Source: an uncultured Clostridia bacterium (GTDB lineage: Bacteria > Bacillota > Clostridia > Christensenellales > Borkfalkiaceae). Taken from it: a stretch of 64,000 nt of DNA. Both the position numbers and the translations under genes were made by a program. The stretch covers positions 113,070-177,069 of the forward strand of contig CALVMD010000002.1 in the NCBI GenBank assembly GCA_944342025.1, written 5' to 3'. The notes beneath the pieces are model-generated. The model ran no database searches. It was given only the letters and a program-made list of their open reading frames with translations, and was not told the origin of the DNA. Shown here one piece after another: positions 1 to 64,000 of this stretch. Position 1 is the stretch's first letter. Each line of letters begins with the position of its first letter.

Positions 1-421
1 CCGCTTTTTTCAGGTCAGACAGCACGGATACGATCTTCTTTTCCGCAACGGTCTCCGCTTTGACGGCGACTTCCTTCATCTTTTCCTCTTTGACGAGGCG
101 GATGGAACACTCGACCAGGTCGCGGATCATGCTCTCCACATCCCTGCCGACATAGCCGACTTCGGTATACTTTGTCGCCTCGACCTTGATGAAGGGCGCC
201 TTGACGAGCTTGGCAAGCCGCCTTGCGATCTCCGTTTTGCCGACGCCCGTAGGTCCTTTCATGATGATGTTTTTGGGCGTGATCTCCTCTCTGTCCGCTT
301 CCGACAGTTTGCTGCGCCTGTAACGGTTGCGAAGGGCGATCGCGACAGCGCGTTTCGCTTTATCCTGTCCGATGATATATTTATCCAATTCGTTTACGAT
401 TTGTTTGGGTGATAAACTCAT
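1..421 (-). CDS. hslU: HslU/ClpY ATPase subunit, N-terminal part only
   Basis: This is the N-terminal 140 residues of the AAA+ unfoldase that feeds substrates to the HslV peptidase; the rest lies beyond the left edge. The protein begins [20 protein letters not shown], the typical HslU start, and carries the Walker A motif GPTGVGKT near residue 60, followed by the [11 protein letters not shown] segment typical of the family. The ATG at 419-421 is preceded by a strong AAGGAGG at about 429-435. It is the last visible gene of trmFO-hslV-hslU, but a 342-nt repeat-containing gap separates it from hslV, which is unusual because the two genes are normally close. Identity is secure; the full length cannot be judged. 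Confidence 0.95.
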
Positions 422-442
422 AATGAAACCTCCTTTCACACG

Positions 443-468
443 ATTCGTTTTGAGCCGTCAAAACAAAT
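443..468. repeat. AT-rich palindromic intergenic repeat, copy 1
   Basis: The sequence ATTCGTTTTGA-gccg-TCAAAACAAAT is an imperfect palindrome. A close relative with a better palindrome lies at 12587-12614 upstream of rbgA. Both sit just upstream of a minus-strand start codon, so they would lie in the 5' leader of hslU and rbgA mRNA. Function unknown. Confidence 0.6.
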
Positions 469-516
469 CGCCGTGACGATCGGGGCGCCCGCCCGGGGCC
501 CCTCAGATTTACAGTG

Positions 517-549
517 TTTCGCAAGCAACAGCTTGCCGAGAAATTGGCG
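517..549 (+). repeat. 33-nt hairpin repeat, copy 1
   Basis: The core reads GCAAGC-AACA-GCTTGC followed by CGAGAAATTGGCG. It matches 722-754 at 32 of 33 positions and resembles 18312-18343, where the hairpin stem changes in a compensatory way. All copies are intergenic. Confidence 0.7.
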
Positions 550-721
550 AGCAAAACACTTACTCGAAAAAGCAAAAATGACACTTTTTGCTTTTTCCCC
601 CAATTCGGCAATCCCTTGCCTTACGGAAAGGGTGTAGCGGCGGCATTGCTACGATATGCGTGCCCTTAAATATGCCGACGCGAGGGGAAAGCCGTTCGGG
701 TTTTCCCTCAAAATCGCACAA

Positions 722-754
722 TTTCGCAGGCAACAGCTTGCCGAGAAATTGGCG
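722..754 (+). repeat. 33-nt hairpin repeat, copy 2
   Basis: This is the second copy of the 517-549 repeat, with one base difference that keeps the stem through a G-T pair. It lies 10 bases downstream of the hslV stop codon on the coding strand, so it would be in the hslV-hslU mRNA. Confidence 0.7.
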
Positions 755-763
755 GGCTCTTTT

Positions 764-1300
764 TTACACCGTCTCCACGGTGATGTGGTCGTTCGTGAAT
801 ACGCAGATCTCGCTCGCGATCTTGAGCGCCTTATACGCGATCTCCTCCGCGGGATAATCCGTCTCCTGCGAGAGGGCGCGCGCCGCCGCCAGCGCATAAT
901 TTCCGCCGCTGCCGATCGCGCAGACGCCGCCGTCGGGCTCGATGACCTCGCCGTTGCCGCTGACGATGAGCAGCTGATCTTTGTCGGCGACGATCATCAT
1001 CGCCTCCAGCTTTCTGACCATCTTGTCGTTGCGCCAAAGTTCTGCAAGTTCGACCGCCGAGCGCATGAGATTGCCCGAAAATTTGTTCAGCATCCCCTCG
1101 AAACGTTCGGAGAGAGAAAACGCGTCGGAAACGGAACCCGCAAAGCCCAAAACGACCTTGCCCCCGTAAATGCGGCGCACTTTGACCGCGTTGTTTTTAA
1201 ATACGACCGATTCGCCCATCGTGACCTGTCCGTCGCCGGCGATCGCCGTTTTGCCGTCTTTTTTGACGGCACATATCGTTGTACCCCTGAATTCAGGCAT
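764..1300 (-). CDS. hslV: HslV/ClpQ peptidase subunit
   Basis: This is the 178-residue proteolytic subunit of the HslUV (ClpYQ) protease, an N-terminal nucleophile peptidase. After the start MPEFRG comes TTICAV, so the catalytic Thr is residue 7 after removal of a short propeptide, an arrangement resembling the Bacillus ClpQ type. Family motifs [34 protein letters not shown] and [16 protein letters not shown] are all present. The ATG has an AAGGAGG-type site about 9 nt upstream. It follows trmFO after about 100 nt and shares the HrcA-type promoter ahead of trmFO. It is complete and of normal length. Confidence 0.97.
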
Positions 1301-1402
1301 GATCTTTCCTCCTTTAAATAACGATAGAATGCGCTTATTTCAGAGCGCCGTGCCGAAACGCGAACGCATCCGCCGCCCTTTCGGCTTTTTTCGCGCTGTC
1401 CG

Positions 1403-2725
1403 CTATTTGCCCGCAAGCACGCTTTCCGCGCGTTTTGCCATTTCGCGCACGATCTGCAAAGACCGCTCGGCGAACATCCTCTTTTTGAGCGCCTTGTCGC
1501 GCACTTCTTTTTCGAGCGGCTGCAAAACGCCGTAATTGGCGTTCATGGGCTGGAAATCGGCATTGGGCGACGAAACGTGCGCCGCCAGCGCACCGATGAC
1601 CGTGCGCCTGTCTGCGGGAAACGGAGCTTCGCCCTTGCGCTTCATGGCAAGGCTGTATGCCGCCGCAAGCCCGCTCGCCGCGCTCTCGACATACCCCTCG
1701 ACGCCCGTCATCTGCCCCGCAAAGAACACCGTGTCCGCTCCCTTGAGGGAGTAATCCTCCTGCAAAATATTCGGCGAATTGAGAAACGTGTTCCTGTGCA
1801 TGACGCCGTAACGCAGAAATTCCGCGTTTTTCAGCGCGGGGATCAGCGAAAAGACCCGCTTTTGCTCAGGAAATTTCAGATTTGTCTGACAGCCGACGAG
1901 ATTGTACGCCGTACCTTCGCGATTTTCCTTACGAAGCTGCAAAACAGCGTAGGGCCGCTTTCCGTTTTCGTCGTACAGCCCCACCGGCTTCAACATGCCG
2001 AAACGGAGTGTGTCTTTGCCCCTTGCCGCCATGATCTCGACGGGCATGCACCCTTCAAACACGTCGCGCTTTTCAAAATCGCGCGCGATTACCCGCTCGG
2101 CGGAAACGAGCGCGCCTACGAACGCCTCGTATTCTTCTTTGTCCATGGGGCAGTTGAGATAGTCTCCGTCCCCTTTTCCGTAGCGGTCGGCAGTAAACGT
2201 GCGCGAAAGGTCTATGCTCGCCGCCGATACGATGGGCGCCGCCGCGTCGTAAAAGAACAGGTCGCTGCCGAATTTTTCGGTCAGCTCCCCCGCGAGCGCC
2301 TCGCTGGTGAGAGGGCCGGTCGCCACGATCGCGTCCCTTGCGGGAAGTTCCGTCTGTTCCCGCGTGACAAAGCGGATATTGTCAAGTCCGCGCAGTTTCT
2401 CCGTGACGTATTCCGCAAAGGCATACCTGTCGACCGCCAGTGCGCCGCCTGCCGGCACCCTGGTCGCGTCCGCCGCCTCGATGACGAGGGACCCGAGGAT
2501 GCGCATTTCCTCTTTAAGCAGGCCGCAGGCGTTGCCGTACACGTCGTTGCTCTTCAAAGAATTGCTGCACACAAGCTCGCAGAAATTCTGATCGGAATGC
2601 GCGGGCGTGAATTTTTTCGGTTTCATTTCGACAAGCTCGACCGGGATGCCGTGCCGCGCCAGGCAATATGCCGCCTCGCACCCGGCAAGCCCTGCCCCGA
2701 TGACCTGTACAGCGCCTTTTTCCAC
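1403..2725 (-). CDS. trmFO: TrmFO, folate-dependent tRNA (m5U54) methyltransferase
   Basis: TrmFO makes 5-methyluridine at position 54 of tRNA using methylene-tetrahydrofolate and FADH2. The N-terminus has the FAD-binding motif GAGLAGCEAA. The two catalytic cysteines are in ELVCSNSLKSN and FEGCMP, and the C-terminal QMTGVEGYVESAASGL motif is intact. The open frame extends to a TTG at 2740, but GTG at 2723-2725 is the better start because GGAGGG (2733-2738) sits 8 nt upstream; this gives 440 residues. It is the first gene of the trmFO-hslV-hslU unit, matching the Bacillus neighbourhood except that xerC/codV is missing between trmFO and hslV. Confidence 0.96.
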   Translation of the reverse strand: MEKGAVQVIGAGLAGCEAAYCLARHGIPVELVEMKPKKFTPAHSDQNFCELVCSNSLKSNDVYGNACGLLKEEMRILGSLVIEAADATRVPAGGALAVDRYAFAEYVTEKLRGLDNIRFVTREQTELPARDAIVATGPLTSEALAGELTEKFGSDLFFYDAAAPIVSAASIDLSRTFTADRYGKGDGDYLNCPMDKEEYEAFVGALVSAERVIARDFEKRDVFEGCMPVEIMAARGKDTLRFGMLKPVGLYDENGKRPYAVLQLRKENREGTAYNLVGCQTNLKFPEQKRVFSLIPALKNAEFLRYGVMHRNTFLNSPNILQEDYSLKGADTVFFAGQMTGVEGYVESAASGLAAAYSLAMKRKGEAPFPADRRTVIGALAAHVSSPNADFQPMNANYGVLQPLEKEVRDKALKKRMFAERSLQIVREMAKRAESVLAGK

Positions 2726-2767
2726 GCTCTCGCCCTCCAAACATTTGGCACTTTACCGTGCCGAATG

Positions 2768-2794
2768 TTAGCACTCGAATAATATAAGTGCTAA
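2768..2794 (-). promoter_or_regulatory. CIRCE operator (HrcA binding site)
   Basis: The sequence is TTAGCACTC, nine bases, then AAGTGCTAA. This differs by one base from the CIRCE consensus TTAGCACTC-N9-GAGTGCTAA bound by the heat-shock repressor HrcA. It starts just downstream of the -10 box of the trmFO promoter, where bound repressor would block initiation. It implies heat-shock control of trmFO-hslV-hslU. Confidence 0.93.
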
Positions 2795-2797
2795 CAC

Positions 2798-2826
2798 ATT
2801 ATAGTTCATCGCCGCGCTCCTGTCAA
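2798..2826 (-). promoter_or_regulatory. Sigma-A promoter of trmFO-hslV-hslU
   Basis: On the minus strand TTGACA (2821-2826) and TATAAT (2798-2803) are separated by 17 bases, a full consensus match. The predicted start falls near 2791, inside the CIRCE element, giving a leader of about 65 nt before the trmFO GTG. Confidence 0.92.
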
Positions 2827-2864
2827 GGATTTTGCGCGGCGGCCGTAAAATTTATCAAAATAAT

Positions 2865-5186
2865 TTATTCTGCCGATCCTCCGCCCTGTTCCGTCCCCTT
2901 CGGATCTTCTGCCGTCTCTTCGGTATAATCGCAGGAAGAACATTTGACCTGTTTGCCCTTTTTGACGAGATGTTTGCCGCATTTGGGGCATTTTCCGCCC
3001 GTAGGCAGATCCCAGCTCATAAATTTGCAGGAAGGATATTTGGTGCAGCTGTAATAGATCTTGCCCGCCTTGCTCTTCATCCTTTCGGTGGGAGAACCGC
3101 ACACGGGGCAGACGCCCGCAAGCTCCGAAATGCGCTTGTTGGTGCCGCATTTGACACAGTTGAGATATTTTCCGTACTTTCCCGTGCGGTAGATCATCTT
3201 TTCCCCGCATTTGGGGCAGAGAACGTCGGACACTTCGCTCTCGTAAGGCAGAATGGTGGAACACTCCGGATAATTGGGGCAGGCGAGGAATTTGCCGTAT
3301 TTGCCGCTCTTGACGACCATGTTCGCACCGCATTTGGGGCACTTGGTCTCGGAGACCTCGGCGCCCTCGCTTTTAATGTTGGAGCAGGCGGGATAATTGG
3401 AACAGGCGAGATAACTGCCGTAGCGCCCCGTCTTTCTGACCATGGGATGCCCGCACTTTTCGCAGAGGATATCCGTCGGCTCGGCGCCGTCGTTGGCGGC
3501 GAACAGAAGTTTTTCCGCGAACGGCGGATAAAAATCGGAGATGATCCTGTGCCAGTCCGCGCCGCCGTCTTCGATGCGGTCGAGGCTGTCCTCCATCTTC
3601 GCCGTAAACCCGACGTCCATGATGTCGGTAAAATACTTCATGAGAAGATCGGTGATCTTATAGGCGACCTCGGTGGGGACCATGTATTTTCCGTCTTTCG
3701 TGACGTATTTGCGACGGTTGAGTACGGAAATGATGGACGCGTACGTGGACGGGCGGCCGATGCCCTTGTCTTCCATCGCCTTGACCAAAGACGCGTCGGT
3801 ATAGCGCAGAGGCGGCTTGGTGAATTTCTGTTCGGGCAGAAGACGGACGAGGTCGACCTCTTCCCCCTCTTTAAGATCGGGCAGGAGCTTCGACGTTTCC
3901 GCCTCGTCGTCGTCCTTTTTGGAAACGTCCTGATAGACGGCGGTAAAGCCCGCAAATTGCAGGGTTTTGCCGCTCGCTTTGAACGTATAGCCGCTGTTGT
4001 CCACTTTGATCTGCACGCTGTTGTAGACCGCCTCGCTCATCTGCGACGCGATGAAACGCTCGTAAATGATCTTGTAGACGTTATAGTGTTTTTTATCCAG
4101 CACCCCTTTCATGCTCTCGGGCGTGCGGGTGATGTCGATGGGACGGATACATTCGTGCGCGTCCTGCGCGTCCTTTTTGGACTTATAGAAATTGGGCTTG
4201 ACGGGGATATACTCTTTTCCGTATTTTTCCGCGATGTAATCGCGGGCGCGCTGCTGCGCCTCCGCGGAGACCCGCACCGAGTCGGTACGGATATACGTGA
4301 CGAGCGCGATGTGCCCCTCCTTTTCCGTGTCGACGCCCTCGTACAGATGCTGCGCCACGAGCATGACCTCGGGCGAAGTCATGCCGAATTTGTTGGATGC
4401 GTCCTGCTGGAGGGTAGACGTGGTGAACGGCGCGGGCGCGTGCGACTTTGCCAGCGCCTTTTTGACCTCTTTTACGATATACGGCTTCCCTTCGATGGCG
4501 GCAAGGAGAGCGTCCGTCTCCTCTTTGCCCGACGGCTTATACTTTTTGCCGTTCTTTTCGGACAGAAGCGCCTTGAAGGGAGAAAACGCCTTGGGCTTAT
4601 CCTGCAGTTCTGCGTTGACGTTCCAGTACTCTTCGGGCACGAACGCCTGAATTTCGCGCTCCCTGTCTACGATGAGGCGGAGCGCGACCGACTGCACGCG
4701 CCCTGCCGAAAGCCCCGACCGGATGCGCTTGCAAAGGAGCGGCGAAAGTTTATAACCGACCAACCTGTCGAGCACGCGGCGCGCCTGCTGCGCGTCCACG
4801 AGATTGTAGTCGATCTCGCGCGGGTGTTCGAGCGCACTGTTGACGGCCTTGGGAGAGATCTCGTTGAATTCGATACGGTTTTTGCCGTCTTTGAGCTTGA
4901 GCACGTTTTTCAAATGCCAGGAAATGGCTTCGCCCTCGCGGTCCGGGTCGGTCGCAAGGTACACGTTGTCCGCCTTGGCAGCCTCTTCGGAAAGGCGCTT
5001 GATGACCGCCTTTTTATCGGGCGTGACGACGTAGGTCGGCTCGAAATTGTGCTCGATGTCCACGCCCAGCCTCTTTTCCGGCAGATCGCGCACATGTCCG
5101 CCCGAGGCGTCGACCTTGTATTTCCCTTTCAGGTATTTTGCGATCGTTTTCGCCTTGGAAGGCGATTCAACGATGATGAGATCCAT
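2865..5186 (-). CDS. topA: DNA topoisomerase I
   Basis: This type IA topoisomerase relaxes negative supercoils. The 773-residue protein begins MDLIIVESPSKAKTI, has the acidic Toprim motif TDPDREGEA (D80, D82, E84) and the active-site tyrosine Y298 in TYIRTDS. The C-terminus carries a row of five four-cysteine modules (CEKCG, CPKCG, CPKCG, CPVCG, CPKCG), with the last one shortest. The start has AAGGAG 9 nt upstream. It follows dprA as in Bacillus and ends just before the trmFO promoter. Confidence 0.98.
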   Translation of the reverse strand: MDLIIVESPSKAKTIAKYLKGKYKVDASGGHVRDLPEKRLGVDIEHNFEPTYVVTPDKKAVIKRLSEEAAKADNVYLATDPDREGEAISWHLKNVLKLKDGKNRIEFNEISPKAVNSALEHPREIDYNLVDAQQARRVLDRLVGYKLSPLLCKRIRSGLSAGRVQSVALRLIVDREREIQAFVPEEYWNVNAELQDKPKAFSPFKALLSEKNGKKYKPSGKEETDALLAAIEGKPYIVKEVKKALAKSHAPAPFTTSTLQQDASNKFGMTSPEVMLVAQHLYEGVDTEKEGHIALVTYIRTDSVRVSAEAQQRARDYIAEKYGKEYIPVKPNFYKSKKDAQDAHECIRPIDITRTPESMKGVLDKKHYNVYKIIYERFIASQMSEAVYNSVQIKVDNSGYTFKASGKTLQFAGFTAVYQDVSKKDDDEAETSKLLPDLKEGEEVDLVRLLPEQKFTKPPLRYTDASLVKAMEDKGIGRPSTYASIISVLNRRKYVTKDGKYMVPTEVAYKITDLLMKYFTDIMDVGFTAKMEDSLDRIEDGGADWHRIISDFYPPFAEKLLFAANDGAEPTDILCEKCGHPMVRKTGRYGSYLACSNYPACSNIKSEGAEVSETKCPKCGANMVVKSGKYGKFLACPNYPECSTILPYESEVSDVLCPKCGEKMIYRTGKYGKYLNCVKCGTNKRISELAGVCPVCGSPTERMKSKAGKIYYSCTKYPSCKFMSWDLPTGGKCPKCGKHLVKKGKQVKCSSCDYTEETAEDPKGTEQGGGSAE

Positions 5187-5300
5187 AAAAAATTCTCCTT
5201 TGCCGAGAAATCAGTCCTTGCGCCATGCGGCGCAGAAATATTTCATAGCAGGCGCCCCGTCAGAGAGGCGTACGCCCGCCCTTTTTCCGCGCGGCCGCGC

Positions 5301-6371
5301 TCAGGCCTTTGCCCAGCGGTTCCCTCCGCAGGAAACGACGCGTTTTTTCATCTGTAAAAGGACGAGAAGAGGGGCAAGTTCGCTCTCTTTCATGCCCGCG
5401 GCCCGCGCGATCTCCGACACGTGCGCCGCACCTTCGGAAAGAAAATCGACGATCTTTTTCTCCGCAGGCGGGAGCGATTCCTCCTCTTTCTCGGTCAAGT
5501 TTATACCAAAAACGGCGGAAATGTCAACTAAATCGTCCGTCAATTTTGCGTATTCCTTGATGAGCCGGTTACACCCTTCGCCCGATTTTACGCCGATGCC
5601 GTAAGGGAACGCGAACACGTCGCGCCCGTACGAATAGGCGCATTCCGCCGTGATGCGCGTGCCGCTTTTCAGCCCGCCCGACACGACGAGAACGCCCTCC
5701 GACAGCCCCGCGATGATGCGGTTCCGCGCGGGGAACAGGTACTTTTTGGGCGGCTGGGACGGGATATATTCGCTGACGGCAAGGCCGCTTTTTTCCACCC
5801 TGCGAAGGAGATCTCGGTTGCATTCGGGATAAACGTGGTCCAGCCCGTACGCCAAAACGGAAATGACCCTGCCCTTTTTCAGCGCGCCTTCCGCAGCGGC
5901 GGAATCGCCGCCGTCGGCAAGCCCCGTGACGATCGCAAAATATTCGCCGAGCCGTTCGGAAAACTCTTCCGTGCGCCGCATGACCTGCGGCAGGGTGCGG
6001 CGCGACCCCACGATCGCGAAGCGCCGCTCCCGCAAAAGCTCCGTCCTGCCGCGGCAGTAAAGCACGAAAGGCGGGTCGGGAATGGCCCGCAGCTCTTCGG
6101 GGTACAGCGCGGAAAGGCAGGTCACGCAGACGATGCCCTTCTTTTCGTAAGAGGCCAAAAGGCCGCGAAGATACCCGCCGTCCGAAAGAGTCAGGCGCAT
6201 TTCGGCATATTTCTCTTCTCCCAGGATCCCGGAGAGCGCTTTGTCCTCCGAAAAACGGGCCACGAGCGCGTACGGGTCGCGCGCATGCGAGAGCGCGGCA
6301 GCCTTTTTCGCATAATCGAGAGAAAAGCTGTCCAGCCAGATCAGCGCCTTTTCTTCCTTGCCGTAACCCAT
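5301..6371 (-). CDS. dprA: DprA/Smf DNA-processing protein
   Basis: DprA binds incoming single-stranded DNA and loads RecA during natural transformation. The 356-residue protein has an N-terminal helical region, a Rossmann-like core with FAIVGSRRT (about residue 118), GLADGGDSAA and FPARNRIIAGLS, and a C-terminal winged-helix-like segment. It lies 12 nt after comM and upstream of topA, the common Firmicute order. GLADGGDSAA replaces the more usual GxARGIDxxAH, so a commonly conserved Arg and His differ; the effect is unknown. Confidence 0.94.
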   Translation of the reverse strand: MGYGKEEKALIWLDSFSLDYAKKAAALSHARDPYALVARFSEDKALSGILGEEKYAEMRLTLSDGGYLRGLLASYEKKGIVCVTCLSALYPEELRAIPDPPFVLYCRGRTELLRERRFAIVGSRRTLPQVMRRTEEFSERLGEYFAIVTGLADGGDSAAAEGALKKGRVISVLAYGLDHVYPECNRDLLRRVEKSGLAVSEYIPSQPPKKYLFPARNRIIAGLSEGVLVVSGGLKSGTRITAECAYSYGRDVFAFPYGIGVKSGEGCNRLIKEYAKLTDDLVDISAVFGINLTEKEEESLPPAEKKIVDFLSEGAAHVSEIARAAGMKESELAPLLVLLQMKKRVVSCGGNRWAKA

Positions 6372-6383
6372 CTCTTCTCCTTT

Positions 6384-7898
6384 TTACGCCATGTTATCGT
6401 ATTTGCGGTAAGAGACCGCCTCTAAAATATGCTCGGGGCGGATGCGCTCGGAGCCGGCCATGTCTGCGATCGTGCGGGCAACCTTGATGATGCGAGAGCG
6501 CGCCCTTGCCGAAAGGCGCAGGCTTTCGAACGACATCCGCAAAATGTCTTCGCACTCCCCGTCGAGCGGGCAGTATTCTTTGATCTCTTTTTCGCCCATG
6601 TCCGCGTTGGAACGTGCGCCGCCGAAGCGCCCGCGCTGCACTTCGCGCGCGGCCTCCACCCTCTTTTTCACCTCGGCGCTGCGCTCTTCCAGTTCACCGC
6701 CCGCAAGGTCGTCGTATCTGACCGAATCCACTTCGACCTGAATGTCGATGCGGTCGAGCAGCGGCCCGCTCACGCGCGAGCGGTATTTGCGGATGGCGGC
6801 GGGCGTGCAGGTGCAGACCTTGTCCGCCGAACCGTAATTGCCGCACGGGCAGGGATTCATGCTCGCGCAGAGCATGAAATTGGCGGGGAACGTGACCGCG
6901 CCGCCCGCGCGGGTGACGGTGATCACGCCGTCTTCGAGGGGCTGGCGGAGCGCTTCGAGCGTTGAACGGTGATATTCGGGCATTTCGTCCAGAAACAAAA
7001 CGCCGTGGTGCGCGAGGCTGATCTCCCCCGGCTTGACCGTGCGCGAACCGCCCCCGCACATCGCGACGGTGGTCGCCGTATGATGGGGCGAACGGAAAGG
7101 ACGCATGTCCACGATCCCCTCCGCGCCGAGAACGCCCGCGACCGAATGGATCTTGGTGACTTCGAGCGCCTCTTCGAAGGTCATATCGGGCATGATGGCG
7201 GGAATGCAGCGCGCGAGCATGGTCTTGCCCGTACCGGGAGGCCCCACCAGCAGAATGTTGTGCCCGCCGCTGACGGCGACTTCGAGCGCGCGCTTTGCCG
7301 TCGCCTGGCCCTTGACGTATGCGAGGTCAAACTTGTATTCCCTTTCCCCGCCGCTCCGATACGCTTTGACGGGAAGAGGCGGAATGGGATTCAGGCCGCT
7401 GAGATGGTCGACGACCGCCGAAAGGCTGTCCGCCGCATACGTCTCCACGCCCGAAAGGTAAGACGCCTCCTCTTGATTGGCGGAAGGGATGATAAATTTC
7501 GTATACCCCGCCGCCTTTGCCGAGATGAGAAGGGGCAGAATGCCCGTGACGGGGCGCAGTGCGCCGTCGAGGGCGAGTTCGCCCAAGAATACGATGCCGC
7601 CGCAGTCGGCGGTAAGCTGCTCGGTCGCTTTCAGGATGCCGACGGCGATGGCGAGGTCGAACGCCGACCCCTCCTTTTTAATGTCGGCGGGCGCGAGGTT
7701 GACGGTGATCTTGGAGAGCGGAAATTTCCGCCCGCTGTTTTTGAGCGCGGAGCGGACGCGCTCGCGGCTCTCTTTGACGGCGGCGTCGGGCAGGCCGACC
7801 AGCTCATACGACGGAATGCCGTTGTTGATGTCCGTTTCCGCCACCACGGGCACGCCGTCCAGCCCCACGAGCGCAAAACTCATTACTTTCGATAACAT
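6384..7898 (-). CDS. ComM/YifB-family Mg-chelatase-like AAA+ ATPase
   Basis: This 504-residue protein belongs to the ComM/YifB family; in Gram-negative bacteria ComM is a helicase acting during branch migration in transformation. An N-terminal Lon-protease-like fold (through about residue 170) precedes the AAA+ core with Walker A GPPGTGKT and Walker B VLFLDEMPE, then a CPCGNYG segment and a C-terminal Mg_chelatase_C region. GGGAG precedes the ATG. Being adjacent to dprA supports a role in DNA uptake or recombination, though no other competence genes are in the window. Confidence 0.92.
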   Translation of the reverse strand: MLSKVMSFALVGLDGVPVVAETDINNGIPSYELVGLPDAAVKESRERVRSALKNSGRKFPLSKITVNLAPADIKKEGSAFDLAIAVGILKATEQLTADCGGIVFLGELALDGALRPVTGILPLLISAKAAGYTKFIIPSANQEEASYLSGVETYAADSLSAVVDHLSGLNPIPPLPVKAYRSGGEREYKFDLAYVKGQATAKRALEVAVSGGHNILLVGPPGTGKTMLARCIPAIMPDMTFEEALEVTKIHSVAGVLGAEGIVDMRPFRSPHHTATTVAMCGGGSRTVKPGEISLAHHGVLFLDEMPEYHRSTLEALRQPLEDGVITVTRAGGAVTFPANFMLCASMNPCPCGNYGSADKVCTCTPAAIRKYRSRVSGPLLDRIDIQVEVDSVRYDDLAGGELEERSAEVKKRVEAAREVQRGRFGGARSNADMGEKEIKEYCPLDGECEDILRMSFESLRLSARARSRIIKVARTIADMAGSERIRPEHILEAVSYRKYDNMA

Positions 7899-7916
7899 AT
7901 TTCTCTCCCGTTTGAA

Positions 7917-7948
7917 AAAGGAAATTCCGCGGTACGCGGAATTTCCTT
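7917..7948 (-). terminator. Terminator after the GT-C-like membrane protein
   Basis: A near-perfect 14-bp inverted repeat (AAGGAAATTCCGCG with its complement) with a 3-4-nt loop lies between the stop at 7953 and the comM start, with a short T-rich tail on the minus strand. It separates comM-dprA-topA from the upstream gene. Confidence 0.85.
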
Positions 7949-7952
7949 CTGA

Positions 7953-10100
7953 TCAGATCCTGTAAAAACCGTTGTTGAGAAAACTCGTCCAGCCGAAGCA
8001 GTACCGCGCCGCCGAAACGGTCGTCGGGAACCCGTACGTCATGGGGAGCATGAGGATAAACACGACGGCATACAGCACGAGAAGCGCGGCAAGCACTTTG
8101 ACCGTCGCATTCATCCCGATGCCGAGCACCTTGGTTTTGCCGCTCCTGTCGTGGACGTACACGGTATAAAACGCGAGCGGAATAAAACCGATGTAGAAGG
8201 CCGAAAAGAGCATACCGTGCGCCGCGCCCGCGTTCGGGGAAAAAGCGAAGGACAAAAGCGATGCCAACAGGCCGAGCGCAAACACCGCGTAGACGCGCAT
8301 GATGCGCGGCGCGTATTTGGAGGCGTACGCGCCCTTTTTGCCGCCCGTCGCGGCGTACAGAACGGCGTAGACGGTCATGAACAAAAGCCCGAGCAACGCC
8401 GTCAGCGTCATGAGCGGATTCATCTGCACATTGAGCGCGAGATACCGATTCCCCTCCGACGCGGACAGGAGCGTTGCCCCTTTCAGCCCGATCAGCCAGC
8501 CGAACGCGTTGGACGCGTTCGCGGCGGTATAAGAAGTCATATTCCCGACGGTAAAGCAGTCCGCGACCGCCCTGCCGATCAGGTTCAGGATGCCGAGCGC
8601 CGGATTTTCGGGGTCGGCCTCATAATAGCGAACATAACTGTAATAGGAAGCGAGGGAAGAGAGCATGACCGCAAGCACCGTGCCGATGATGAACGACACG
8701 AAAAAGAACGCGTAGATGAGTTTGGTGCGATACCCCGACTCCGCAGTCAGTGCGGCCTCGTCGCGCTCGTAGCGGTCAAGGTTTTCCTGCATCTCGGCCT
8801 CCGTCTCCGCGACGGCGTTCGCGTCGCTCATGGCCTTGCGCAGTTTGCGCTTTTCATAGGCGACCGCCCTGTGGTGGCGCACGGCGCCGAGTATGAACAG
8901 CGCGAGAACGGCAAGCCCCGCGAACAGCATTTTGGGATCGACGGCGAAGGCAAAAGCGAACGCCAGGCCCGAAAAGAGAACGGACAATCCCGTATGCACG
9001 GGCCGCTCCGAAGAGACGCCTCGCGCATAGAATTTATACATGAAAAAGAAGGAAAGGACGACAAAGAATGCCGAAACGGAAAGAGAGAGCCCCAGCCGCC
9101 CCACCGTGAGCGCAAGGCCTCCGGAAGCGAACAGCGCCGCAAACAGAAGGCCGAACGCGTCGCTTTTGAACACGTCTTTGCCGAAGAAGTACGCGAACGC
9201 CACGAGCGCCGCCGTAAACAGAAGGGGCATAAAGCGCAGCCCGAAAGGACTGACGCCGAAAATCAGCACGCCCAGAGACAGGATGAGCGCCGAAAGCGGC
9301 CCTGAATCGGAATCGATGTTATAAACGCTCCCCTCGAACACCTGCCCGCCGAGGAACACGTTGTCGATCTGCATGAGGGAATACATCTCGTCTTCGGTGA
9401 ACCGCGACCGGACGGAATCGCCTTGCCTAGGCATAAACCGGCTGTCGGAGGCATAAACAAGATCGTCCGGGTTGTTGCGGATCGCGTCGCGCAGCGCCGT
9501 GCTGCTGCTCCAATTGCTGTAAGCCTCGCTCACGTCCTCGACCGTGACGTATGCGGGGATCCTGTTGCTCTCCGTATCGATGAACGCCACCTCGTTGATG
9601 AGCATTTCTTCTTCCGTTCGAATACGGATGAGGCTGTAAGAAGGGGACGGCGCGCTGGTGCCCGCCTCCTCGTTTGCCAGATCGGCGACCCGCACCCAAT
9701 TATAATTCGCACCCGAAAAGCCGTCGCCGCTCGCGGAATAGATATTCCCGAAAACAAAATCGCCGAGGCGGCTCGTTCCCGTCCAGCTGATAGAAGAAGC
9801 GGAAGAGGAAGGCACCGTGGCATAATTCATGGTCAGCGTGGCGTCCTCTCCGATCTCGGTATAGACGGACCCGACGTTGATCCAGATCTCGTCCAGGCGG
9901 TTGCCGCCCTGGTAATCGAGATAAAACACCGCCTCCTGTTCGGGAAAAGCGCGGTATGCCCTGCCCGTAGACGAAACGCTGCCGATCGTACACAGCCCCG
10001 CTATGAGAAACACGAGCACAACAAGAAAAGCCGCCCGCGCGAATTTCGACGCGTTCGTCCACAATGCCTTTATTTTGCTTTTGTTCGCTTTGTCAGCCAT
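7953..10100 (-). CDS. Polytopic GT-C-fold (PMT/GT39-like) glycosyltransferase
   Basis: The 715-residue protein has an N-terminal membrane helix (about 20-42), a long extracytoplasmic region (about 50-265), then many hydrophobic helices. The segment GPLSALILSLGVLIFGVSPF followed by FMPLLFTA, with GLLFAALFASGGLALTVGRLG, is typical of membrane glycosyltransferases of the dolichyl-phosphate-mannose transferase type. A charged cytoplasmic loop lies near 425-475. Such proteins move sugars from polyprenyl-phosphate donors to extracellular acceptors. The large loop before the polytopic core is unusual. It is a single-gene unit with its own promoter and terminator. Substrate unknown. Confidence 0.7.
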   Translation of the reverse strand: MADKANKSKIKALWTNASKFARAAFLVVLVFLIAGLCTIGSVSSTGRAYRAFPEQEAVFYLDYQGGNRLDEIWINVGSVYTEIGEDATLTMNYATVPSSSASSISWTGTSRLGDFVFGNIYSASGDGFSGANYNWVRVADLANEEAGTSAPSPSYSLIRIRTEEEMLINEVAFIDTESNRIPAYVTVEDVSEAYSNWSSSTALRDAIRNNPDDLVYASDSRFMPRQGDSVRSRFTEDEMYSLMQIDNVFLGGQVFEGSVYNIDSDSGPLSALILSLGVLIFGVSPFGLRFMPLLFTAALVAFAYFFGKDVFKSDAFGLLFAALFASGGLALTVGRLGLSLSVSAFFVVLSFFFMYKFYARGVSSERPVHTGLSVLFSGLAFAFAFAVDPKMLFAGLAVLALFILGAVRHHRAVAYEKRKLRKAMSDANAVAETEAEMQENLDRYERDEAALTAESGYRTKLIYAFFFVSFIIGTVLAVMLSSLASYYSYVRYYEADPENPALGILNLIGRAVADCFTVGNMTSYTAANASNAFGWLIGLKGATLLSASEGNRYLALNVQMNPLMTLTALLGLLFMTVYAVLYAATGGKKGAYASKYAPRIMRVYAVFALGLLASLLSFAFSPNAGAAHGMLFSAFYIGFIPLAFYTVYVHDRSGKTKVLGIGMNATVKVLAALLVLYAVVFILMLPMTYGFPTTVSAARYCFGWTSFLNNGFYRI

Positions 10101-10132
10101 ATTGTTTCCACCGATAAAGTTTCGTATATTCC

Positions 10133-10161
10133 ATTATAGCGCAAAAAAGCGGATAAGTAAA
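10133..10161 (-). promoter_or_regulatory. Promoter of the GT-C-like gene
   Basis: TTTACT (10156-10161) and TATAAT (10133-10138) on the minus strand, 17-bp spacing, about 30 nt before the ATG. Confidence 0.7.
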
Positions 10162-10199
10162 TCGTTTTTTCGCAAAAGCAGGCATTTCTCTCTTTTAAC

Positions 10200-10228
10200 A
10201 AAAAAACGCACTCCTTAACGGAGTGCGC
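10200..10228 (-). terminator. Terminator of rplS
   Basis: CGCACTCC-gttaa-GGAGTGCG hairpin followed by seven T on the minus strand, about 25 nt after the rplS stop. Confidence 0.93.
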
Positions 10229-10252
10229 TCTCTTTGCCCTGAACCGGAAACC

Positions 10253-10597
10253 TTATCTGACTTCCTTGATCTTGGCGGCTTTGCCCGTACGGCCCCTAAG
10301 GTAGTACAGTTTCGCCCTGCGGACCTTGCCCTTTCTGATCACGGTGATGTCTGCGATCTTGGGAGAGTGGACGGGGAACGTCCTCTCGACGCCTACGCCG
10401 TAAGAAAGCCTTCTCACGGTGAACGTCTCTCTGATGCCGCCGTTTTTCTTCGCTATCACGACGCCTTCGAACGCCTGCAATCTCTCGCGCGTGCCCTCGA
10501 CGACCTTCACGCTCACTTTTACGGTGTCGCCTACGTTGAAAGCGGGAACGCTGTCTTTGAGATTCTCTTTCTCGATAGCTTCGATCAATCCTTTCAT
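10253..10597 (-). CDS. rplS: Ribosomal protein bL19
   Basis: bL19 sits at the 30S-50S interface. The 114-residue protein [14 protein letters not shown]... has the hallmark [19 protein letters not shown] and FPVHSPKI segments and a basic C-terminus with [15 protein letters not shown]. An upstream in-frame ATG at 10612 exists, but GGAGG lies 8 nt before the ATG at 10597, which is therefore preferred. In Bacillus rplS lies directly after trmD; here it is placed after yraN with its own promoter and terminator. Confidence 0.98.
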
Positions 10598-10666
10598 CGA
10601 CTTTACCTCCATTGTTACTAAGCGTTCGTGGCCGTATTGCCAGAGGACCGCCCGAAGTCTTTTGCT

Positions 10667-10695
10667 ATTTTACCATATTTTTATGGGCATGGCAA
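10667..10695 (-). promoter_or_regulatory. Promoter of rplS
   Basis: TTGCCA (10690-10695) and TAAAAT (10667-10672) with 17-bp spacing on the minus strand; the leader is about 60 nt. An imperfect hairpin (GGCAA-CCG / CGG-TTGCC) lies just upstream between yraN and this promoter. Confidence 0.75.
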
Positions 10696-10740
10696 CCGTT
10701 TTTCGGCCGGATTGCCCATTTTTTTTGTTTTTTTATCCGC

Positions 10741-11103
10741 CTACGCCGTGAATGCGGCTACGATATGGCGCACCTCGCCTTCGAATATTTCCAGAACGTC
10801 GAAACGGACGGGCAGCTCTTCCCCCGCGCACATGAGAAAGTATTCGGCGATGCGGATGTACCGCTGTTCCTTTTTATACCCGACCGCCTCCGCGGGCGTA
10901 CCGAAAGTCTCCGTCAAGCGGGTCTTGACCTCGCAGAAAACGACCGTGTCTCCGTCCCGCGCGACGATGTCCGCCTCGCCGAACGGCGTCACATAATTCG
11001 TCTTCAAGATCCGGTAGCCGAGCTTTTTCAGGTATTTTACTCCCCTCTTTTCCCCGGCTTTGCCCAAAACTTTTTTGTGAAAGTCCTGCGGTGAATTTCG
11101 CAT
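10741..11103 (-). CDS. YraN/UPF0102 endonuclease-like protein
   Basis: This 120-residue protein belongs to UPF0102, a small restriction-endonuclease-like fold family. It has GKAGEKRGVKYLKKLGYRIL at the N-terminus and the motif FGEADIVARD-10-CEVKTR with the D and E-x-K residues of a PD-(D/E)xK site. Its biochemical role is not settled. The ATG has GGGAG 8 nt upstream, which supports a real 67-nt overlap with the end of rnhB in another frame. The rnhB-yraN pairing is conserved in many bacteria. Confidence 0.9.
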   Translation of the reverse strand: MRNSPQDFHKKVLGKAGEKRGVKYLKKLGYRILKTNYVTPFGEADIVARDGDTVVFCEVKTRLTETFGTPAEAVGYKKEQRYIRIAEYFLMCAGEELPVRFDVLEIFEGEVRHIVAAFTA

Positions 11104-11684
11104 AAACCGTACTCCCGAATCGCCTGCATATGCGCGGCGGTGCCGTATCCTTTATGCACGGCAAACCCGTACTGCGGATAAAGTTTGTCATATTCACGCA
11201 TCAGCGCGTCGCGGTAGACTTTCGCGAGGATGCTCGCCGCGCCGATCGTATACGACAGGGCGTCTCCCCCGACGATGTTGTGCTGCGGGATCGAAACGTC
11301 CAGCCTGAAATTTCCGTCCGTGATGAGAACGTCCGGCGAGACGGGCAACCTTTCGACCGCGCGTTTCATGCAAAGGCGCGTCGCCTCCAAAATGTTGAGG
11401 CGATCGATCTCTTCGTTTGAAATTTCCTCCACGCGGCAGGCGACCGCGCGTTCGCGGATAAGCGCCGCAAGCCGCTCCCGTTCGCCCTCTCTGATCTTTT
11501 TGCTGTCGTCGATCCCCTCTATGAGATCGCCCTCGCCGAGCGGCATGATGACCGCCGCGCAGACCACGGGCCCAGCCAGCGGGCCGCGCCCCACCTCGTC
11601 GGCGCCCGCGATATAGCGTGCACCGCCCGCGAGAAGTTCGCGCTCGACGGAAAGTTTCTTTTCGGCATCCCACTGTTTTTTCAT
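11037..11684 (-). CDS. rnhB: Ribonuclease HII
   Basis: RNase HII removes RNA from RNA-DNA hybrids and single ribonucleotides from DNA. The first catalytic pair is in GADEVGRGPLAGPVV; later acidic residues are in LITDGNF and the GAASILAKVYRD motif, and the C-terminal HKGYGTAAHMQAI segment is typical. The start at 11684 (MKKQWDAEKK) is chosen because GGAG lies 8 nt upstream; upstream ATG codons are too close to that site. It follows rbgA by 16 nt. Confidence 0.96.
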   Translation of the reverse strand: MKKQWDAEKKLSVERELLAGGARYIAGADEVGRGPLAGPVVCAAVIMPLGEGDLIEGIDDSKKIREGERERLAALIRERAVACRVEEISNEEIDRLNILEATRLCMKRAVERLPVSPDVLITDGNFRLDVSIPQHNIVGGDALSYTIGAASILAKVYRDALMREYDKLYPQYGFAVHKGYGTAAHMQAIREYGLCEIHRRTFTKKFWAKPGKRGE

Positions 11685-11700
11685 TCGCATATCTCCGTTT

Positions 11701-12564
11701 TCAGCCGAAAAATCCCGCAAAATCCGCCGCGTTTTCCAGCGTGATCCTGCCGATGCGGCCCTTTCTGAAATCGTCTACGAGCGCCCGCGCCGCGCGGTCG
11801 AGATCGGACTCTCCCCCGCGCAGGACAAAGCCGCGGCGGCGGCAGATCCCTTCGAGCATGGCGTGGGGAGAAGACAGGTCTTCCAGCCCGTACCGCTCCG
11901 AAAGAAAAGACGGATACGCCGCAGAGAGTTCGCCAAGGAGCGCCTCTGCGATCTCGTAGAGATTGAGGATATCGTCGTTGATGCTGCCGATGTACGCAAG
12001 GTGCCGCGCCAGCGCCTGATCTTCGAACGCGGGCGGCATGGTTCCGGGCGTGTCCAGAAGTTCGAATCCCTGCAAGCGGATCCACTGCTTGCCGCGCGTG
12101 ACTCCCGCCTTGTTGCCCGTGACCGTGCGCTTACCGCCCGCCAACGCGTTGATGATCGTGCTCTTGCCCGTGTTCGGGATGCCCGCCACCATAAAACGAA
12201 GGGGCCTGACGATACCCTTGACGGCGTCCTTTTCCCGCTTTTCGCGCATGAGTTCGTTTGCCTTCGCGGCGATCCTCTTTGCCGCCGCCGAGGCGTTTGC
12301 CGCCGAACAGGCCAGCGCGAGTGCGCCGCCCTTTGCGATCTCCGCGATAAACGCGTCCGTCTTTGCGGGATCGGCAAGGTCGCTCTTATTCAACAGATAT
12401 AATACGGGCTTTGCGCCGAATAACTTTTTGAGTTTTTTATTGAACGTCGCCGCCGGCGCGCGCGCGTCGAGCACGACCATCACCCCGTCCACGAGCGGAA
12501 CGCACTCTTCCATCATGCGCATCGCCTTGGTCATGTGCCCGGGGAACCATTGGATGTGTTTCAT
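11701..12564 (-). CDS. rbgA: Ribosome biogenesis GTPase RbgA (YlqF)
   Basis: RbgA is a circularly permuted GTPase needed for a late step of 50S assembly. The order of GTPase motifs is permuted: NKSDL (G4) near residue 60, CSAAN (G5), then GIPNTGKST (G1) and DTPG (G3). The protein starts MKHIQWFPGHMTKAMR, the family signature. The start at 12564 follows an AGAGG site; longer upstream extensions run into a repeat and are rejected. It has 287 residues, a normal length. It begins the rbgA-rnhB-yraN unit. Confidence 0.96.
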   Translation of the reverse strand: MKHIQWFPGHMTKAMRMMEECVPLVDGVMVVLDARAPAATFNKKLKKLFGAKPVLYLLNKSDLADPAKTDAFIAEIAKGGALALACSAANASAAAKRIAAKANELMREKREKDAVKGIVRPLRFMVAGIPNTGKSTIINALAGGKRTVTGNKAGVTRGKQWIRLQGFELLDTPGTMPPAFEDQALARHLAYIGSINDDILNLYEIAEALLGELSAAYPSFLSERYGLEDLSSPHAMLEGICRRRGFVLRGGESDLDRAARALVDDFRKGRIGRITLENAADFAGFFG

Positions 12565-12844
12565 AAAACCTCTGTCTTTCTCGCCCATTTTGTTTTGAGC
12601 TGTCAAAACAAAATGCTGCGATTTTGAGGCAAACCCCATTGCCCTCGCTTTGCTCGGAACAATCGGAGTTTTCCTCGCCGCGCAATATTTCAGCGCACGC
12701 TTATTATTAAAATTGCGCGACTCACCTTTCCTGCATAAGCAAAAGTGTTTGCAAACAGAGTTACGCTGCGCAAAAGCGTCGTTTTGCTTGCGCGAGTAAT
12801 TATTTCACCTTCGCGCGGATCCTTCAAAAAATTTTACGCTCGAT
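12565..12844. other. 280-nt trmD-rbgA intergenic region
   Basis: No gene is evident. It contains an AT-rich palindrome at 12587-12614 and, on the minus strand, CCTCAAAATCGCA near 12620-12632, a string that also occurs on the plus strand at about 706-718 in the hslV-hslU gap. Between them are several short complementary segments such as AGCAAAA/TTTTGCT around 12735-12790. In Bacillus this position holds rplS. Confidence 0.6.
12587..12614. repeat. AT-rich palindromic intergenic repeat, copy 2
   Basis: ATTTTGTTTTGA-gctg-TCAAAACAAAAT is an almost perfect palindrome related to 443-468. It lies about 25 nt upstream of the rbgA start. Confidence 0.65.
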
Positions 12845-13519
12845 TCAATTTTGTGAGTCCATCAGGTCGGGGCGTTTTTCGCGCGTGAGTTTTTCCGACT
12901 GCTCCCGCCGCCACTTGTCGATCTCCGCATGATTGCCGCTGCGCAGGACCTCGGGCACCGTCAGGCCCCGGTACTCCACGGGACGGGTGTACTGCGGGTA
13001 TTCCAGCCGATTTTCCGAAAAACTTTCCTGCACGAGCGACGAGGTGTTGATCACCCCGTCCACATACCGAGCGACGCAGTCGGCGACCACCATGGCGGGC
13101 AGTTCTCCGCCCGTGAGAACATAATCGCCGATGCTGATCTCCTCGTCGATAAACAGATCGATGGCGCGCTGGTCTACCCCCTCGTAATGCCCGCAGAGCA
13201 GAATGAGATGTCCATATCCCAAAAGCTCGAACACTTTCTGCTGGCGGAACGTTTCCCCCTTTGGCGACATGTAGATGCGCCGCGCCTTGTGTTCGGGATC
13301 GAGCGCCTCGATGGCGGAACCGATGGGCTGCGCCGTCATCACCATGCCCGCGCCGCCGCCGAAGGGGTAATCGTCGCACTTTAAATGCTTGTCCTCGGTG
13401 TAGTCGCGGATATTGACGACGTTGATCTCGATCTTCTTTTCCTTCTGCGCACGCCCCAGGATACTCTCGCGCATGGGCGCGAACATCTCGGGAAACAGCG
13501 TCAAAATATCGATCTTCAT
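12845..13519 (-). CDS. trmD: tRNA (guanine-N1)-methyltransferase TrmD
   Basis: TrmD makes m1G37 in tRNAs reading CUN, CCN and CGG codons, which prevents +1 frameshifting. The 224-residue SPOUT-fold protein starts MKIDILTLFPEMF and has GGGAGMVM, LLCGHYEGVDQRAI and the knotted SAM site ISIGDYVLTGGELPAM. The start overlaps the rimM stop by 4 nt (ATGA), showing translational coupling. Confidence 0.98.
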   Translation of the reverse strand: MKIDILTLFPEMFAPMRESILGRAQKEKKIEINVVNIRDYTEDKHLKCDDYPFGGGAGMVMTAQPIGSAIEALDPEHKARRIYMSPKGETFRQQKVFELLGYGHLILLCGHYEGVDQRAIDLFIDEEISIGDYVLTGGELPAMVVADCVARYVDGVINTSSLVQESFSENRLEYPQYTRPVEYRGLTVPEVLRSGNHAEIDKWRREQSEKLTREKRPDLMDSQN

Positions 13520-14025
13520 GCGCCCTGCTCCACCAATACCTCGCCGATGCGCTTTTCGCTGACGGTGACGATCTTTTTTTCCGTGTCCGCGCCGAGGATG
13601 ACGCCTTCGGCCGCGGGGAACATGTATTCTCTGTCGCCCTGTTTCATCACGAAAATATCGGTATGCGCGGGAAGAACGTCCGCAATTTCCCCGAGACGCT
13701 CGCCCTTTTCCGTGACCACGGTACAGCCGACGATGTCGACGATGTAATACCTTCCCTCTTCGAGCGCGGGCGCGTCGGCGCGGAGCGCTTCCACCTCTTT
13801 GCCGCGCAAAAGCTCCGCCGCGTCCCTGTCGGCGATCCCCGAAAGGGCGAGGTACGCCGCCTGCGCGTCCGTGCGGCAGGAAAGCACCTTATACTCCTTT
13901 CCCGCAATATACACTCTTTTGAAATGGCGCATGTCCGCCGCGTCGTCCAGAAGCGGTTTGACCTTGACTTCGCCGCGGATGCCCTGCGGTTTTAAAACTT
14001 CGCCGATGACGATGGTGTCGGGCAT
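13516..14025 (-). CDS. rimM: 16S rRNA processing protein RimM
   Basis: RimM binds ribosomal protein S19 and assists 30S head maturation. The 169-residue protein has the N-terminal RimM barrel (IGEVLKPQGIRGEVKVKPL) and a C-terminal PRC barrel (YYIVDIVGCTVV, LPAHTDIFVMK). It lies between khpA and trmD as in Bacillus. Confidence 0.97.
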   Translation of the reverse strand: MPDTIVIGEVLKPQGIRGEVKVKPLLDDAADMRHFKRVYIAGKEYKVLSCRTDAQAAYLALSGIADRDAAELLRGKEVEALRADAPALEEGRYYIVDIVGCTVVTEKGERLGEIADVLPAHTDIFVMKQGDREYMFPAAEGVILGADTEKKIVTVSEKRIGEVLVEQGA

Positions 14026-14059
14026 ATTGATTTCTCCCTATAAGAAAAGAAGCGGAAAT

Positions 14060-14305
14060 TTATTCCGCTTTTGCCTTTTCTTTGATCTCGATATTGTACT
14101 TTTTGCCTTCTTTGGCGGACGCGCAGCGCACGAGCGTGCGGAGCGCCTTTGCGATCTTGCCCTGCTTGCCGATGACTTTGCCCATATCCGATTCTTCGAG
14201 AGAAACGGTGATCTCCACCCCTTTCTCGCTCTCTTCTACCTGATATTCGATCTCGTCTTTATGCTCGGCAAACTGCTCGACGATGTACTTTACAAGTTCC
14301 AGCAT
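14060..14305 (-). CDS. khpA: KH-domain RNA-binding protein KhpA (YlqC)
   Basis: This 81-residue single KH-domain protein has the GxxG loop as IGKQGK in MGKVIGKQGKIAKALRTLV. KhpA forms a complex with KhpB/Jag and binds many RNAs in Firmicutes. It lies between rpsP and rimM, its standard position. Confidence 0.95.
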   Translation of the reverse strand: MLELVKYIVEQFAEHKDEIEYQVEESEKGVEITVSLEESDMGKVIGKQGKIAKALRTLVRCASAKEGKKYNIEIKEKAKAE

Positions 14306-14326
14306 ATTCCGTTCCCCCTGTCAGGA

Positions 14327-14620
14327 TTACTTTTTCTTTCTCGTCTTGGTGCGGGGCGCGGAAAGTTTTTCGCTCTTTTCGATCACGCCCTGACGCACGA
14401 GAAGGGTCTTGACCGTTTCGGTGGGCTGAACACCTTTGGAGAGCCAGTCTTTCGCCTTCGCCTCGTCGATGACGATCTCTTCGGGCTGGCTGGTCGGGTT
14501 ATAATGACCGATCTTGTCGATGTATTCCCCGTCGCGCGCCTTTCTCGCGTCTACGACGACGATGCGATAGAAGGGGGACTTTTTGTCGCCCAATCTCGTA
14601 AGTCTCATTTTGACTGCCAT
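14327..14620 (-). CDS. rpsP: Ribosomal protein bS16
   Basis: The 97-residue protein starts [20 protein letters not shown] and contains [22 protein letters not shown], diagnostic of bS16, a 30S assembly protein. The C-terminus ends in a basic tail. It is the first gene of rpsP-khpA-rimM-trmD, transcribed from the promoter inside the ffh terminator region. AAGGAG precedes the ATG. Confidence 0.98.
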
Positions 14621-14680
14621 GGTAGTTGCTCCTTTCTATAAAAAATGAAATTTTTTTTCGCTCTTCGCGTTTACCGCCCC

Positions 14681-14709
14681 ATTATACCCGAACAAAAAAC
14701 GCCTGTCAA
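14681..14709 (-). promoter_or_regulatory. Consensus promoter of rpsP-khpA-rimM-trmD
   Basis: TTGACA (14704-14709) and TATAAT (14681-14686), 17-bp spacing, minus strand. The -35 box is part of the 3' arm of the ffh terminator hairpin, so the two signals overlap. Confidence 0.92.
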
Positions 14710-14730
14710 GCATTTTTACTTGACAGACGT
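14693..14730 (-). terminator. Terminator of ylxM-ffh
   Basis: CGTCTGTCAAG and CTTGACAGGCG pair around an 8-nt loop, followed by TTTTTT on the minus strand, directly after the ffh stop. Confidence 0.9.
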
Positions 14731-14736
14731 AATTTT

Positions 14737-16053
14737 TTACCGCATGAACGGCAGACGTTTGCCGTTTTTGAGCTGTTTCATCATGAGTTTTGTCTGTTCG
14801 AACTGTTTTAAGAGCTGATTGACGTCCTGCACGCTGGTGCCCGAGCCCGCCGCGATGCGCTTTTTGCGGGAGGAGTTGATGATTTCGGGTTTTTCGCGCT
14901 CTTTTTTGGTCATGGACAGGATGATCGCCTTGACGCGCTCCATCTTCTTTTCGTCGAAATCGCTCTCTTTGACTTTGAGTTTGCTCATGCCGGGCATCAT
15001 GCCGAGGACCTGCGCCGCGCCGCCCATTTTTTTGAGGGATTCGAACTGTTCGAGATAATCTTCCAGCGTGAAAGACGCCTCGCGCATCTTCTTTTCCAGC
15101 TTTTTGGCCTGTTCTTCCGAGACGGCTTCCTGCGCCTTTTCGATGAGGGACAGGACGTCGCCCATGCCCAGAATGCGCGACGCCATGCGGTCGGGATAAA
15201 ACGGCTCGAGGTCGGTGAGCTTTTCTCCCACGCCGATGAATTTGATGGGCTTGCCCGTGACCGCCTTGATGGAAAGGCAGGCGCCGCCGCGGGTGTCGCC
15301 GTCGAGCTTGGTGAGGATGACGCCCGTCACGTCGAGGCGCTTGTTGAAGGTCTCCGCCACATTGACCGCGTCCTGCCCCGTCATGGAGTCGACGGTGAGG
15401 AGGATCTCGTTCGGATGCACCTCGTTTTTGATGTTTTCCAGCTCCTGCATGAGCGCGTCGTCGATATGCAGGCGGCCCGCCGTATCGATGATCACCGTGT
15501 CGTAACCCATCGAACGGGCGTACTCGATGCCCTGTTTTGCCGTTTTAACGGGGTTTTGCGTGCCTTTTTCGAACACCTCCGCCCCCGCCTTGCCGCCGAC
15601 CACCTGCAGCTGATTGATCGCGGCGGGACGGTAGATGTCGCCCGCGACGAGGAGCGGCTTTTTGCCCTGTTTTTTGAGAAGGACTGCCAGCTTTCCGCAC
15701 AGCGTCGTTTTGCCCGCGCCCTGCAAGCCGCACATCATGATGACCGTGGGCGGCTTGTCGGCAACTTCGAGCTTGGCGTTGGTCGAACCCATCAGCGCGC
15801 ACAGCTCTTCGTTGACGATCTTGATGACCTGCTGGGTCGGATTGAGGCTCTTCAAGATCTCCTGTCCCACCGCCTTTTCGGACACGTCGGCGATGAACTT
15901 TTTCGCGACGAAAATATTGACGTCCGCCTCCAACAGGGCGACGCGCACCTCGCGCATGGCGCCCTTGATTTCCAGCTCGGTCAGTTTTCCGTGTTTTGTA
16001 AGTTTTGAAAAAATGTGGTTCAGCCTCTCGGAGAGAGATGAAAACAAAGCCAT
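14737..16053 (-). CDS. ffh: Signal recognition particle GTPase Ffh
   Basis: Ffh binds SRP RNA and signal sequences of membrane proteins and docks on FtsY. The 438-residue protein has an N-terminal helical bundle (MALFSSLSERLNHIFSKLT), the G domain with GLQGAGKTT (G1), DTAGR and TKLDGD, and a C-terminal methionine-rich M domain (about 300-435) with MPGMSKL and SSRKKRIAAGSGTSVQDVNQLL. It lies 33 nt after ylxM. SRP RNA itself was not found in the window. Confidence 0.98.
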   Translation of the reverse strand: MALFSSLSERLNHIFSKLTKHGKLTELEIKGAMREVRVALLEADVNIFVAKKFIADVSEKAVGQEILKSLNPTQQVIKIVNEELCALMGSTNAKLEVADKPPTVIMMCGLQGAGKTTLCGKLAVLLKKQGKKPLLVAGDIYRPAAINQLQVVGGKAGAEVFEKGTQNPVKTAKQGIEYARSMGYDTVIIDTAGRLHIDDALMQELENIKNEVHPNEILLTVDSMTGQDAVNVAETFNKRLDVTGVILTKLDGDTRGGACLSIKAVTGKPIKFIGVGEKLTDLEPFYPDRMASRILGMGDVLSLIEKAQEAVSEEQAKKLEKKMREASFTLEDYLEQFESLKKMGGAAQVLGMMPGMSKLKVKESDFDEKKMERVKAIILSMTKKEREKPEIINSSRKKRIAAGSGTSVQDVNQLLKQFEQTKLMMKQLKNGKRLPFMR

Positions 16054-16086
16054 AGATAAACTCCTTGCAGCGGTTTTGCCTGAAAA

Positions 16087-16443
16087 TTATTTCTCCGACG
16101 CGTGTTCTTCGTCCAACGCGTTCTCTTCGTTCAGCGCCGCCAAAATCCCGTCCATTTCGGAGGAATATTCGGGATGCGCGGTCTTGAACGCCTCCGCAAG
16201 CCCGGCGGCGACGGCGTTCCGTCGTTTCGCCTGTACGGCGTGCAGTTTCTGCTCATATTCGTCCAAAAGCTGACGGCTTTTGGCGAGGGTGTCCGAAACG
16301 CTCTGTTTGGAGATCCCCTTCTGCTCGGCGATCTCTGTAAGGGACAGATCGCACATATAATACAGGTCGCACACTTCGCGCTGATGTTCGGTCAATAAAG
16401 GCGCATAAGCGTCGAACAGCGGCAGATATTTCAAATCTTTCAT
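16087..16443 (-). CDS. ylxM: YlxM-family helix-turn-helix protein
   Basis: The 118-residue protein has a sigma-region-4-like helix-turn-helix: LTEHQREVCDLYYMCDLSL followed by TEIAEQKGISKQSVSDTLAK. YlxM (p13) proteins are encoded with ffh and have been proposed to act on SRP expression or function. The acidic C-terminus after residue 90 is variable in the family. Confidence 0.92.
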   Translation of the reverse strand: MKDLKYLPLFDAYAPLLTEHQREVCDLYYMCDLSLTEIAEQKGISKQSVSDTLAKSRQLLDEYEQKLHAVQAKRRNAVAAGLAEAFKTAHPEYSSEMDGILAALNEENALDEEHASEK

Positions 16444-16541
16444 ACAGCTACCTCTCGGGGAGCCTCGCAGAGTTTCAGCCCTCCCGGCGCAATCACGGAT
16501 TTTCGGAAATCAGGGGGCGGTTTTCAAAAAAGAGGTCGAAT

Positions 16542-17309
16542 TTATTCCTCTCCGCCCTTCTCGGAATCGTTTTTCCCGTCGGTCCCGCCGCGAGGCTTTT
16601 TATCATTCCTGCCGCGTCCGCGCACGGAGCGGATCCGTTCGCGCCCGCGCTCCAGCAAATCGCGCACGGTATCGGAGAGAGACGCGCCCGCAAAGGGGAA
16701 CAAAAATCTGCGTTTTTGCCGCCATTCCGCCCTCCGCTCGTTGAGCGCGGCTTTGAGTTCTTCGTAATGCACGGCAGCCTTAAACTGCGCGGCGGCCTTG
16801 CGGATTTTGAGTGAGACCTCGAAACTGACGCAAAGATCGGCAATGAACACGCCTATAAAAGCGCCGATCAGGAAAATCATCCAGACGTTTTCCGCCGCCC
16901 AGACCGCCGCGGCGTGCAGCGGATCGAAGAGCAAATACACGAACGCCGCCGCGATACAGCCCCAAAGCAGAGAAAAGAGCGGGCAGATGATCCCCTGCAC
17001 GTTTCCCCACCTTGCGGAATAATCCCACAGTTTGATCTTCAGCCCCTTGATAAAGATGAGCCCCGTAACGTATTCGAGCAGCGTCAGCGCGACGATCAGC
17101 AAGAGCACGAGCACCCACCTCGGAAGAGGGATAAAGCACGCCCCGTACAGCAACAGCGTGCCGAAACCGTACATGGGAAGATACGGACCGTTGAGAAAGC
17201 CGGGGTTGATCCACTTTTTTGCACTGAAAAAGCGGCGGAAAAAAAGTTCGATGATCCATCCCCCGACAGATCCTGCCATAAACAGAAATACGAGTCGGAA
17301 AAACAGCAC
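16542..17309 (-). CDS. CmpB-type putative ABC-transporter-like membrane protein
   Basis: The 255-residue protein starts with GTG, about 14 nt after ftsY. It matches the pattern of the ABC_trans_CmpB family: GGWIIELFFRRFFSAKKWIN, PGFLNGPYLPMYGFG and LEYVTGLIFIKGLKIKLWDYS, then WGNVQGIICPLFSLLWG. Five or six membrane segments span residues 1-160, followed by a highly basic cytoplasmic tail. No ATPase partner is adjacent and the function of the family is not established. Placement between ftsY and ylxM suggests cotranscription with the secretion genes. Confidence 0.8.
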   Translation of the reverse strand: MLFFRLVFLFMAGSVGGWIIELFFRRFFSAKKWINPGFLNGPYLPMYGFGTLLLYGACFIPLPRWVLVLLLIVALTLLEYVTGLIFIKGLKIKLWDYSARWGNVQGIICPLFSLLWGCIAAAFVYLLFDPLHAAAVWAAENVWMIFLIGAFIGVFIADLCVSFEVSLKIRKAAAQFKAAVHYEELKAALNERRAEWRQKRRFLFPFAGASLSDTVRDLLERGRERIRSVRGRGRNDKKPRGGTDGKNDSEKGGEE

Positions 17310-17323
17310 GGCGGGTCACTCTC

Positions 17324-18220
17324 TCAAATAATGCCTTCGGTAAATTCTTCCGCGTCGAAAAGCTGCAGATCGTCGATCTTTTCTCCCGTGCCGACAAAGA
17401 GGACGGGGATCTTCAATTCTCCGCACAGCGATACGACAAAGCCGCCCTTCGCCGTGCCGTCAAGCTTGGTCAGAACGATCCCGTCGAGATCGACCGCCTC
17501 GTTGAAAAGGCGCGCCTGCGACATGGCGTTCTGCCCCGTCGTTGCGTCCAGTACGAGAAGTTTATAAAAATGCGCCTCGGGATAGTCCCGCTCGACGACG
17601 CGGTTCATCTTTTTCAGCTCTTCCATCAGGTTTGCCTTGACGTGCAGCCGCCCGGCCGTGTCGACGATGACGACGTCCGTCTTTTTCGCCTTGGCGGAAG
17701 ACACGGCGTCGTATACGACGGCGGAAGGATCGCTCCCCTCCTCGTGCTTGACGATGCGAACCTTCGCCCTGTCCGCCCAGACGGTGAGCTGGTCGGCCGC
17801 CGCCGCGCGGAAAGTGTCCGCCGCCGCAACCGTGACGCTCTTTTTCTCCCTGACGAAATAATTGGCGAGCTTTCCGATGGTCGTGGTCTTGCCCACTCCG
17901 TTCACGCCCACGAGCATGATGGCGGCGGGATACTCGATCTCGGGCACTTCAGCCTCGCAGAGGGTGTCTTCAATGACGTCTTTCAGAAGATTGACGACGA
18001 ACTCTCTGTCTTTGAGTTTTTCCGCCTTTGCCTCGGCACGGATCTGGTCGATGATGTCCTCCGCCGTCGTCACGGAAATATCCGCAGAGATCAGAATCTC
18101 TTCCAGCTCGTCGTAAAATTCGTCGCCCAATTTATTTTTGGCAAACAGCGCGGACAATTTGGAGGAAATGTTGTCCCTCGTCTTTTTGAGCGCGCCGATG
18201 ATCTTGCCGAAAAGTCCCAT
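17324..18220 (-). CDS. ftsY: SRP receptor FtsY
   Basis: FtsY is the membrane-associated receptor for Ffh. This 298-residue form has a short N-terminal region without the long acidic A domain of Escherichia coli, as is usual in Firmicutes. The NG domain has GVNGVGKTTT (G1), DTAGRLH (G3), TKLDGTAKGG (G4) and VGTGEKIDDLQLF. AAGGAGG lies just upstream of the ATG. It is downstream of smc and a DNA methyltransferase gene. Confidence 0.98.
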   Translation of the reverse strand: MGLFGKIIGALKKTRDNISSKLSALFAKNKLGDEFYDELEEILISADISVTTAEDIIDQIRAEAKAEKLKDREFVVNLLKDVIEDTLCEAEVPEIEYPAAIMLVGVNGVGKTTTIGKLANYFVREKKSVTVAAADTFRAAAADQLTVWADRAKVRIVKHEEGSDPSAVVYDAVSSAKAKKTDVVIVDTAGRLHVKANLMEELKKMNRVVERDYPEAHFYKLLVLDATTGQNAMSQARLFNEAVDLDGIVLTKLDGTAKGGFVVSLCGELKIPVLFVGTGEKIDDLQLFDAEEFTEGII

Positions 18221-18311
18221 AAAACCTCCTTATATACACACTTTTCTCGTGCAAAGGCAGTGCGAAAAGCCGTGGTTTGCGGAAACGCAAATGAATTGTT
18301 TGCGTTCACGA

Positions 18312-18343
18312 GAATCGCAGGCGACAGTTCGCCGAGATTTTCG
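18312..18343 (+). repeat. Hairpin repeat, divergent copy 3
   Basis: TCGCAGGCGACAGTTCGCCGAGATTTT matches the 722-754 repeat TCGCAGGCAACAGCTTGCCGAGAAATT apart from five positions. The stem GGCAA/TTGCC becomes GGCGA/TCGCC, a compensatory pair change. It lies in the 164-nt gap between the methyltransferase stop and ftsY. Confidence 0.6.
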
Positions 18344-18384
18344 TGATATGTCTGCACAAATTATTTTTCGTGGATTCTGAGCCG

Positions 18385-19311
18385 TCATTTTTGCGGGGCC
18401 GTGTTCCGCTCGTAAAAAACTTTGCCGTCAAACCCCTGAATGCGTTTGTCCGTTTCCGCCCGTTCCAGCCGCTGCTGCGCCCAAATGCAGTAGCGCTCGT
18501 TGCGCTCGATGCCGAAATAATGCCTGCCCAGCTTTTTCGCGACGACGCTCGCCGTGCCGGAGCCCAGAAACGGATCGAACACGATCTCCCCTTCGTTCGA
18601 GCTCGCAAGAATCAGCTTGGCGTACAGTTTTTCCGGCTTCTGCGTGGGATGCGCCGTGTTTTCGGGCATGGACCAGAATGGCACCGTAATGTCGTCCCAG
18701 AAATTGGACGGGCAGGTATCGCGGAAATTCCCTTCCGCCGTTTCCTGCCAATCTTTGGGCGCACCGTTTTCGCGGTAAGGGGCAAGAACGCGACGCCGCA
18801 TTTTGACCGCGCCGAGGTTGAAAGTATAGTTGCCGCCCTTTGTCGCGAACCAGATGTCTTCCATCCCGTTTTTCCAGTTCGCCCTGGCGCCCCTGCCCTT
18901 TTCGCGCTGCCAGGTAATGCGGCTGCGCACGGTAAAAAACTCTCCCAGCACCCTGCCGACGATCAGCCCGCTCTCCCAGTCGCAGCAGACGTAGATCGAG
19001 CCGCCCTCTTTGAGAAGGGGCGCAGCCAAAGAAAGCCACTCCCGCGTATACGCCTCGTACTCGGCGGCGCTCTTTTTCCCGAACGATTCGCCGAAATCTT
19101 TGGTCAGGTTATACGGCGGGTCCGCGATGATCAGGTCCGCAAAGGCGCGCGGCAAAAGGGGCATGACGGAAAAGGTGTCCCCGATCACAGTCTGATCGGG
19201 CGCAAAACCGTCTGCGAGCGCGGAAGGCCGCACACAGCGCGCCAGATATGCCGCGCCGTCCGCAAAGTCGGTATCGATCGTTCTGTTCCGTATCCCTTTT
19301 CCCTTTGCCAT
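18385..19311 (-). CDS. DNA methyltransferase (beta-class, N6-A or N4-C)
   Basis: The 308-residue protein has motif IV DPPYNL near residue 64 and motif I as FDPFLGSGT near residue 255, with the target recognition region between them; this motif order is that of beta-class methyltransferases. KMRRRVLAP and HPTQKPEKL are also typical. No restriction endonuclease gene is adjacent, so it is an orphan methyltransferase by context. It sits between smc and ftsY, genes usually adjacent in Firmicutes, so it is an insertion in a conserved unit. The target site cannot be read from sequence. Confidence 0.88.
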   Translation of the reverse strand: MAKGKGIRNRTIDTDFADGAAYLARCVRPSALADGFAPDQTVIGDTFSVMPLLPRAFADLIIADPPYNLTKDFGESFGKKSAAEYEAYTREWLSLAAPLLKEGGSIYVCCDWESGLIVGRVLGEFFTVRSRITWQREKGRGARANWKNGMEDIWFATKGGNYTFNLGAVKMRRRVLAPYRENGAPKDWQETAEGNFRDTCPSNFWDDITVPFWSMPENTAHPTQKPEKLYAKLILASSNEGEIVFDPFLGSGTASVVAKKLGRHYFGIERNERYCIWAQQRLERAETDKRIQGFDGKVFYERNTAPQK

Positions 19312-19363
19312 AATTTCTCTCGGATTTTCTCTTCGCGCGAGGCGCTCTCTTTCAGAGCGCCCG

Positions 19364-22300
19364 TCATGCCACCGTGTCTCCGCCGAGCTTGCTCTCCACC
19401 TCGGAAAGTTTGACGGAAACGATCTTGGAAACGCCCTTTTCTTCCATCGTCACGCCGAACAGGCAATCCGCCTTTTCCATGGTCGGTTTTCTGTGAGTGA
19501 TCACGATGAACTGCGTCTCCTTCGCAAATTTTTTCAAAAACTGGGCGAATTTATCCACGTTCGCCTCGTCCAGCGCCGCCTCGATCTCGTCGAGTACGCA
19601 GAAAGGCATGGGGCGCAGCATCAGGATCGCGAACAGGATCGCGATCGCGGTGAGCGCGCGCTCGCCGCCCGAAAGAAGGGAGATCTTCGTCAGCTTTTTG
19701 CCCGGCGGGCACGCCACGATCTCGACGCCCGCGGAAAGCGGGTCGTCCGTCTCGGAATAATCCATCTGCAATTCCGCCCTGCCGCCGCCGAACAGCTCTT
19801 TGAAGAGCTTTTTGAAGTTTTCATTGATCTGATCGAACCCCTCGTCGAACTGCTTCTGCATTTCGCGTTTGAGTTCTTCCAGTGCCGCGCTCGTATCGTC
19901 GATCCCCTTCTGCACGTCGTCGCGCTGGGCGGCCATTTCTTCGTACTGCGCGGAAAGCGCCTCGTATTCTTCGAGCGCGTTGTGGTTGATGGGGCCGAGC
20001 GAATTGATCTCGCGTTTGAGCCTGTTGACGAGCGTCTGCCCCTCTTTCGGGTCGAAATTCTCGTCTTTATACGCGAGACAGCTCTCGTACGTTTCCTGAT
20101 ATTCCTCGTCGATACGCGCCTGTAAATTTTCAAGCTCCGAATCGATCTTGGTCAGCTCGATCTCCTGGCGGTGGCTCTTTTCGGACAGCTCTTCGATACG
20201 CGCCTGGGCGGCGCGGCTCTTCGCCATCACGTTTTCGAGTTCGCGGTTGATCTCGTCCTTTTCGCGGCCGACCTCTTCCCTCTTCTCGCGCAAGGCATTG
20301 AGTTCGTCCCTCTGCTCGGGCGTGAGCGCCGTCTTTTCCGCCATCTCTTCGAGATCTGCGATCGTCGCGCCGATATTTTCGATGTTGGCGGCGGAATCGG
20401 CGATCTTTCCTTCCAGCTCTTCCCGCTCGCGGCAAAGCCTCTCCGCATCCGCGCGGGCGTTCTCCCCCGCGGCGCGGTACTGCGCTATGTAGACTTGCAG
20501 CACGTTGAGGCGCAGATTGCGCTCCCCGAGTTCGGAGCGGAGCTTGTCGTACTCCGCCTTGCGGCGCTCCGTCTCTTCGTCGGCGGCGCTCTTCATGCGG
20601 CTGAATTTTTCCTCGCCCTCGGAGGACGTCGAAAACTCCGTATCGATCCCCTTCATGCGTTCATAGAGAACGGCGAGCGCCCCCTCCTGCCCTTTGAGCG
20701 AAGATTCTTCCTCTTCGATCTTGCGGGCAAGAGACTGCCTTTTCTCTTCGAGCGCGGCGATCTTCGCGCGCGCCTCCTGGAAACTTTCTCTCAGCGTCTC
20801 CATCTCGGCGGCGGCCTTATTTTTCTTCTCTTCGAAAGCGGCTCGCTCGGCCGTCAGCTTTGCGACTTCCGCTTCCGCCTTTTCGATCTCTTTGGACGTC
20901 TCTTCGATCTTCCGCTCGTTGGCAAGCAGATTGCCGCTGTCCGCGCGGCGAGAGCCGCCCGTCATCGACCCGGACGTGGAGATCACGTCGCCGTCTAACG
21001 TGACGATGCGGAACGCGTGCGGATATTTTTTTGCGATCTCGTTGGCGTTTGCGATGTTGTCCGCGATCAGCGTATTGCCGATCAGGTTATAGATCACGTT
21101 GTCGTAATACTTGTCGTAGCGCACCAGCTCGTTCGCAAGCCCCACGGCGCCCTTTTCTTTGAGCGCGCGGCGGGTGTAATCGGTCTCGTAATGGGGGCGC
21201 AGCGACGCGACGGGCAGGAAGGTGACCGACCCGCCTTTCGTGCGTTTGAGGTATTCGATGAGCCAGCGCGCGTCGTCGCTCGTCGCGGTGACGATGTTCT
21301 GCATCGCGCCGCCGAACGCCGTTTCGATGGCGACCTCGTACGCCTCGTCGCACTTTACGATGTCGGCGATGACGCCCTTGATGCGCCGCGCGATGTCCGC
21401 GTTGCGGCGGCTGTCCCCCATCAGCTTTTTGACGGAAAATTTATACCCCTCGAACTCTTCCTTGACGTTGAGGTAAAAGCGCTTCCTGTCCCCCAGCGCG
21501 GAAATGCGCGCGTTGGCGTTGAAGATCTTTTCAGACACCGCGTCCGACGCGGCGTTCAGCCCGATGATCTCCTCTTCCTTCGCAGATTTTGTCTCCTTTT
21601 CGCGGGAGACGTACTCGATAAGCTCCGCGTGCCAGTCCTCGCACTCGGCGAGCGCCTTTCTGTCGGCGGCAAGCTCCTGTTTCGTCTTTTCCGCATCCCC
21701 CGCGATCTCGGCGATGCGCTCTTCGACCGCCTCTTTCTTCGCGGAGAGCGTGCCGATGTTCTGACGGATCTCGGAGAGGTTTTCGATGGTGTCGATGACG
21801 CTCTTGTGCGAGCGATCGTTGAGCTTTTCGTATTCGGAAAGTTTTTCATTGTATTCGGAAACTTCGCCGTTCAGCACGGAGATCTCCTTTTCCGAATCGG
21901 CGATCTTATCCGCATATTCGCGCGCGCTCTTTTCCGCATCTTCGATCTCTTTTCCGATCGCCGAAAGGCGTTCGCGCCCCTCGCGGATAAATTTTTCGCT
22001 GCTGTCGCGCTGTTCTTTGAAAAAGCCGATGCGCTCGCGGATGACTTTCACGTCGCCCTCTTTTTTCTCGAGGTCGACCGTATATTTTAAGATCTGTTCG
22101 TTGAGCTGCTGCAAGAGTGCGTCGCTCTCGGCGACCCTGCGCCTGTCGCCCGCGTACTTTTCTTCCAGCTGTTCGGTCTCGCGGCGCACGGCGTCCGTTT
22201 CGCCCTGCAGAGAAGACAGCACGGCGTTGATGGCGGCGCGCGCCTCGGCGGCGTTGTCGTGTTTGTAGATGTAGAGATTGATCTCGGCATTTTTCAGCTG

Positions 22301-22963
22301 AGAATACAGTTCGTTATACCGCTTGGTCTTTTCCGCCTGGCGCGCGAGCGGGGTGAGCATGTGTTCCACCTCGCCTATGCGCTGCAAAAAGATGTTGAGG
22401 TTGTTGTAAGAGTTGGAAAGGCGGCGCTCGATGTCCTGCTTTCTCGATTTGAAGACGATGATGCCCGTCGCCTCCTCGAAAATGGCGCGCCTGTCCTCGG
22501 GCTTGGCGTTCATGATCTGCTCGATCTTGCCCTGTCCGATGATGGAATACCCCTCTTTGCCGAGGCCGACGCTGTGCAGCCTGTCCACGATGTCTTTCAT
22601 GCGGCAGGGCTGTTTGTTGATGAGATATTCGCTCTCGCCGCTGCGGAACAGGCGGCGCGTCATCGCCACTTCGTCGTATTCGAGGTCGGCAAACATCCTG
22701 GTCGAATTGTCGAAAGTGAGCGTGACCTCGCAGAAAGACTGGCTCTTCCTCTGCTGCGTGCCGCCGAAAATGACGTCCTGCATGTTTGAACCGCGCATGG
22801 TCCTTGCGGACTGCTCGCCGAATACCCAGCGGATGGAATCCGCCACGTTGCTCTTGCCGCAGCCGTTCGGCCCCACGATGCAGGTGACGCCGTTATCGAA
22901 TTTGATTTCGGTCTTGTCCGCAAAGGACTTGAAACCGTTGAGTTCGACTTTTTTAAAATTCAA
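19364..22963 (-). CDS. smc: Chromosome segregation ATPase SMC
   Basis: SMC forms the condensin-like complex that organises and segregates the chromosome. The 1199-residue protein has Walker A GPNGCGKS (31-38), a long coiled coil, a hinge near 500-660, a second coiled coil, then the signature LLSGGERALTA and Walker B CVLDEIEAALDE. The open frame runs further upstream into rnc, but the correct start is TTG at 22961-22963 (MNFKKVELNGFKSF) with GGGGGAA upstream. This start lies directly after the rnc stop, so the two are translationally coupled. Confidence 0.97.
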   Translation of the reverse strand: MNFKKVELNGFKSFADKTEIKFDNGVTCIVGPNGCGKSNVADSIRWVFGEQSARTMRGSNMQDVIFGGTQQRKSQSFCEVTLTFDNSTRMFADLEYDEVAMTRRLFRSGESEYLINKQPCRMKDIVDRLHSVGLGKEGYSIIGQGKIEQIMNAKPEDRRAIFEEATGIIVFKSRKQDIERRLSNSYNNLNIFLQRIGEVEHMLTPLARQAEKTKRYNELYSQLKNAEINLYIYKHDNAAEARAAINAVLSSLQGETDAVRRETEQLEEKYAGDRRRVAESDALLQQLNEQILKYTVDLEKKEGDVKVIRERIGFFKEQRDSSEKFIREGRERLSAIGKEIEDAEKSAREYADKIADSEKEISVLNGEVSEYNEKLSEYEKLNDRSHKSVIDTIENLSEIRQNIGTLSAKKEAVEERIAEIAGDAEKTKQELAADRKALAECEDWHAELIEYVSREKETKSAKEEEIIGLNAASDAVSEKIFNANARISALGDRKRFYLNVKEEFEGYKFSVKKLMGDSRRNADIARRIKGVIADIVKCDEAYEVAIETAFGGAMQNIVTATSDDARWLIEYLKRTKGGSVTFLPVASLRPHYETDYTRRALKEKGAVGLANELVRYDKYYDNVIYNLIGNTLIADNIANANEIAKKYPHAFRIVTLDGDVISTSGSMTGGSRRADSGNLLANERKIEETSKEIEKAEAEVAKLTAERAAFEEKKNKAAAEMETLRESFQEARAKIAALEEKRQSLARKIEEEESSLKGQEGALAVLYERMKGIDTEFSTSSEGEEKFSRMKSAADEETERRKAEYDKLRSELGERNLRLNVLQVYIAQYRAAGENARADAERLCREREELEGKIADSAANIENIGATIADLEEMAEKTALTPEQRDELNALREKREEVGREKDEINRELENVMAKSRAAQARIEELSEKSHRQEIELTKIDSELENLQARIDEEYQETYESCLAYKDENFDPKEGQTLVNRLKREINSLGPINHNALEEYEALSAQYEEMAAQRDDVQKGIDDTSAALEELKREMQKQFDEGFDQINENFKKLFKELFGGGRAELQMDYSETDDPLSAGVEIVACPPGKKLTKISLLSGGERALTAIAILFAILMLRPMPFCVLDEIEAALDEANVDKFAQFLKKFAKETQFIVITHRKPTMEKADCLFGVTMEEKGVSKIVSVKLSEVESKLGGDTVA

Positions 22964-22964
22964 A

Positions 22965-23633
22965 TCAGAATTCCCCCGCTTGTTGTAATCGGATAAGGAG
23001 TGCCTTGGCCGCCTGTTTTTCCGCCGCCGCCTTGCTGCCGCCCCTGCCGAGCGCACTTTGCCCCGCCGCCGACGCCTCTACCGTAAAAGTCGGCATGTGC
23101 GGTGCGCCCTCGCGCAGGGCTACGCGGTATACCGCCTTTTCAAGCCCGCGCGCCTGCAAAAATTCCTGTAATTCGCCTTTATAATTGCGGACGTCGCCCG
23201 CATCCTGCGAAACCGGGCCCAGCATCTTCTCCGCAAAGGCGCGCGCCTTTTCGATGCCGCCGTCCAGATAAATGCCCGCGACGAGCGCCTCGAACAGGCT
23301 GGATACCGCTTTGCCGCCGGGCACTTCTTTCCCCGCGTGCAGTAAAAAGCCGTCCAGTCCCGCGCGTTCGATACACTCCCGCAGCGGGCGCTCGGAAACC
23401 AGCTCCTGACGGCGGAAAGTCATCTGCCCTTCGTCGCCGCCCTCACCGTACAGTTTTTCCGCCGCGAAAAATCCGAGGAGCGCGTCGCCCAGAAATTCCA
23501 GCCGCTCGTTGCTTTCGGTGCCGTGTTCGTTCGCGTAAGAGGAATGGGTAAAACAGGCGGTGAGGAGCGATTTGTCCGAAAACGTGTAGCCGATCCGGCG
23601 CTCGATCTCTTTTACGGCGTCACTCGGCAGCAC
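22965..23633 (-). CDS. rnc: Ribonuclease III
   Basis: RNase III cleaves double-stranded RNA, including rRNA precursors. The 222-residue protein has the catalytic domain with the signature NERLEFLGDALLGF (E43, E46, D50) and a C-terminal dsRNA-binding domain ending GRGGSKAAAEKQAAKALL. The usual second acidic pair is D-x-x-E (D114 and E117 in Escherichia coli); here the segment reads AVSSLFEAL, so E115 is kept but the expected Asp is Ser112. The start overlaps the end of plsX by 14 nt. The acpP gene normally between plsX and rnc is missing. Confidence 0.94.
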   Translation of the reverse strand: MLPSDAVKEIERRIGYTFSDKSLLTACFTHSSYANEHGTESNERLEFLGDALLGFFAAEKLYGEGGDEGQMTFRRQELVSERPLRECIERAGLDGFLLHAGKEVPGGKAVSSLFEALVAGIYLDGGIEKARAFAEKMLGPVSQDAGDVRNYKGELQEFLQARGLEKAVYRVALREGAPHMPTFTVEASAAGQSALGRGGSKAAAEKQAAKALLIRLQQAGEF

Positions 23634-24651
23634 CTGCCGCCTCCAGATCCGCCTCGGAAAGCATCTCTTTGATGCTGCCGATGATGTTGTTGTCCGCCGC
23701 CTCTTTCGCCTGCAAAAGGGACGCCGCGATGGAATCGGCCTTGCTCGACCCGTGCGATTTTACGACGACTTTGTCGATGCCGAGCAGCACCGCCCCGCCG
23801 TATTTGTTGTAGTCCATGACCTTTTTGATCTTTTTGAAGGTGCCGCGCATGAACAGGGCGTAGCCGATCTTTGCCATGAACGAAGAAGAAATGTACTTTT
23901 TGATGATCTTCATGACCGCCATCGCAGTGCCTTCGGTCGTTTTCAGCGCGATGTTGCCCGAAAAACCGTCGCAGACGGCGACGTCGATGTCGCCGCTCAT
24001 GATGTCGCGTCCCTCCACGTTGCCGACAAAGTTGATGCCGGGCAGTTTTTTGAGGAGTTCGTGCGCCTCCTGGTGCAGAGGATCCCCTTTATGGTCTTCG
24101 GTCCCGTTGGTCACGAGCCCCACGCGCGGCTCTTTGACGCCCGAGGCGCGCGCATACGCCGTGCCCATGATGGCAAAATGGCACAGGTTGAGGGGTTTGC
24201 ACTCCGCGTTCGCGCCCGCGTCGATGATGTACACCTTTCCCTCTTTTGCGGTGGGAAGAGCGGGGCAGACCGCAGGGCGGGAAATGCCGCGGATGCGCCC
24301 GACGCGAAGGAGAGCGCCCGTAAGCACCGCGCCCGTGGAGCCCGCGGACACGAAACCCTTCGCGTCCTCGTCCTCTTTGAGCATTTTCAGCGCCACGACG
24401 AGGGACGAATCCTTTTTCTGCCTGATCGCGGCAGTGGGAACGTCGTCGTTGGTGATGACCTCGGTGCAGTTGACGACCTCGAGGCGGGCGCGATCGTACG
24501 AAAGCCCCGCGAGGACGGCACCGATCTTCTTTTCGTCGCCCGTCAGGACGACTTTCAGGTCTTTATCCTGCGACAGGGCGAGAACGGCGCCCTTTACGAT
24601 CTCTTCGGGAGCGTTGTCCCCTCCCATCGCGTCTAAAATGATTTTTGTCAT
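23620..24651 (-). CDS. plsX: Phosphate acyltransferase PlsX
   Basis: PlsX converts acyl-ACP to acyl-phosphate for PlsY in phospholipid synthesis. The 343-residue protein starts MTKIILDAMGGDNAPEEIVK and has RQKKDSSLVVAL, FVSAGSTGAVLTGALLRVGRI and DIDVAVCDGFSGNIALKTTEG, all diagnostic. It opens the unit plsX-rnc-smc-methyltransferase-ftsY, 43 nt after asnS. Confidence 0.97.
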   Translation of the reverse strand: MTKIILDAMGGDNAPEEIVKGAVLALSQDKDLKVVLTGDEKKIGAVLAGLSYDRARLEVVNCTEVITNDDVPTAAIRQKKDSSLVVALKMLKEDEDAKGFVSAGSTGAVLTGALLRVGRIRGISRPAVCPALPTAKEGKVYIIDAGANAECKPLNLCHFAIMGTAYARASGVKEPRVGLVTNGTEDHKGDPLHQEAHELLKKLPGINFVGNVEGRDIMSGDIDVAVCDGFSGNIALKTTEGTAMAVMKIIKKYISSSFMAKIGYALFMRGTFKKIKKVMDYNKYGGAVLLGIDKVVVKSHGSSKADSIAASLLQAKEAADNNIIGSIKEMLSEADLEAAGAAE

Positions 24652-24694
24652 AAGATCCCCTTTTTTTTCGTTTTATTGCATCGCGCACCGCGCG

Positions 24695-26077
24695 TCAGTA
24701 TTCGAGATTGCCGACCGTCCTCGGGAACGGGATCACGTCGCGGATGTTGGAAATGCCCGTAAGATACATGATCATGCGCTCGAAACCGAGCCCGTAGCCC
24801 GAATGCACCGTGCCGCCGTATCTGCGCAGGTCGAGGTACCACTTGTAATCCTCGGGTTTCAGGTTCATCTCCTTCATGCGCGCAAGCAGCACGTCTTCGC
24901 GCTCTTCCCTCTGCGAACCGCCGATCAGCTCGCCGATGCCGGGCACGAGAAGGTCTGCCGCCGCAACCGTTTTCCCGTCGTCGTTGAGACGCATGTAGAA
25001 CGCTTTGATCTCCTTGGGATAGTCGGTGAGGAAGACGGGTTTGCGGTAGACCTGTTCGGTCAGGTACCGCTCGTGTTCGCTCTGCAAATCGCACCCCCAA
25101 TAGACGGGGAATTCGAATTTGTCTTTGACCTTTTCCAGAATTTCGATCGCTTTCGTGTACGGCAGGCGCACGAACTCGTTTTCCGAAACGTTTTTCAGCC
25201 GCTCGATGAGCCCCTTGTCCACAAAGTTGTTCAGAAATTCGATCTCTGCGGGGCATTTTTCCATGACGTAGTCGATGATGTATTTGACCATCGCCTCCGC
25301 AACGTCCATATCCCCTTCGAGGTCGCAGAAAGACATTTCCGGCTCGATCATCCAGAATTCCGCCGCGTGGCGGGTGGTGTTCGAACGCTCGGCGCGGAAG
25401 GTCGGGCCGAACGTATACACGTCGGAAAAGGCCATGGCGTACGTTTCGACGTTGAGCTGGCCCGAAACGGTCAGGCTCGCCTTTTTGCCGAAAAAGTCCT
25501 TTTTGTAGTCGACGTCGCCCTTGATCTTGTCGAGATCGAGCGTCGTGACCTGGAACATCGCGCCGGCGCCCTCGCAGTCGCTGCCCGTGACGATGGGCGT
25601 ATGCACGTAGACGAACCCGCGCTCGTTGAAAAATTTATGGATGGCGAACGCCGCCTCGCTGCGGATGCGGAACACCGCGCTGAACGTGTTGGTGCGCGGG
25701 CGAAGATGCGCGATCTCGCGCAGAAATTCGAGGGAATGCCTCTTTTTCTGCAACGGGTAATCGGGCGAAGACGTGCCCATGACGGAAATCTTGTCCGCCT
25801 TGATCTCGAACGGCTGCTTGTTTTCGGGCGTCAGGACGACCGTACCCTCGACGACGAGGCTCGCGCCCACGTTCTGGCGGGCGATCTCGTCGTAGTCGGC
25901 AAGGTTCTCCCGCTCGAATACGACCTGCACGCTCTTGAAACAGCTGCCGTCGTTCAGCTCGATAAAACCGAATGCCTTGCCGTCTCTGAGCGTTTTCACC
26001 CAGCCGCAGACGACCGTTTTTTTGCCGCCGAATTCCTGCGGCGCCGCATAGATCTGTTTGACCGTTGTCCTCTTCAT
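24695..26077 (-). CDS. asnS: Asparaginyl-tRNA synthetase
   Basis: The 460-residue class II synthetase has an N-terminal OB-fold anticodon-binding domain ([20 protein letters not shown]), motif 2 in [21 protein letters not shown], and motif 3 [15 protein letters not shown]. The C-terminus ends [15 protein letters not shown], typical of AsnRS. No T-box leader is visible in the roughly 50-nt 5' region. It has its own promoter. Confidence 0.97.
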
Positions 26078-26124
26078 GTTTATTCTCCGAACTTTCCGTC
26101 CCCGGACATATTTTATTTCGTCTT

Positions 26125-26153
26125 ATTGTAGCAAATCCGAGCGAAAATATCAA
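26125..26153 (-). promoter_or_regulatory. Promoter of asnS
   Basis: TTGATA (26148-26153) and TACAAT (26125-26130), 17-bp spacing on the minus strand. Confidence 0.78.
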
Positions 26154-26212
26154 GTATATTTTGTCGAAAAGGCAAAAACCGCAAATACGCCTTTTGGGCC
26201 GTGAAACATTTT

Positions 26213-26244
26213 CCTCTTTCCGGCGGCGAGACGCCGGAAAGAGG
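26213..26244 (-). repeat. Second hairpin after the two-domain GNAT gene
   Basis: CCTCTTTCCGGCG and its complement pair around a short loop; on the minus strand it follows the main terminator at 26257-26288 and is followed by AAAATG rather than T, so it is probably a back-up or processing structure. Confidence 0.6.
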
Positions 26245-26248
26245 AAAA

Positions 26249-26288
26249 ACGAAAAACGGGCGGGCGCACCGAATGGTGCGCCCGCCCG
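26249..26288 (-). terminator. Terminator of the two-domain GNAT gene
   Basis: A 13-bp GC-rich stem (CGGGCGGGCGCAC and complement) with a short loop, followed by TTTTTCGTTTTT on the minus strand, 15 nt after the stop. Confidence 0.93.
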
Positions 26289-26302
26289 AAAGAAAAGTCT
26301 CT

Positions 26303-27481
26303 TCAATTTTCCGCATCCGCCGCGGCGGCTTCCGCCTCCGCTTCCGTTTCGGACGCGGCGATGCGCTTGATAAAGCATTTGCGTTTTTTGACCACGTGCT
26401 TTTCCAGCGAAGTCCACTGCGACTGCACCGCCGTATTGGTGACAAGCTCGGGATTGGATTCCACCTTTTCGATCTTGTCCTCCAAAAGGTTTTTCATGAT
26501 GCGGGAGATCATGAGCGAATTGATGCCCGTCTTCTGATAATCGGGGCGGACGGCGATGAGCGCCATTTCCAGTTCTTTGGGGTGTTTGATCGCTTTCAGA
26601 ACGCGGACAAAGCCGAAAGGGAACAGCCTGCCGTCGCTCTTTTTGATCGCCTCGCAGAGGGAAGGGAGCATGACCGCCATGCCCACGACGTCTTCCTTCT
26701 CATCCACCAGCATGGAAAAATAGCGGGGGTTGATGACAGTCGCGAACTGATCCAGCACTTTCGTAACGGACCGCCCCTCGACGGCAACATAACAATCGAG
26801 CGACGCATATGCTTCGTTGACCAAGCCGATCGCTTTCCTGCCGTAGCGGGCGATCAGCTTATTCATGGGAATCGTTCCCGAAACCTCGCGCACCTTGAAC
26901 TTATCCTTAAGGCGCTCGGCTATACGCGAAATGCGCTCGTCCACCTTATCGGGGATTTCGAAGTCGTATTCCAGCCACTCGCTTTCGTCCTCATATCCGA
27001 GGCCCCTGATCAGCTTTTCGTAATACGGGTAGTTATAGTTGGTGCAATATGTAGCGCGGCGGTCAAAACCGTAAGTCAGAAGCCCTTCCCTGTCCTGATC
27101 GTTGAACCCCCAGGGACCGTGCACGGTATCCATTCCCTCTTCCCGTGCGTATTTTTCCACCGCGCCGATGAGCGCCGAGGCGACCTCCTCGTCGTCGACG
27201 CAGTCGAAACGGGAAAAGCGCATGCACTTTCTGCCCGACACGCGGTTATACTTCTTTTGCAAAATGCTTGCGACGCGCCCGACAAGCTCGCCGTCCCTGT
27301 ACGCGAGAAAACATCGAATCTCGGCGTCGTCCAAATACGGATTCTTTTTCGGGTCCATGATATTTTCTTCGTCCGAGCGGAAAGACGGGACATAATGCGG
27401 ACAATTTTTATACAAACGGAAAGGATAATCGGCAAAAATGCGCATCCCTTTTTTATTCGTAACTTCTTTGATCGTTATCAT
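26303..27481 (-). CDS. GNAT-superfamily acyltransferase-like protein, about 390 residues
   Basis: The 392-residue protein resembles a widespread family of long GNAT-like proteins in Clostridia and Bacteroidetes whose substrate is unknown. Visible segments are MITIKEVTNKKGMRIFADYP, FRLYKNCPHYVPSFRSDE, GPWGFNDQDREGLL and, in the C-terminal GNAT-like part, ELEMALIAVRPDYQKTGINSL. The last 20 residues are an Ala/Glu-rich acidic tail. It has its own promoter and a strong terminator, so it is monocistronic. Confidence 0.72.
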   Translation of the reverse strand: MITIKEVTNKKGMRIFADYPFRLYKNCPHYVPSFRSDEENIMDPKKNPYLDDAEIRCFLAYRDGELVGRVASILQKKYNRVSGRKCMRFSRFDCVDDEEVASALIGAVEKYAREEGMDTVHGPWGFNDQDREGLLTYGFDRRATYCTNYNYPYYEKLIRGLGYEDESEWLEYDFEIPDKVDERISRIAERLKDKFKVREVSGTIPMNKLIARYGRKAIGLVNEAYASLDCYVAVEGRSVTKVLDQFATVINPRYFSMLVDEKEDVVGMAVMLPSLCEAIKKSDGRLFPFGFVRVLKAIKHPKELEMALIAVRPDYQKTGINSLMISRIMKNLLEDKIEKVESNPELVTNTAVQSQWTSLEKHVVKKRKCFIKRIAASETEAEAEAAAADAEN

Positions 27482-27539
27482 ACGGTGACCTCTCTGAGCG
27501 CTGACGCGATTCGGCGTCCGCTGCGGTATTCCTTGTCAC

Positions 27540-27568
27540 ATTTTATCACGTTGTGTCGAATTTTGCAA
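27540..27568 (-). promoter_or_regulatory. Promoter of the two-domain GNAT gene
   Basis: TTGCAA (27563-27568) and TAAAAT (27540-27545), 17-bp spacing on the minus strand, about 55 nt before the ATG. Confidence 0.68.
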
Positions 27569-27662
27569 TCGTTTGTCAAATTTTCTTTACAATTTATATG
27601 GCAAAGCAGGAAAATCCCGCCAATCGTTCTTTCATTTTAAGCGAGCGTTTTCAAAAAAGAGA

Positions 27663-28967
27663 TCACGTTCCGTTAAGAAATCTGAAAGATGTTCCCGCAG
27701 GCGCGCCCGGAAAAACCTGCTCCTCGGCGGGCTTTGCGAGAACGGCGCCCACGGCTGCATAGCGGTCTCGGCGCAGAAGTTTTTTTTCGACGGGCACACC
27801 GTTTTTCAGCTTGACGAGATAGCCCGCGCTGAGAATGCCGTCCTTGGCAGAACGGAGTTTTGCGTTTTCGCTCTCCGCATAGACCGGCTCCGGCGGCTCG
27901 ATCCTGCCCGTCACGACGCTTTCCCTGCGAAAAGAAAAGGCGCTTTTCCTGCCGTAAACGGAAATTTCTATGCGCCCGCCGCCCGCACGGCACAGGATAT
28001 AGACGGGCATTCCTGTCTCGTTGGTAAAACGAAGATCTGCGTTTTTTCCGCTGACCATCGCATCGAACGACGGCTCGACATAGCCCACGGAAAGGCTGTG
28101 CGGGTGGTATTCTTCTATTTTCATACCCGAAAGCAGCGCGGCGTTATACAGCGTAGTGCTCACCTGGCACACGCCTCCCCCCACGCCGGCAACAAAATCG
28201 CCTTCGAAGATGATCGGCGCTTCGCAAAAGCCGTTCGCGCGGGTGCGTTCGCCCACGCACGCATTGAAAGAAAACGTCTCGCCCGGCGCGACGACGGCGC
28301 CGTTGATCTTTTCGGCGGCGAGCTCGATGTTGCGGGCGCGGCCCGCCGCCGACGGATTGAACTTGGTCGAAAAGCGGGACAAAAGCGCGACGCTCTCTCT
28401 CAGTTTTAAAACCGTCACGCGGGCGGAAACGCGCACGGACGAGACCCTGACCTCGGCAAAATCCCCCGCCAGCGATTCCTCTACCGCCCGCGAGAGGACC
28501 GCCCCGTCCAGATATCTGCCGCTGCGCTCCGCTTCAAAGGAGAAGGGTTCGTCCGCGTCCGGGTCGAAGCGCAGCGACGCGTTTTGGCTTTTGCGGTAAA
28601 AATCGTCGCAGATCCCGCGCAGGACGCGCTCCTTCGCCGTGAGAAAATAACGCTTTTTGAGAGGGACGTCCCCTCTTTTCTGCGCCTTTTTGAGTGCCTC
28701 GTTCAGATCGGTGCGCACGCCGATCTCGGGATAACGGAACACATATCTCTTTCCGTCCGCGACGATGACGAGCGCCTTTTCGGAAAGCTGTTCGCGCAGC
28801 GACAGCCTGATCTTTTTCTCCGCGGCGGGGAGCGAAAGGCCGGAGACGTCGACCCCGTCCACGCGCGCGCCCGCGGGCATGCGCGCGCCGCCTGCGCCGC
28901 ATAGAACAAAAAAGATGCCCGCGAGCGCCGCGAGCATCAAAACGTACTTCATCTTTTTTTTGCCCAT
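27663..28967 (-). CDS. VanW-family exported protein
   Basis: The 434-residue protein has an N-terminal membrane/signal helix (7-25), a region like the peptidoglycan-binding PG_binding_4 domain (about 35-190), and the VanW domain with VAPGETFSFNACVGERT and the signature GGGVCQVSTTLYNAAL. VanW proteins occur in glycopeptide-resistance operons and widely in Clostridia; their activity is unknown. There are no van resistance genes nearby, so a resistance role should not be inferred. Start with GAGG about 9 nt upstream. Confidence 0.9.
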   Translation of the reverse strand: MGKKKMKYVLMLAALAGIFFVLCGAGGARMPAGARVDGVDVSGLSLPAAEKKIRLSLREQLSEKALVIVADGKRYVFRYPEIGVRTDLNEALKKAQKRGDVPLKKRYFLTAKERVLRGICDDFYRKSQNASLRFDPDADEPFSFEAERSGRYLDGAVLSRAVEESLAGDFAEVRVSSVRVSARVTVLKLRESVALLSRFSTKFNPSAAGRARNIELAAEKINGAVVAPGETFSFNACVGERTRANGFCEAPIIFEGDFVAGVGGGVCQVSTTLYNAALLSGMKIEEYHPHSLSVGYVEPSFDAMVSGKNADLRFTNETGMPVYILCRAGGGRIEISVYGRKSAFSFRRESVVTGRIEPPEPVYAESENAKLRSAKDGILSAGYLVKLKNGVPVEKKLLRRDRYAAVGAVLAKPAEEQVFPGAPAGTSFRFLNGT

Positions 28968-29138
28968 GGTATGACCTCATGCGCAGTATGCGCAGATCGG
29001 GGGCATGGCAACCGCGCTTTTGGCAGACAGTTTTTGGCGCTCCGCGCAAAATACGGTCACGCCGCCTTTGCCGCCCGAAACGCGGCGCCTGCCATGACAA
29101 GAGCGCACGGGGCGGATACGCACGGGCAAAGCGCGGTG

Positions 29139-30224
29139 TCAGCGGCGGATCCTGCCGCCCGAAATGCGGATCTTGTTCACGCTTTTACCGAAGAGCACCT
29201 TTTCGGTATGCGTGCAGGTGAGCACCGTCTGCACGCCGTCGAGGCAGGCGAGCAGTTTTCTGCGGCGCGCAAGGTCGAGTTCGCTCATCACGTCGTCGAG
29301 GATCAGCACGGGATATTCCCCCGAATTGCGCCTGAAAATTTCCACCTCGGCAAGCTTGATAGAGAGCGCCGCCGTGCGCGCCTGCCCCTGCGAACCGTAT
29401 ACGCGCGCCTCTTCCCCGCCGATGAGAATTTTCAGATCGTCCCTGTGCGGGCCGGATGCGGTAAACCCGAGGCGGATGTCGCGCTCGTAATTTGCGGCAA
29501 ACTCTTCGGAAAGTTTTTTCTCGATCTCTTCCCGCGTTTCGGGATACTGTTTTTCCGAATAAATTTCCAGTTCCTCCGCACCGTCCGTGAGATAACGGTG
29601 CCGTTCGGCCGCAACGGGCGCAAGCTCGGAGATGAATTCGCGTCGGCGGAAAGCGATCTCGGCGGCATAGCGGCACAATTGCCCGTCCCAGACGGGCAGC
29701 GTTTCGAATACCAGTTCGAGGTCGCGGTTTTTGAGAAGGGCGTTGCGCTGTTCCAGAATTTTGTTGTACCGGATGAGAGCGGTATAGTAGTTTCTCGACA
29801 GCTGCGAGATGGACACGTTGAGAAAACGCCTGCGCTCGTCCGGGCCGTCCTGCACGAGGCGGAGTTCCGACGGGCTGAAAAATACGCCGTTGATGTTGCC
29901 GAGAAGATCGGCGTTTTTCCCGATTTTTATGCCGTTCACGCGGATCTCCCGCTTGTTTTCGTAAATATCCGCCTCGATGCGCACCGAACCGAAACGGCTC
30001 TCCGCGTCGGCGCGGATGAACGCCGCGTCCTCGCCCGCGCGGATGAGCTGTTTATCCTTCTTCGCGCGGGGCGACGTGCCCGTGCAAAGATAAAAGACCG
30101 CCTCGGCGCAATTGGTCTTGCCCTGCGCGTTTTTCCCGTAAAGCACGTTCAGTCCCTCTTCGAAGGAAAAGGTCTCTTCGGCGTAATTTCTGAAATTTTT
30201 CAGGTACAGATTTTTTATTCTCAT
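29139..30224 (-). CDS. recF: RecF, DNA gap-repair ATPase
   Basis: RecF acts with RecO and RecR to load RecA at single-strand gaps. The 361-residue protein starts MRIKNLYLKNFRNYAEETF, has Walker A GKNAQGKTN, the signature GSQGQARTAALSIKLAE and Walker B VLILDDVMSELD. It is divergent from dnaA; in many Firmicutes it is codirectional in dnaA-dnaN-yaaA-recF. The rearrangement and the missing dnaN are notable. Confidence 0.97.
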   Translation of the reverse strand: MRIKNLYLKNFRNYAEETFSFEEGLNVLYGKNAQGKTNCAEAVFYLCTGTSPRAKKDKQLIRAGEDAAFIRADAESRFGSVRIEADIYENKREIRVNGIKIGKNADLLGNINGVFFSPSELRLVQDGPDERRRFLNVSISQLSRNYYTALIRYNKILEQRNALLKNRDLELVFETLPVWDGQLCRYAAEIAFRRREFISELAPVAAERHRYLTDGAEELEIYSEKQYPETREEIEKKLSEEFAANYERDIRLGFTASGPHRDDLKILIGGEEARVYGSQGQARTAALSIKLAEVEIFRRNSGEYPVLILDDVMSELDLARRRKLLACLDGVQTVLTCTHTEKVLFGKSVNKIRISGGRIRR

Positions 30225-30368
30225 CTTTCTCGTTTTTGATTTGATTTTCTCGGCGAATTATATTATAATGGAAGGAGAGAGTTTTAAGGGGGCCGCCGCG
30301 CGGCGCTCCGATTTTTTATCCTCATTATATCAAATTTACACGAAAAGATAAAGTGTTCAGAGGTAATT
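30225..30368. other. recF-dnaA divergent intergenic region, possible origin-proximal site
   Basis: This 144-nt AT-rich segment separates a 30-kb run of minus-strand genes from dnaA. A promoter-like sequence for dnaA lies at 30241-30269. Only one DnaA-box-like 9-mer is seen (TTATCCTCA near 30317, one mismatch to TTATCCACA), so it does not look like a complete oriC on its own. Confidence 0.45.
30241..30269 (+). promoter_or_regulatory. Promoter of dnaA
   Basis: TTGATT (30241-30246) and TATAAT (30264-30269), 17-bp spacing. The leader would be about 90 nt and includes a GC-rich hairpin (GGCCGCCGCGCGGCGC). Confidence 0.72.
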
Positions 30369-31721
30369 ATGTCCGAAAACAGTCAGTATGAAATTTTATG
30401 GAAACCGATACGGGAGTGCCTGGAACAGACGCTCGCGCACATCACGTTTACGACTTACATTTCCGGACTGACCCCCGTGGACGTAGACGGTACGCGCATC
30501 GTGCTGAAAACGGAAACGGAGTTTTTCGCCAAAACGATCGTGCACCAGCTGAAAGACAAGATCAAGGCGGCGATCGCGAAGGCGGATACGGGCATCACCG
30601 ATTTCGTTCTGATGGTGGCGGGCAGCGACGAACCCTATTACCGCCCCGCAGAGGAAGAATTCGACGAGGATTATACCCCCGTCGCCGTCGACCCGCGCTT
30701 CACATTCGAATCGTTCGTGGCGGGCAAGAGCAACGAATTCGTGTTCGCGGCGGCACAGTCGGTGGCGAAAAACCCGGGCGCCAACTTCAATCCCCTTTAT
30801 ATCTACGGCGCATCCGGCCTCGGCAAGACGCACCTTCTGCAATCGATCGCAAACTATATCAATTTGCACAAACCCTCGCTTCGCGTGCTGTATACGACCT
30901 GCGAAAAGTTCATCAACGAGCTGATCGACTCGATCTATCTCAACAAGGGGGCGAGCAGCCGCGACCTGCAGGCGCGTTTCCGCAACCGTTACCGCAACGT
31001 AGACGTGCTCCTTATCGACGACGTGCAGTTCCTCGCCAAAAAACAGGCCGTGCAGGAAGAGCTGTTCCACACCTTCAACGCCCTTCAGGCGGAGAACAAA
31101 CAGGTCGTCCTCACCTCTGACGTTCCCCCCAAGGAGATCGCCACCCTCGAAGAGCGGCTGAGGACGCGTTTCGAAGGCGGACTGATCGCGGACATCCAGC
31201 CGCCCGACGCGGAGACGAAAATCGCGATCTTAAAGCAGAAAGCTTTCGAACGCAAGGCGGTCATCCCCGCTGACGTGCTCGAATTTTTAGCGCGAGACTC
31301 GGGCACGGACGTCAGGACGCTGGAAGGGCGGCTGACCAAAGTCATTTTTGCGAGCAAACTGCACGAACGGCCCGTGACGATGGAACTCGCCGCGACCGCC
31401 CTGCGGGAAGCGGTGAGCGAAGAGCATGAGACGGTCACTTCCGACAAGATCATCGGCAGCGTTTGCTCTTTTTATAAGATTTCGAAGGAAAACCTGCTCG
31501 GCAAGAGCAAGAAAAAAGAACTGGTGCAGCCGCGCCAGATCTGCGCGTACCTGATGTGCGAAATCATGAATATCCCCCTCGTCTCCATCGGAGAGGCGAT
31601 GGGCGGACGCGACCACACGACCATCATCCATTCGCGCGAAAAGATCTCCAACCTCGTCAAGGTAAACGACCGCATCGCGAAGGAAGTGGAAGACATCCGC
31701 AACATGATCCTCAAACAATAA
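30369..31721 (+). CDS. dnaA: Chromosomal replication initiator DnaA
   Basis: DnaA binds DnaA boxes and opens the origin. The 450-residue protein has domain I at the N-terminus, the AAA+ core with Walker A GASGLGKT near residue 150 and Walker B VLLIDDVQFLAKK, and the C-terminal DNA-binding domain IV with the signature GGRDHTTIIHSREKI. AGAGG precedes the ATG. It is followed by its own terminator and mnmG rather than dnaN. Confidence 0.99.
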   Translation: MSENSQYEILWKPIRECLEQTLAHITFTTYISGLTPVDVDGTRIVLKTETEFFAKTIVHQLKDKIKAAIAKADTGITDFVLMVAGSDEPYYRPAEEEFDEDYTPVAVDPRFTFESFVAGKSNEFVFAAAQSVAKNPGANFNPLYIYGASGLGKTHLLQSIANYINLHKPSLRVLYTTCEKFINELIDSIYLNKGASSRDLQARFRNRYRNVDVLLIDDVQFLAKKQAVQEELFHTFNALQAENKQVVLTSDVPPKEIATLEERLRTRFEGGLIADIQPPDAETKIAILKQKAFERKAVIPADVLEFLARDSGTDVRTLEGRLTKVIFASKLHERPVTMELAATALREAVSEEHETVTSDKIIGSVCSFYKISKENLLGKSKKKELVQPRQICAYLMCEIMNIPLVSIGEAMGGRDHTTIIHSREKISNLVKVNDRIAKEVEDIRNMILKQ

Positions 31722-31753
31722 AACTTTCGCCCGCGCTCGTGCGGGCGGCAAAT

Positions 31754-31792
31754 GCGCGCCGCCGCTCTGCAAAGCGCGGCGCCTTCTTTTTT
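31754..31792 (+). terminator. Terminator of dnaA
   Basis: GCGCCGCCGCT and AGCGCGGCGC pair with one bulge around a 6-nt loop and are followed by CTTCTTTTTT. Confidence 0.85.
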
Positions 31793-31817
31793 CCGCCCCT
31801 CATGCGGGGCGCTTTAT

Positions 31818-33695
31818 ATGACTATGATCGCAAACACTTTTTATACAACGGGATACGACGCCGTAGTCGTCGGCGCGGGGCATGCCGGCTGCGAAGCCGC
31901 ACTCGCGCTCGCGCGTACGGGCATTAAAACGGCGATGCTGACGCTGAATCTGGACAGCATCGCCTTTATGGCGTGCAACCCCTCCATCGGCGGGACGGCA
32001 AAGGGGCACCTCGTGCGCGAAATCGACGCGCTCGGCGGAGAGATGGGGATCAACGCGGACAAGACCGCGCTGCAGATCCGCATGCTCAACAGGGGCAAGG
32101 GCGCCGCGGTGCAGAGCCTGCGCTCGCAATCGGACAAACACGCCTATCACGCCCGCATGAAACAGACGCTGGAAAATACGGACAATCTTTCCATCTTACA
32201 GGGCGAGGCGGCGGAGATCCTCGTAAAAGGCGGGCGCGTTGCGGGCGTTAAGACCTCTTTCGGCGAGGTCATCGAGGCGCGGGCGGTCATCCTCGCCACG
32301 GGCGTGTATCTGAAAGGCGAAGTCATCGCGGGAGAATACAAGCAAAGTTCCGGCCCCAACGGATTCGCCCCCGCGAACCTTCTGACCGAAAATCTCATCG
32401 ACCTCGGATTCAGCGTGCGCCGTTTCAAGACGGGCACACCCGCGCGCGTGGACGGGCGCACGATCGACTATTCCAGACTCGAAGTGCAGGAAGGCGAAAC
32501 GGACATCTATCCCTTCTCCTTCCTCTCCGCGCGCGTGCCGCAGACACAAAAGCCGTGCTACCTGACCTATACCAACGAAAGGACGCACGACATCATCCGC
32601 GCGAACCTGCACCGTTCCCCCCTCTATTCGGGCATCATCAAGGGGACGGGACCGCGCTACTGCCCCTCCATCGAGGACAAAGTCGTGCGGTTTGCGGACA
32701 AAGAGCGGCATCAGATCTTCCTCGAACCCGAATGCGCCGACTCGAACGAGGTGTACGTGCAGGGCATGTCCTCTTCCCTGCCGCACGACGTGCAGCGGGA
32801 GATGTACCGCTCCGTCGAAGGACTGGAAAACGTGAAGATCATGCGCTATGCCTACGCGATCGAATACGACTGCATCGACACGCTGGACGTATACCCCACC
32901 CTCGAATTCAAAAAGATCGAAGGGCTGTATACGGCGGGACAGATCAACGGCACGAGCGGTTACGAGGAAGCGGCGGCGCAGGGACTGATCGCGGGGCTGA
33001 ACGCGTCGCTCAGACTGCGCGGCAAAGAGCCGCTCATCCTGCGGCGCGATCAGGCGTATATCGGGGTCCTCATCGACGACCTGGTGACGAAAGGCACGAA
33101 CGAGCCCTACCGCATGATGACCTCGCGCGCGGAACACCGCATTCAGCTCAGGCAGGACAACGCCGACTTCCGGCTGACCGAACTCGGCTATCTGGCGGGG
33201 CTTGCGGACAAAAAACGGTATGACCGCATGCTCAGGCGCAGAAAAAATGTGGAAAAGATCCGCACCGTGCTGGACGAACGCGTTTCCCCCAAAGAGGCGG
33301 GAGACTTCATGCGGACACACGGCTTCGAAAATTTATACGGCGGCGTCAGCTATGCCGACATGATCAGGCGCGCGATCGAGCCGAAAGACATCGTCGAAAC
33401 CTTCGGCATTCTCAAAGGCAAACGGCGCGCCGACATCGAGACCGCCGTCATCGACGTGAAATACGAGGGATATCTCAAACGCGGGCTGGAACAGATCGAA
33501 AAGGCAAAGGCACTGGAAGACAAAAAACTGCCCGCCGACATCGATTACGAAAAAATAGACGGCCTGCGGCTGGAAGCGCGGCAAAAGCTCAACAAGATCC
33601 GCCCCGAAAACCTCGGGCAGGCGGGCCGCATTTCGGGCGTGAATCCCGCAGACATAGCCGTCCTGATGGTTTACCTGTCCTTAAAACACAAATGA
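31818..33695 (+). CDS. mnmG: tRNA uridine-5-carboxymethylaminomethyl modification enzyme MnmG
   Basis: MnmG (GidA) with MnmE modifies the wobble uridine of several tRNAs. The 625-residue FAD protein has GAGHAGCEAALALARTG, NPSIGGTAKGHLVREIDALGG, the Cys-containing PRYCPSIEDK and AGQINGTSGYEEAAAQG. The open frame extends to 31752 across the dnaA terminator, so ATG 31818 is preferred; ATG 31824 is also possible and the ribosome binding site is weak. mnmE is not adjacent. A terminator follows. Confidence 0.97.
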   Translation: MTMIANTFYTTGYDAVVVGAGHAGCEAALALARTGIKTAMLTLNLDSIAFMACNPSIGGTAKGHLVREIDALGGEMGINADKTALQIRMLNRGKGAAVQSLRSQSDKHAYHARMKQTLENTDNLSILQGEAAEILVKGGRVAGVKTSFGEVIEARAVILATGVYLKGEVIAGEYKQSSGPNGFAPANLLTENLIDLGFSVRRFKTGTPARVDGRTIDYSRLEVQEGETDIYPFSFLSARVPQTQKPCYLTYTNERTHDIIRANLHRSPLYSGIIKGTGPRYCPSIEDKVVRFADKERHQIFLEPECADSNEVYVQGMSSSLPHDVQREMYRSVEGLENVKIMRYAYAIEYDCIDTLDVYPTLEFKKIEGLYTAGQINGTSGYEEAAAQGLIAGLNASLRLRGKEPLILRRDQAYIGVLIDDLVTKGTNEPYRMMTSRAEHRIQLRQDNADFRLTELGYLAGLADKKRYDRMLRRRKNVEKIRTVLDERVSPKEAGDFMRTHGFENLYGGVSYADMIRRAIEPKDIVETFGILKGKRRADIETAVIDVKYEGYLKRGLEQIEKAKALEDKKLPADIDYEKIDGLRLEARQKLNKIRPENLGQAGRISGVNPADIAVLMVYLSLKHK

Positions 33696-33696
33696 A

Positions 33697-33729
33697 AAGA
33701 GCGGAAACTCCGGTTTCCGCTCTTTTTTT
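33697..33729 (+). terminator. Terminator of mnmG, possibly bidirectional
   Basis: AGAGCGGAAA and TTTCCGCTCT pair around a 6-nt loop, followed by seven T. It also lies 30 nt after the stop of the convergent GH127 gene, with a T-rich tail on that strand. Confidence 0.93.
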
Positions 33730-33760
33730 CGCTGTTCGATACTTTGTTTTGCGGCGAACG

Positions 33761-36070
33761 CTATTCGGCAAGGATGCGGATAAACCCGCACACGCGCGCG
33801 GAAGGCTCGTCCTTTCCCCCTTCGAAACGCACCGTGAGCACCGAATACGCCCTGCCGCCGACGATCTTGCCGCGCGCCTTTTCCAAAACGTGCGCGGGGA
33901 TCTCGATCTCGCGGAAATATTCCCGCTCTCCCTGCGTATACAGCAGCCGCTCTTCAAAAAGGGTTTCCCCTCCGACGGCGATCTTCAAAGGCCTGCCGTT
34001 GTCCTCTGCGCGAAGCTGCACGCAGAGCGCGTTCTTTTTGCCGGGCAAAACCGCCATGTCGTAGGCGAAATATCCGCCCGCCCGCGCAAAACGGTAGGTG
34101 CCGTCGTCCGTAACCCCCTGCGTCTTTTCTTCGCGCAGGGCGTGCAGCGCGTCGTTTTCATACTGTCCGTATCCCGGCTGAACGGTATCCGCAGTCTCGC
34201 GCGCGTCGTACGTTTCGGCGCGGCGTTCGCCCTCTTCGAGATACCAATATATGCCGTAACGCTCTTTATACCGCATAAAATGGGGAGAAAAGGTCAGTTC
34301 AATGTCCGCGCCCGTTAAGACAAAGCTCTCCCCCTCTTTGCGGAAAAACGCGGAAGGGTCTTCCAGAAACGCCTTGACGGACGGAAAATACAGCCGTTCG
34401 GTCGAAACGATCTTCTTTTCGGGAATGGTGACGTCCACGCCCGTGACCGTCTCGGCCATGTCCTTCGTCCCGAGGTCTGCGGAAAGCACCGCGGGACCGT
34501 AACGGAACGCGTAGCAGTCGGGCGCGTCGGGCAAACTTACGGCGGCGATGCGCTCGGGCAGACGGATCTTTACCTTATCCCCCCCGCGCATTTCGACCAT
34601 GATATGCCCGCCGCTTGACGCGGCGGCGTATGCCTGTTCGTTTTTATTGACGCGAGCGCCCCCTTTTGCCCAAGAAGGCACGCGGAAATAAACTTTCAGC
34701 GGCTTGTCCGTGCGAAAAAGGGTAAATTCCGCCGTATCGGAGAAGGGGAAATCCGCGTCCAGCTCCCCTTCGAACGCGTCCGTGCGGATGCGGGAAGAAA
34801 AATACAGCTCTATATACAGACTGTCTTCCCCTCCGTAATAGACGCTGTCTCCGAGTTTTGTAAAACTCTCCATGCCGCTGCCCGTACAGCACCAGAATTT
34901 TGTGAACGGCTCTCCGTACACTTTGAAAAAGCCGCTCGCCATGGGCTGAAAATAGGTCGTCATGCCCGTTTCGGGGTTTTGCGAAGACAAAATGGAGTTG
35001 ATATAAGTGTTTTCGTAAAAATCGGTGTACTTTTTATCCCCCGTCACCGAAAAGAGCAGGCGGGAGAGTTTGAGCATGTTATAGGCGTTGCACGTTTCGC
35101 AGTTGCAGTTTGTGCGCTCTTTATCGAGCACGTAATCGGGGCCGAAATGCTCCCATTCGGAATTGCCGCCCGTGACGTAAGTGTGGCGCTCGATGACCGT
35201 CTTCCAGAAGATCTCCGCCACTTTCAGATAGCGGGAGGCGTCCACCCTTTCCCCGCCGAACGTCTCGCCGTCCAGCGTGAGATACCTGTTCAGCGCGCCC
35301 AGCACTTTGGGGATGGTGGTGTTGGCGTGCTTGTCCTTCAAGCCGTCCTTCACCTCGGAGAGGATGACGTCGAACAGCTCCTCCTCGTCGAAAGCGTGCG
35401 CCGCCAGCGCGTGTTCGGGTTTCCCCGTGATCGCAAAGAGGGTGTACAGGCAGTCGTTCATGCCGCCGTATTCGACGGCGAGGACGCGTTTCTGTGTTTC
35501 GCCGTCCCAGCGGCTGACGCGGCCGAATACCCAGTCGCCGAGCGCGGAGGCGACCTCTTTTGCGCGGGCAACGCCCGCCAGAAGGTACAGATCGCACAGT
35601 CCCGCGATGAGTTTGTGCATGGTGTACCAGGGGACCCACGCTTCGCGCACGATATTGGTCCTGCCCTGTTCCACGTTGTCGAACTGCGCCTCAACGCCCC
35701 CTTCCGCGGGAAGGGCGCCCCATACAAATCCTTCTTTTCCCTTGGTGTTTTGCTGGCATTCGTAAAGCCCTTCGGCGATGTTCTGTGCCTTTTTATAGAA
35801 AAGCGCCCGCTCGCCCTCGGGCGTGGCGGGATTGGCGTACGCCTGCGCGACGGCGGTCATATAATGACCGAGCGTGTGCCCCGCGATGAGGGAATTCTCC
35901 CACCCGCCGTAACGCGTGTACGGGGTTTTCAGCCCCGCGTTTTCGTAAAACCCTGCAAGGAATTTGCCCTCTTCCAGCGAAAGCAGGTACGCGCGCTCTT
36001 TTTGGTACGCGTTGAGGGAATATGCATCCCCGATCTCGACCGATTGAAGAGGAAAAGCGCTTAATTTCAT
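33761..36070 (-). CDS. GH127 family glycoside hydrolase, probable beta-L-arabinofuranosidase
   Basis: GH127 (former DUF1680) enzymes remove beta-L-arabinofuranose from plant glycans. The 769-residue protein has the zinc/nucleophile site CNCETCNAYNML and FWCCTGSGMES, matching the three-Cys-one-Glu site of the family, and the substrate-pocket segments GWENSLIAGHTLGHYM and GVEYGG-like AVEYGGMND. No signal peptide is seen, so it acts in the cytosol on imported sugars. The ATG at 36070 follows AAGGAGA. No transporter or other glycosidase is adjacent; it is a lone gene with its own promoter. Confidence 0.93.
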   Translation of the reverse strand: MKLSAFPLQSVEIGDAYSLNAYQKERAYLLSLEEGKFLAGFYENAGLKTPYTRYGGWENSLIAGHTLGHYMTAVAQAYANPATPEGERALFYKKAQNIAEGLYECQQNTKGKEGFVWGALPAEGGVEAQFDNVEQGRTNIVREAWVPWYTMHKLIAGLCDLYLLAGVARAKEVASALGDWVFGRVSRWDGETQKRVLAVEYGGMNDCLYTLFAITGKPEHALAAHAFDEEELFDVILSEVKDGLKDKHANTTIPKVLGALNRYLTLDGETFGGERVDASRYLKVAEIFWKTVIERHTYVTGGNSEWEHFGPDYVLDKERTNCNCETCNAYNMLKLSRLLFSVTGDKKYTDFYENTYINSILSSQNPETGMTTYFQPMASGFFKVYGEPFTKFWCCTGSGMESFTKLGDSVYYGGEDSLYIELYFSSRIRTDAFEGELDADFPFSDTAEFTLFRTDKPLKVYFRVPSWAKGGARVNKNEQAYAAASSGGHIMVEMRGGDKVKIRLPERIAAVSLPDAPDCYAFRYGPAVLSADLGTKDMAETVTGVDVTIPEKKIVSTERLYFPSVKAFLEDPSAFFRKEGESFVLTGADIELTFSPHFMRYKERYGIYWYLEEGERRAETYDARETADTVQPGYGQYENDALHALREEKTQGVTDDGTYRFARAGGYFAYDMAVLPGKKNALCVQLRAEDNGRPLKIAVGGETLFEERLLYTQGEREYFREIEIPAHVLEKARGKIVGGRAYSVLTVRFEGGKDEPSARVCGFIRILAE

Positions 36071-36130
36071 AGAGTAAGATTCTCCTTGCCGCCGCAAAAT
36101 ATTGCGGCATCCTTTTTTTCTCTATTCAGA

Positions 36131-36159
36131 ATTATATCCCACCGCCGCCCGTTTGTAAA
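36131..36159 (-). promoter_or_regulatory. Promoter of the GH127 gene
   Basis: TTTACA (36154-36159) and TATAAT (36131-36136), 17-bp spacing on the minus strand. The rest of the 36160-36310 gap shows no gene. Confidence 0.8.
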
Positions 36160-36313
36160 GCCCCTGCCGAAAATTTTGCAGGAAAATCATATACTTTACT
36201 GAAAAAACAAAAAAAAACACGATAACATCCGCTCAAAAACTTTCGGCATATGCTTGCGCAGAAAAAGCAACTTTTTTCCGACGATCGAATTTATGCCCGC
36301 CGGATAATCGGCA

Positions 36314-36357
36314 AAAAAGCGCGCAGCCGCAAGATTCCTTGCGGCTGCGCGCTTTTT
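36314..36357 (-). terminator. Terminator of cysS
   Basis: AGCGCGCAGCCGCAAG pairs with its complement around a 5-nt loop and is followed by TTTTTT on the minus strand. Confidence 0.93.
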
Positions 36358-36370
36358 ATTCTTTTGCGAT

Positions 36371-37771
36371 TTAACCGATTTTATAGGTGGTGCCCTGCGG
36401 CGTGTCGGTAAGGGTGACGCCCTGTTCGGCAAGATAGGCACGGATCCTGTCCGCCTCGGTATAGTTTTTCGCCTTTTTCGCGGCGGCGCGGTCGGCGATC
36501 AGCTTTTCAATCTCTTCGGAAGAGATCCCCGCGCTCTTTTTCTCCTCTTCCTTTTCGAAAAGGCCCAAGGAGAGCACTTTTTCGAAATCTTTTACGAGCG
36601 CGCGCGCCGTGTTGCCGTTTATGTCTTTCGCCTTGACGACGTCGTACAGCGCCGTGATCGCGAGCGACGTGTTCAGATCGTTTTGCAGCGCGTCGGCAAA
36701 CGGCTTTTTATAGCGGGCGAACGCCGCCTCGTCCGCTTCTCCCTCTTCGGGAAGGGAAAGGACCCTGGCTTTGAGCTTTTTGTAAGCGTTTGCGGCGTTG
36801 GCAAGGTTGTCTTCCGAATAGATGAGCGATTTGCGGTAATGGGACAGAAGGCAGAAAAAGCGGTATTCCATGGGAGTGAACCCGTCTTCTTCCAGCTTTT
36901 TGAGAGTGAGAAAACCGCCCGAGGATTTGCTCATCTTGCCGCCCGCCGTGTTCAGGTGCAGGACGTGGAACCAATAATTGCACCATTTATGCCCGAGATA
37001 CGCCTCGCTCTGCGCGATCTCGTTGGTGTGGTGCGGGAACACGTTGTCGATGCCGCCGCAGTGGATGTCGACGTATTCGCCGAGATATTTCATCGCGATG
37101 CACGAGCATTCGATGTGCCAGCCGGGGTATCCTACGCCCCACGGGCTGTCCCATTTGAGCGCCTGATCTTCGAATTTCGACTTCGTGAACCAGAGGACGA
37201 AATCGTTTTTGTTGCGCTTGTTGCCGTCTTCGTCCACCCCTTCGCGCACGCCCACTTCGAGGTCGTCTTCCTTGAAATTGAAAAAGACGTGGTACTCTTT
37301 GAGCTTGGACGTATCGAAGTAAACGTTGCCGCCCGCAAGATAGGCATATCCCTTTTCGATGAGGGAAGAAATGACGCGGATAAAATCTTCCACGCATCCC
37401 GTGGCGGGCTGTACGACGTCCGGCTTTTTGATATGCAGCTTTTCACAGTCTGCAAAAAAGGCGTCGGTGTAGAACTTTGCGAGTTCTAAGACCGTTTTAT
37501 GTTCGCGCTTTGCCCCGAGCAGCATCTTATCTTCCCCGCTGTCCGCGTCGGAAGAAAGGTGGCCGATGTCGGTGATGTTCATGACGCGCGTCACGTCGTA
37601 CCCCGCATAGCGCAGCGTCTTTTCCAGCACGTCTTCCATCATATACGTGCGCAGATTGCCGATGTGTGCGAAATTATACACCGTCGGCCCGCACGTATAC
37701 ATTTTCACCTTGCCCGCCTCGTGCGGGACAAAGTCCTCTGTGCGCCTTGTAAGAGTGTTGTAAAGTTTCAT
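36371..37771 (-). CDS. cysS: Cysteinyl-tRNA synthetase
   Basis: The 466-residue class I synthetase starts [18 protein letters not shown], has [17 protein letters not shown] (HIGH-like HIGN), the zinc ligands in WHIECS and [18 protein letters not shown], and the KMSKS motif as [10 protein letters not shown]. Start chosen at 37771 with GAGGAG 8 nt upstream; the frame extends further but without a site. Usual neighbours cysE, mrnC or rlmB are absent. Confidence 0.98.
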
Positions 37772-37849
37772 GGCTCTCTCCTCACGCCCGGAAAAGCGGG
37801 GACCGCCCCGCCAAAACCGCCGCGCAGTTTCCAAGTTTCTTTCCGATAA

Positions 37850-37878
37850 ATTATACAATATCGCGGCGCGCCTGTCAA
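37850..37878 (-). promoter_or_regulatory. Promoter of cysS
   Basis: TTGACA (37873-37878) and TATAAT (37850-37855), 17-bp spacing on the minus strand. Confidence 0.92.
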
Positions 37879-37950
37879 TCTTTCCCCGCCCCGCCGCGCA
37901 CAAAAAGAGAGGGAGGAAGTCCCCTTTATTCCTTCATAATCGGCAGGATA

Positions 37951-37983
37951 AGACAAAAAACGCACACCCCCGCGGGGTATAAT
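37951..37983 (+). promoter_or_regulatory. Possible spoIIE promoter with unusual spacing
   Basis: TATAAT lies at 37978-37983. The best upstream element is AGACAA (37951-37956), 21 bp away. The Bacillus subtilis spoIIE promoter is known for about 21-bp spacing and Spo0A control, and the complement of this element (TTTTGTCTT) partly resembles a Spo0A box. This is suggestive only. Confidence 0.4.
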
Positions 37984-38038
37984 GGGATAGACGCCCGAAG
38001 AACGCTTCCGGCGATCTTTTTATGCGGGGAATCAGACG

Positions 38039-40336
38039 ATGCCAAAATTCCGCCTTAAATACAATTACGCCGCCGTCCTCTTTTACGCGGCACTCTTTTT
38101 CGGGATGCTGACGCTGAACTTTACGGCGGACGCGTTCGAGCCCTTTTCCCTGCCCCTGTTTGCGGCGATGCTCTGCTGCGGGCTGAATCTGTACGCCTCG
38201 GCGGGGCTGTACGTCCTGGCGGGCGCGTTCTCCCTTTCGGCGGGCTGGACGCCCTTTCTCGTATACGCGGGGACAGGAGCCTTTCTCTTCGGCGTATTTT
38301 TTTGTTACGCGCGCGCAAAGCGGGCGATGCGCGCGGAGATCGCCCTTTGGCTGCTGGCCGCGGCCGCCCTGTTCGTCGGGCTTTACGGCAGATTCGTATA
38401 CGGAGACTACATCCGCGCACTCGTCATGGGCGGGGCGATCTACATACTCTGCTTTGTATTTTCGGGCGCGCTGCGCTGTGCGCTTTACCGCGCAGGCAGG
38501 TGCCGCCTGACGGCGGAGGAACTCGTGTTCTGCGCGGCGGCGGCAGCCGCCGTCGGGATCGGCCTCTACAAGTCGGCGGGAAATTACGCCTATGAGGCAG
38601 TTTGCATCCTCCTCATCCTTTTCTGCGCGGGAACGCTGAAAAACGCCAACGCGATCGCCTGTGCGCTGGTTCTGGCCCTGCCGGAGGCGATCGTAGAGAG
38701 CGTGCGCACGGGGCAGACCGTACCCGACGCGCTCGCAATCTTCGCACTGTACGCCGCGGCGGGGCTCGCCTTTTTGCGGGCGGGCAAACTTCCCGCCGCC
38801 CTTGCCGTATTCCTGACGGACGTGATCGCGCGGTACGTGACGGGATACCTGGGCAGCGTGCCGGGAAGCGAATTTTATCTCACGCTGCTCGTGCCCTTCA
38901 TCCCCTGCTTTTTCTTTGCGCTCCTGCCCGAAAAACTGCTCTCGCGCTGGTCGGACAAACTGAAAAAATACGGGGAAAAACAGCTGACGAGGCTTGCGAT
39001 CGACACCGGGCGGTCGCTGGAATCGGAGCGGCTGTTCGAGATCGCCGCCGTGTTCCGCGAGATCGAAAGCGCCTTTCTCTCACTCGACGGCGCGTCGGAG
39101 AACACGGAAGAGGCGGTCAAGACGATGGAAGACTCGCTGTACGCGTCCGTCTGCGGAGAATGCCCCAACCGCGACAAATGCGCGGAGACGGGCGTGGGCG
39201 CGGCGCTCGGGCGGCTGGTCGGCGTGGGCGCGGGCAAGGGTAAAGTCAGCCTGATCGACATGCCGGGCAAGCTCTCCGCTGAATGCATCAATCCATCGGG
39301 CGTGCTCTTTTGCCTGAATAAACTGCTCGCCGAATACAGAAAACACGCCCTGGACATGGAAAACGCGGCGCTCGGGCGGCAGCTTTTGGCCGATCAGGCG
39401 CGGTGCGTGAGCGAAATGCTCAAAGAACTTGCCGTGGAAACCTCCCGCCCGCTCGGCGCGTGCGCCGAGCGGGAGCGTGCTCTCAAAACCGCGCTTGCAA
39501 AGGCGGGCGTCGTCTGTCAGGAAGCGATGGTGACGGAAGAGAGCGTCATGCTGACCGCGGCGGGAAAATACGAAACGCGCAAGATCCTCGCCGCCGTGGA
39601 AGGGGTGCTTTCCCCCGCCGTCCTCTCGAAAAAGCGCGCCTTAGCGGCTGACAAATTCTGGTATGAGTTCAGAAAGCGCCCCGCCTTCGACGCGGCGTTC
39701 GGCACGGCGCACGCGAAAAAGGAAGGCGAAAGCGCCTGCGGGGACACCCATTCCGTCCTGAAAATAGACGAACGCACTTTTCTGATGGCGCTTTCCGACG
39801 GCATGGGCAGCGGCGAATACGCGCGGCGCATCAGCGAGACGACCGTCTCGCTGATCGAGAGCTTTTACCGCGCAAAGATGCCGTCCGCTCTCATCCTCGA
39901 AACGGTGAACAGGCTGCTTTCTTTCAACCGAGAAGAGAGCTTCGCCTGCGTGGACATCGCGACGGTAGACCTGGACGAAGGGTTTGCCGACATCGTGAAG
40001 ATCGGATCCCCCCTCGGATTTATCCTCTCCGAAAACAAAATCGAGATTCTGGAGAGCGAATCCCTCCCCCTCGGCATCCTTGACGGCGTGCGGCCGACCA
40101 CCATGCGCAAAAAACTGAGCGACGGCGACGCGATCCTCTTTATCAGCGACGGCGTGACGGACGCGTTCGGTTCGAGCGCGGACATCGCGGAATTTCTGGA
40201 AACGCTCTCCCCCAGAAACCCGCAGTCGCTCGCCGACGCGCTGATCGAAGAGGGGCTGCGGCGGGAAGGCGGCTCCGCGCGCGACGACATGACCGCCGTG
40301 GCCGTGCGGCTGTTTTTATTCGGGCAAAACTCCTGA
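38039..40336 (+). CDS. spoIIE: Stage II sporulation protein E (PP2C phosphatase)
   Basis: SpoIIE localises to the polar septum and dephosphorylates SpoIIAA to activate sigma-F in the forespore. The 765-residue protein has about ten membrane segments in residues 1-300, a central regulatory region with a cysteine cluster CGECPNRDKC, and a C-terminal PP2C domain from about 560 with GDTHSVLKIDERTFLMALSDGMGSG and LFISDGVTD...RDDMTAV. Length and architecture match the family. It opens the sporulation-germination segment. Confidence 0.96.
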   Translation: MPKFRLKYNYAAVLFYAALFFGMLTLNFTADAFEPFSLPLFAAMLCCGLNLYASAGLYVLAGAFSLSAGWTPFLVYAGTGAFLFGVFFCYARAKRAMRAEIALWLLAAAALFVGLYGRFVYGDYIRALVMGGAIYILCFVFSGALRCALYRAGRCRLTAEELVFCAAAAAAVGIGLYKSAGNYAYEAVCILLILFCAGTLKNANAIACALVLALPEAIVESVRTGQTVPDALAIFALYAAAGLAFLRAGKLPAALAVFLTDVIARYVTGYLGSVPGSEFYLTLLVPFIPCFFFALLPEKLLSRWSDKLKKYGEKQLTRLAIDTGRSLESERLFEIAAVFREIESAFLSLDGASENTEEAVKTMEDSLYASVCGECPNRDKCAETGVGAALGRLVGVGAGKGKVSLIDMPGKLSAECINPSGVLFCLNKLLAEYRKHALDMENAALGRQLLADQARCVSEMLKELAVETSRPLGACAERERALKTALAKAGVVCQEAMVTEESVMLTAAGKYETRKILAAVEGVLSPAVLSKKRALAADKFWYEFRKRPAFDAAFGTAHAKKEGESACGDTHSVLKIDERTFLMALSDGMGSGEYARRISETTVSLIESFYRAKMPSALILETVNRLLSFNREESFACVDIATVDLDEGFADIVKIGSPLGFILSENKIEILESESLPLGILDGVRPTTMRKKLSDGDAILFISDGVTDAFGSSADIAEFLETLSPRNPQSLADALIEEGLRREGGSARDDMTAVAVRLFLFGQNS

Positions 40337-40423
40337 AAAAAGCGGCAGGCACGCTGGATTTTTGCTTCCGGGCGCGTTACAATGGGAATGCGGCGGGGAA
40401 ATTGACAGACAGGAGGTGAACGG

Positions 40424-40507
40424 ATGCAGCCGTTTGCGTTTCATCTGAGATTCCGTGACGCAAAAGACGCCGTATTCGAGGCGGTGAAAAGTCTCTTCGC
40501 CTCCTGA
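40424..40507 (+). CDS. Small ORF, 27 residues, unknown
   Basis: This ORF has a strong ribosome binding site (AGGAGGTGA, 4-5 nt before the ATG) and encodes MQPFAFHLRFRDAKDAVFEA followed by VKSLFAS. The middle can form an amphipathic helix. It lies between spoIIE and the next unknown membrane gene, 14 nt upstream of the latter. It may be a true microprotein or a coupling leader for the TTG-started gene that follows. Confidence 0.5.
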   Translation: MQPFAFHLRFRDAKDAVFEAVKSLFAS

Positions 40508-40521
40508 AAGGCGGTACCAGG

Positions 40522-41025
40522 TTGGATCTTTTGCAATTTCTCGGTTATCTCGAGCAGTACAGCGTCGACGTCGTGATCGTCGGTGCGCTGGTCGCGGCAC
40601 TCGATTTCGTCCTCAAAAAGCTGCTGAAAGACAGGCTCAGCGCAAATCTTGCCGTTTTTCTGCCCTTCGCCCTGGGCGCGGCGCTCTACCTTGCGTACGG
40701 TGCGGCGTTTTTGGGACATATGGAGGAAAACGCCGGGCTGTATATCCGCAGCGGGTTTTCCTGCGGGTCGTTCGCGACGGCGGCGAAGGTGATCGTCTCG
40801 CAGTTTCTGACCAAGGGCAAATCTGCGGACAGGAGCGCGGTGCGCGCGGCGTGCGTGAAGGAACTGCTTTCGCCCTACGCCCTGCTCTCCGACGAGGAGG
40901 CGGCGTCTGTCGCGGACCTTGCGGAAACGGACGAAGAGGGCGCCGAAAAGCTCATCTTGTCCCTCTGCGAGGGAGCGCCCGACGCGGCGGCGGAATTTGT
41001 GATCGGCGCACTGAAAGGGATGTAA
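40522..41025 (+). CDS. Unknown two-helix membrane protein
   Basis: I do not recognise this 167-residue protein. It starts with TTG after AAAGGCGG. Two hydrophobic segments are visible (about 16-36 and 45-67), with basic residues KKLLKDR between them; the rest (70-167) is hydrophilic with an Asp/Glu/Ala-rich C-terminus. It is followed by a strong terminator and sits between spoIIE and gerAA, so a spore-related role is possible by context only. Confidence 0.65.
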   Translation: MDLLQFLGYLEQYSVDVVIVGALVAALDFVLKKLLKDRLSANLAVFLPFALGAALYLAYGAAFLGHMEENAGLYIRSGFSCGSFATAAKVIVSQFLTKGKSADRSAVRAACVKELLSPYALLSDEEAASVADLAETDEEGAEKLILSLCEGAPDAAAEFVIGALKGM

Positions 41026-41038
41026 CTTCCCCAAAGGT

Positions 41039-41070
41039 ATCCGCGGGCAAAAGCCCGCGGATATTTTTTT
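41039..41070 (+). terminator. Terminator before gerAA
   Basis: ATCCGCGGGC-AAAA-GCCCGCGGAT followed by ATTTTTTT. It separates spoIIE and its followers from the ger genes. Confidence 0.95.
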
Positions 41071-41095
41071 ACCCTTTGCATATACTCACGGTGTC

Positions 41096-42562
41096 ATGAA
41101 AGCACTCGGAAAAAATTGTGAAGAAAACGTAAAAGCGATCAAATCCATCCTGACTTCCGAAGACATTCTCGTCTATCGGTTCAAATCGGGCGACGGCGCG
41201 GCATGCGCCGCCGTATATACGGACGGATTGACGGACAAGGCCCTGCTCGGGGAGCAGGTCGCCCGTCCCCTCCTCTCTTCCCCCTCCCCGAAAAGCATAC
41301 AAGAGGCGGCAGGGATGCTCCTCTCGCCCGAAACAAAAGCGGTCGATTCGCCCGAAGGCGCCGCCGAAGAAATCCTTGCCGGCAACCCCGTGATCGTGAT
41401 AGACGGAATGCGCGGGGCACTTGCGGCAGGGCTGAAAAAACTGACCATGCGCGCGATCATGGAACCTCCCGGCGCGTTTGCCGTCAAAGGCCCGAGGGAA
41501 GGATTCATCGAAGACATAAAGACCAACATGTCGCTCGTGCGCAACCGCCTGCGCACGCCCAAGCTGCAATTCAAAATGCTGAAAGCGGGCAGGCAGAGCG
41601 GCACGGCGATCGCCGTTGGGTTCCTGGAAGGCATCGCAAACGCCGAGATCGTCGAAAAGATCTGCACCAAGATCGAACAGATCGATACGGACGCGATCCT
41701 CGATTCGTCTTATGTCGCAAAATTCTTGGCGGAACGCCCGCTCTCACTCTTCAAACCCGCGGGGACGACGGAAAAGCCGGACGTTTTGGCCGCCAAACTC
41801 GCCGAAGGAAGAGTTGCGGTCTTTGTGGACGGCTCCCCCATCGCGCTCACCCTGCCCTACCTTCTGACGGAGGATTTTCAGGGCGCACAGGACTACTTTT
41901 CTTCGCCTTACCGCGCCGGCGTTTCTCGCGCGGTGCGTTTTTTCGGTGTGCTGATCTCCCTTTATCTGCCCGCCTTTTACGTGGCGGCGCAGCTTTTTAA
42001 ATTGCAGATCCTTCCTTTCAGCTTTCTTCTGACCATTGCGGGGAGCATACAGGGCATCCCCCTTTCACCGGGTCTGGAACTGTTTTTTCTGCTGCTCGTT
42101 CTCGAAATTCTGATCGAAGCGAGCATCCGCATGCCCAAATACGTTGCGCTTGCCCTATCGGTCATCGGTGCGCTCGTCCTCGGAGACACGGCGGTCAAAG
42201 CGGGACTCGTGTCCTCTTCCGCCATCATTATCATGGCACTCAGCGGCATCTCCGCCTATACGGTACCCGATCTCGTCGGCACGGTCTCCCTGCTGCGGCT
42301 GATGTTCATCGTAGTGGCGGGCAGCATCGGCACGTTCGGCGTACTGCTCCTCACGGCGCTGCTCTTATACTATCTCGTTTCTTCCGACGCGTATGGCTGC
42401 CCGATGCTCGCGCCCTTTTCGCCGCTCGTGAAAAGAGATCTGAAGGACTCCCTCTTCAAAGCGCCGATGTTCGACCTGGACAAACGGCCGAAAACGTTCG
42501 GCTCCGAAAACGAAACGCGCATGAAAATCCGCGGCGACGAGGTGGACCATGGACAGGATTAA
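41096..42562 (+). CDS. gerAA: Spore germination receptor subunit GerAA family
   Basis: This is the A subunit of a GerA-type nutrient germinant receptor in the spore inner membrane. The 488-residue protein has the N-terminal soluble domain with PREGFIEDIKTNMSLVRNRLRTPKL, family-typical, then five or so membrane segments from about 285 to 445 and a short hydrophilic tail. No Shine-Dalgarno sequence precedes the ATG, and TATACT lies at 41081-41086 only 9 nt upstream, so the message may be leaderless. gerAB overlaps its end by 14 nt. Confidence 0.94.
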   Translation: MKALGKNCEENVKAIKSILTSEDILVYRFKSGDGAACAAVYTDGLTDKALLGEQVARPLLSSPSPKSIQEAAGMLLSPETKAVDSPEGAAEEILAGNPVIVIDGMRGALAAGLKKLTMRAIMEPPGAFAVKGPREGFIEDIKTNMSLVRNRLRTPKLQFKMLKAGRQSGTAIAVGFLEGIANAEIVEKICTKIEQIDTDAILDSSYVAKFLAERPLSLFKPAGTTEKPDVLAAKLAEGRVAVFVDGSPIALTLPYLLTEDFQGAQDYFSSPYRAGVSRAVRFFGVLISLYLPAFYVAAQLFKLQILPFSFLLTIAGSIQGIPLSPGLELFFLLLVLEILIEASIRMPKYVALALSVIGALVLGDTAVKAGLVSSSAIIIMALSGISAYTVPDLVGTVSLLRLMFIVVAGSIGTFGVLLLTALLLYYLVSSDAYGCPMLAPFSPLVKRDLKDSLFKAPMFDLDKRPKTFGSENETRMKIRGDEVDHGQD

Positions 42563-43616
42563 AATCAGACAAATATGTTTTTATTTTGCGGCGCTCGCGC
42601 CCGTTTCCAAAATGCTCGTTTATCCGACGACGCTCGTATACCGATCGCGCAACGACCTTGTCCTTTCCGCGCTCGTCAACTGTTTGTTTGAGGGGCTGGC
42701 GATCGCTCTCGTCTTGCTGCTCGCCAAAAAGACAAAATCTTCTCTGTTCGAACTGCTCGAAAACACCTTCGGCAAGATCGCCGCGCGCATTGTGTATTCC
42801 GTTTTCGCCCTGTTTTTCTTCGCCACGGCGCTGCTGCCGCTGATGGAACAGAAAAACTTTGTCTTGCAGGTGCTGTACGAAAACGTGCCGTCCCTCATCT
42901 CCTTTGCGCCTTTTTTCCTTGTCTGCTTTTACGCCTGCGTAAAGGGGTTCAAGAGCATCGGCAGGCTTGCGGACATCGCAATGCCCGTCTTCGCGCTGAG
43001 TTTTATCGTGCTTATCCTGCTCGCCCTGCCGCATACCGACTTTACGTCGCTTCTGCCCGTGCGGGGCGTTCCGCTCAAAGAAGTGCTTAAAGGCAGCCTT
43101 TACAGCCTGAATTGGTATACCGACTGCGCGTTTCTGCTCTTTTTTCTCGGCCATTTCAAATACGAAAAGGGAGCGGCGGTCAAAACGCTCTCCGCGTACG
43201 CGGCGGGATGCCTTGCCGTGCTGCTGTTTTTGGCCGTCTTTTACGGGGTATTTTCGGACATTGCCGTGCGACAGCAGAACGCCGTCGCACAGATCTCCAA
43301 ATACACGACTTCTTTTACGTCGCTGGGACGGGTGGACCTGTTTTTCATCTTCATGCTTGTCCTCGTCATGATCTTCCGCCTCTGCGTACCCGTGCAGATA
43401 TGCGTGCATTGTATCTGCAAAGCGATCGGATGCAAACCTTTTTTCCCTTCGGCCGCGGTCAACGCGCTGCTCTTGCTGCTGACGATTTTTTTCAATTACT
43501 CCTTTCTCGAATTGCAGACTCTGTTCACGCAAAAGCTCTGGTTTGTGCTCGCCGCGTTCGCTTATCTGGCGCCCGCCGCGGCACTGCTGCTGAAAAGGAG
43601 AAAACGACATGAATAA
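42549..43616 (+). CDS. gerAB: Spore germination permease GerAB family
   Basis: The B subunit of GerA-type receptors is an amino-acid-permease-like protein that binds germinant. The 355-residue protein has about ten hydrophobic segments over its whole length and ends in a basic LLKRRKRHE tail. It starts with ATG 8 nt after a GAGGTGG site inside the end of gerAA and overlaps gerAC by 8 nt, consistent with coupled translation. Confidence 0.92.
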   Translation: MDRIKIRQICFYFAALAPVSKMLVYPTTLVYRSRNDLVLSALVNCLFEGLAIALVLLLAKKTKSSLFELLENTFGKIAARIVYSVFALFFFATALLPLMEQKNFVLQVLYENVPSLISFAPFFLVCFYACVKGFKSIGRLADIAMPVFALSFIVLILLALPHTDFTSLLPVRGVPLKEVLKGSLYSLNWYTDCAFLLFFLGHFKYEKGAAVKTLSAYAAGCLAVLLFLAVFYGVFSDIAVRQQNAVAQISKYTTSFTSLGRVDLFFIFMLVLVMIFRLCVPVQICVHCICKAIGCKPFFPSAAVNALLLLLTIFFNYSFLELQTLFTQKLWFVLAAFAYLAPAAALLLKRRKRHE

Positions 43617-44895
43617 ACTGTGGACGCGCATTTTTTTGATTCTGGCGGCCATGGCGCTGCTTCTGTTTTTTTCCAACGATTTCGGCCTTATCGGCATACA
43701 GGAAACGGCGATCGTGGTCGCGATCGGCATCGATATGCCCGACGACGGAGAAGGTTACGACGTGACCGCGCAGATCGCCGTTCCGGCGGCATCGGGCAAA
43801 AACTCCGCCGGAAACGTAACCGTAAGAAACGCGGCGACGGTCGGAGACGCCGTTGCCGTCATGAATCAGGAAACGGGATGGTATCCGACCCTCGTGCATT
43901 GCAAGCTCGTTTTGCTCGGCGAAGAGACGGCAAACGAAGACGTCTTCAACATCCTCGATTATTTCTTTCGCAACGATTCGGTGGAAGATTCCTGCCTCGT
44001 CGCCGTATGTTCGGGGCGTGCGGACGAAACGTTCCGCGCACAATCGCCCATCAAAGACATCTCCGCCTCGGCCATCACGAAAGTCCTCTCCTCTCAGGCG
44101 CAGAAAACGGGGCTCGTCTCCGTCAACATCCTGAAAAATTTTGCACAGGGCTATTATTCGGTGAGCGAAAGCAGCTTTTTACCCTATATCACCGCAAAAA
44201 GCGAAGCCGACAGCCAGGGCGGCGACGGCGGAGAAACGCAGACTTTTGCCGAATGCTTTTCCCCTTTTATCAAGCGGAATAAACGCTGGCGATGGAAAAT
44301 GAATCCCCTGCCGCTCACGGCTGCCGCCGCCGATTCGAAAAACAGTTCGGGCAACGGGCAAAAAAGCGACCGGAACGCAGATATTTTTCAGGCATCGGAA
44401 ACCATGCTCTTTTACCGCGGCAGACGCGCCGCGATCCTCGCGCCCGAAGAGACGCTCGCCTTTAACCTGGCCGAGGCAAAGACAGACTTTGCATACGGCA
44501 ACGTGACGGTGAACGAAGACGGACAGGACGTAACTTACGACCTGAAAATGAAAATCGATCAAAAAAAACAAAAGCTGACCTTTCAAGAGGGAAAACCTGT
44601 CTTTTCTTTCCGCATCCGCGCGAATGCGCGCGTGGTCGACGCAGACAGGGCCTCGCCTATTCTGGACGTCGCAAAGACGCAGATCGTCAAAGAGACCATC
44701 CTGCGCGCGGCGGAAGAAAAATTCCGTGAGCGCCTTCTTTCCGTATGCGAAAAAACGGCGGAAACCGGCTGCGATCTGTTCGGACTGAAACAAAAACTTT
44801 ATCGTTTTTGCTACGGACAATATGCCGCGTTTAAGGATACCATCCTGCAGGAAGCGGAAATAAAATTCGATATACGCTTTACGAGCGCCAAATAA
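43609..44895 (+). CDS. gerAC: Germination receptor subunit GerAC family, without lipobox
   Basis: The C subunit is normally a lipoprotein on the spore inner membrane. This 428-residue member has an N-terminal hydrophobic helix (7-24) followed by ETAIVVAIGIDMPDDGEGYDV, the conserved start of the mature GerC domain, and the C-terminal Ger(x)C domain (FSFRIRANARV, EETILRAAEEKF-like). It lacks the Cys expected at the end of the signal sequence: the segment reads LLLFFSNDFGLIG. It may stay anchored by an uncleaved helix. Confidence 0.9.
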   Translation: MNKLWTRIFLILAAMALLLFFSNDFGLIGIQETAIVVAIGIDMPDDGEGYDVTAQIAVPAASGKNSAGNVTVRNAATVGDAVAVMNQETGWYPTLVHCKLVLLGEETANEDVFNILDYFFRNDSVEDSCLVAVCSGRADETFRAQSPIKDISASAITKVLSSQAQKTGLVSVNILKNFAQGYYSVSESSFLPYITAKSEADSQGGDGGETQTFAECFSPFIKRNKRWRWKMNPLPLTAAAADSKNSSGNGQKSDRNADIFQASETMLFYRGRRAAILAPEETLAFNLAEAKTDFAYGNVTVNEDGQDVTYDLKMKIDQKKQKLTFQEGKPVFSFRIRANARVVDADRASPILDVAKTQIVKETILRAAEEKFRERLLSVCEKTAETGCDLFGLKQKLYRFCYGQYAAFKDTILQEAEIKFDIRFTSAK

Positions 44896-44953
44896 CGCGC
44901 CGCCTTTAAAATGTGAATAATTAAAATTTTTTGAAAAAATTTTTCAGAAACTA

Positions 44954-44981
44954 TTGACAAACTGCAGAAAGATGATATAAT
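44954..44981 (+). promoter_or_regulatory. Strong promoter of the candidate large RNA
   Basis: TTGACA (44954-44959) and TATAAT (44976-44981), 16-bp spacing. Both hexamers are perfect matches to the consensus. Confidence 0.88.
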
Positions 44982-45251
44982 AGAGGTGACCAAAGGGAAA
45001 AAATCAATCTTTTCCCTCGGTACTACCAAGCGCGGAAGGCACGCAGGCTCCTCCTGTTTTGCGACGCGCGTCCGTTTCCGGAAATCAGCGCTGAGGATTC
45101 GGGTCGCAGGGTCAAAAAAAGGAGAAGTTCGGTTCGGGAGGACGCTGCGGAACGGCGGAAAAGCTTTCATCACACGTTCGCCATCGGAAAAGATCGACCG
45201 AAAGTCATAAGGCGGACCCCGTTCATGCCGGAAGAGCAAGGAGGTACTGTT

Positions 45252-45284
45252 ATGTACAGATCCGATTTAAGGAAACTTGCTTAA
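45252..45284 (+). CDS. Ten-codon ORF inside the candidate RNA
   Basis: MYRSDLRKLA with a perfect AAGGAGG seven bases before the ATG. It could be a leader peptide or chance. Its coding sequence overlaps two of the predicted pairings, so translation would compete with folding. Confidence 0.35.
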   Translation: MYRSDLRKLA

Positions 45285-45456
45285 CGGGGGTACGGTCCGA
45301 TGTACAACTTTGCACAAGGGGCAGTAAAATAAGACTCAATCCGATTTTTGCAGACTTTCGAGCGCTCTGCAGGCCGAGGACGTCTGCGATCCGATAGATG
45401 GTTACGGATAATATCTTATCAAGCCTCTCAAAACTGAATAATTGATCGTAAAATTT

Positions 45457-45486
45457 AACCCGCGCGGCTTGCCGCGCGGGTTTTTC
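45457..45486 (+). terminator. Terminator of the candidate large RNA
   Basis: AACCCGCGCGG-cttg-CCGCGCGGGTT followed by TTTTT-type tail. It may also serve the convergent GNAT gene. Confidence 0.93.
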
Positions 45487-45506
45487 CGTATTCTGTCCCC
45501 TGTCAT

Positions 45507-45998
45507 TCACAACCTGTAACCGTAGATATAATCGTCCATATAATATCCTTCGCCTATGGCGGCGCATTCTTCCCCCTCGCGGATAAAGCCGAACTTTTCA
45601 TACGCGCGGATCGCACGGGCATTGTGTTTGTTCACGGTAAGGTAAACCCGCTTTTTGCCCCGTCTTTTCCCTTCCGCGACGGCAAAAGCGAGCGCCTCCT
45701 GCCCCAGCCCGCGGCTGCGGTATTCTTCCCCGAGATAGACCTTGGACAAGAAAAGATCCTGCTTCTGATCCTGCAACCCGCAATAACCGACCCGTTCTTC
45801 CCCAAGGGACAAAAAATAATAAGTATATCCCTGCCTTTCCGTCTGCACTTTGAGCGCGGCGGCGCTCTGGAATTTGTTCAGCATGTAATCCACCTGCGCC
45901 GCGCCCAACAATAAATCGTAAGCGGAGTGCCAACTGTCGCGCGCCATCGCCGCGAGCGTTTCATAATCTTTGGTCTCCGTAAACGTAAGTTTCTGCAT
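45507..45998 (-). CDS. GNAT N-acetyltransferase
   Basis: The 163-residue single-domain GNAT protein has the acetyl-CoA-binding segment LSKVYLGEEYRSRGLGQEAL (Q/RxxGxG/A-like) and VYLTVNKHNARAIRAYEKFGF at motif B. The substrate is not evident. GGGGGA lies before the ATG and a consensus promoter lies upstream. It is convergent with the candidate RNA. Confidence 0.88.
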   Translation of the reverse strand: MQKLTFTETKDYETLAAMARDSWHSAYDLLLGAAQVDYMLNKFQSAAALKVQTERQGYTYYFLSLGEERVGYCGLQDQKQDLFLSKVYLGEEYRSRGLGQEALAFAVAEGKRRGKKRVYLTVNKHNARAIRAYEKFGFIREGEECAAIGEGYYMDDYIYGYRL

Positions 45999-46024
45999 AA
46001 ATCCCCCTTTGCCGTTTTCTTTTT

Positions 46025-46053
46025 ATTATACTGCCCGGAGAAAAAAATGTCAA
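46025..46053 (-). promoter_or_regulatory. Promoter of the GNAT gene
   Basis: TTGACA (46048-46053) and TATAAT (46025-46030), 17-bp spacing on the minus strand. Confidence 0.92.
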
Positions 46054-46160
46054 CCGTGCGCCGTTTGCGACCGCTTCCGACGAAAAAAGCGAAAATGCGC
46101 CGTTCTTTTCCTTTCTCCGCCCCTATACAATATAATAATCCCATTGCAAGAGGTAAGACC

Positions 46161-46856
46161 ATGCAAAAATTAAGCGAACTGATAGGCAAGCCCCTTTTTA
46201 CGCGCACCGGCGAACTGGCGGGAACGGTCAAAAACGCACTTTTGGCCAAAAATTTGCGGATACTGCGCGCCTTCGAATACTTCGACGATCAGGAAGACGA
46301 ACACACCGTCCCCTTGTCTTCCGTCGTTTCCGCGGAAGACGCGCTCATCGTCCGGTCGCTTGCCGAACGACGGTACAAAGACGCCGTTCCTGCCCCGTTC
46401 GGCGTCGCCGCCTATTCCGAAACGGGGGAAAACCTGGGCAACGTGTGCGACTTCGGATTAAACGGCGGAGAAGTGACAGGCCTCGTCCTTACGAGCGGCA
46501 GAGAGATCGAAACGGCGCGCGTCGTCAGCATCGGCGACGCGCTGATCGCCGACCTAAGTTCTCCCCTCCCCGTGCGCCCCGCAAAGACATCGCGTACGCG
46601 GACGGCGGCCCGCCGCGCAGAAACAACAGGACCGAACGCGCCGGCAAGACAAATCCCCGCGCCGCAGGCAGCTCCCAAAGCGGGCAGTGCGCTCCTTACG
46701 GGCAAACGCGTGCCCGAAGACGTCCGCGACGCCCGAGGCGACATCGTGGTGAAAAAAGACACCGTGATCACCGCCGAAACGCTCCGCCGCGCCATGGCGC
46801 ACAACAAACTTTTCGAACTGACTCTCAGCGTTTTATCGCAAAGTGCGCGGACGTGA
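46161..46856 (+). CDS. PRC-barrel domain protein
   Basis: The 231-residue protein has two PRC-barrel-like segments: KLSELIGKPLFTRTGELAGT (1-70) and GVAAYSETGENLGNVCDFGL (80-125), a Pro/Ala/Arg-rich linker (about 130-175) and a C-terminal motif LLTGKRVPEDVRDARGDIV. PRC barrels occur in RimM and in sporulation or photosynthetic proteins; the role here is unknown. The start follows AGAGG; the open frame extends upstream without a site. A TATAAT lies about 30 nt upstream. Confidence 0.8.
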   Translation: MQKLSELIGKPLFTRTGELAGTVKNALLAKNLRILRAFEYFDDQEDEHTVPLSSVVSAEDALIVRSLAERRYKDAVPAPFGVAAYSETGENLGNVCDFGLNGGEVTGLVLTSGREIETARVVSIGDALIADLSSPLPVRPAKTSRTRTAARRAETTGPNAPARQIPAPQAAPKAGSALLTGKRVPEDVRDARGDIVVKKDTVITAETLRRAMAHNKLFELTLSVLSQSART

Positions 46857-46867
46857 CCGCGCACAGC

Positions 46868-46906
46868 ATTCCGCGCCGCCGCCGAGTTCCGGCGGCGGCG
46901 CGGAAT
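46868..46906. terminator. Probable bidirectional terminator between convergent genes
   Basis: ATTCCGCGCCGCCGCCG pairs with its complement around a 5-nt loop. Tails are AT-rich rather than clean T-runs, so strength is uncertain. Confidence 0.7.
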
Positions 46907-46928
46907 TTAAACATGCGGCGAAAAAATA

Positions 46929-47822
46929 TCAAAGAGCGGGCAGCCCCGTCAGAAAATGCTTGGAAAAGTCCGTCCCGTCCAGCACCGACCCCTCCCGCGC
47001 CGCGCGGAAAAAAGATTCCGTCAGGCGGATCCCCTCCTGCACGCTGCGGGAAAAGAGGTCGTCCGCGCTCTCGCGCGAACGGACGGAAGGTTCCGCGGGA
47101 TAATACCACTCGGCGTGCTCGCGGTTGAGATAGCGCACGTCGGGCGCCGTCCTGCGATACAATCCTGAAAAGAAATGAGGAAGCCGCATCGTTTTTTCCG
47201 TGCCGTACAGTCTGCGGCGGCGCGTGCCGTCCGGATCTTCAAACGCGTCCTGAAAACGAAAAAAACGATCGATCGCGCGCTCGAAGGCGCGTTCTTTCAG
47301 CTTTACTTCTCCGTCTCCCGCCGCTACCGCCCGCTCGACGGCGGGAAAGATCGCTTTCGGATGCGCCAGATCGGCGCTCGTCGGCAAGCGGTATCCCGCC
47401 AATCCTTTGCCCTCTTTCTGCACGAAATAAGAATCGAGGTCGCTTTCGATCAGAGCGTGAAAATTATCGCGCCGCCTGCCCGTACGTTCCTTTTCGCGCG
47501 CCGTAAACCAATAAACGTAAGGATGAAAGACGGTATCCGCGGCATAATGCGTAACATATCCCGCGATATAAGAAACGGCAGCCTCCTCCGCCCCTTCGCG
47601 GACGCTCTGCGCGAAAGAATTGAAAACGCCGTAAACGTTCCGGCGGTGAAAATACTTGCCGATATTTTTTCTTCCGCCCGTCATGTTATAAAAGTAAAAT
47701 ACGTCCCCGCCCTGTGCGCCGAGGAAATAATCGGCACGCGGCGAGACTGCGGCGCGGCACTCGGCCGAAAGCCCTTCATATATTTTTTCAGCGATCAGCT
47801 GATGCGTATAAGACGACGGCAT
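46929..47822 (-). CDS. Zinc-dependent phospholipase C-like protein
   Basis: The 297-residue protein resembles the Zn_dep_PLPC family: SYTHQLIAEKIYEGL at the N-terminus, DYFLGAQGGDVFYFYN, YIAGYVTHYAADTVFHPYVY with His and Asp ligands, and NFHALIESDLDSYF. No signal peptide is seen. The family in Clostridia is mostly uncharacterised, so the activity is not certain. It is divergent from the tRNA cluster. Confidence 0.78.
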   Translation of the reverse strand: MPSSYTHQLIAEKIYEGLSAECRAAVSPRADYFLGAQGGDVFYFYNMTGGRKNIGKYFHRRNVYGVFNSFAQSVREGAEEAAVSYIAGYVTHYAADTVFHPYVYWFTAREKERTGRRRDNFHALIESDLDSYFVQKEGKGLAGYRLPTSADLAHPKAIFPAVERAVAAGDGEVKLKERAFERAIDRFFRFQDAFEDPDGTRRRRLYGTEKTMRLPHFFSGLYRRTAPDVRYLNREHAEWYYPAEPSVRSRESADDLFSRSVQEGIRLTESFFRAAREGSVLDGTDFSKHFLTGLPAL

Positions 47823-47995
47823 ATAAATTTTTCTCCCCGAAAACAGCCCTCGGGCCTTTTCCGATTACTATTATATACCTTTTCGGGCAATTTTGTGCCG
47901 CTTCGCGCAAAAATATCAAAAAAAGGCCGTTTGCATGGCATGATCCGCCGTAAAAAATTAAGGAGAAAAAAATTTAAAATTATTGCAAAAAACGC

Positions 47996-48024
47996 TTGCC
48001 TTTTCCCAAAAATTTTGATATAGT
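47996..48024 (+). promoter_or_regulatory. Promoter of the tRNA-Val-Gly-Cys cluster
   Basis: TTGCCT (47996-48001) and TATAGT (48019-48024), 17-bp spacing, 17 nt before the first tRNA. Confidence 0.8.
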
Positions 48025-48040
48025 ATTTAAGCGTTCGAAC

Positions 48041-48116
48041 GGAAGTTTAGCTCAGTTGGGAGAGCATCTGCCTTACAAGCAGGGGGTCATAGGTTCGAGC
48101 CCTATAACTTCCACCA
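48041..48116 (+). tRNA. tRNA-Val (anticodon TAC)
   Basis: Acceptor stem GGAAGTT/AACTTCC, D-loop TAGCTCAGTTGGGAGAGCA, anticodon TAC at 48074-48076, T-arm GGTTCGAGCC and encoded CCA. Confidence 0.98.
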
Positions 48117-48162
48117 ACTTTCGTTTTCAATTACATCGATAAATACAGTGCGGAATGAATAT

Positions 48163-48237
48163 GCGGGAATGGCTCAGGGGTAGAGCGTCACCTTGCCAAG
48201 GTGAATGTCGCGAGTTCGAATCTCGTTTCCCGCTCCA
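48163..48237 (+). tRNA. tRNA-Gly (anticodon GCC)
   Basis: Acceptor GCGGGAA/TTCCCGC, anticodon loop TTGCCAA, T-arm GAGTTCGAATCTC, encoded CCA. Confidence 0.98.
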
Positions 48238-48260
48238 AAAAAATTCCGCACTTATTTTTT

Positions 48261-48335
48261 GGCGCCATAGCCAAGTGGTAAGGCAAGGGTCTGCAAAACC
48301 CTGACTCCCCGGTTCAAATCCGGGTGGCGCCTCCA
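48261..48335 (+). tRNA. tRNA-Cys (anticodon GCA)
   Basis: Acceptor GGCGCCA/TGGCGCC, anticodon loop CTGCAAA, T-arm CGGTTCAAATCCG, discriminator T and encoded CCA. Confidence 0.98.
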
Positions 48336-48341
48336 AACCGT

Positions 48342-48378
48342 TTCCGCTTTGCGCCCGGGCGCAGAGCGGAATTTTTTA
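48342..48378 (+). terminator. Terminator of the tRNA cluster
   Basis: TTCCGCTTTGCGCC and GGGCGCAGAGCGGAA pair with one mismatch and are followed by TTTTTT. Confidence 0.92.
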
Positions 48379-48479
48379 TATCGGCCCGATCCGGGCGGGC
48401 CTTATACGACAGAACGCTCCCCGCGAGAGCGGGAACCGTATCCCCTGCCTTGGTCAAGTAATTCCTGAAAAGTGTCGCC

Positions 48480-49004
48480 ATGAAGATCATTTTAGAAACC
48501 GACCGCCTGTCTTTGCGCGAAATGACTCCGAGCGATCTCCCCGCCATTTGCCGCGTTTTGCAGGACAGGGAAACAATGTACGCTTACGAACACGCCTTTT
48601 CGGACGAGGAAGCGGCGGCGTGGCTGAACAATCAGCTTCGGCGTTACCGCGAAGACGGATTCGGACTTTGGGCCGCCGTGTTAAAAGAAAGCGGCGAAAT
48701 TATCGGCCAATGCGGGCTGACCTGGCAAAATGTGGATGAAACCCGCGTCGTAGAGGTGGGGTACCTGTTCGAAAGAGCCCATTGGCATAAAGGATACGCG
48801 ACCGAAGCGGCAATCGCCTGCAAGGAATACGCCTTCAACGTTTTGGGATCGGAAAAGGTTTATTCGATCATCCGCGACAATAATTACGCCTCGCAAAGCG
48901 TTGCCAAACGCAACGGGATGCATTTATGCGGAAAAATCGTGAAACACTATTACGGCATGGATATGCCGCATCTTGTATATTGCACCGAGCGCGGCGGCAA
49001 ATGA
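48480..49004 (+). CDS. GNAT acetyltransferase, RimJ/RimL type
   Basis: The 174-residue protein starts with ILETDRLSLREMTPSDLPAI and contains VEVGYLFERAHWHKGYATEA and IIRDNNYASQSVAKRNGM, typical of acetyltransferases that modify ribosomal proteins or small molecules. The substrate is unknown. The ribosome binding site is weak. It is flanked by tRNA genes. Confidence 0.9.
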   Translation: MKIILETDRLSLREMTPSDLPAICRVLQDRETMYAYEHAFSDEEAAAWLNNQLRRYREDGFGLWAAVLKESGEIIGQCGLTWQNVDETRVVEVGYLFERAHWHKGYATEAAIACKEYAFNVLGSEKVYSIIRDNNYASQSVAKRNGMHLCGKIVKHYYGMDMPHLVYCTERGGK

Positions 49005-49086
49005 CCGAAGAGCATGGCGCGGAAAGATTTTTGCCCCGCAGAAAAAGAATTTTTGATCCGAATTGAAAATTTCATATTCAATTCAT

Positions 49087-49381
49087 GCCGCTGTGGTGGA
49101 ATTGGCAGACACAAGGGACTTAGATTTGAGCATCGGGACAGGAAACTTTCCGCATGAATCGCGTCAAATTCGGTGGAACTCCCCTATTTCGGGACAATAC
49201 CGAGCGAAGCCCGTTTCGGGAACGTGTAGAGACTTTACGGCGCGTGCCTAAAACCGTTCGGTCATGGCAAAGATAAAGTCCGGACTACAACGTCGGAACT
49301 TGACGGCTATGGCAACATAGAGTAGCGCGAAAATCCCTCGGCGTAAAAACCGTACCGGTCCGAGTCCGGTCAGCGGCACCA
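49087..49381 (+). tRNA. tRNA-Leu (anticodon TAA), interrupted by a group I intron
   Basis: Exon 1 is 49087-49121 and exon 2 is 49330-49381. The acceptor arms GCCGCTG and CAGCGGC pair perfectly. Joining the exons gives the anticodon arm AGGGA-CTTAAAA-TCCCT with anticodon TAA, a long variable arm (CTCGGCGTAAAAACCGTACC, leucine-type) and T-arm GGTCCGAGTCC. CCA is encoded. The intron lies between T34 and A35 of the anticodon, so the gene must be spliced to work. Confidence 0.96.
49122..49329 (+). ncRNA. Group I intron in tRNA-Leu(UAA), 208 nt
   Basis: The intron follows a U (exon end CTT) and ends with G, as group I introns do. P1 can form between exon CTT and intron GAG (49128-49130) with the expected U-G pair at the splice site. 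The core reads AATACCGAGCGAAGCCC, GTAGAGACTTTACGG and GGCAAAGATAAAGTCC, which closely parallels the cyanobacterial tRNA-Leu intron core as I recall it; GACTTT (49231-49236) pairs with AAAGTC (49275-49280) as P7. There is no room for a homing endonuclease. Confidence 0.95.
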
Positions 49382-49444
49382 AAAAACCATGATATATCGG
49401 TAGATTTTCGATCAAAACTGCCGTGTATCATGGTTTTTCTTTTT
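49382..49444 (+). terminator. Terminator of tRNA-Leu
   Basis: AAAAACCATGATA and TATCATGGTTTTT pair across a 31-nt loop region that has an inner hairpin; a T-rich tail follows. Confidence 0.85.
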
Positions 49445-49479
49445 GCTCCTTTCAGACTTTCTTAACGGAACAACAAACA

Positions 49480-49514
49480 GCACGGGCAGCGGTCTTTACG
49501 GCCGCTGCCCGTGC
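49480..49514 (-). terminator. Terminator of the poly-Asp lipoprotein gene
   Basis: GCACGGGCAGCGG pairs with CCGCTGCCCGTGC around a 9-nt loop, about 40 nt after the stop; the tail TGTTTGTTG is only moderately T-rich. Confidence 0.8.
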
Positions 49515-49551
49515 ATTTATTTTCATACTTTCCCGTCCGTCCTGCGTTCAT

Positions 49552-50505
49552 TTATGAGCGCCCGCTATACGGCTCGTACACGTAATCGGTCTCGCCGTTT
49601 TCGCCCGTCACCGTACGAACGATGTAGCATTGAGCTTTCTGCCCGCTGCCGACGCGAAGGCGGATGACCTCCTCGCCGCGCACCGTTTCGCGCTCGAAGT
49701 AGAAGCTCTCCGAAACGCCGTTTTTATACGAAACCATCTTCAGTTCCGTCTCGCCCCTTTCCGTTTCGTAAGAGAACGCGCTGCGCTCTACAAGCTGCCT
49801 GTTCTCGTAAACGGAGTAACTGTATTCCTCTTCGAACTCGCCCCCTTCGCTCTCCTGCCCCTGCTCGACGAGCATATAACGGTTTTCGCCGAGGGTGACG
49901 GCAAACTCCGTCTCGCTTTCCGATTCGTTCCCTTCCGTCTCGAAATTGCGCTCGCCGCGCACCGCATAATCGGTACCTTCGACCGTCAGAATCCCTTCGA
50001 TCGCGTAATTTTCCTCCCGTTCGTCGTCAAAATCGAACCAGTCGTCATCGTCGTCATCGTCATGATCGTCGTCAGGAATCGCCGTCTGATTGTAATGCAT
50101 CACATACTGCAAGGTATTGCCCTGTATGTCGCGGTAAGATATAGTCATTTTATGCGCGTACCCCTCTCTGTCCGATGCAGACTCGGTCACGCCGAAGCCG
50201 CCGTCGCTGAGAAGGCTCTCCACGAGCGCCATGTACCTGTCCAATTCGGCAAATTCGTCGTTTTCGGCGGACGTATCTTCGAACGTTTCCGCAAAGCCCT
50301 TAGACGCCGCGAGCGCAGCCGCCTCGCCGCCGTTCATGGAAGAAATGATCATACCCGCCGAAGCGGCGCTGAACCCGTAAACGGATTCGGTGGAATCGAG
50401 GTCATCGAATTTGCCGTTGCCGCCTTTATCCGAGGAGCAAGCGGCGATCCCCAGCGCGAGCGCCAGTGCCAGTGTCAGAACCAGTGCCGTTAACAATTTT
50501 TTCAT
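49552..50505 (-). CDS. Lipoprotein related to the neighbouring anti-sigma ectodomain, poly-Asp tract
   Basis: The 317-residue protein has a lipoprotein signal ending LALGIAAC (Cys23). Its mature part aligns by eye along its length with the extracytoplasmic part of the protein at 51274-52446: ESVYGFSAASAG vs DSFYAYGAASVG, EENYAIEGILTVEGTDY vs EENYAIVGVLLAGGAEY, YSYSVYENRQLVERS vs YAYSVYENGRLIERT, and ETVRGE in both. An internal tract near residue 145 is Asp-rich (DDDHDDDDDDDWFDFDD). ATG with AAGGAGAG upstream. It is divergent from the sigma gene and shares its promoter-like motif. No known domain is recognised. Confidence 0.85.
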   Translation of the reverse strand: MKKLLTALVLTLALALALGIAACSSDKGGNGKFDDLDSTESVYGFSAASAGMIISSMNGGEAAALAASKGFAETFEDTSAENDEFAELDRYMALVESLLSDGGFGVTESASDREGYAHKMTISYRDIQGNTLQYVMHYNQTAIPDDDHDDDDDDDWFDFDDEREENYAIEGILTVEGTDYAVRGERNFETEGNESESETEFAVTLGENRYMLVEQGQESEGGEFEEEYSYSVYENRQLVERSAFSYETERGETELKMVSYKNGVSESFYFERETVRGEEVIRLRVGSGQKAQCYIVRTVTGENGETDYVYEPYSGRS

Positions 50506-50564
50506 CGTCGTACTCTCCTTGTACTCTGTTTTTTCACGGGAGCATCCGGAATTTTCCCGTCTCA

Positions 50565-50598
50565 CTTATAGAACAACCCGAACTATCCTTTTTGTTGG
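50565..50598 (-). promoter_or_regulatory. ECF-type promoter-like motif upstream of the lipoprotein gene
   Basis: Minus strand CCAACAA, nine bases, TTCGGGTTGTTCTATAA. The same layout, CCAACAA-N9-TTCGGATTGTTTATA, lies on the plus strand at 50706-50736 ahead of the sigma gene. It may be a promoter for that sigma factor or a dyad operator (AACAA/TTGTT arms, 15-nt spacing). Confidence 0.6.
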
Positions 50599-50705
50599 AA
50601 GAAAATAAAAAAATTTTGAATTTTTTCGATGCGCGTTCGGTACGCCCCTTGACGAACGGGCTCTTTCCTGTTATTATCTTAATTAAGAAAAAAAATATAC
50701 TTTTG

Positions 50706-50736
50706 CCAACAATCCGCACCTTTCGGATTGTTTATA
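50706..50736 (+). promoter_or_regulatory. ECF-type promoter-like motif upstream of the sigma gene
   Basis: CCAACAA, nine bases, TTCGGATTGTTTATA, ending 13 nt before the ATG. It matches the divergent copy at 50565-50598 in sequence and spacing. The AACAATCCG/CGGATTGTT arms also form an inverted repeat. Confidence 0.6.
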
Positions 50737-50749
50737 GTATGGAAGAGGA

Positions 50750-51277
50750 ATGAAAGACGAAAAGTTGGAGCGGTATGTCGAGGCGCTGCGCACGGGTGAC
50801 GCGGGTGCGTTCGACTACATTTACGAACAGACACACAAGCGTGCTTACTTCACGATCTTATATATCGTGCGCGACAAGATGCACGCCGAAGACGTCTTGC
50901 AAGAGACGTTTGTCAAGGCGGTCTCTTCGATCGGGCAATACCGCGCGGGCACCAATTTTTATGCGTGGCTGAACGCGATCGCCCGCTCGCTCGCGCTCAA
51001 CCACCTGAAAAAATACAGGCGGGAAGTGGCGACCGACTTCGACGAGGATTCTTACAAGTACGGCGTGCAGGAGACCGAGCTTCCGTACCTGTTCGACCTG
51101 GCGGCAAAAATATTGCCCGAAGACGAATATCAGATCGTGATGCTCTGTCAGGTGTCGGGATATAAGCGGCGGGAAGTCGCGGCGATGCTGGGCATGCCGA
51201 TCGCGACGGTGACCTGGAAAAACAATCAGGCGTTGAAAAAGTTGAAAAAAATTCTCGAAAAGGAGGGCAGACCGTGA
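50750..51277 (+). CDS. ECF-family RNA polymerase sigma factor
   Basis: The 175-residue protein has region 2 (about 20-90) with MHAEDVLQETFVKAVSSIGQY and FYAWLNAIARSLALNHLKKY, and region 4 (about 115-170) with the helix-turn-helix SGYKRREVAAMLGMPIATVT. There is no region 1 or 3. ATG with AAGAGG upstream. The stop overlaps the next gene by 4 nt, so it is coupled to its probable anti-sigma factor. It likely drives its own operon and the divergent lipoprotein gene. Confidence 0.93.
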   Translation: MKDEKLERYVEALRTGDAGAFDYIYEQTHKRAYFTILYIVRDKMHAEDVLQETFVKAVSSIGQYRAGTNFYAWLNAIARSLALNHLKKYRREVATDFDEDSYKYGVQETELPYLFDLAAKILPEDEYQIVMLCQVSGYKRREVAAMLGMPIATVTWKNNQALKKLKKILEKEGRP

Positions 51278-52446
51278 AAGACATCAAAAAAATGCTGGCG
51301 GAAGAAGGCAAATCCGTTCTGCCCGACGCCAAAGTAAAGGAAAACATCCGAAAAGAGCTGGGCATCACCGAAACGGAGAGCGCGATCGCCTATGCGCACA
51401 GCGGCGAGGCGGCAGCAAATAAGAAAAGCCGCACCCCGCTGATCGCGGCGTGCGCGGCGCTCGTCGCAGCAGTGCTGTTTCTGAGCATTTTTTTACCGCT
51501 GTTTCTGAACAGAGGGAACGGAAGCCTTACCATCGGCAACAAATTCGAACAGATCACGGGCGCCGATTCCTTTTACGCCTACGGCGCGGCATCCGTCGGG
51601 TCTCTTTTGAGCTCGGAAAACGGCGCTCAGGCGGCGACAGGCTCCGTTTCGAAGTCTTTGTCGAGGACGCGCACTCAGACGGCTGCACAGGCAGACGGCG
51701 CGTCTGACGAGGCACAGATCGAACTTCTCAGCCGATATATGACGCTTGTCGAGGGCCTGCTCGGCGAGGGCGGCATCACGGAGACCGCGATCGGCGGCAA
51801 CGGCGACTACGAATTCGGCATGACCGTGACGTACACCGACCTTTTGGGCGCGCCCGTATCGTACACGATGTATTACGACAAAATTTTCCGCGGAAGCGAG
51901 ACGGACGGCGGCGAACAAGAAGAAAATTACGCGATCGTAGGCGTTTTGCTGGCGGGCGGCGCGGAGTACCCCGTAAAGGGCAATTACGAGACGGAGACCG
52001 AATCGGGCGGCGGCGAGAGCGAAACGGGCAGCGAACTGTATTTCAAGGCATACACGGGCGAAAATTCGTATATCGAAGTAGAGCAGGAGTCTGAAAGCGA
52101 GACCGAAGGAAACGAGAGCGAGGAAGAAAAGGAATACGCCTATTCCGTATACGAAAACGGCCGCCTGATCGAGCGGACGACGGTGGAGTATGAATCGGAA
52201 GAGGGCGAACTGGAACTTGTGATGACCATCGAAAAGGACGGCGAGCGCGAAACGCTGACCTTTTCGGGCGAAACGGTGCGCGGCGAACTGGTGCTGCGCG
52301 TGACGGGCAACATCGGCGGAGAGCGCGTGCGCTTTTCGATCTATGTGCGCGAAGGGCAGTATCATTACGTCTTTGAAGACGGTTCGTCGTCCGATCACGA
52401 CCGCTACGATGACGATGACGACGATGACGATGATGACGACGATTGA
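51274..52446 (+). CDS. Probable membrane anti-sigma factor with acidic ectodomain and poly-Asp tail
   Basis: The 390-residue protein has a cytosolic N-terminal segment of about 52 residues (KKMLAEEGKSVLPDAKVKEN), one membrane helix (about 55-78) and a 310-residue extracytoplasmic domain. The N-terminus lacks the HxxxCxxC zinc motif of ZAS anti-sigma factors. The ectodomain is acidic, resembles the lipoprotein encoded at 49552-50505, and ends in 12 consecutive Asp. The anti-sigma role is inferred from coupling and topology. No named domain is recognised. Confidence 0.8.
   Translation: MKDIKKMLAEEGKSVLPDAKVKENIRKELGITETESAIAYAHSGEAAANKKSRTPLIAACAALVAAVLFLSIFLPLFLNRGNGSLTIGNKFEQITGADSFYAYGAASVGSLLSSENGAQAATGSVSKSLSRTRTQTAAQADGASDEAQIELLSRYMTLVEGLLGEGGITETAIGGNGDYEFGMTVTYTDLLGAPVSYTMYYDKIFRGSETDGGEQEENYAIVGVLLAGGAEYPVKGNYETETESGGGESETGSELYFKAYTGENSYIEVEQESESETEGNESEEEKEYAYSVYENGRLIERTTVEYESEEGELELVMTIEKDGERETLTFSGETVRGELVLRVTGNIGGERVRFSIYVREGQYHYVFEDGSSSDHDRYDDDDDDDDDDDD
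52408..52443 (+). repeat. GAT/GAC run encoding 12 Asp
   Basis: Twelve consecutive GAT or GAC codons, mixed, directly before the stop codon. The mixed codon use suggests selection for Asp rather than simple slippage, though length change is possible. Confidence 0.9.
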
Positions 52447-52470
52447 GCGGTAAAAAAATACCGATATCGG

Positions 52471-52512
52471 CCGCGCGCGTCTGCATTCTTGCAGACGCGC
52501 GCGGTTTTATTT
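52471..52512 (+). terminator. Terminator of the sigma/anti-sigma operon
   Basis: CCGCGCGCGTCTGC pairs with GCAGACGCGCGCGG around a 6-nt loop, followed by TTTTAT. Confidence 0.9.
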
Positions 52513-52577
52513 GTCTCTGCTACACGGTTTTATTTGTATCCGCCCCCTATATTTTGATAAACAAGGCATAAAGAATC

Positions 52578-52620
52578 GAAAAAGCCGCCGCGCGGAAATT
52601 TCCGCGCGGCGGCCTTTTTC
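52578..52620 (-). terminator. Terminator of the SipW-type fibre operon
   Basis: GCCGCCGCGCGGAAA pairs with its complement, with A-run and T-run on the two sides, so it can work in both directions. It lies 43 nt after the stop of the 1531-residue gene. Confidence 0.92.
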
Positions 52621-52662
52621 AACTTGTGTGTCCTCGGTTAAAAGCGAGAACTGTTTGCCGAA

Positions 52663-55600
52663 TTACTTTGTCAGAATACCTACGACCATGTCGCCCGCAT
52701 ACAGATAAACCGCAACCGTCGGCGTGATGCTCGTTGCCGTCTGACTAACCTGGAGCGGCTTATAGAATTCGAGAGGGAACCCTGACGTCTCGATCCCTTC
52801 GGAGACATAGTAAACTGTATCGTCGCCCAAGGTGCCTTTCATAATGCCGTCAATCGACGCATTTTCTACTGCCGTGAGATCCGTTACACCCGCCGTACGG
52901 AAGTCGACAACATTGTAACGCTTCAAAGAAGTCGTCACCGTGCCGTCTGCCGCAGTCGCATTATTATCGGCATCGTAATAAGTGAGCAGAGTCCCGGGAG
53001 AAGTACCGTCAAGCCTCGTTGTGGTCAAATACGAGAAGAGATAAACTCTCGCGCTTGTAACGGTATAATCACCCGTATCGGTATAGGTTGCCGAAATAGT
53101 TCCGTCCTCAGAAACCGTAACAGATCCCGTAACGTTAGTCGTCACCAACGATCCGTTATTGGTAATGGCACTGCCGTAAGTCGCCTCGTTGCTTTCGTCA
53201 TGTTCTGAGCCGCCGCCCATACCGATAAACAAATTGGCGCGCTTTGTTCCGGTGATCGTCCCGTTATTCACAATACCTCTGAAGCTAAATGTACTGGTAT
53301 CAAACGGGCATCCGTAATCGCCGAACTCGGAACTAACAAAATCGTTCCCCAAAATAAGTGCAGCCGATGCGCAGAATATGTTGCCGTTATTGACACAATC
53401 GGTCAACGTAACATGACTGTACAAAGCATAACCACCGATAAATGCTGCACCATAACTGCCATAAACATCGGCGTTATTGACGCAATTTTTCATCGTAAAG
53501 TTGCAGTTAAAAACCTGCGCAACAAATGCGCTTTGATTTGAACCGGTAAGGGTCACCTCCCCCGCCTGACCGCTCGTCGTCACGTTGCTGAACAGGACAT
53601 CCGTGCCGTATGCGCGGAGAGACGTATAATAGTTCACATACCCGACCATCATGCCGCCGCCGGAGACAAATTCGAGATCGCTGAAACTCAGATCGCCGAA
53701 ACCGTCTACCGCGAGGCCAGATGTCGTTGCGGAGAGATCGAGCTTGACCTTAGTATCTCCCTCTGCACCCGCAAATTTACCGTTGATATAGGTGAACCCC
53801 TCAAAAGACGAATCCACGGCGATGTCGTTCGCGATCGTGTAATAAGGATTTGCGTACCAAGCGGCCGCGTCGACATTTTCAGCCGCGATCGCAGAGATGA
53901 ACCCGACATTTTCAAACTGCTGTTGAGTGGTTACGAGGAACGGAGATTCTTCTGTTCCGAGGCCTTCGAGATCGACCATCGTCCCGTCGACGATGACGGA
54001 GTCGCCCTGTCCGAGCCAGTAGCTGACCGCCTCGATGTCGTTCATCGTCGCATACGCCTGGCCGTTGATGGTGACGTAACCGCCGCCGACCGTGACATCT
54101 TCCGCCGTGACGTTGCCGCCATTCAGCGTGAGAGCCGCGTAATACTCGGCGCTGTCACCGTACATATAGAGAGTGTCCGCATTGCCGTACGCATAGACGC
54201 TGACATTTGTCATTGTGAGCGTAGCGGGATATTTGTACGCATTGGAACGATCGCCGACGACCACTGCCGCCAGAGGCACTTCGTTACCGGAACCCCATGT
54301 CCTATCGAGATAGGTGTTACCCGAATAAGTGCCCAGCGTGGTGATCGTGGTATTTTCAACCGTAGCGCTGCCGCCGCGGACGATGAGGCCCTGACGGCCG
54401 CCGCCCTGCAAAGTACTGTCTTTAATTTCCAAACTGTCAGGAATATTGATGAGGACAGGCAAACTGTCTACATCCGTCGTCGTGAGGGTAGAACCTTCGA
54501 TCCTGATCTTAATGCCGTAATGCGATTCATCTCCCGCATTCGTGCCGACCGCATAGATAGGAGCGGTGATAGTAGAATTGATAACATTGACCTCTGCCGC
54601 AGAACCTTCGGGATACAGAGCCGCGCCGTTCGTCGTATAGTTGACGTGCGCGATCGTAGCGATGCCGCCGACCTTCGGCGCGATGACAGCCCCCACGCCG
54701 TTGTTGCCCGCATATTCAATGTGGAGAGAACCGTTCTGAATGGTCAGGGACGAGCCTGCCCCTTCGATGATCGTAGGAGAAGTGACATACGCGGTGAGGG
54801 TGTTTCCGCCCAGGTCGAGAACGGTCGTGTTGCCGCCGCTTGCCCTGGTGCTGAATGTTGCCGCGCCCGCTTCGGGTGCGGTATACAGCGGGAACGCCGC
54901 GCCGCGATAGGTGGTGCTTTCCGTCAGCGTAACGGGATTCCCTTCAGACGCCGCAACCGCCGTTGCAAGGGAGACATATGTATTGCCGTCCGCCGTTTCA
55001 TAGCTGGCCGTGCCGATCTCGTAGCCGGTTCCCGTCGTATTGTCTCTCCAAACGAGGGTATAGCCGTACTGTTCGTATCCGCTCACGACGCGGTTAGTAC
55101 CTTCGCCAGTCGCAGAAGTCAGTGCGGGCTCTTCGTTATAGATGACGGGGTTGGTATCGCAGAACACGTTGCCATCGCCGAGAACGACGCCCGTGGTGTT
55201 CTTGCGGTAATTGTCGGAATCCGCCCACATGATGCCGATATTCGCCCATGCGGAATAAACGTCCGTCGCAAACGTGGTGTACGAGATCTCGATGTCGGCT
55301 GCGCTTGCGATCGCGATGCCGACCTTGCCGAAATTGCTGACGTCGACGCGGTTGACCGTGACTTTATCCGCACCGTGCAGGTTGAGCCCGTGGCCCGCGC
55401 CGTTCGCATTGATGACGACGTCTTCGATCACGCCATTTCTGATTTCGGCGCCGTTTGAAGCAAACGAATATTTGAGGGTCGCGACATTCCCGTTCGTGCC
55501 GGAATTTGTCAGCGTGACGTTGCGAACCGTAACGTTATTGGCGCGAACATGCAGAGCTGCCTGACCGCTTACATTGGTCTCGCCGAAATCGATCGTATAG

Positions 55601-57258
55601 CCGTTGCCGTCGAGCACGACGTTGTCGCGCGTGATCGTTGCCGCGTTATTTGCCGCAACGCTGGTGTTGCCGCGGAGCGCGATCGTGACCTCTTCGGTCC
55701 CTTCCGTCTTGTTGACCGCCGCGAGCGCGTCGGCAAAGCCGATGTAAGAGGAAACTCCGCCCGCCGCATCCGTCACCGTGACGACTGCGGGAGAGATCAG
55801 GGCAATGCCATATCCACTATAAGTATCATCGATCGCCAGATTATACTTTTCATAGCCGGAAATATTCAAGCTTCCGTCATGATACAGCGCATAAATCGGA
55901 GCGTTATGGCTCAGTATGTCAACGGTGAAGGTTATACCGGAAAATTCAATACCGTTTTCAAGCACGATATTCTGAGAGCTTGTATCCGATGCCGCGTTAT
56001 TATCGTAAATATCCGACCAAGGCGTATCTTCTTCCGAACCGTTAAACGTAACGTTTGCGATCGTGACGTCCTTTGCGTTTTTATATGCGATACCCGCCTT
56101 GCCGTAGCCGCTGATCGTAAGATTGTCGATCGTAACGTTCTCAGCGCCGTTGATATCGATGCCGTGGCCGTTGCCGCTGTCAATAATTTCCAGGTTCTCC
56201 AAAATCACGTCTTTGCTGAAATTGTCTGAATTCGCCAAAGAAGAGCCGTCGTCGCCTTGACCCGATACAGTAACTTTAACCGCCGCAACATTTGCTTCGC
56301 CTGCAGTCTTCTCGATCGTCAAGTTCCTGACGGTTACGTTGCTGGATTTGCCGATAAACAATGCCCCGAGATTTGTCTGGCCCGAACTGATTTGCAAAAT
56401 AGTTTTGCCGGCACCCGCGCCCTGCAATACAACATTTCCGCCGCTTTCTACTGCCAAAGCTGTCGAAACGGTATATGTACCTTCTGCAAACGTTACCGTA
56501 ACGGTATCTGCATTTTGCTTACCTAAATAGTCCGTTACAGCCTTGGAAAGCGCCATGACCTGAGCGCCGCCTTCGATACCCGAAACGAGAACTGTGCCGT
56601 CTGCCGCGCTCGGGATAAGATCGTCTTCGTCCTCGTCAGGCGTGAACGCGTTCGCCTGGACTGCCTCGATGGTGAGTGTAAAGTTCGCCCCAACGGCCTC
56701 TTCCGCTTCATGCGGGAGTTCGATGACGAGCCCGACCACGGACGCCGTGTTGCCCGCCGCGAGAGCAGACCAACTCTGCACGATGATTTCGCCGTTCTTT
56801 TCGGTCAGTTCCGTTTCGCTCGTTCTGCCCATGCGGAAGGAGAGCTCCGCGGGAATGGTGCCCGTAAGTTTGACGATATACATCGCGTTGATGTCGCCCG
56901 AATTTTGAATCGCAAGGTCGAGGCTGACGCCGTCGCCGGGCGCAACGCCCGTAAACGTCATCGAACCCGTTTCCTGATCGAGCGTCATCGTGCCGGTGCC
57001 GCTGCCAAAATCGACCGTCGTTCCGTCTGCACCGACAGACGTGCCGCCGTTGCCGCCGTCGGTTGCATACGACCATGCGTCGGCGATCGTGATATCTGTT
57101 TCCACTTTCAGTTCGCCGGACGTGAACGAAATGTTATTGTCCTGACGGCTGGAAAAGATCGCGAGGGTAGCGCCGATGATGAGCGATACGCAGCATACGA
57201 TCGTAAGGACCGCAAGCGCGATCGTCGAGGCTCTGCCCCTGACATGACTTTTTTGCAT
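52663..57258 (-). CDS. Large surface protein: SipW-type leader, CalY-like domain, beta-helix repeats
   Basis: The 1531-residue protein begins with a SipW-type leader (TIVCCVSLIIGATLAIFSSR, about 17-38) and a TasA/CalY-like beta domain (about 40-205). Two or three parallel beta-helix regions follow (about 215-470, 540-760, 830-1100), with ladders such as NVTVRNLTIEKTAG, NVTIDNLTISGYGKAGIAYK and NVTVRNVTLTNSGTNG. The C-terminal part resembles GLUG-like or other beta-solenoid strands. No LPXTG, SLH or membrane anchor ends the protein, so it is probably held by polymerisation. AAGGAG precedes the ATG. Last gene of the fibre operon. Confidence 0.83.
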   Translation of the reverse strand: MQKSHVRGRASTIALAVLTIVCCVSLIIGATLAIFSSRQDNNISFTSGELKVETDITIADAWSYATDGGNGGTSVGADGTTVDFGSGTGTMTLDQETGSMTFTGVAPGDGVSLDLAIQNSGDINAMYIVKLTGTIPAELSFRMGRTSETELTEKNGEIIVQSWSALAAGNTASVVGLVIELPHEAEEAVGANFTLTIEAVQANAFTPDEDEDDLIPSAADGTVLVSGIEGGAQVMALSKAVTDYLGKQNADTVTVTFAEGTYTVSTALAVESGGNVVLQGAGAGKTILQISSGQTNLGALFIGKSSNVTVRNLTIEKTAGEANVAAVKVTVSGQGDDGSSLANSDNFSKDVILENLEIIDSGNGHGIDINGAENVTIDNLTISGYGKAGIAYKNAKDVTIANVTFNGSEEDTPWSDIYDNNAASDTSSQNIVLENGIEFSGITFTVDILSHNAPIYALYHDGSLNISGYEKYNLAIDDTYSGYGIALISPAVVTVTDAAGGVSSYIGFADALAAVNKTEGTEEVTIALRGNTSVAANNAATITRDNVVLDGNGYTIDFGETNVSGQAALHVRANNVTVRNVTLTNSGTNGNVATLKYSFASNGAEIRNGVIEDVVINANGAGHGLNLHGADKVTVNRVDVSNFGKVGIAIASAADIEISYTTFATDVYSAWANIGIMWADSDNYRKNTTGVVLGDGNVFCDTNPVIYNEEPALTSATGEGTNRVVSGYEQYGYTLVWRDNTTGTGYEIGTASYETADGNTYVSLATAVAASEGNPVTLTESTTYRGAAFPLYTAPEAGAATFSTRASGGNTTVLDLGGNTLTAYVTSPTIIEGAGSSLTIQNGSLHIEYAGNNGVGAVIAPKVGGIATIAHVNYTTNGAALYPEGSAAEVNVINSTITAPIYAVGTNAGDESHYGIKIRIEGSTLTTTDVDSLPVLINIPDSLEIKDSTLQGGGRQGLIVRGGSATVENTTITTLGTYSGNTYLDRTWGSGNEVPLAAVVVGDRSNAYKYPATLTMTNVSVYAYGNADTLYMYGDSAEYYAALTLNGGNVTAEDVTVGGGYVTINGQAYATMNDIEAVSYWLGQGDSVIVDGTMVDLEGLGTEESPFLVTTQQQFENVGFISAIAAENVDAAAWYANPYYTIANDIAVDSSFEGFTYINGKFAGAEGDTKVKLDLSATTSGLAVDGFGDLSFSDLEFVSGGGMMVGYVNYYTSLRAYGTDVLFSNVTTSGQAGEVTLTGSNQSAFVAQVFNCNFTMKNCVNNADVYGSYGAAFIGGYALYSHVTLTDCVNNGNIFCASAALILGNDFVSSEFGDYGCPFDTSTFSFRGIVNNGTITGTKRANLFIGMGGGSEHDESNEATYGSAITNNGSLVTTNVTGSVTVSEDGTISATYTDTGDYTVTSARVYLFSYLTTTRLDGTSPGTLLTYYDADNNATAADGTVTTSLKRYNVVDFRTAGVTDLTAVENASIDGIMKGTLGDDTVYYVSEGIETSGFPLEFYKPLQVSQTATSITPTVAVYLYAGDMVVGILTK

Positions 57259-57400
57259 CGTTTATTCTCCTTATTTTATTTTTTTCTGCGGAACGCCGCC
57301 TTTAAGGCAGACTGCCTTTTCGGGCAAGGGCGCCCGCGCGCTTCGGCCGACCGCCGCCGTCATATGCCGCGCAAAACGGCCGAAAACATTTTGCCTTTCT

Positions 57401-58024
57401 TTATGCGCCGACATCCTCGCCGGGGATCTCGGTCGCGTTGCCCTGAACGATGTCTATGACAAACGTCACGCTGCCGTTCTGTCCCATAAGCTCGTTGCCC
57501 GCCTCTTTGGAAAGCCCGACACTGATCGTCAGCGTCGCAGTGCCATCTGCCGCAAGGGGCTCGGACAGCGTATCGAGCGCAACGCCCGACGTTTCGCAGA
57601 CGAGAAATTCGCCGAACACCGAATCGTCTTCCGTCATCGCGATCTGATAGCGGATCGCCATGTCGCCCGTATTTTTGATGTTGAGCGCCACGGTCACGAT
57701 GTCGCCGGGGGCGATATCCGACATGGTAAGGGCAAACCCGCTTTCCGCCTGGGTGACGGCAGCCGTTCCGCCGAGCGCGAACGTCGCACCCGTGCCTCCG
57801 TCCGTCACGGCAACGCCGTCGTCGGCGGCGTCTGCGGCCGAAACATCCATGCTCTCCGCGTCGGTGATCACAAAATCCGCCGTCGCGGACAAACTGCCCG
57901 CCGTAATGGTGACGCTGTTGGTCTTACGGTCGCCGAACAGGGCGAACGTAGCGCCGATCATCAGCACCGCGCACAGCACGATGACCAACGCCGCCGTCAA
58001 AATGGCATACTTCTTTGTTTTCAT
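57401..58024 (-). CDS. TasA/CalY-like protein with SipW-type leader (I)
   Basis: The 207-residue protein has a SipW-type leader (VIVLCAVLMIGATFALFGDR) with cleavage expected near residue 30 and a beta-rich body: TNSVTITAGSLSATADFVIT and SDIAPGDIVTVALNIKNTGD, the latter typical of camelysin/TasA-like proteins. It may be a fibre subunit or an adaptor. AAAGGAG precedes the ATG; it follows the paralogous gene at 58040 by 15 nt. Confidence 0.85.
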   Translation of the reverse strand: MKTKKYAILTAALVIVLCAVLMIGATFALFGDRKTNSVTITAGSLSATADFVITDAESMDVSAADAADDGVAVTDGGTGATFALGGTAAVTQAESGFALTMSDIAPGDIVTVALNIKNTGDMAIRYQIAMTEDDSVFGEFLVCETSGVALDTLSEPLAADGTATLTISVGLSKEAGNELMGQNGSVTFVIDIVQGNATEIPGEDVGA

Positions 58025-58039
58025 CTCTTTTTTTCTCCT

Positions 58040-58702
58040 TTACTCTGCCGTTACCTGCACCGCGTCGACCACGATGTTGAACGTGACCTCCGCGCCCGCA
58101 AATACCGAGCTTTCTTCACCCGGCTCGCCCGCCGTGAATTCGACCCGGATGGTGAACGTGCTCGTCGGATTCGTCTCCTCCACCGTGTCCGCAATCAGCG
58201 TGCCGAGCGGGATGTTCTGCCCCTGTTCCGCATAATCTTTCAGCATGAACGTTTTTGCCGAGATGCCCTCTGCCGTTACGGACGGCGTGACCGTGATCTG
58301 CAGCCGATCGCGGAGCGCCTCAGACGCAGAGCCTTCCGCCGCGACGGTATCGATGCTGACCGAATAGTCGAACGCGACCGAACCGTTGTTGCCGACGGTA
58401 AATTCGGCGACCTGGTACATGGTCGGCGCGACGTTTTCCATACGGAACACGGGGGTCGTCGTCGGGTTCGTCAGGTCGACGTCTTCTTCCTCGGTGAATT
58501 CGACGAACTGTCCGTCTTCATCCAGCTGCCAGCCCGAAAGGTTCGTGCGGGCAAGCGTCGCGTCGAGCGTGCCCGCCCTCAGATGGACGTTGGTCGTCGC
58601 CGTGTCGGTGAAAAGCGCGAACGTCGCCGCGACCAAAAGGCCCACGCACAAGAGCGTCACGACCGCAGACAAGACGATCGCCTTTGTCTTAGAAAACCGC
58701 AT
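58040..58702 (-). CDS. TasA/CalY-like protein with SipW-type leader (II)
   Basis: The 220-residue paralogue of the preceding protein has the leader VVTLLCVGLLVAATFALFTD and mature start TATTNVHLRAGTLDATLART. MENVAPTMYQVAEFTVGNNG corresponds to the PGD-type segment of its paralogue. Its body is acidic. AAGGAGG lies 6 nt before the ATG. It is separated from the upstream gene by 43 nt. Confidence 0.85.
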   Translation of the reverse strand: MRFSKTKAIVLSAVVTLLCVGLLVAATFALFTDTATTNVHLRAGTLDATLARTNLSGWQLDEDGQFVEFTEEEDVDLTNPTTTPVFRMENVAPTMYQVAEFTVGNNGSVAFDYSVSIDTVAAEGSASEALRDRLQITVTPSVTAEGISAKTFMLKDYAEQGQNIPLGTLIADTVEETNPTSTFTIRVEFTAGEPGEESSVFAGAEVTFNIVVDAVQVTAE

Positions 58703-58745
58703 GATCTACCTCCTTATTTGTTTTGTCTATGTAAACGGTAGGCGT

Positions 58746-59708
58746 TTAATCTTCGCTTTCCGACTTTTCCCCTGCCTGCCCTTCGGAAGGCTCTTCCGCC
58801 GCTGCCTCTTCGGCTGCGGGTCCCTCGACTGCCGTTTCATCGGCGGGCGCCTCGGTTTCCGTCACCGCTTCGGCGGACTCTGAAATCTCCTCGGCGGGAG
58901 CCTCGGTTTTCGTCACCGCTTCGGCGGGCCCTGCCGCTGCCGTTTCCTCGGCCGCAGCGGCGGCCTCTCTTTCGGCGGCGAGTTTTGCCTCGCGCGCAAG
59001 GCGGCGCTTTTCTCTGCGGGCGGCGCGTTTTTCTTCGTCCTTTCTCGCACGCTCGATGGTCAGATCGCGGAAAGTGATGTCGATGATGTCCTTCACCGCC
59101 GAAACCATTTCGGGCTGCTCGACTTTGACGTCGATCGGCTTTTCTTTGATGTTCAGACCGGCGTTATCGGTGTAGGCGATAAAGTCGTTGTTCTGCACGG
59201 TCAGGCGCGCGCTGACGATTCCGCGGCGCAAAACGATGCGCACGACCAGCTTTTTGCCGAGATACACGCTGGCGCTCTTGTCGTTGACGATCTTTTTGAC
59301 CCCTTCTTTCGACTCGGCATAGCGCAGGATCTCGTCGACGTACCCCTTCTGTTTGGAAGAGAGGCGTTTATAAGCCTCGGGATAAGGGACCGCCTCGTTG
59401 CGGCGCAAAGTGACGGTGCCCTCGGCGTCTTCTTCCGGTTCCGCCGCATATGCATACCCGGATGCAAGTTCTTCCGATACGGGCGCGGGCGGCGTATCCG
59501 ATACAGCGGGCGCCGGTACATACGCCGCGCCGGAAGGCGCCTCGCCCAAAGGGACAAGTTCGTACGCTTTTTCGTCCACCACGACGACCTTGCCGCTCGC
59601 CTTTTTGTTCTTGTTCATCTGCACGAGCGACACGATCAGCCATACGATGAGGACAAGAGCAAGCGCACAAATGACGGCGATACATACGATAAACAATGCT
59701 TCACTCAT
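58746..59708 (-). CDS. Unknown membrane-anchored protein of the SipW operon
   Basis: I do not recognise this 320-residue protein. It has one N-terminal helix (about 5-30), a basic segment, a Pro/Ala-rich stretch (55-95), a compact middle domain (about 108-225) with LSSKQKGYVDEILRYAESK and KLVVRIVLRRGIVSARLTVQ, a basic coiled helix (225-262) and a C-terminal Glu/Ala-rich tail with repeats of the type AEAVTxTEAPA. With the helix as anchor the bulk is probably cytoplasmic. Its ATG overlaps the sipW stop, so the two are coupled and may work together. Confidence 0.7.
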   Translation of the reverse strand: MSEALFIVCIAVICALALVLIVWLIVSLVQMNKNKKASGKVVVVDEKAYELVPLGEAPSGAAYVPAPAVSDTPPAPVSEELASGYAYAAEPEEDAEGTVTLRRNEAVPYPEAYKRLSSKQKGYVDEILRYAESKEGVKKIVNDKSASVYLGKKLVVRIVLRRGIVSARLTVQNNDFIAYTDNAGLNIKEKPIDVKVEQPEMVSAVKDIIDITFRDLTIERARKDEEKRAARREKRRLAREAKLAAEREAAAAAEETAAAGPAEAVTKTEAPAEEISESAEAVTETEAPADETAVEGPAAEEAAAEEPSEGQAGEKSESED

Positions 59709-60571
59709 CTCTCTTCTTCTCCTTTTTCTTGATCGGTTTGTATATGATCCGTCCCGCCGAAAGAAACAATATCTTCGGCAACGGAAGAGATCTCTCCCTG
59801 CTCTTCGGGCGAATCCTGCCAATCCGCAAACAGCGGCATTTGCGGCGCACTTTCAGCCCCGACCTTTTCCGAAACCGCCCCGCTGTCCGCGTTCTGCACA
59901 GCGGCGCGTTTTTCCTCTTTCAGCGCGGCGACTTCGCGGCGGAGCCGTTCCAATTCGCTCTCTTCTTCCTGCGCTTTCTCCTTTTTCTGTTCCTCTTTGC
60001 CCTCCCGCACGAGCTTTACGATGCGCACGACTTCGAAACAGATGACGACCGCGGCGGGAAGAATGAGACAGCATACGATGCCGACGCTCGAACGCACGAA
60101 CGTGAGGATACGCCCCACAACATAACTGTCCCACGTCACTTTGCCGATGATGTTGCCGCTGTCACCGGCGATTGTCTGGGTATCGTTTTCGACCGCGTCG
60201 CCGCGCAGAATGAAAACATACCGCCCGTCCGACTCCTGAATGTCTATAATGCGGTGAGTCACGACGACTTCGTCTGCGCTGGTCGCACCGTTGAACCAAT
60301 AAAACGTGAGCACATCGCCGACTTTAAGGTCTTCATAAAAAGATTCGTCCCCCTCGTCTGCGGTGCGAATGGCGACGAGCGCACCCTGTTTTATGTTCGG
60401 CTCCATAGAACCGCTCGTAACGACGCGCAGCTGATAGCCGAAGAGTTCGGCCGTTTCCCCCTGCACGCGGTAAACGAGCGTAACGGCAAGGGCAAAGACC
60501 GCGACCACTAAAAAAAGAGCGACGATCACCGTCGTGATCACTGAGACCACGCGTCCGGCCCTGTCTGTCAT
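59705..60571 (-). CDS. sipW: Signal peptidase I, ER/SipW type
   Basis: The 288-residue protein is a serine protease of family S26B. The catalytic Ser is in VVTSGSMEPNI (S55) and the general base is His, as in the ER type, in VVVTHRII (H106), where bacterial type I enzymes have Lys. LRGDAVEN follows. An N-terminal helix (about 10-33) and a second helix (about 160-185) are present, and a long hydrophilic tail of 90 residues follows, with a coiled-coil-like EEESELERLRREVAALKEE; this tail is unusual. It probably cleaves the leaders of the operon's TasA-like proteins. It overlaps both neighbours by 4 nt. Confidence 0.92.
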   Translation of the reverse strand: MTDRAGRVVSVITTVIVALFLVVAVFALAVTLVYRVQGETAELFGYQLRVVTSGSMEPNIKQGALVAIRTADEGDESFYEDLKVGDVLTFYWFNGATSADEVVVTHRIIDIQESDGRYVFILRGDAVENDTQTIAGDSGNIIGKVTWDSYVVGRILTFVRSSVGIVCCLILPAAVVICFEVVRIVKLVREGKEEQKKEKAQEEESELERLRREVAALKEEKRAAVQNADSGAVSEKVGAESAPQMPLFADWQDSPEEQGEISSVAEDIVSFGGTDHIQTDQEKGEEER

Positions 60572-61038
60572 GCCTGATCACCGCCCTCCAATGTATAAAC
60601 CACCGTAAATTCCGAAATAAGCCCCTGCGCCGCGTTGCCGACAGAGCTGTCCAGCGAATAAGCCACCGAAAAGGTGAATTCGCCCGAAACATCCGCCGTA
60701 TACGGCGTGCCGTAACATTCGCTCATACTGCCTTCGTACAGCGTTTCTTCGTTCACCGTCACCGTTACCGTCAGAAATTCGTCGAGCGCGTCCTCGGCCC
60801 CTTTCGTAAATTCGATCGTAAGCACCGACCCGCTCGGCGCCTCGGCCGTGTAATCGGAACTTTGGCTCTGCCCCGGCACCAGATTTTCTATGCGCACGGA
60901 ATCGGAAAACGGTTCGCCGTTTTCGAACATCTGCATCTCGTCGCCCGCATTGCCGAGAAGATACGCCGACGCAAGCCCCGTGCACACTGCGACCGCGGCG
61001 ACCAACACGATAAGTAAGATCAAAGATTTCCCTTTCAT
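60568..61038 (-). CDS. Small exported protein, first gene of the SipW operon
   Basis: The 156-residue protein has an N-terminal hydrophobic leader (LILLIVLVAAVAVCTGLASA) and an acidic body with VRIENLVPGQSQSSDYTAEA, resembling TasA/CalY-like proteins in the ENL(V/A)PGD-type segment. A longer frame to 61071 exists, but a purine-rich site precedes the ATG at 61038. Its stop overlaps sipW. It may be a minor fibre component or initiator. Confidence 0.75.
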   Translation of the reverse strand: MKGKSLILLIVLVAAVAVCTGLASAYLLGNAGDEMQMFENGEPFSDSVRIENLVPGQSQSSDYTAEAPSGSVLTIEFTKGAEDALDEFLTVTVTVNEETLYEGSMSECYGTPYTADVSGEFTFSVAYSLDSSVGNAAQGLISEFTVVYTLEGGDQA

Positions 61039-61107
61039 TCGCGCGCACCCCGCTTCCCTTGAATTATCCACATATGCGGATTTTTATGCTGATTAAGATA
61101 CATTTTC

Positions 61108-61136
61108 ATTATATCACCGCACCCCCTCCCTGTCAA
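61108..61136 (-). promoter_or_regulatory. Consensus promoter of the SipW-type fibre operon
   Basis: TTGACA (61131-61136) and TATAAT (61108-61113), 17-bp spacing on the minus strand. The leader is about 65 nt. The rest of the 61137-61300 gap shows no gene. Confidence 0.93.
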
Positions 61137-61307
61137 GCACTAAACCAACTATTTCGCGCGCGTTTTAAAACAATGTTGCATAAATCGCACTTTGCGGCCG
61201 CGCTCCGAAGTTTATCGGCTATCCACACTGCAAAACGTTCACTCGTTTTTGTCGTATGCCGCATGCGCATGAACCGCCCGCCGTTTCAGCCCCTTGCGGG
61301 CGCATGG

Positions 61308-61343
61308 AAAAACACGGCGCGGCGGCATTTTGCCGCCGCGCCG
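61308..61343 (-). terminator. Terminator of the collagen-like gene
   Basis: GGCGCGGCGGC pairs with GCCGCCGCGCC around a 5-nt loop, with GTTTTT on the minus strand, about 35 nt after the stop. Confidence 0.92.
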
Positions 61344-61378
61344 CCGTTTCTGTTCGGAACGAAGATCCCTTCGGCCGG

Positions 61379-64000
61379 TCAGCGCTCTTCGATCGTGCCG
61401 TTTGCCTCGCCGCCGACAGGATCGACCAGCTCATAATAAGTGCCCATGAGCAGATAATATCCGTCCGCGTTCTGCGAGACCGTCGTCGCCATAACGGGGA
61501 AATTTTCTCCCTCGCCTATGCTGTACAGAACGAGATATCCTTCCGCCTCGTACTTATCGACCCGCAGCCCTATGGAGTCGGAAACATACGTCATGTTGCA
61601 CTCCCCTTCGGGGATGTATGCTTCGAGATAGGTAAGCCCCGACGCTTCGTCTTCGCGGAGGGTAAACGTCATATCCGTGCCGTATTTATAAGAGAGCAGC
61701 CCGTCCTGCAAAGTATATGCGTACTGATAATCGCCCAGCGTGAGGACGCCGTTCGCGTAGAGCGTGACAGAATCGACGCCGAGCAGCATCGCCGTGTTTT
61801 CCGTGAAATAATAGGTCGCCGTAACTTCTTCTGCCGAAAGGTCGGCAAGCACCGTAACGGCACCGAAGTAACTCGTAGATCCTTTTCCTTCCTCCGAATA
61901 GGTGACGGTAATCAGGTAGACGCCCGGCTCGTCGAATCTGACTTCGCCCTCCGTGATCATATCTTCTGAGAAGGGCACCGTTTTACTGAAACTTGCCCCG
62001 TTCGGCGTACTGTACGTTACGATCAGCTGCCAATCATCAAAACTGCCCTCGCCGACCGCAAAATCCATCGGTCCGACCACATTGATTTCTCCGACCGTCA
62101 CGTCTGCGGGGTCATAGACGGTAACCTTGATCGAATAGCCGATGTCGAAGCCGTACAGTTTTTCGCTGTCGAAACTGCACCATACTTCGCCCGCCGTTTC
62201 GCTGCTGAAAGGCTTCTGCGTTTCCTGATTGATCAGCATGTCCGCCGCTGCGGGGAGCATATGCGCAACGTCATAACCCCCTGCCTGATAAGACCCGCGC
62301 AGGACAATGTATTCGCCGTTGGCGAAAGGCGTTCCGCCGACCTCGCATGCGTATTCGCCGAGTTCGGAAACAAGTTCGGCGAAATAGAACTCCACCTTGC
62401 CTCCCCTTAACATCTCATCCGTAAGGGGCACGGCTGTAAAAGATGTAGTATACGGCTGTCCGTTTTCGGTAAACGTGACCTTGACGTCCACGGGGTTGCC
62501 CGGCGTCAGCGTTCCGGGCATGTCAAAGCTCACGCGCGGATCTTCCGCCATAAGGGCGATCTCCTCGGTCTCGCCGTTCGCCCTGTGAACGGTCAGCGTC
62601 AGGCTGAAAAGCGGCTGTAAAAAGCTGCCGCTCTCATCCACGAGCGCGACGACCGACTGTTCGTTCAGGGTAACTTCCGAAACGGACGTATCGTTCGGGT
62701 CGTAGACGGTGATCCGGATCGGATCAAATTTGACACCAAACGTATACTGCATATCGAGATAATAATCGGTCTCCGCACTCACAGTATTATAGTCAAACGG
62801 GTTGCCTGCTCCGTCGACGAGCATGTCCGACGTAATCGGGAAATAGTACGCCGCCGTTTTATCCGCAGGGAAATAAGTTCCCGTAAGGAGCGCCGCCTCG
62901 TACCCATTGAACGGATCCTGCCCTACTTCGACGGAATAACTGCTCTCGACATAATACGTTTCACCCATATAGAACTGCATGACGTTTGCATCGCCGAGCT
63001 GTTCGTTCGTCAGAGGGACGACCTCGAACGACGTCGATGCGGACTGCTCGCCTTCGGTATAGGTGACTTCGACCTCGAAGATCGTGCTCGCGCCGCTGAA
63101 CGCGCTCGCGTCGACCTGCACGCGCGGATCATCGGCCATTACGGGCTCTCCGTTGCCGTTCGCGCGGTACACCATAATTTCAAGCCCCGCATAATTTTCG
63201 ATCAGCGCCCCCTCTTCATCTACGAGAGCAACGACGCGCTCCGCATTCGTCTCGATGGACAAAACAGAGTTATCGGTCGGATCGTACACGGTCACAGTGC
63301 CCGTATGCACCGTGTATCCGTTATACACGATCTTGACGGGATACCTGCCCGCGGTATGGAAATCGATGAGTCCGTATGTATCGTCCACGACAAACATGTC
63401 TTCGGTCACGGCAAGTTCTTCACTGCCGTCCTCATACTGCACCTGCATTCTCCAAACGGGCGTCTCTTCCCCTTCGGGGATGATCTCGTACATCTCGGAA
63501 TAATCGGTAAACCAAGCACTCACGACCCTGCGGGGTATTTCGACCTCAATCGTCTTTTCGGAACCGTCCGAATAATAGAAGGTAAAGAGGATGACCTCGC
63601 GGCCCGCATCGTTATACCCGTAAGAGACCGCTACGTCCTCGATCCCGACGCCGGGGTCGCCCTGTTCGCCCTTTTCGCCCTGCGGGCCCTGTTCGCCTTG
63701 CTCGCCTTTTTCGCCCTGCGGGCCCTGTGCGCCGTCCTGTCCGTCTTCACCGTCGACGCCCTCGGCCTTCACGCCCGTATCCGTGTCGCCGATCCACCAG
63801 TTGCCGTTTTCGCCGATGTACGGCGTTTTGCCGTCCGCACCGTCCGTGCCGTCCTGTCCGTCTTCGCCTGCGGGGCCCTGTTCGCCCTGGGCGCCGTCTG
63901 CACCGTCTTCACCGTCGACGCCTTCGGCCTTCACGCCCGTATCCGTGTCGCCGATCCACCAGTTGCCGTTTTCGCCGATGTACGGCGTTTTGCCGTCCTG
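61379..64000 (-). CDS. Collagen-like surface protein with Ig-like repeats, N-terminus beyond the window
   Basis: At least 870 residues are seen and the 5' end lies beyond the right edge. The visible N-terminal part has Gly-X-Y triplets (GPQGEKGEQGEQGPQGEKG) broken by the module YIGENGNWWIGDTDTGVKA. Four or so beta-sandwich repeats follow, each with phrases such as VTVYDPTD or VYDPNDTSV, a mid-strand VVALVDE and VPLT(N/D)E. The C-terminus ends ANGTIEER with no LPXTG, SLH or membrane anchor. Such proteins form adhesive surface filaments. It lies upstream of, and separate from, the SipW operon. Confidence 0.87.
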   Translation of the reverse strand, partial: QDGKTPYIGENGNWWIGDTDTGVKAEGVDGEDGADGAQGEQGPAGEDGQDGTDGADGKTPYIGENGNWWIGDTDTGVKAEGVDGEDGQDGAQGPQGEKGEQGEQGPQGEKGEQGDPGVGIEDVAVSYGYNDAGREVILFTFYYSDGSEKTIEVEIPRRVVSAWFTDYSEMYEIIPEGEETPVWRMQVQYEDGSEELAVTEDMFVVDDTYGLIDFHTAGRYPVKIVYNGYTVHTGTVTVYDPTDNSVLSIETNAERVVALVDEEGALIENYAGLEIMVYRANGNGEPVMADDPRVQVDASAFSGASTIFEVEVTYTEGEQSASTSFEVVPLTNEQLGDANVMQFYMGETYYVESSYSVEVGQDPFNGYEAALLTGTYFPADKTAAYYFPITSDMLVDGAGNPFDYNTVSAETDYYLDMQYTFGVKFDPIRITVYDPNDTSVSEVTLNEQSVVALVDESGSFLQPLFSLTLTVHRANGETEEIALMAEDPRVSFDMPGTLTPGNPVDVKVTFTENGQPYTTSFTAVPLTDEMLRGGKVEFYFAELVSELGEYACEVGGTPFANGEYIVLRGSYQAGGYDVAHMLPAAADMLINQETQKPFSSETAGEVWCSFDSEKLYGFDIGYSIKVTVYDPADVTVGEINVVGPMDFAVGEGSFDDWQLIVTYSTPNGASFSKTVPFSEDMITEGEVRFDEPGVYLITVTYSEEGKGSTSYFGAVTVLADLSAEEVTATYYFTENTAMLLGVDSVTLYANGVLTLGDYQYAYTLQDGLLSYKYGTDMTFTLREDEASGLTYLEAYIPEGECNMTYVSDSIGLRVDKYEAEGYLVLYSIGEGENFPVMATTVSQNADGYYLLMGTYYELVDPVGGEANGTIEER
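63741..64000 (-). repeat. 162-bp tandem repeat in the collagen-like gene
   Basis: A unit of 162 bp (54 codons) starts at 63741 and again at 63903; the second copy is cut by the window edge. The two copies are almost identical (one difference seen in the first 30 bases), which indicates recent duplication or conversion. Confidence 0.85.

Follow-up and report, generated by a model that had tools for sequence, protein, structure and literature searches.

Group I introns in bacterial tRNA genes

Group I introns have been described in tRNA genes of cyanobacteria and of alpha- and beta-proteobacteria (PMC4033280), in fMet and Ile2 tRNA genes (PMC8450103), and in tRNA-Leu(UAA) and tRNA-Arg(UCU) genes of the Beggiatoaceae (PMC4853749), and they are reported to hide tRNAs in genomes from metagenomes (PMC8172020). 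Genes of crAss-like phages are also described with introns (PMC7886860). A 2014 review states that all phage introns known until then were in protein genes, despite the many phage tRNA genes, and that there was little evidence of horizontal intron movement among bacterial species (PMC3984707). Among the titles and abstracts that our literature searches on group I introns in tRNA listed, none reports an intron of the type we describe here in tRNA genes of Clostridia.

The intron described here is in the genome of an uncultured Clostridia bacterium, within a stretch of 64,000 nucleotides that was analysed as a whole and that we call the window. The cyanobacterial and plastid trnL type, which we represent by one Anabaena sequence, shares with it the gene, the site between positions 34 and 35, the P1 pairing, and the two-hairpin plan of P9. 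The Azoarcus tRNA-Ile(CAU) intron (IC3) is similar in core and size, but it interrupts another tRNA at another site and has a single P9 hairpin. In the Beggiatoaceae report (PMC4853749), the introns are in the same tRNA outside the cyanobacteria and were missed by annotation, like the window gene, but those hosts are Gammaproteobacteria and the introns are described there as putative group I, with no type or structure given.

A tRNA-Leu(UAA) gene interrupted in the anticodon

We confirmed that the window has a tRNA-Leu(UAA) gene in which a group I intron of 208 nt separates U34 from A35 (Table 1). The full gene reads GCCGCTG...GGGACUU, then the 208 nt of the intron, then AAAAUCCC...CAGCGGCACCA, the last two being the ends of the 3' exon. 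ARAGORN called three tRNAs in the window (Val, Gly, and Cys, 48041-48335) and did not call the interrupted tRNA-Leu, while the joined exons were called as a regular tRNA-Leu(taa) of 87 nt at the default threshold. An earlier sequence-only reading had placed the insert exactly between 34 and 35, after a U and ending in G, and the exon boundaries agree with it. The probable terminator region behind the gene contains a shorter stem (49420-49434).

Table 1. Coordinates of the interrupted gene, of the intron elements, and of stretches at possible attachment sites in other genomes of the genus
Feature	Position	Strand	Basis
tRNA-Leu(UAA), 5' exon, from acceptor stem through U34	49087..49121	+	sequence and exon-joined tRNA call
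P1, exon side, CUU, U34 pairs with G	49119..49121	+	sequence; same in 7/7 genus-group sequences
Group I intron, 208 nt, between U34 and A35	49122..49329	+	covariance-model match
P10 guide UUU, can pair with first AAA of 3' exon	49125..49127	+	sequence; 7/7 genus-group sequences
P1, internal guide side, GAG	49128..49130	+	sequence; same in 7/7 genus-group sequences
P2 hairpin, CGGGA / UUCCG	49134..49152	+	structure alignment
P3, 5' strand, CGCGUC	49160..49165	+	structure alignment
P4-P5, UCGGU / ACCGA around P5 hairpin	49170..49203	+	structure alignment
P7, 5' strand, GACUU, expected guanosine-binding site	49231..49235	+	structure alignment
P3, 3' strand, GGCGCG	49239..49244	+	structure alignment
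P7, 3' strand, AAGUC	49276..49280	+	structure alignment
P9b hairpin, GCAA-type loop, common to viral relatives	49307..49320	+	structure alignment
Terminal G of intron (omega G)	49329..49329	+	sequence
3' exon of tRNA-Leu(UAA), A35 to encoded CCA	49330..49381	+	sequence and exon-joined tRNA call
Probable intrinsic terminator, long hairpin then U run	49382..49444	+	read from sequence
tRNA-Leu(UAA) halves or complete genes at possible attachment sites	L022 1500-1766 (G014); L023 1500-1677 (G005); L026 1490-1680 (G024); L027 1-330 (G025)		
Further tRNA-Leu(UAA) halves or complete genes at possible attachment sites	L021 1-340 (G004); L028 1450-1640 (G028); L363 70-250 (G016)		

The source genome (G000) is a MAG whose 25 contigs add up to 1.57 Mb, with a completeness of 77.9%. 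There are 28 tRNA matches listed in it, and the six longest are Leu(UAG), four Ser, and Tyr. No second tRNA-Leu(UAA) was found in this incomplete MAG, and a search with the joined exons (E <=1e-6) returned only the two halves of the window gene. Because only these halves were found, splicing is probably essential in this organism, and the gene is probably its only tRNA-Leu(UAA), a case that the sequence-only reading had raised as a condition. That reading had also named a spore-forming host, and a spore-former is supported by the Pfam matches within the window to SpoIIE, GerA, Spore_permease, and Spore_GerAC. Elsewhere in the window, two similar-looking proteins with aspartate-rich stretches (49552-50565 and 51274-52446) flank a gene for a sigma-70-type factor (50750-51277).

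Structure of the intron core

The conserved core helices of group I introns, P3 to P8 including P7, are present, and P3, P4, P6, P7, and P8 are paired in all six copies from the genus. The intron ends in G in 6/6 genus genomes. The anticodon-loop site and the core fit the small IC3 type, and we call the intron IC3-like; the 5' strand of P7 is presumably where guanosine binds. None of the listed ORFs of at least 80 aa lies inside the insert, in agreement with the sequence-only reading of a copy without endonuclease, and none of the seven genus-type copies (205-216 nt) has an endonuclease.

The Rfam model RF00028, proposed as a check in the earlier reading, does match 49111-49297, with 35.7 bits and an E value of 1.7e-7 in a 551-nt search, but this is below the gathering score of 50, and a gathering scan of the whole window did not report the family. 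That score is a practical threshold and no defining feature of group I introns. RF00028 was too lossy as a search model over the relatives, missing G000 itself, so we built our own covariance model (R1) from 8 introns including that of the window, which R1 matches by construction. A further model (R2) was made from 18 introns in tRNAs other than Leu, the hosts of some having been judged by eye, and it takes no sequence from the 40 genomes of the genus that we searched; its alignment was fitted to the R1 structure, while its sequences are independent. Over the 64-kb window (E up to 10), R2 gave a single match, at 49120-49329, with 161.4 bits and an E value of 1.6e-47. This bears out the assignment to group I made from the letters, and the P1 (CUU/GAG) and P7 (GACUU/AAGUC) pairings named there are present.

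We also compared the structure with shuffled and displaced controls. In a homologue alignment of 94 rows fitted to the structure, the 91 distinct homologues pair in 94.1% of 4326 pair cells, and in 1133 cells both partners differ, compared with a shuffled mean of 335, with a covariation score of 0.560 against 0.151 shuffled. Sliding the structure by 1-3 columns left 28.5-41.7% of the cells paired. Counted by pair, double-sided changes occur in 38/51, hardly above the shuffled value of 35.3, and 3/500 shuffles reach 38. Four of the five P7 pairs never vary in this set, partly because the search patterns required P7, and this helix is given little weight. When the first 8 sequences were aligned with MAFFT, 92.6% of 390 cells were paired, compared with 86.8% after shuffling and 30-40% after sliding, and both sides change in 9/51 pairs, which 3/500 shuffles reach; the number of pair types there does not exceed that in the shuffles.

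The nearest relatives in the intron set are on viral contigs

In a tree of 99 introns (196 columns, 1000 UFBoot trees), the seven Leu introns of genus type stay together as a clade with 99.5% support. The set was collected by patterns and by a model derived from the window intron, and closer relatives of other shape could be missing from it. Within this set, the nearest relatives of the genus-type introns are on three viral contigs (L304, L263, and L305), again in tRNA-Leu(UAA). The genus-type introns and these three form a clade in 98.9% of the trees, and with L304 alone in 2.9%. L263 and L305 have the same tRNA and intron sequence (302/302 nt), and therefore there are two distinct viral relatives, not three. 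In a run without L304 and L305, the genus clade received 97.9% and its grouping with L263 90.9%.

With one Anabaena and one Azoarcus sequence added, the clade of genus and viral introns stays at 99.2%. The Anabaena sequence is inside it in 0/1000 UFBoot trees, and the Azoarcus sequence groups with the viral L225. The special tie to the cyanobacterial and plastid intron that the sequence-only reading proposed is not shown by this tree with its single Anabaena sequence; the cyanobacterial host is of a different phylum, and the window-type intron is patchy. A scan for introns of cyanobacterial type in the viral contigs found nothing.

L304 is the best R1 match outside the genus (178 bits; the next has 144). 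Its intron lies at 34/35 of Leu(UAA), the same site as in the window, and has a core 77-82% identical to the genus copies, but it is 738 nt long and has a 153-aa ORF that the window copy lacks. This ORF matches the PHROG 'HNH endonuclease' with an E value of 2.3e-37, and Pfam HNH_3 with 3.4e-4, short of the curated cut-off. The L304 stretch has 20 other tRNA genes. Over the 30 exon nt around the junction, with 18 from the end of the 5' exon and 12 from the start of the 3' exon, L304 agrees with G036 in 30/30 positions, with G035, G023, and G027 in 29/30, and with the window and G012 in 28/30. No capsid or terminase was found among 10 proteins tested in the parts of the three viral contigs that were read, whose viral status is that given by the collection.

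A broader pattern matched at least 119 stretches on viral contigs. Among the 80 listed, 33 were assigned to a host tRNA by script, and 16 of these are Leu(UAA) at 34/35. A further Leu(UAA) intron at 34/35 (sites by eye) is in LR756501, the 735-kb record of an uncultured phage, and on one viral contig (L258, 12994-13815) there are two group I introns of the same family within 1 kb, one of them in Arg(UCU). In enterobacterial phages (H3-H18), query positions 78-148 matched inside genes named terminase large subunit in most of the annotated records. In plasmids, about 100 nt of the intron core matched at roughly 77% in 20/20 listed of 1262 matching records (of 72,556); these core matches (20 listed, H21-H40 and others) are mostly enterobacterial, often where no gene is listed, and are probably unannotated group I introns.

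Distribution in the genus and beyond

The Leu(UAA) intron was found in 6/40 genomes of the genus (G000, G012, G023, G027, G035, and G036); the contig L142, with its 206-nt intron, is that of G035. In 6/6 carriers the interrupted gene lies within about 1.5 kb of tRNA-Val/Gly/Cys. ARAGORN found an uninterrupted tRNA-Leu(UAA) in 16 of the 34 non-carriers, which together with the six carriers answers the suggestion that related genomes be compared with and without the intron. Among 13 stretches that we re-read, 5 with partial matches, counted among the 16, hold called tRNA-Leu(UAA) genes, and tRNA-Leu(CAA) was confirmed in 8. G005, G010, G014, and G025 have an uninterrupted anticodon arm beside a contig end or other sequence, and in the remaining non-carrier genomes of the genus we found no tRNA-Leu(UAA).

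Two of the 40 genomes (G020 and G063) have introns in tRNA-Asn(GUU), in three places, one cut by a contig end, and one further match in the genus, in G013, is set aside as weak (16.5 bits). These Asn introns (L007 134-540; L039 1220-1510; L038 1-140) lie between U35 and U36. In L007 there is a 5S rRNA before the gene and a partial 5' part of tRNA-Asn upstream, and in L039 a transposase-like ORF (by eye) is near.

Searches of more than 40 genomes used stricter filters, and the counts are lower bounds. At the family level, the intron was found in 2/101 genomes, both from the genus of the window, and thus in 1/18 genera; the remaining 17 sampled genera gave none, with a filter that can lose weak matches. 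In the order, 8/396 genomes from 7/142 genera have such introns, and the carriers besides the window, assigned partly by eye, comprise six genomes with tRNA-Asn(GUU) introns, in one case spread across two contigs, and a single genome with a tRNA-Lys(CUU) intron. The class gave 8/391 genomes, where the hosts besides the window, judged by eye, are Asn(GUU), Thr(UGU), and Tyr(GUA), with both an Asn and a Tyr intron in two genomes. The phylum gave 5/398, three of them weak (L360-L362, 27-54 bits), and L359 looks like an intron in a tRNA with a CAU anticodon.

A pattern scan of genome contigs matched at least 118 stretches, of which 80 were listed and 77 re-found by script, and the host tRNAs were assigned with a scorer that uses all tRNA arms. 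Among these listed stretches, a host was assigned in 51/77, with 45 passing a stricter score: Leu(UAA) in 24 (21 at 34/35 and 3 at 33/34), Thr(UGU) in 12, Arg(CCU) in 9, Leu(CAA) in 2, and Ser, Ala, Lys, and Met in 1 each. Several of the 26/77 without a script assignment are, by eye, Asn(GUU) or ORF-bearing Leu(UAA). Two of the Leu cases among the matches listed are genus-type Clostridia (L130 and L142), and the record titles, taken as given for MAGs, also include Gammaproteobacteria, Bacteroidetes, Acidobacteria, and Bacilli. By eye, an HNH-type ORF lies within the Leu(UAA) intron of three Bacilli MAGs (L076, L083, and L124), and the frame in L124 looks broken. The sequence-only reading placed such introns mainly in cyanobacteria, plastids, and proteobacteria; this framing is too narrow, given the related introns in several other phyla and on viral contigs.

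Lateral arrival or ancient inheritance

Closely related genomes of the genus differ in whether they have the intron. G036, with the intron, and G063, without the Leu intron, have identical exons (89/89 nt) and are sisters in a dnaA tree (38 sequences from 37 genomes) with a support of 100. G023, with the intron, and G020, without the Leu intron, are dnaA sisters with a support of 99, and their exons agree in 80/89 positions. The six carriers are scattered over the tree and do not fall into a single tip clade. With two dnaA copies, G012 cannot be placed with certainty and may be a mixed bin. Among the six carriers, identity is 0.865-0.966 in the intron versus 0.762-0.885 in dnaA, which fits either lateral spread or slow ribozyme evolution with losses.

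The nearest relatives found here for the window intron are at the same tRNA site on viral contigs, one of them with an endonuclease, which suggests that the intron arrived from outside and is no ancient heirloom. We give a probability of about 0.7 to the reading that the intron is self-splicing and IC3-like, came in laterally, probably through homing linked to phages, and afterwards lost its endonuclease; the splicing and the route are both deduced from sequence comparison. The earlier view that the intron is probably vertically kept is not supported, given its presence in six of 40 genus genomes and in none of the other sampled genera of the family, and given its viral kin.

An intron of the same self-splicing kind that was ancestral to the genus, was precisely lost many times, and was captured from bacteria by viruses is in our judgment unlikely. 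The scatter of the six carriers over the dnaA tree is in line with such an ancestry, as are the single site, the single locus, and the lack of an endonuclease. The sampled relatives speak against it, since the other 17 genera of the family gave no such intron, and the seven other carriers in the order have theirs in Asn or Lys tRNAs, which belong to another lineage where this was tested. In the genus itself, nearly half of the non-carriers have an uninterrupted gene, and therefore many precise losses would be needed.

We consider it very improbable that the gene is dead or slowly decaying, with an intron that no longer splices and another tRNA that reads UUA. The core helices pair in every genus copy and the joined exons fold normally, and the joined-exon search in G000, G012, G023, G027, and G035 gave only the two halves of the interrupted gene, along with tRNA-Leu(CAA) in G012, G023, and G027. 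What favors decay is the T loop of the window tRNA (49359-49365), TCCGAGT, which has C55 instead of the nearly universal U, and the short variable arm, both common to G012 and L130 (the four remaining carriers have TTCGA or TTCAA), together with a second, uninterrupted tRNA-Leu(UAA) on another contig of G036 and the incompleteness of the source MAG.

A jump within the lineage from the tRNA-Asn(GUU) introns of G020 and G063, which have the same core and are in the same genus, is rejected on the tree and hardly credible, given that these group with clostridial Asn/Lys/Thr/Tyr introns and the viral L189 (Lys) in a separate clade (95.5% UFBoot), away from the genus Leu clade.

Proposed splicing and route of entry

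If the intron splices as its structure predicts, the guide GAG would pair in the pre-tRNA with CUU, the last three bases of the exon, placing a U.G pair at the cut. The core from P3 to P9 would then bind guanosine in P7 and cut after U34, and the free U34 would attack behind the terminal G, so that U34 and A35 are joined and mature tRNA-Leu(UAA) results. The steps beyond the P1 and P10 pairing would follow established group I chemistry.

For the lateral arrival that we favor, the intron would have entered the genus by homing of a relative with an HNH endonuclease. Such a donor would travel in tRNA-Leu(UAA) genes of phages and pass from phage to bacterium, and the chromosomal copies would later have lost the ORF.

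In several genomes of the genus we also observed truncated 5' halves of tRNA-Leu(UAA) that end just past the anticodon loop, with other sequence behind them that is shared by G014 and G005. Elsewhere, a complete gene whose acceptor stem differs lies behind a stretch of this kind (Table 1). Both arrangements look like putative integrative elements with the same anticodon loop as attachment site.

More tentatively, and at somewhat less than even odds, phages with large tRNA arrays may carry tRNA introns, with an HNH intron homing from phage tRNA-Leu(UAA) genes into the chromosome and losing its ORF there. The loop also has the look of an attachment site in the genus; an intron in it would then divide that site and could protect the essential gene against integrative elements, with the tRNA kept through splicing.

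Implications

With this gene, Clostridia join the hosts of the best-known intron site in bacterial tRNA. The viral tRNA introns bear on both statements of the 2014 review (PMC3984707), on the place of phage introns and on movement among species. A candidate donor type is given by the viral introns in tRNA-Leu(UAA), one of which encodes an HNH enzyme, and the sister genomes having identical exons with and without the intron are an available pair. An interrupted tRNA gene can escape a standard tRNA finder, and in this way an essential tRNA can look absent from a genome.
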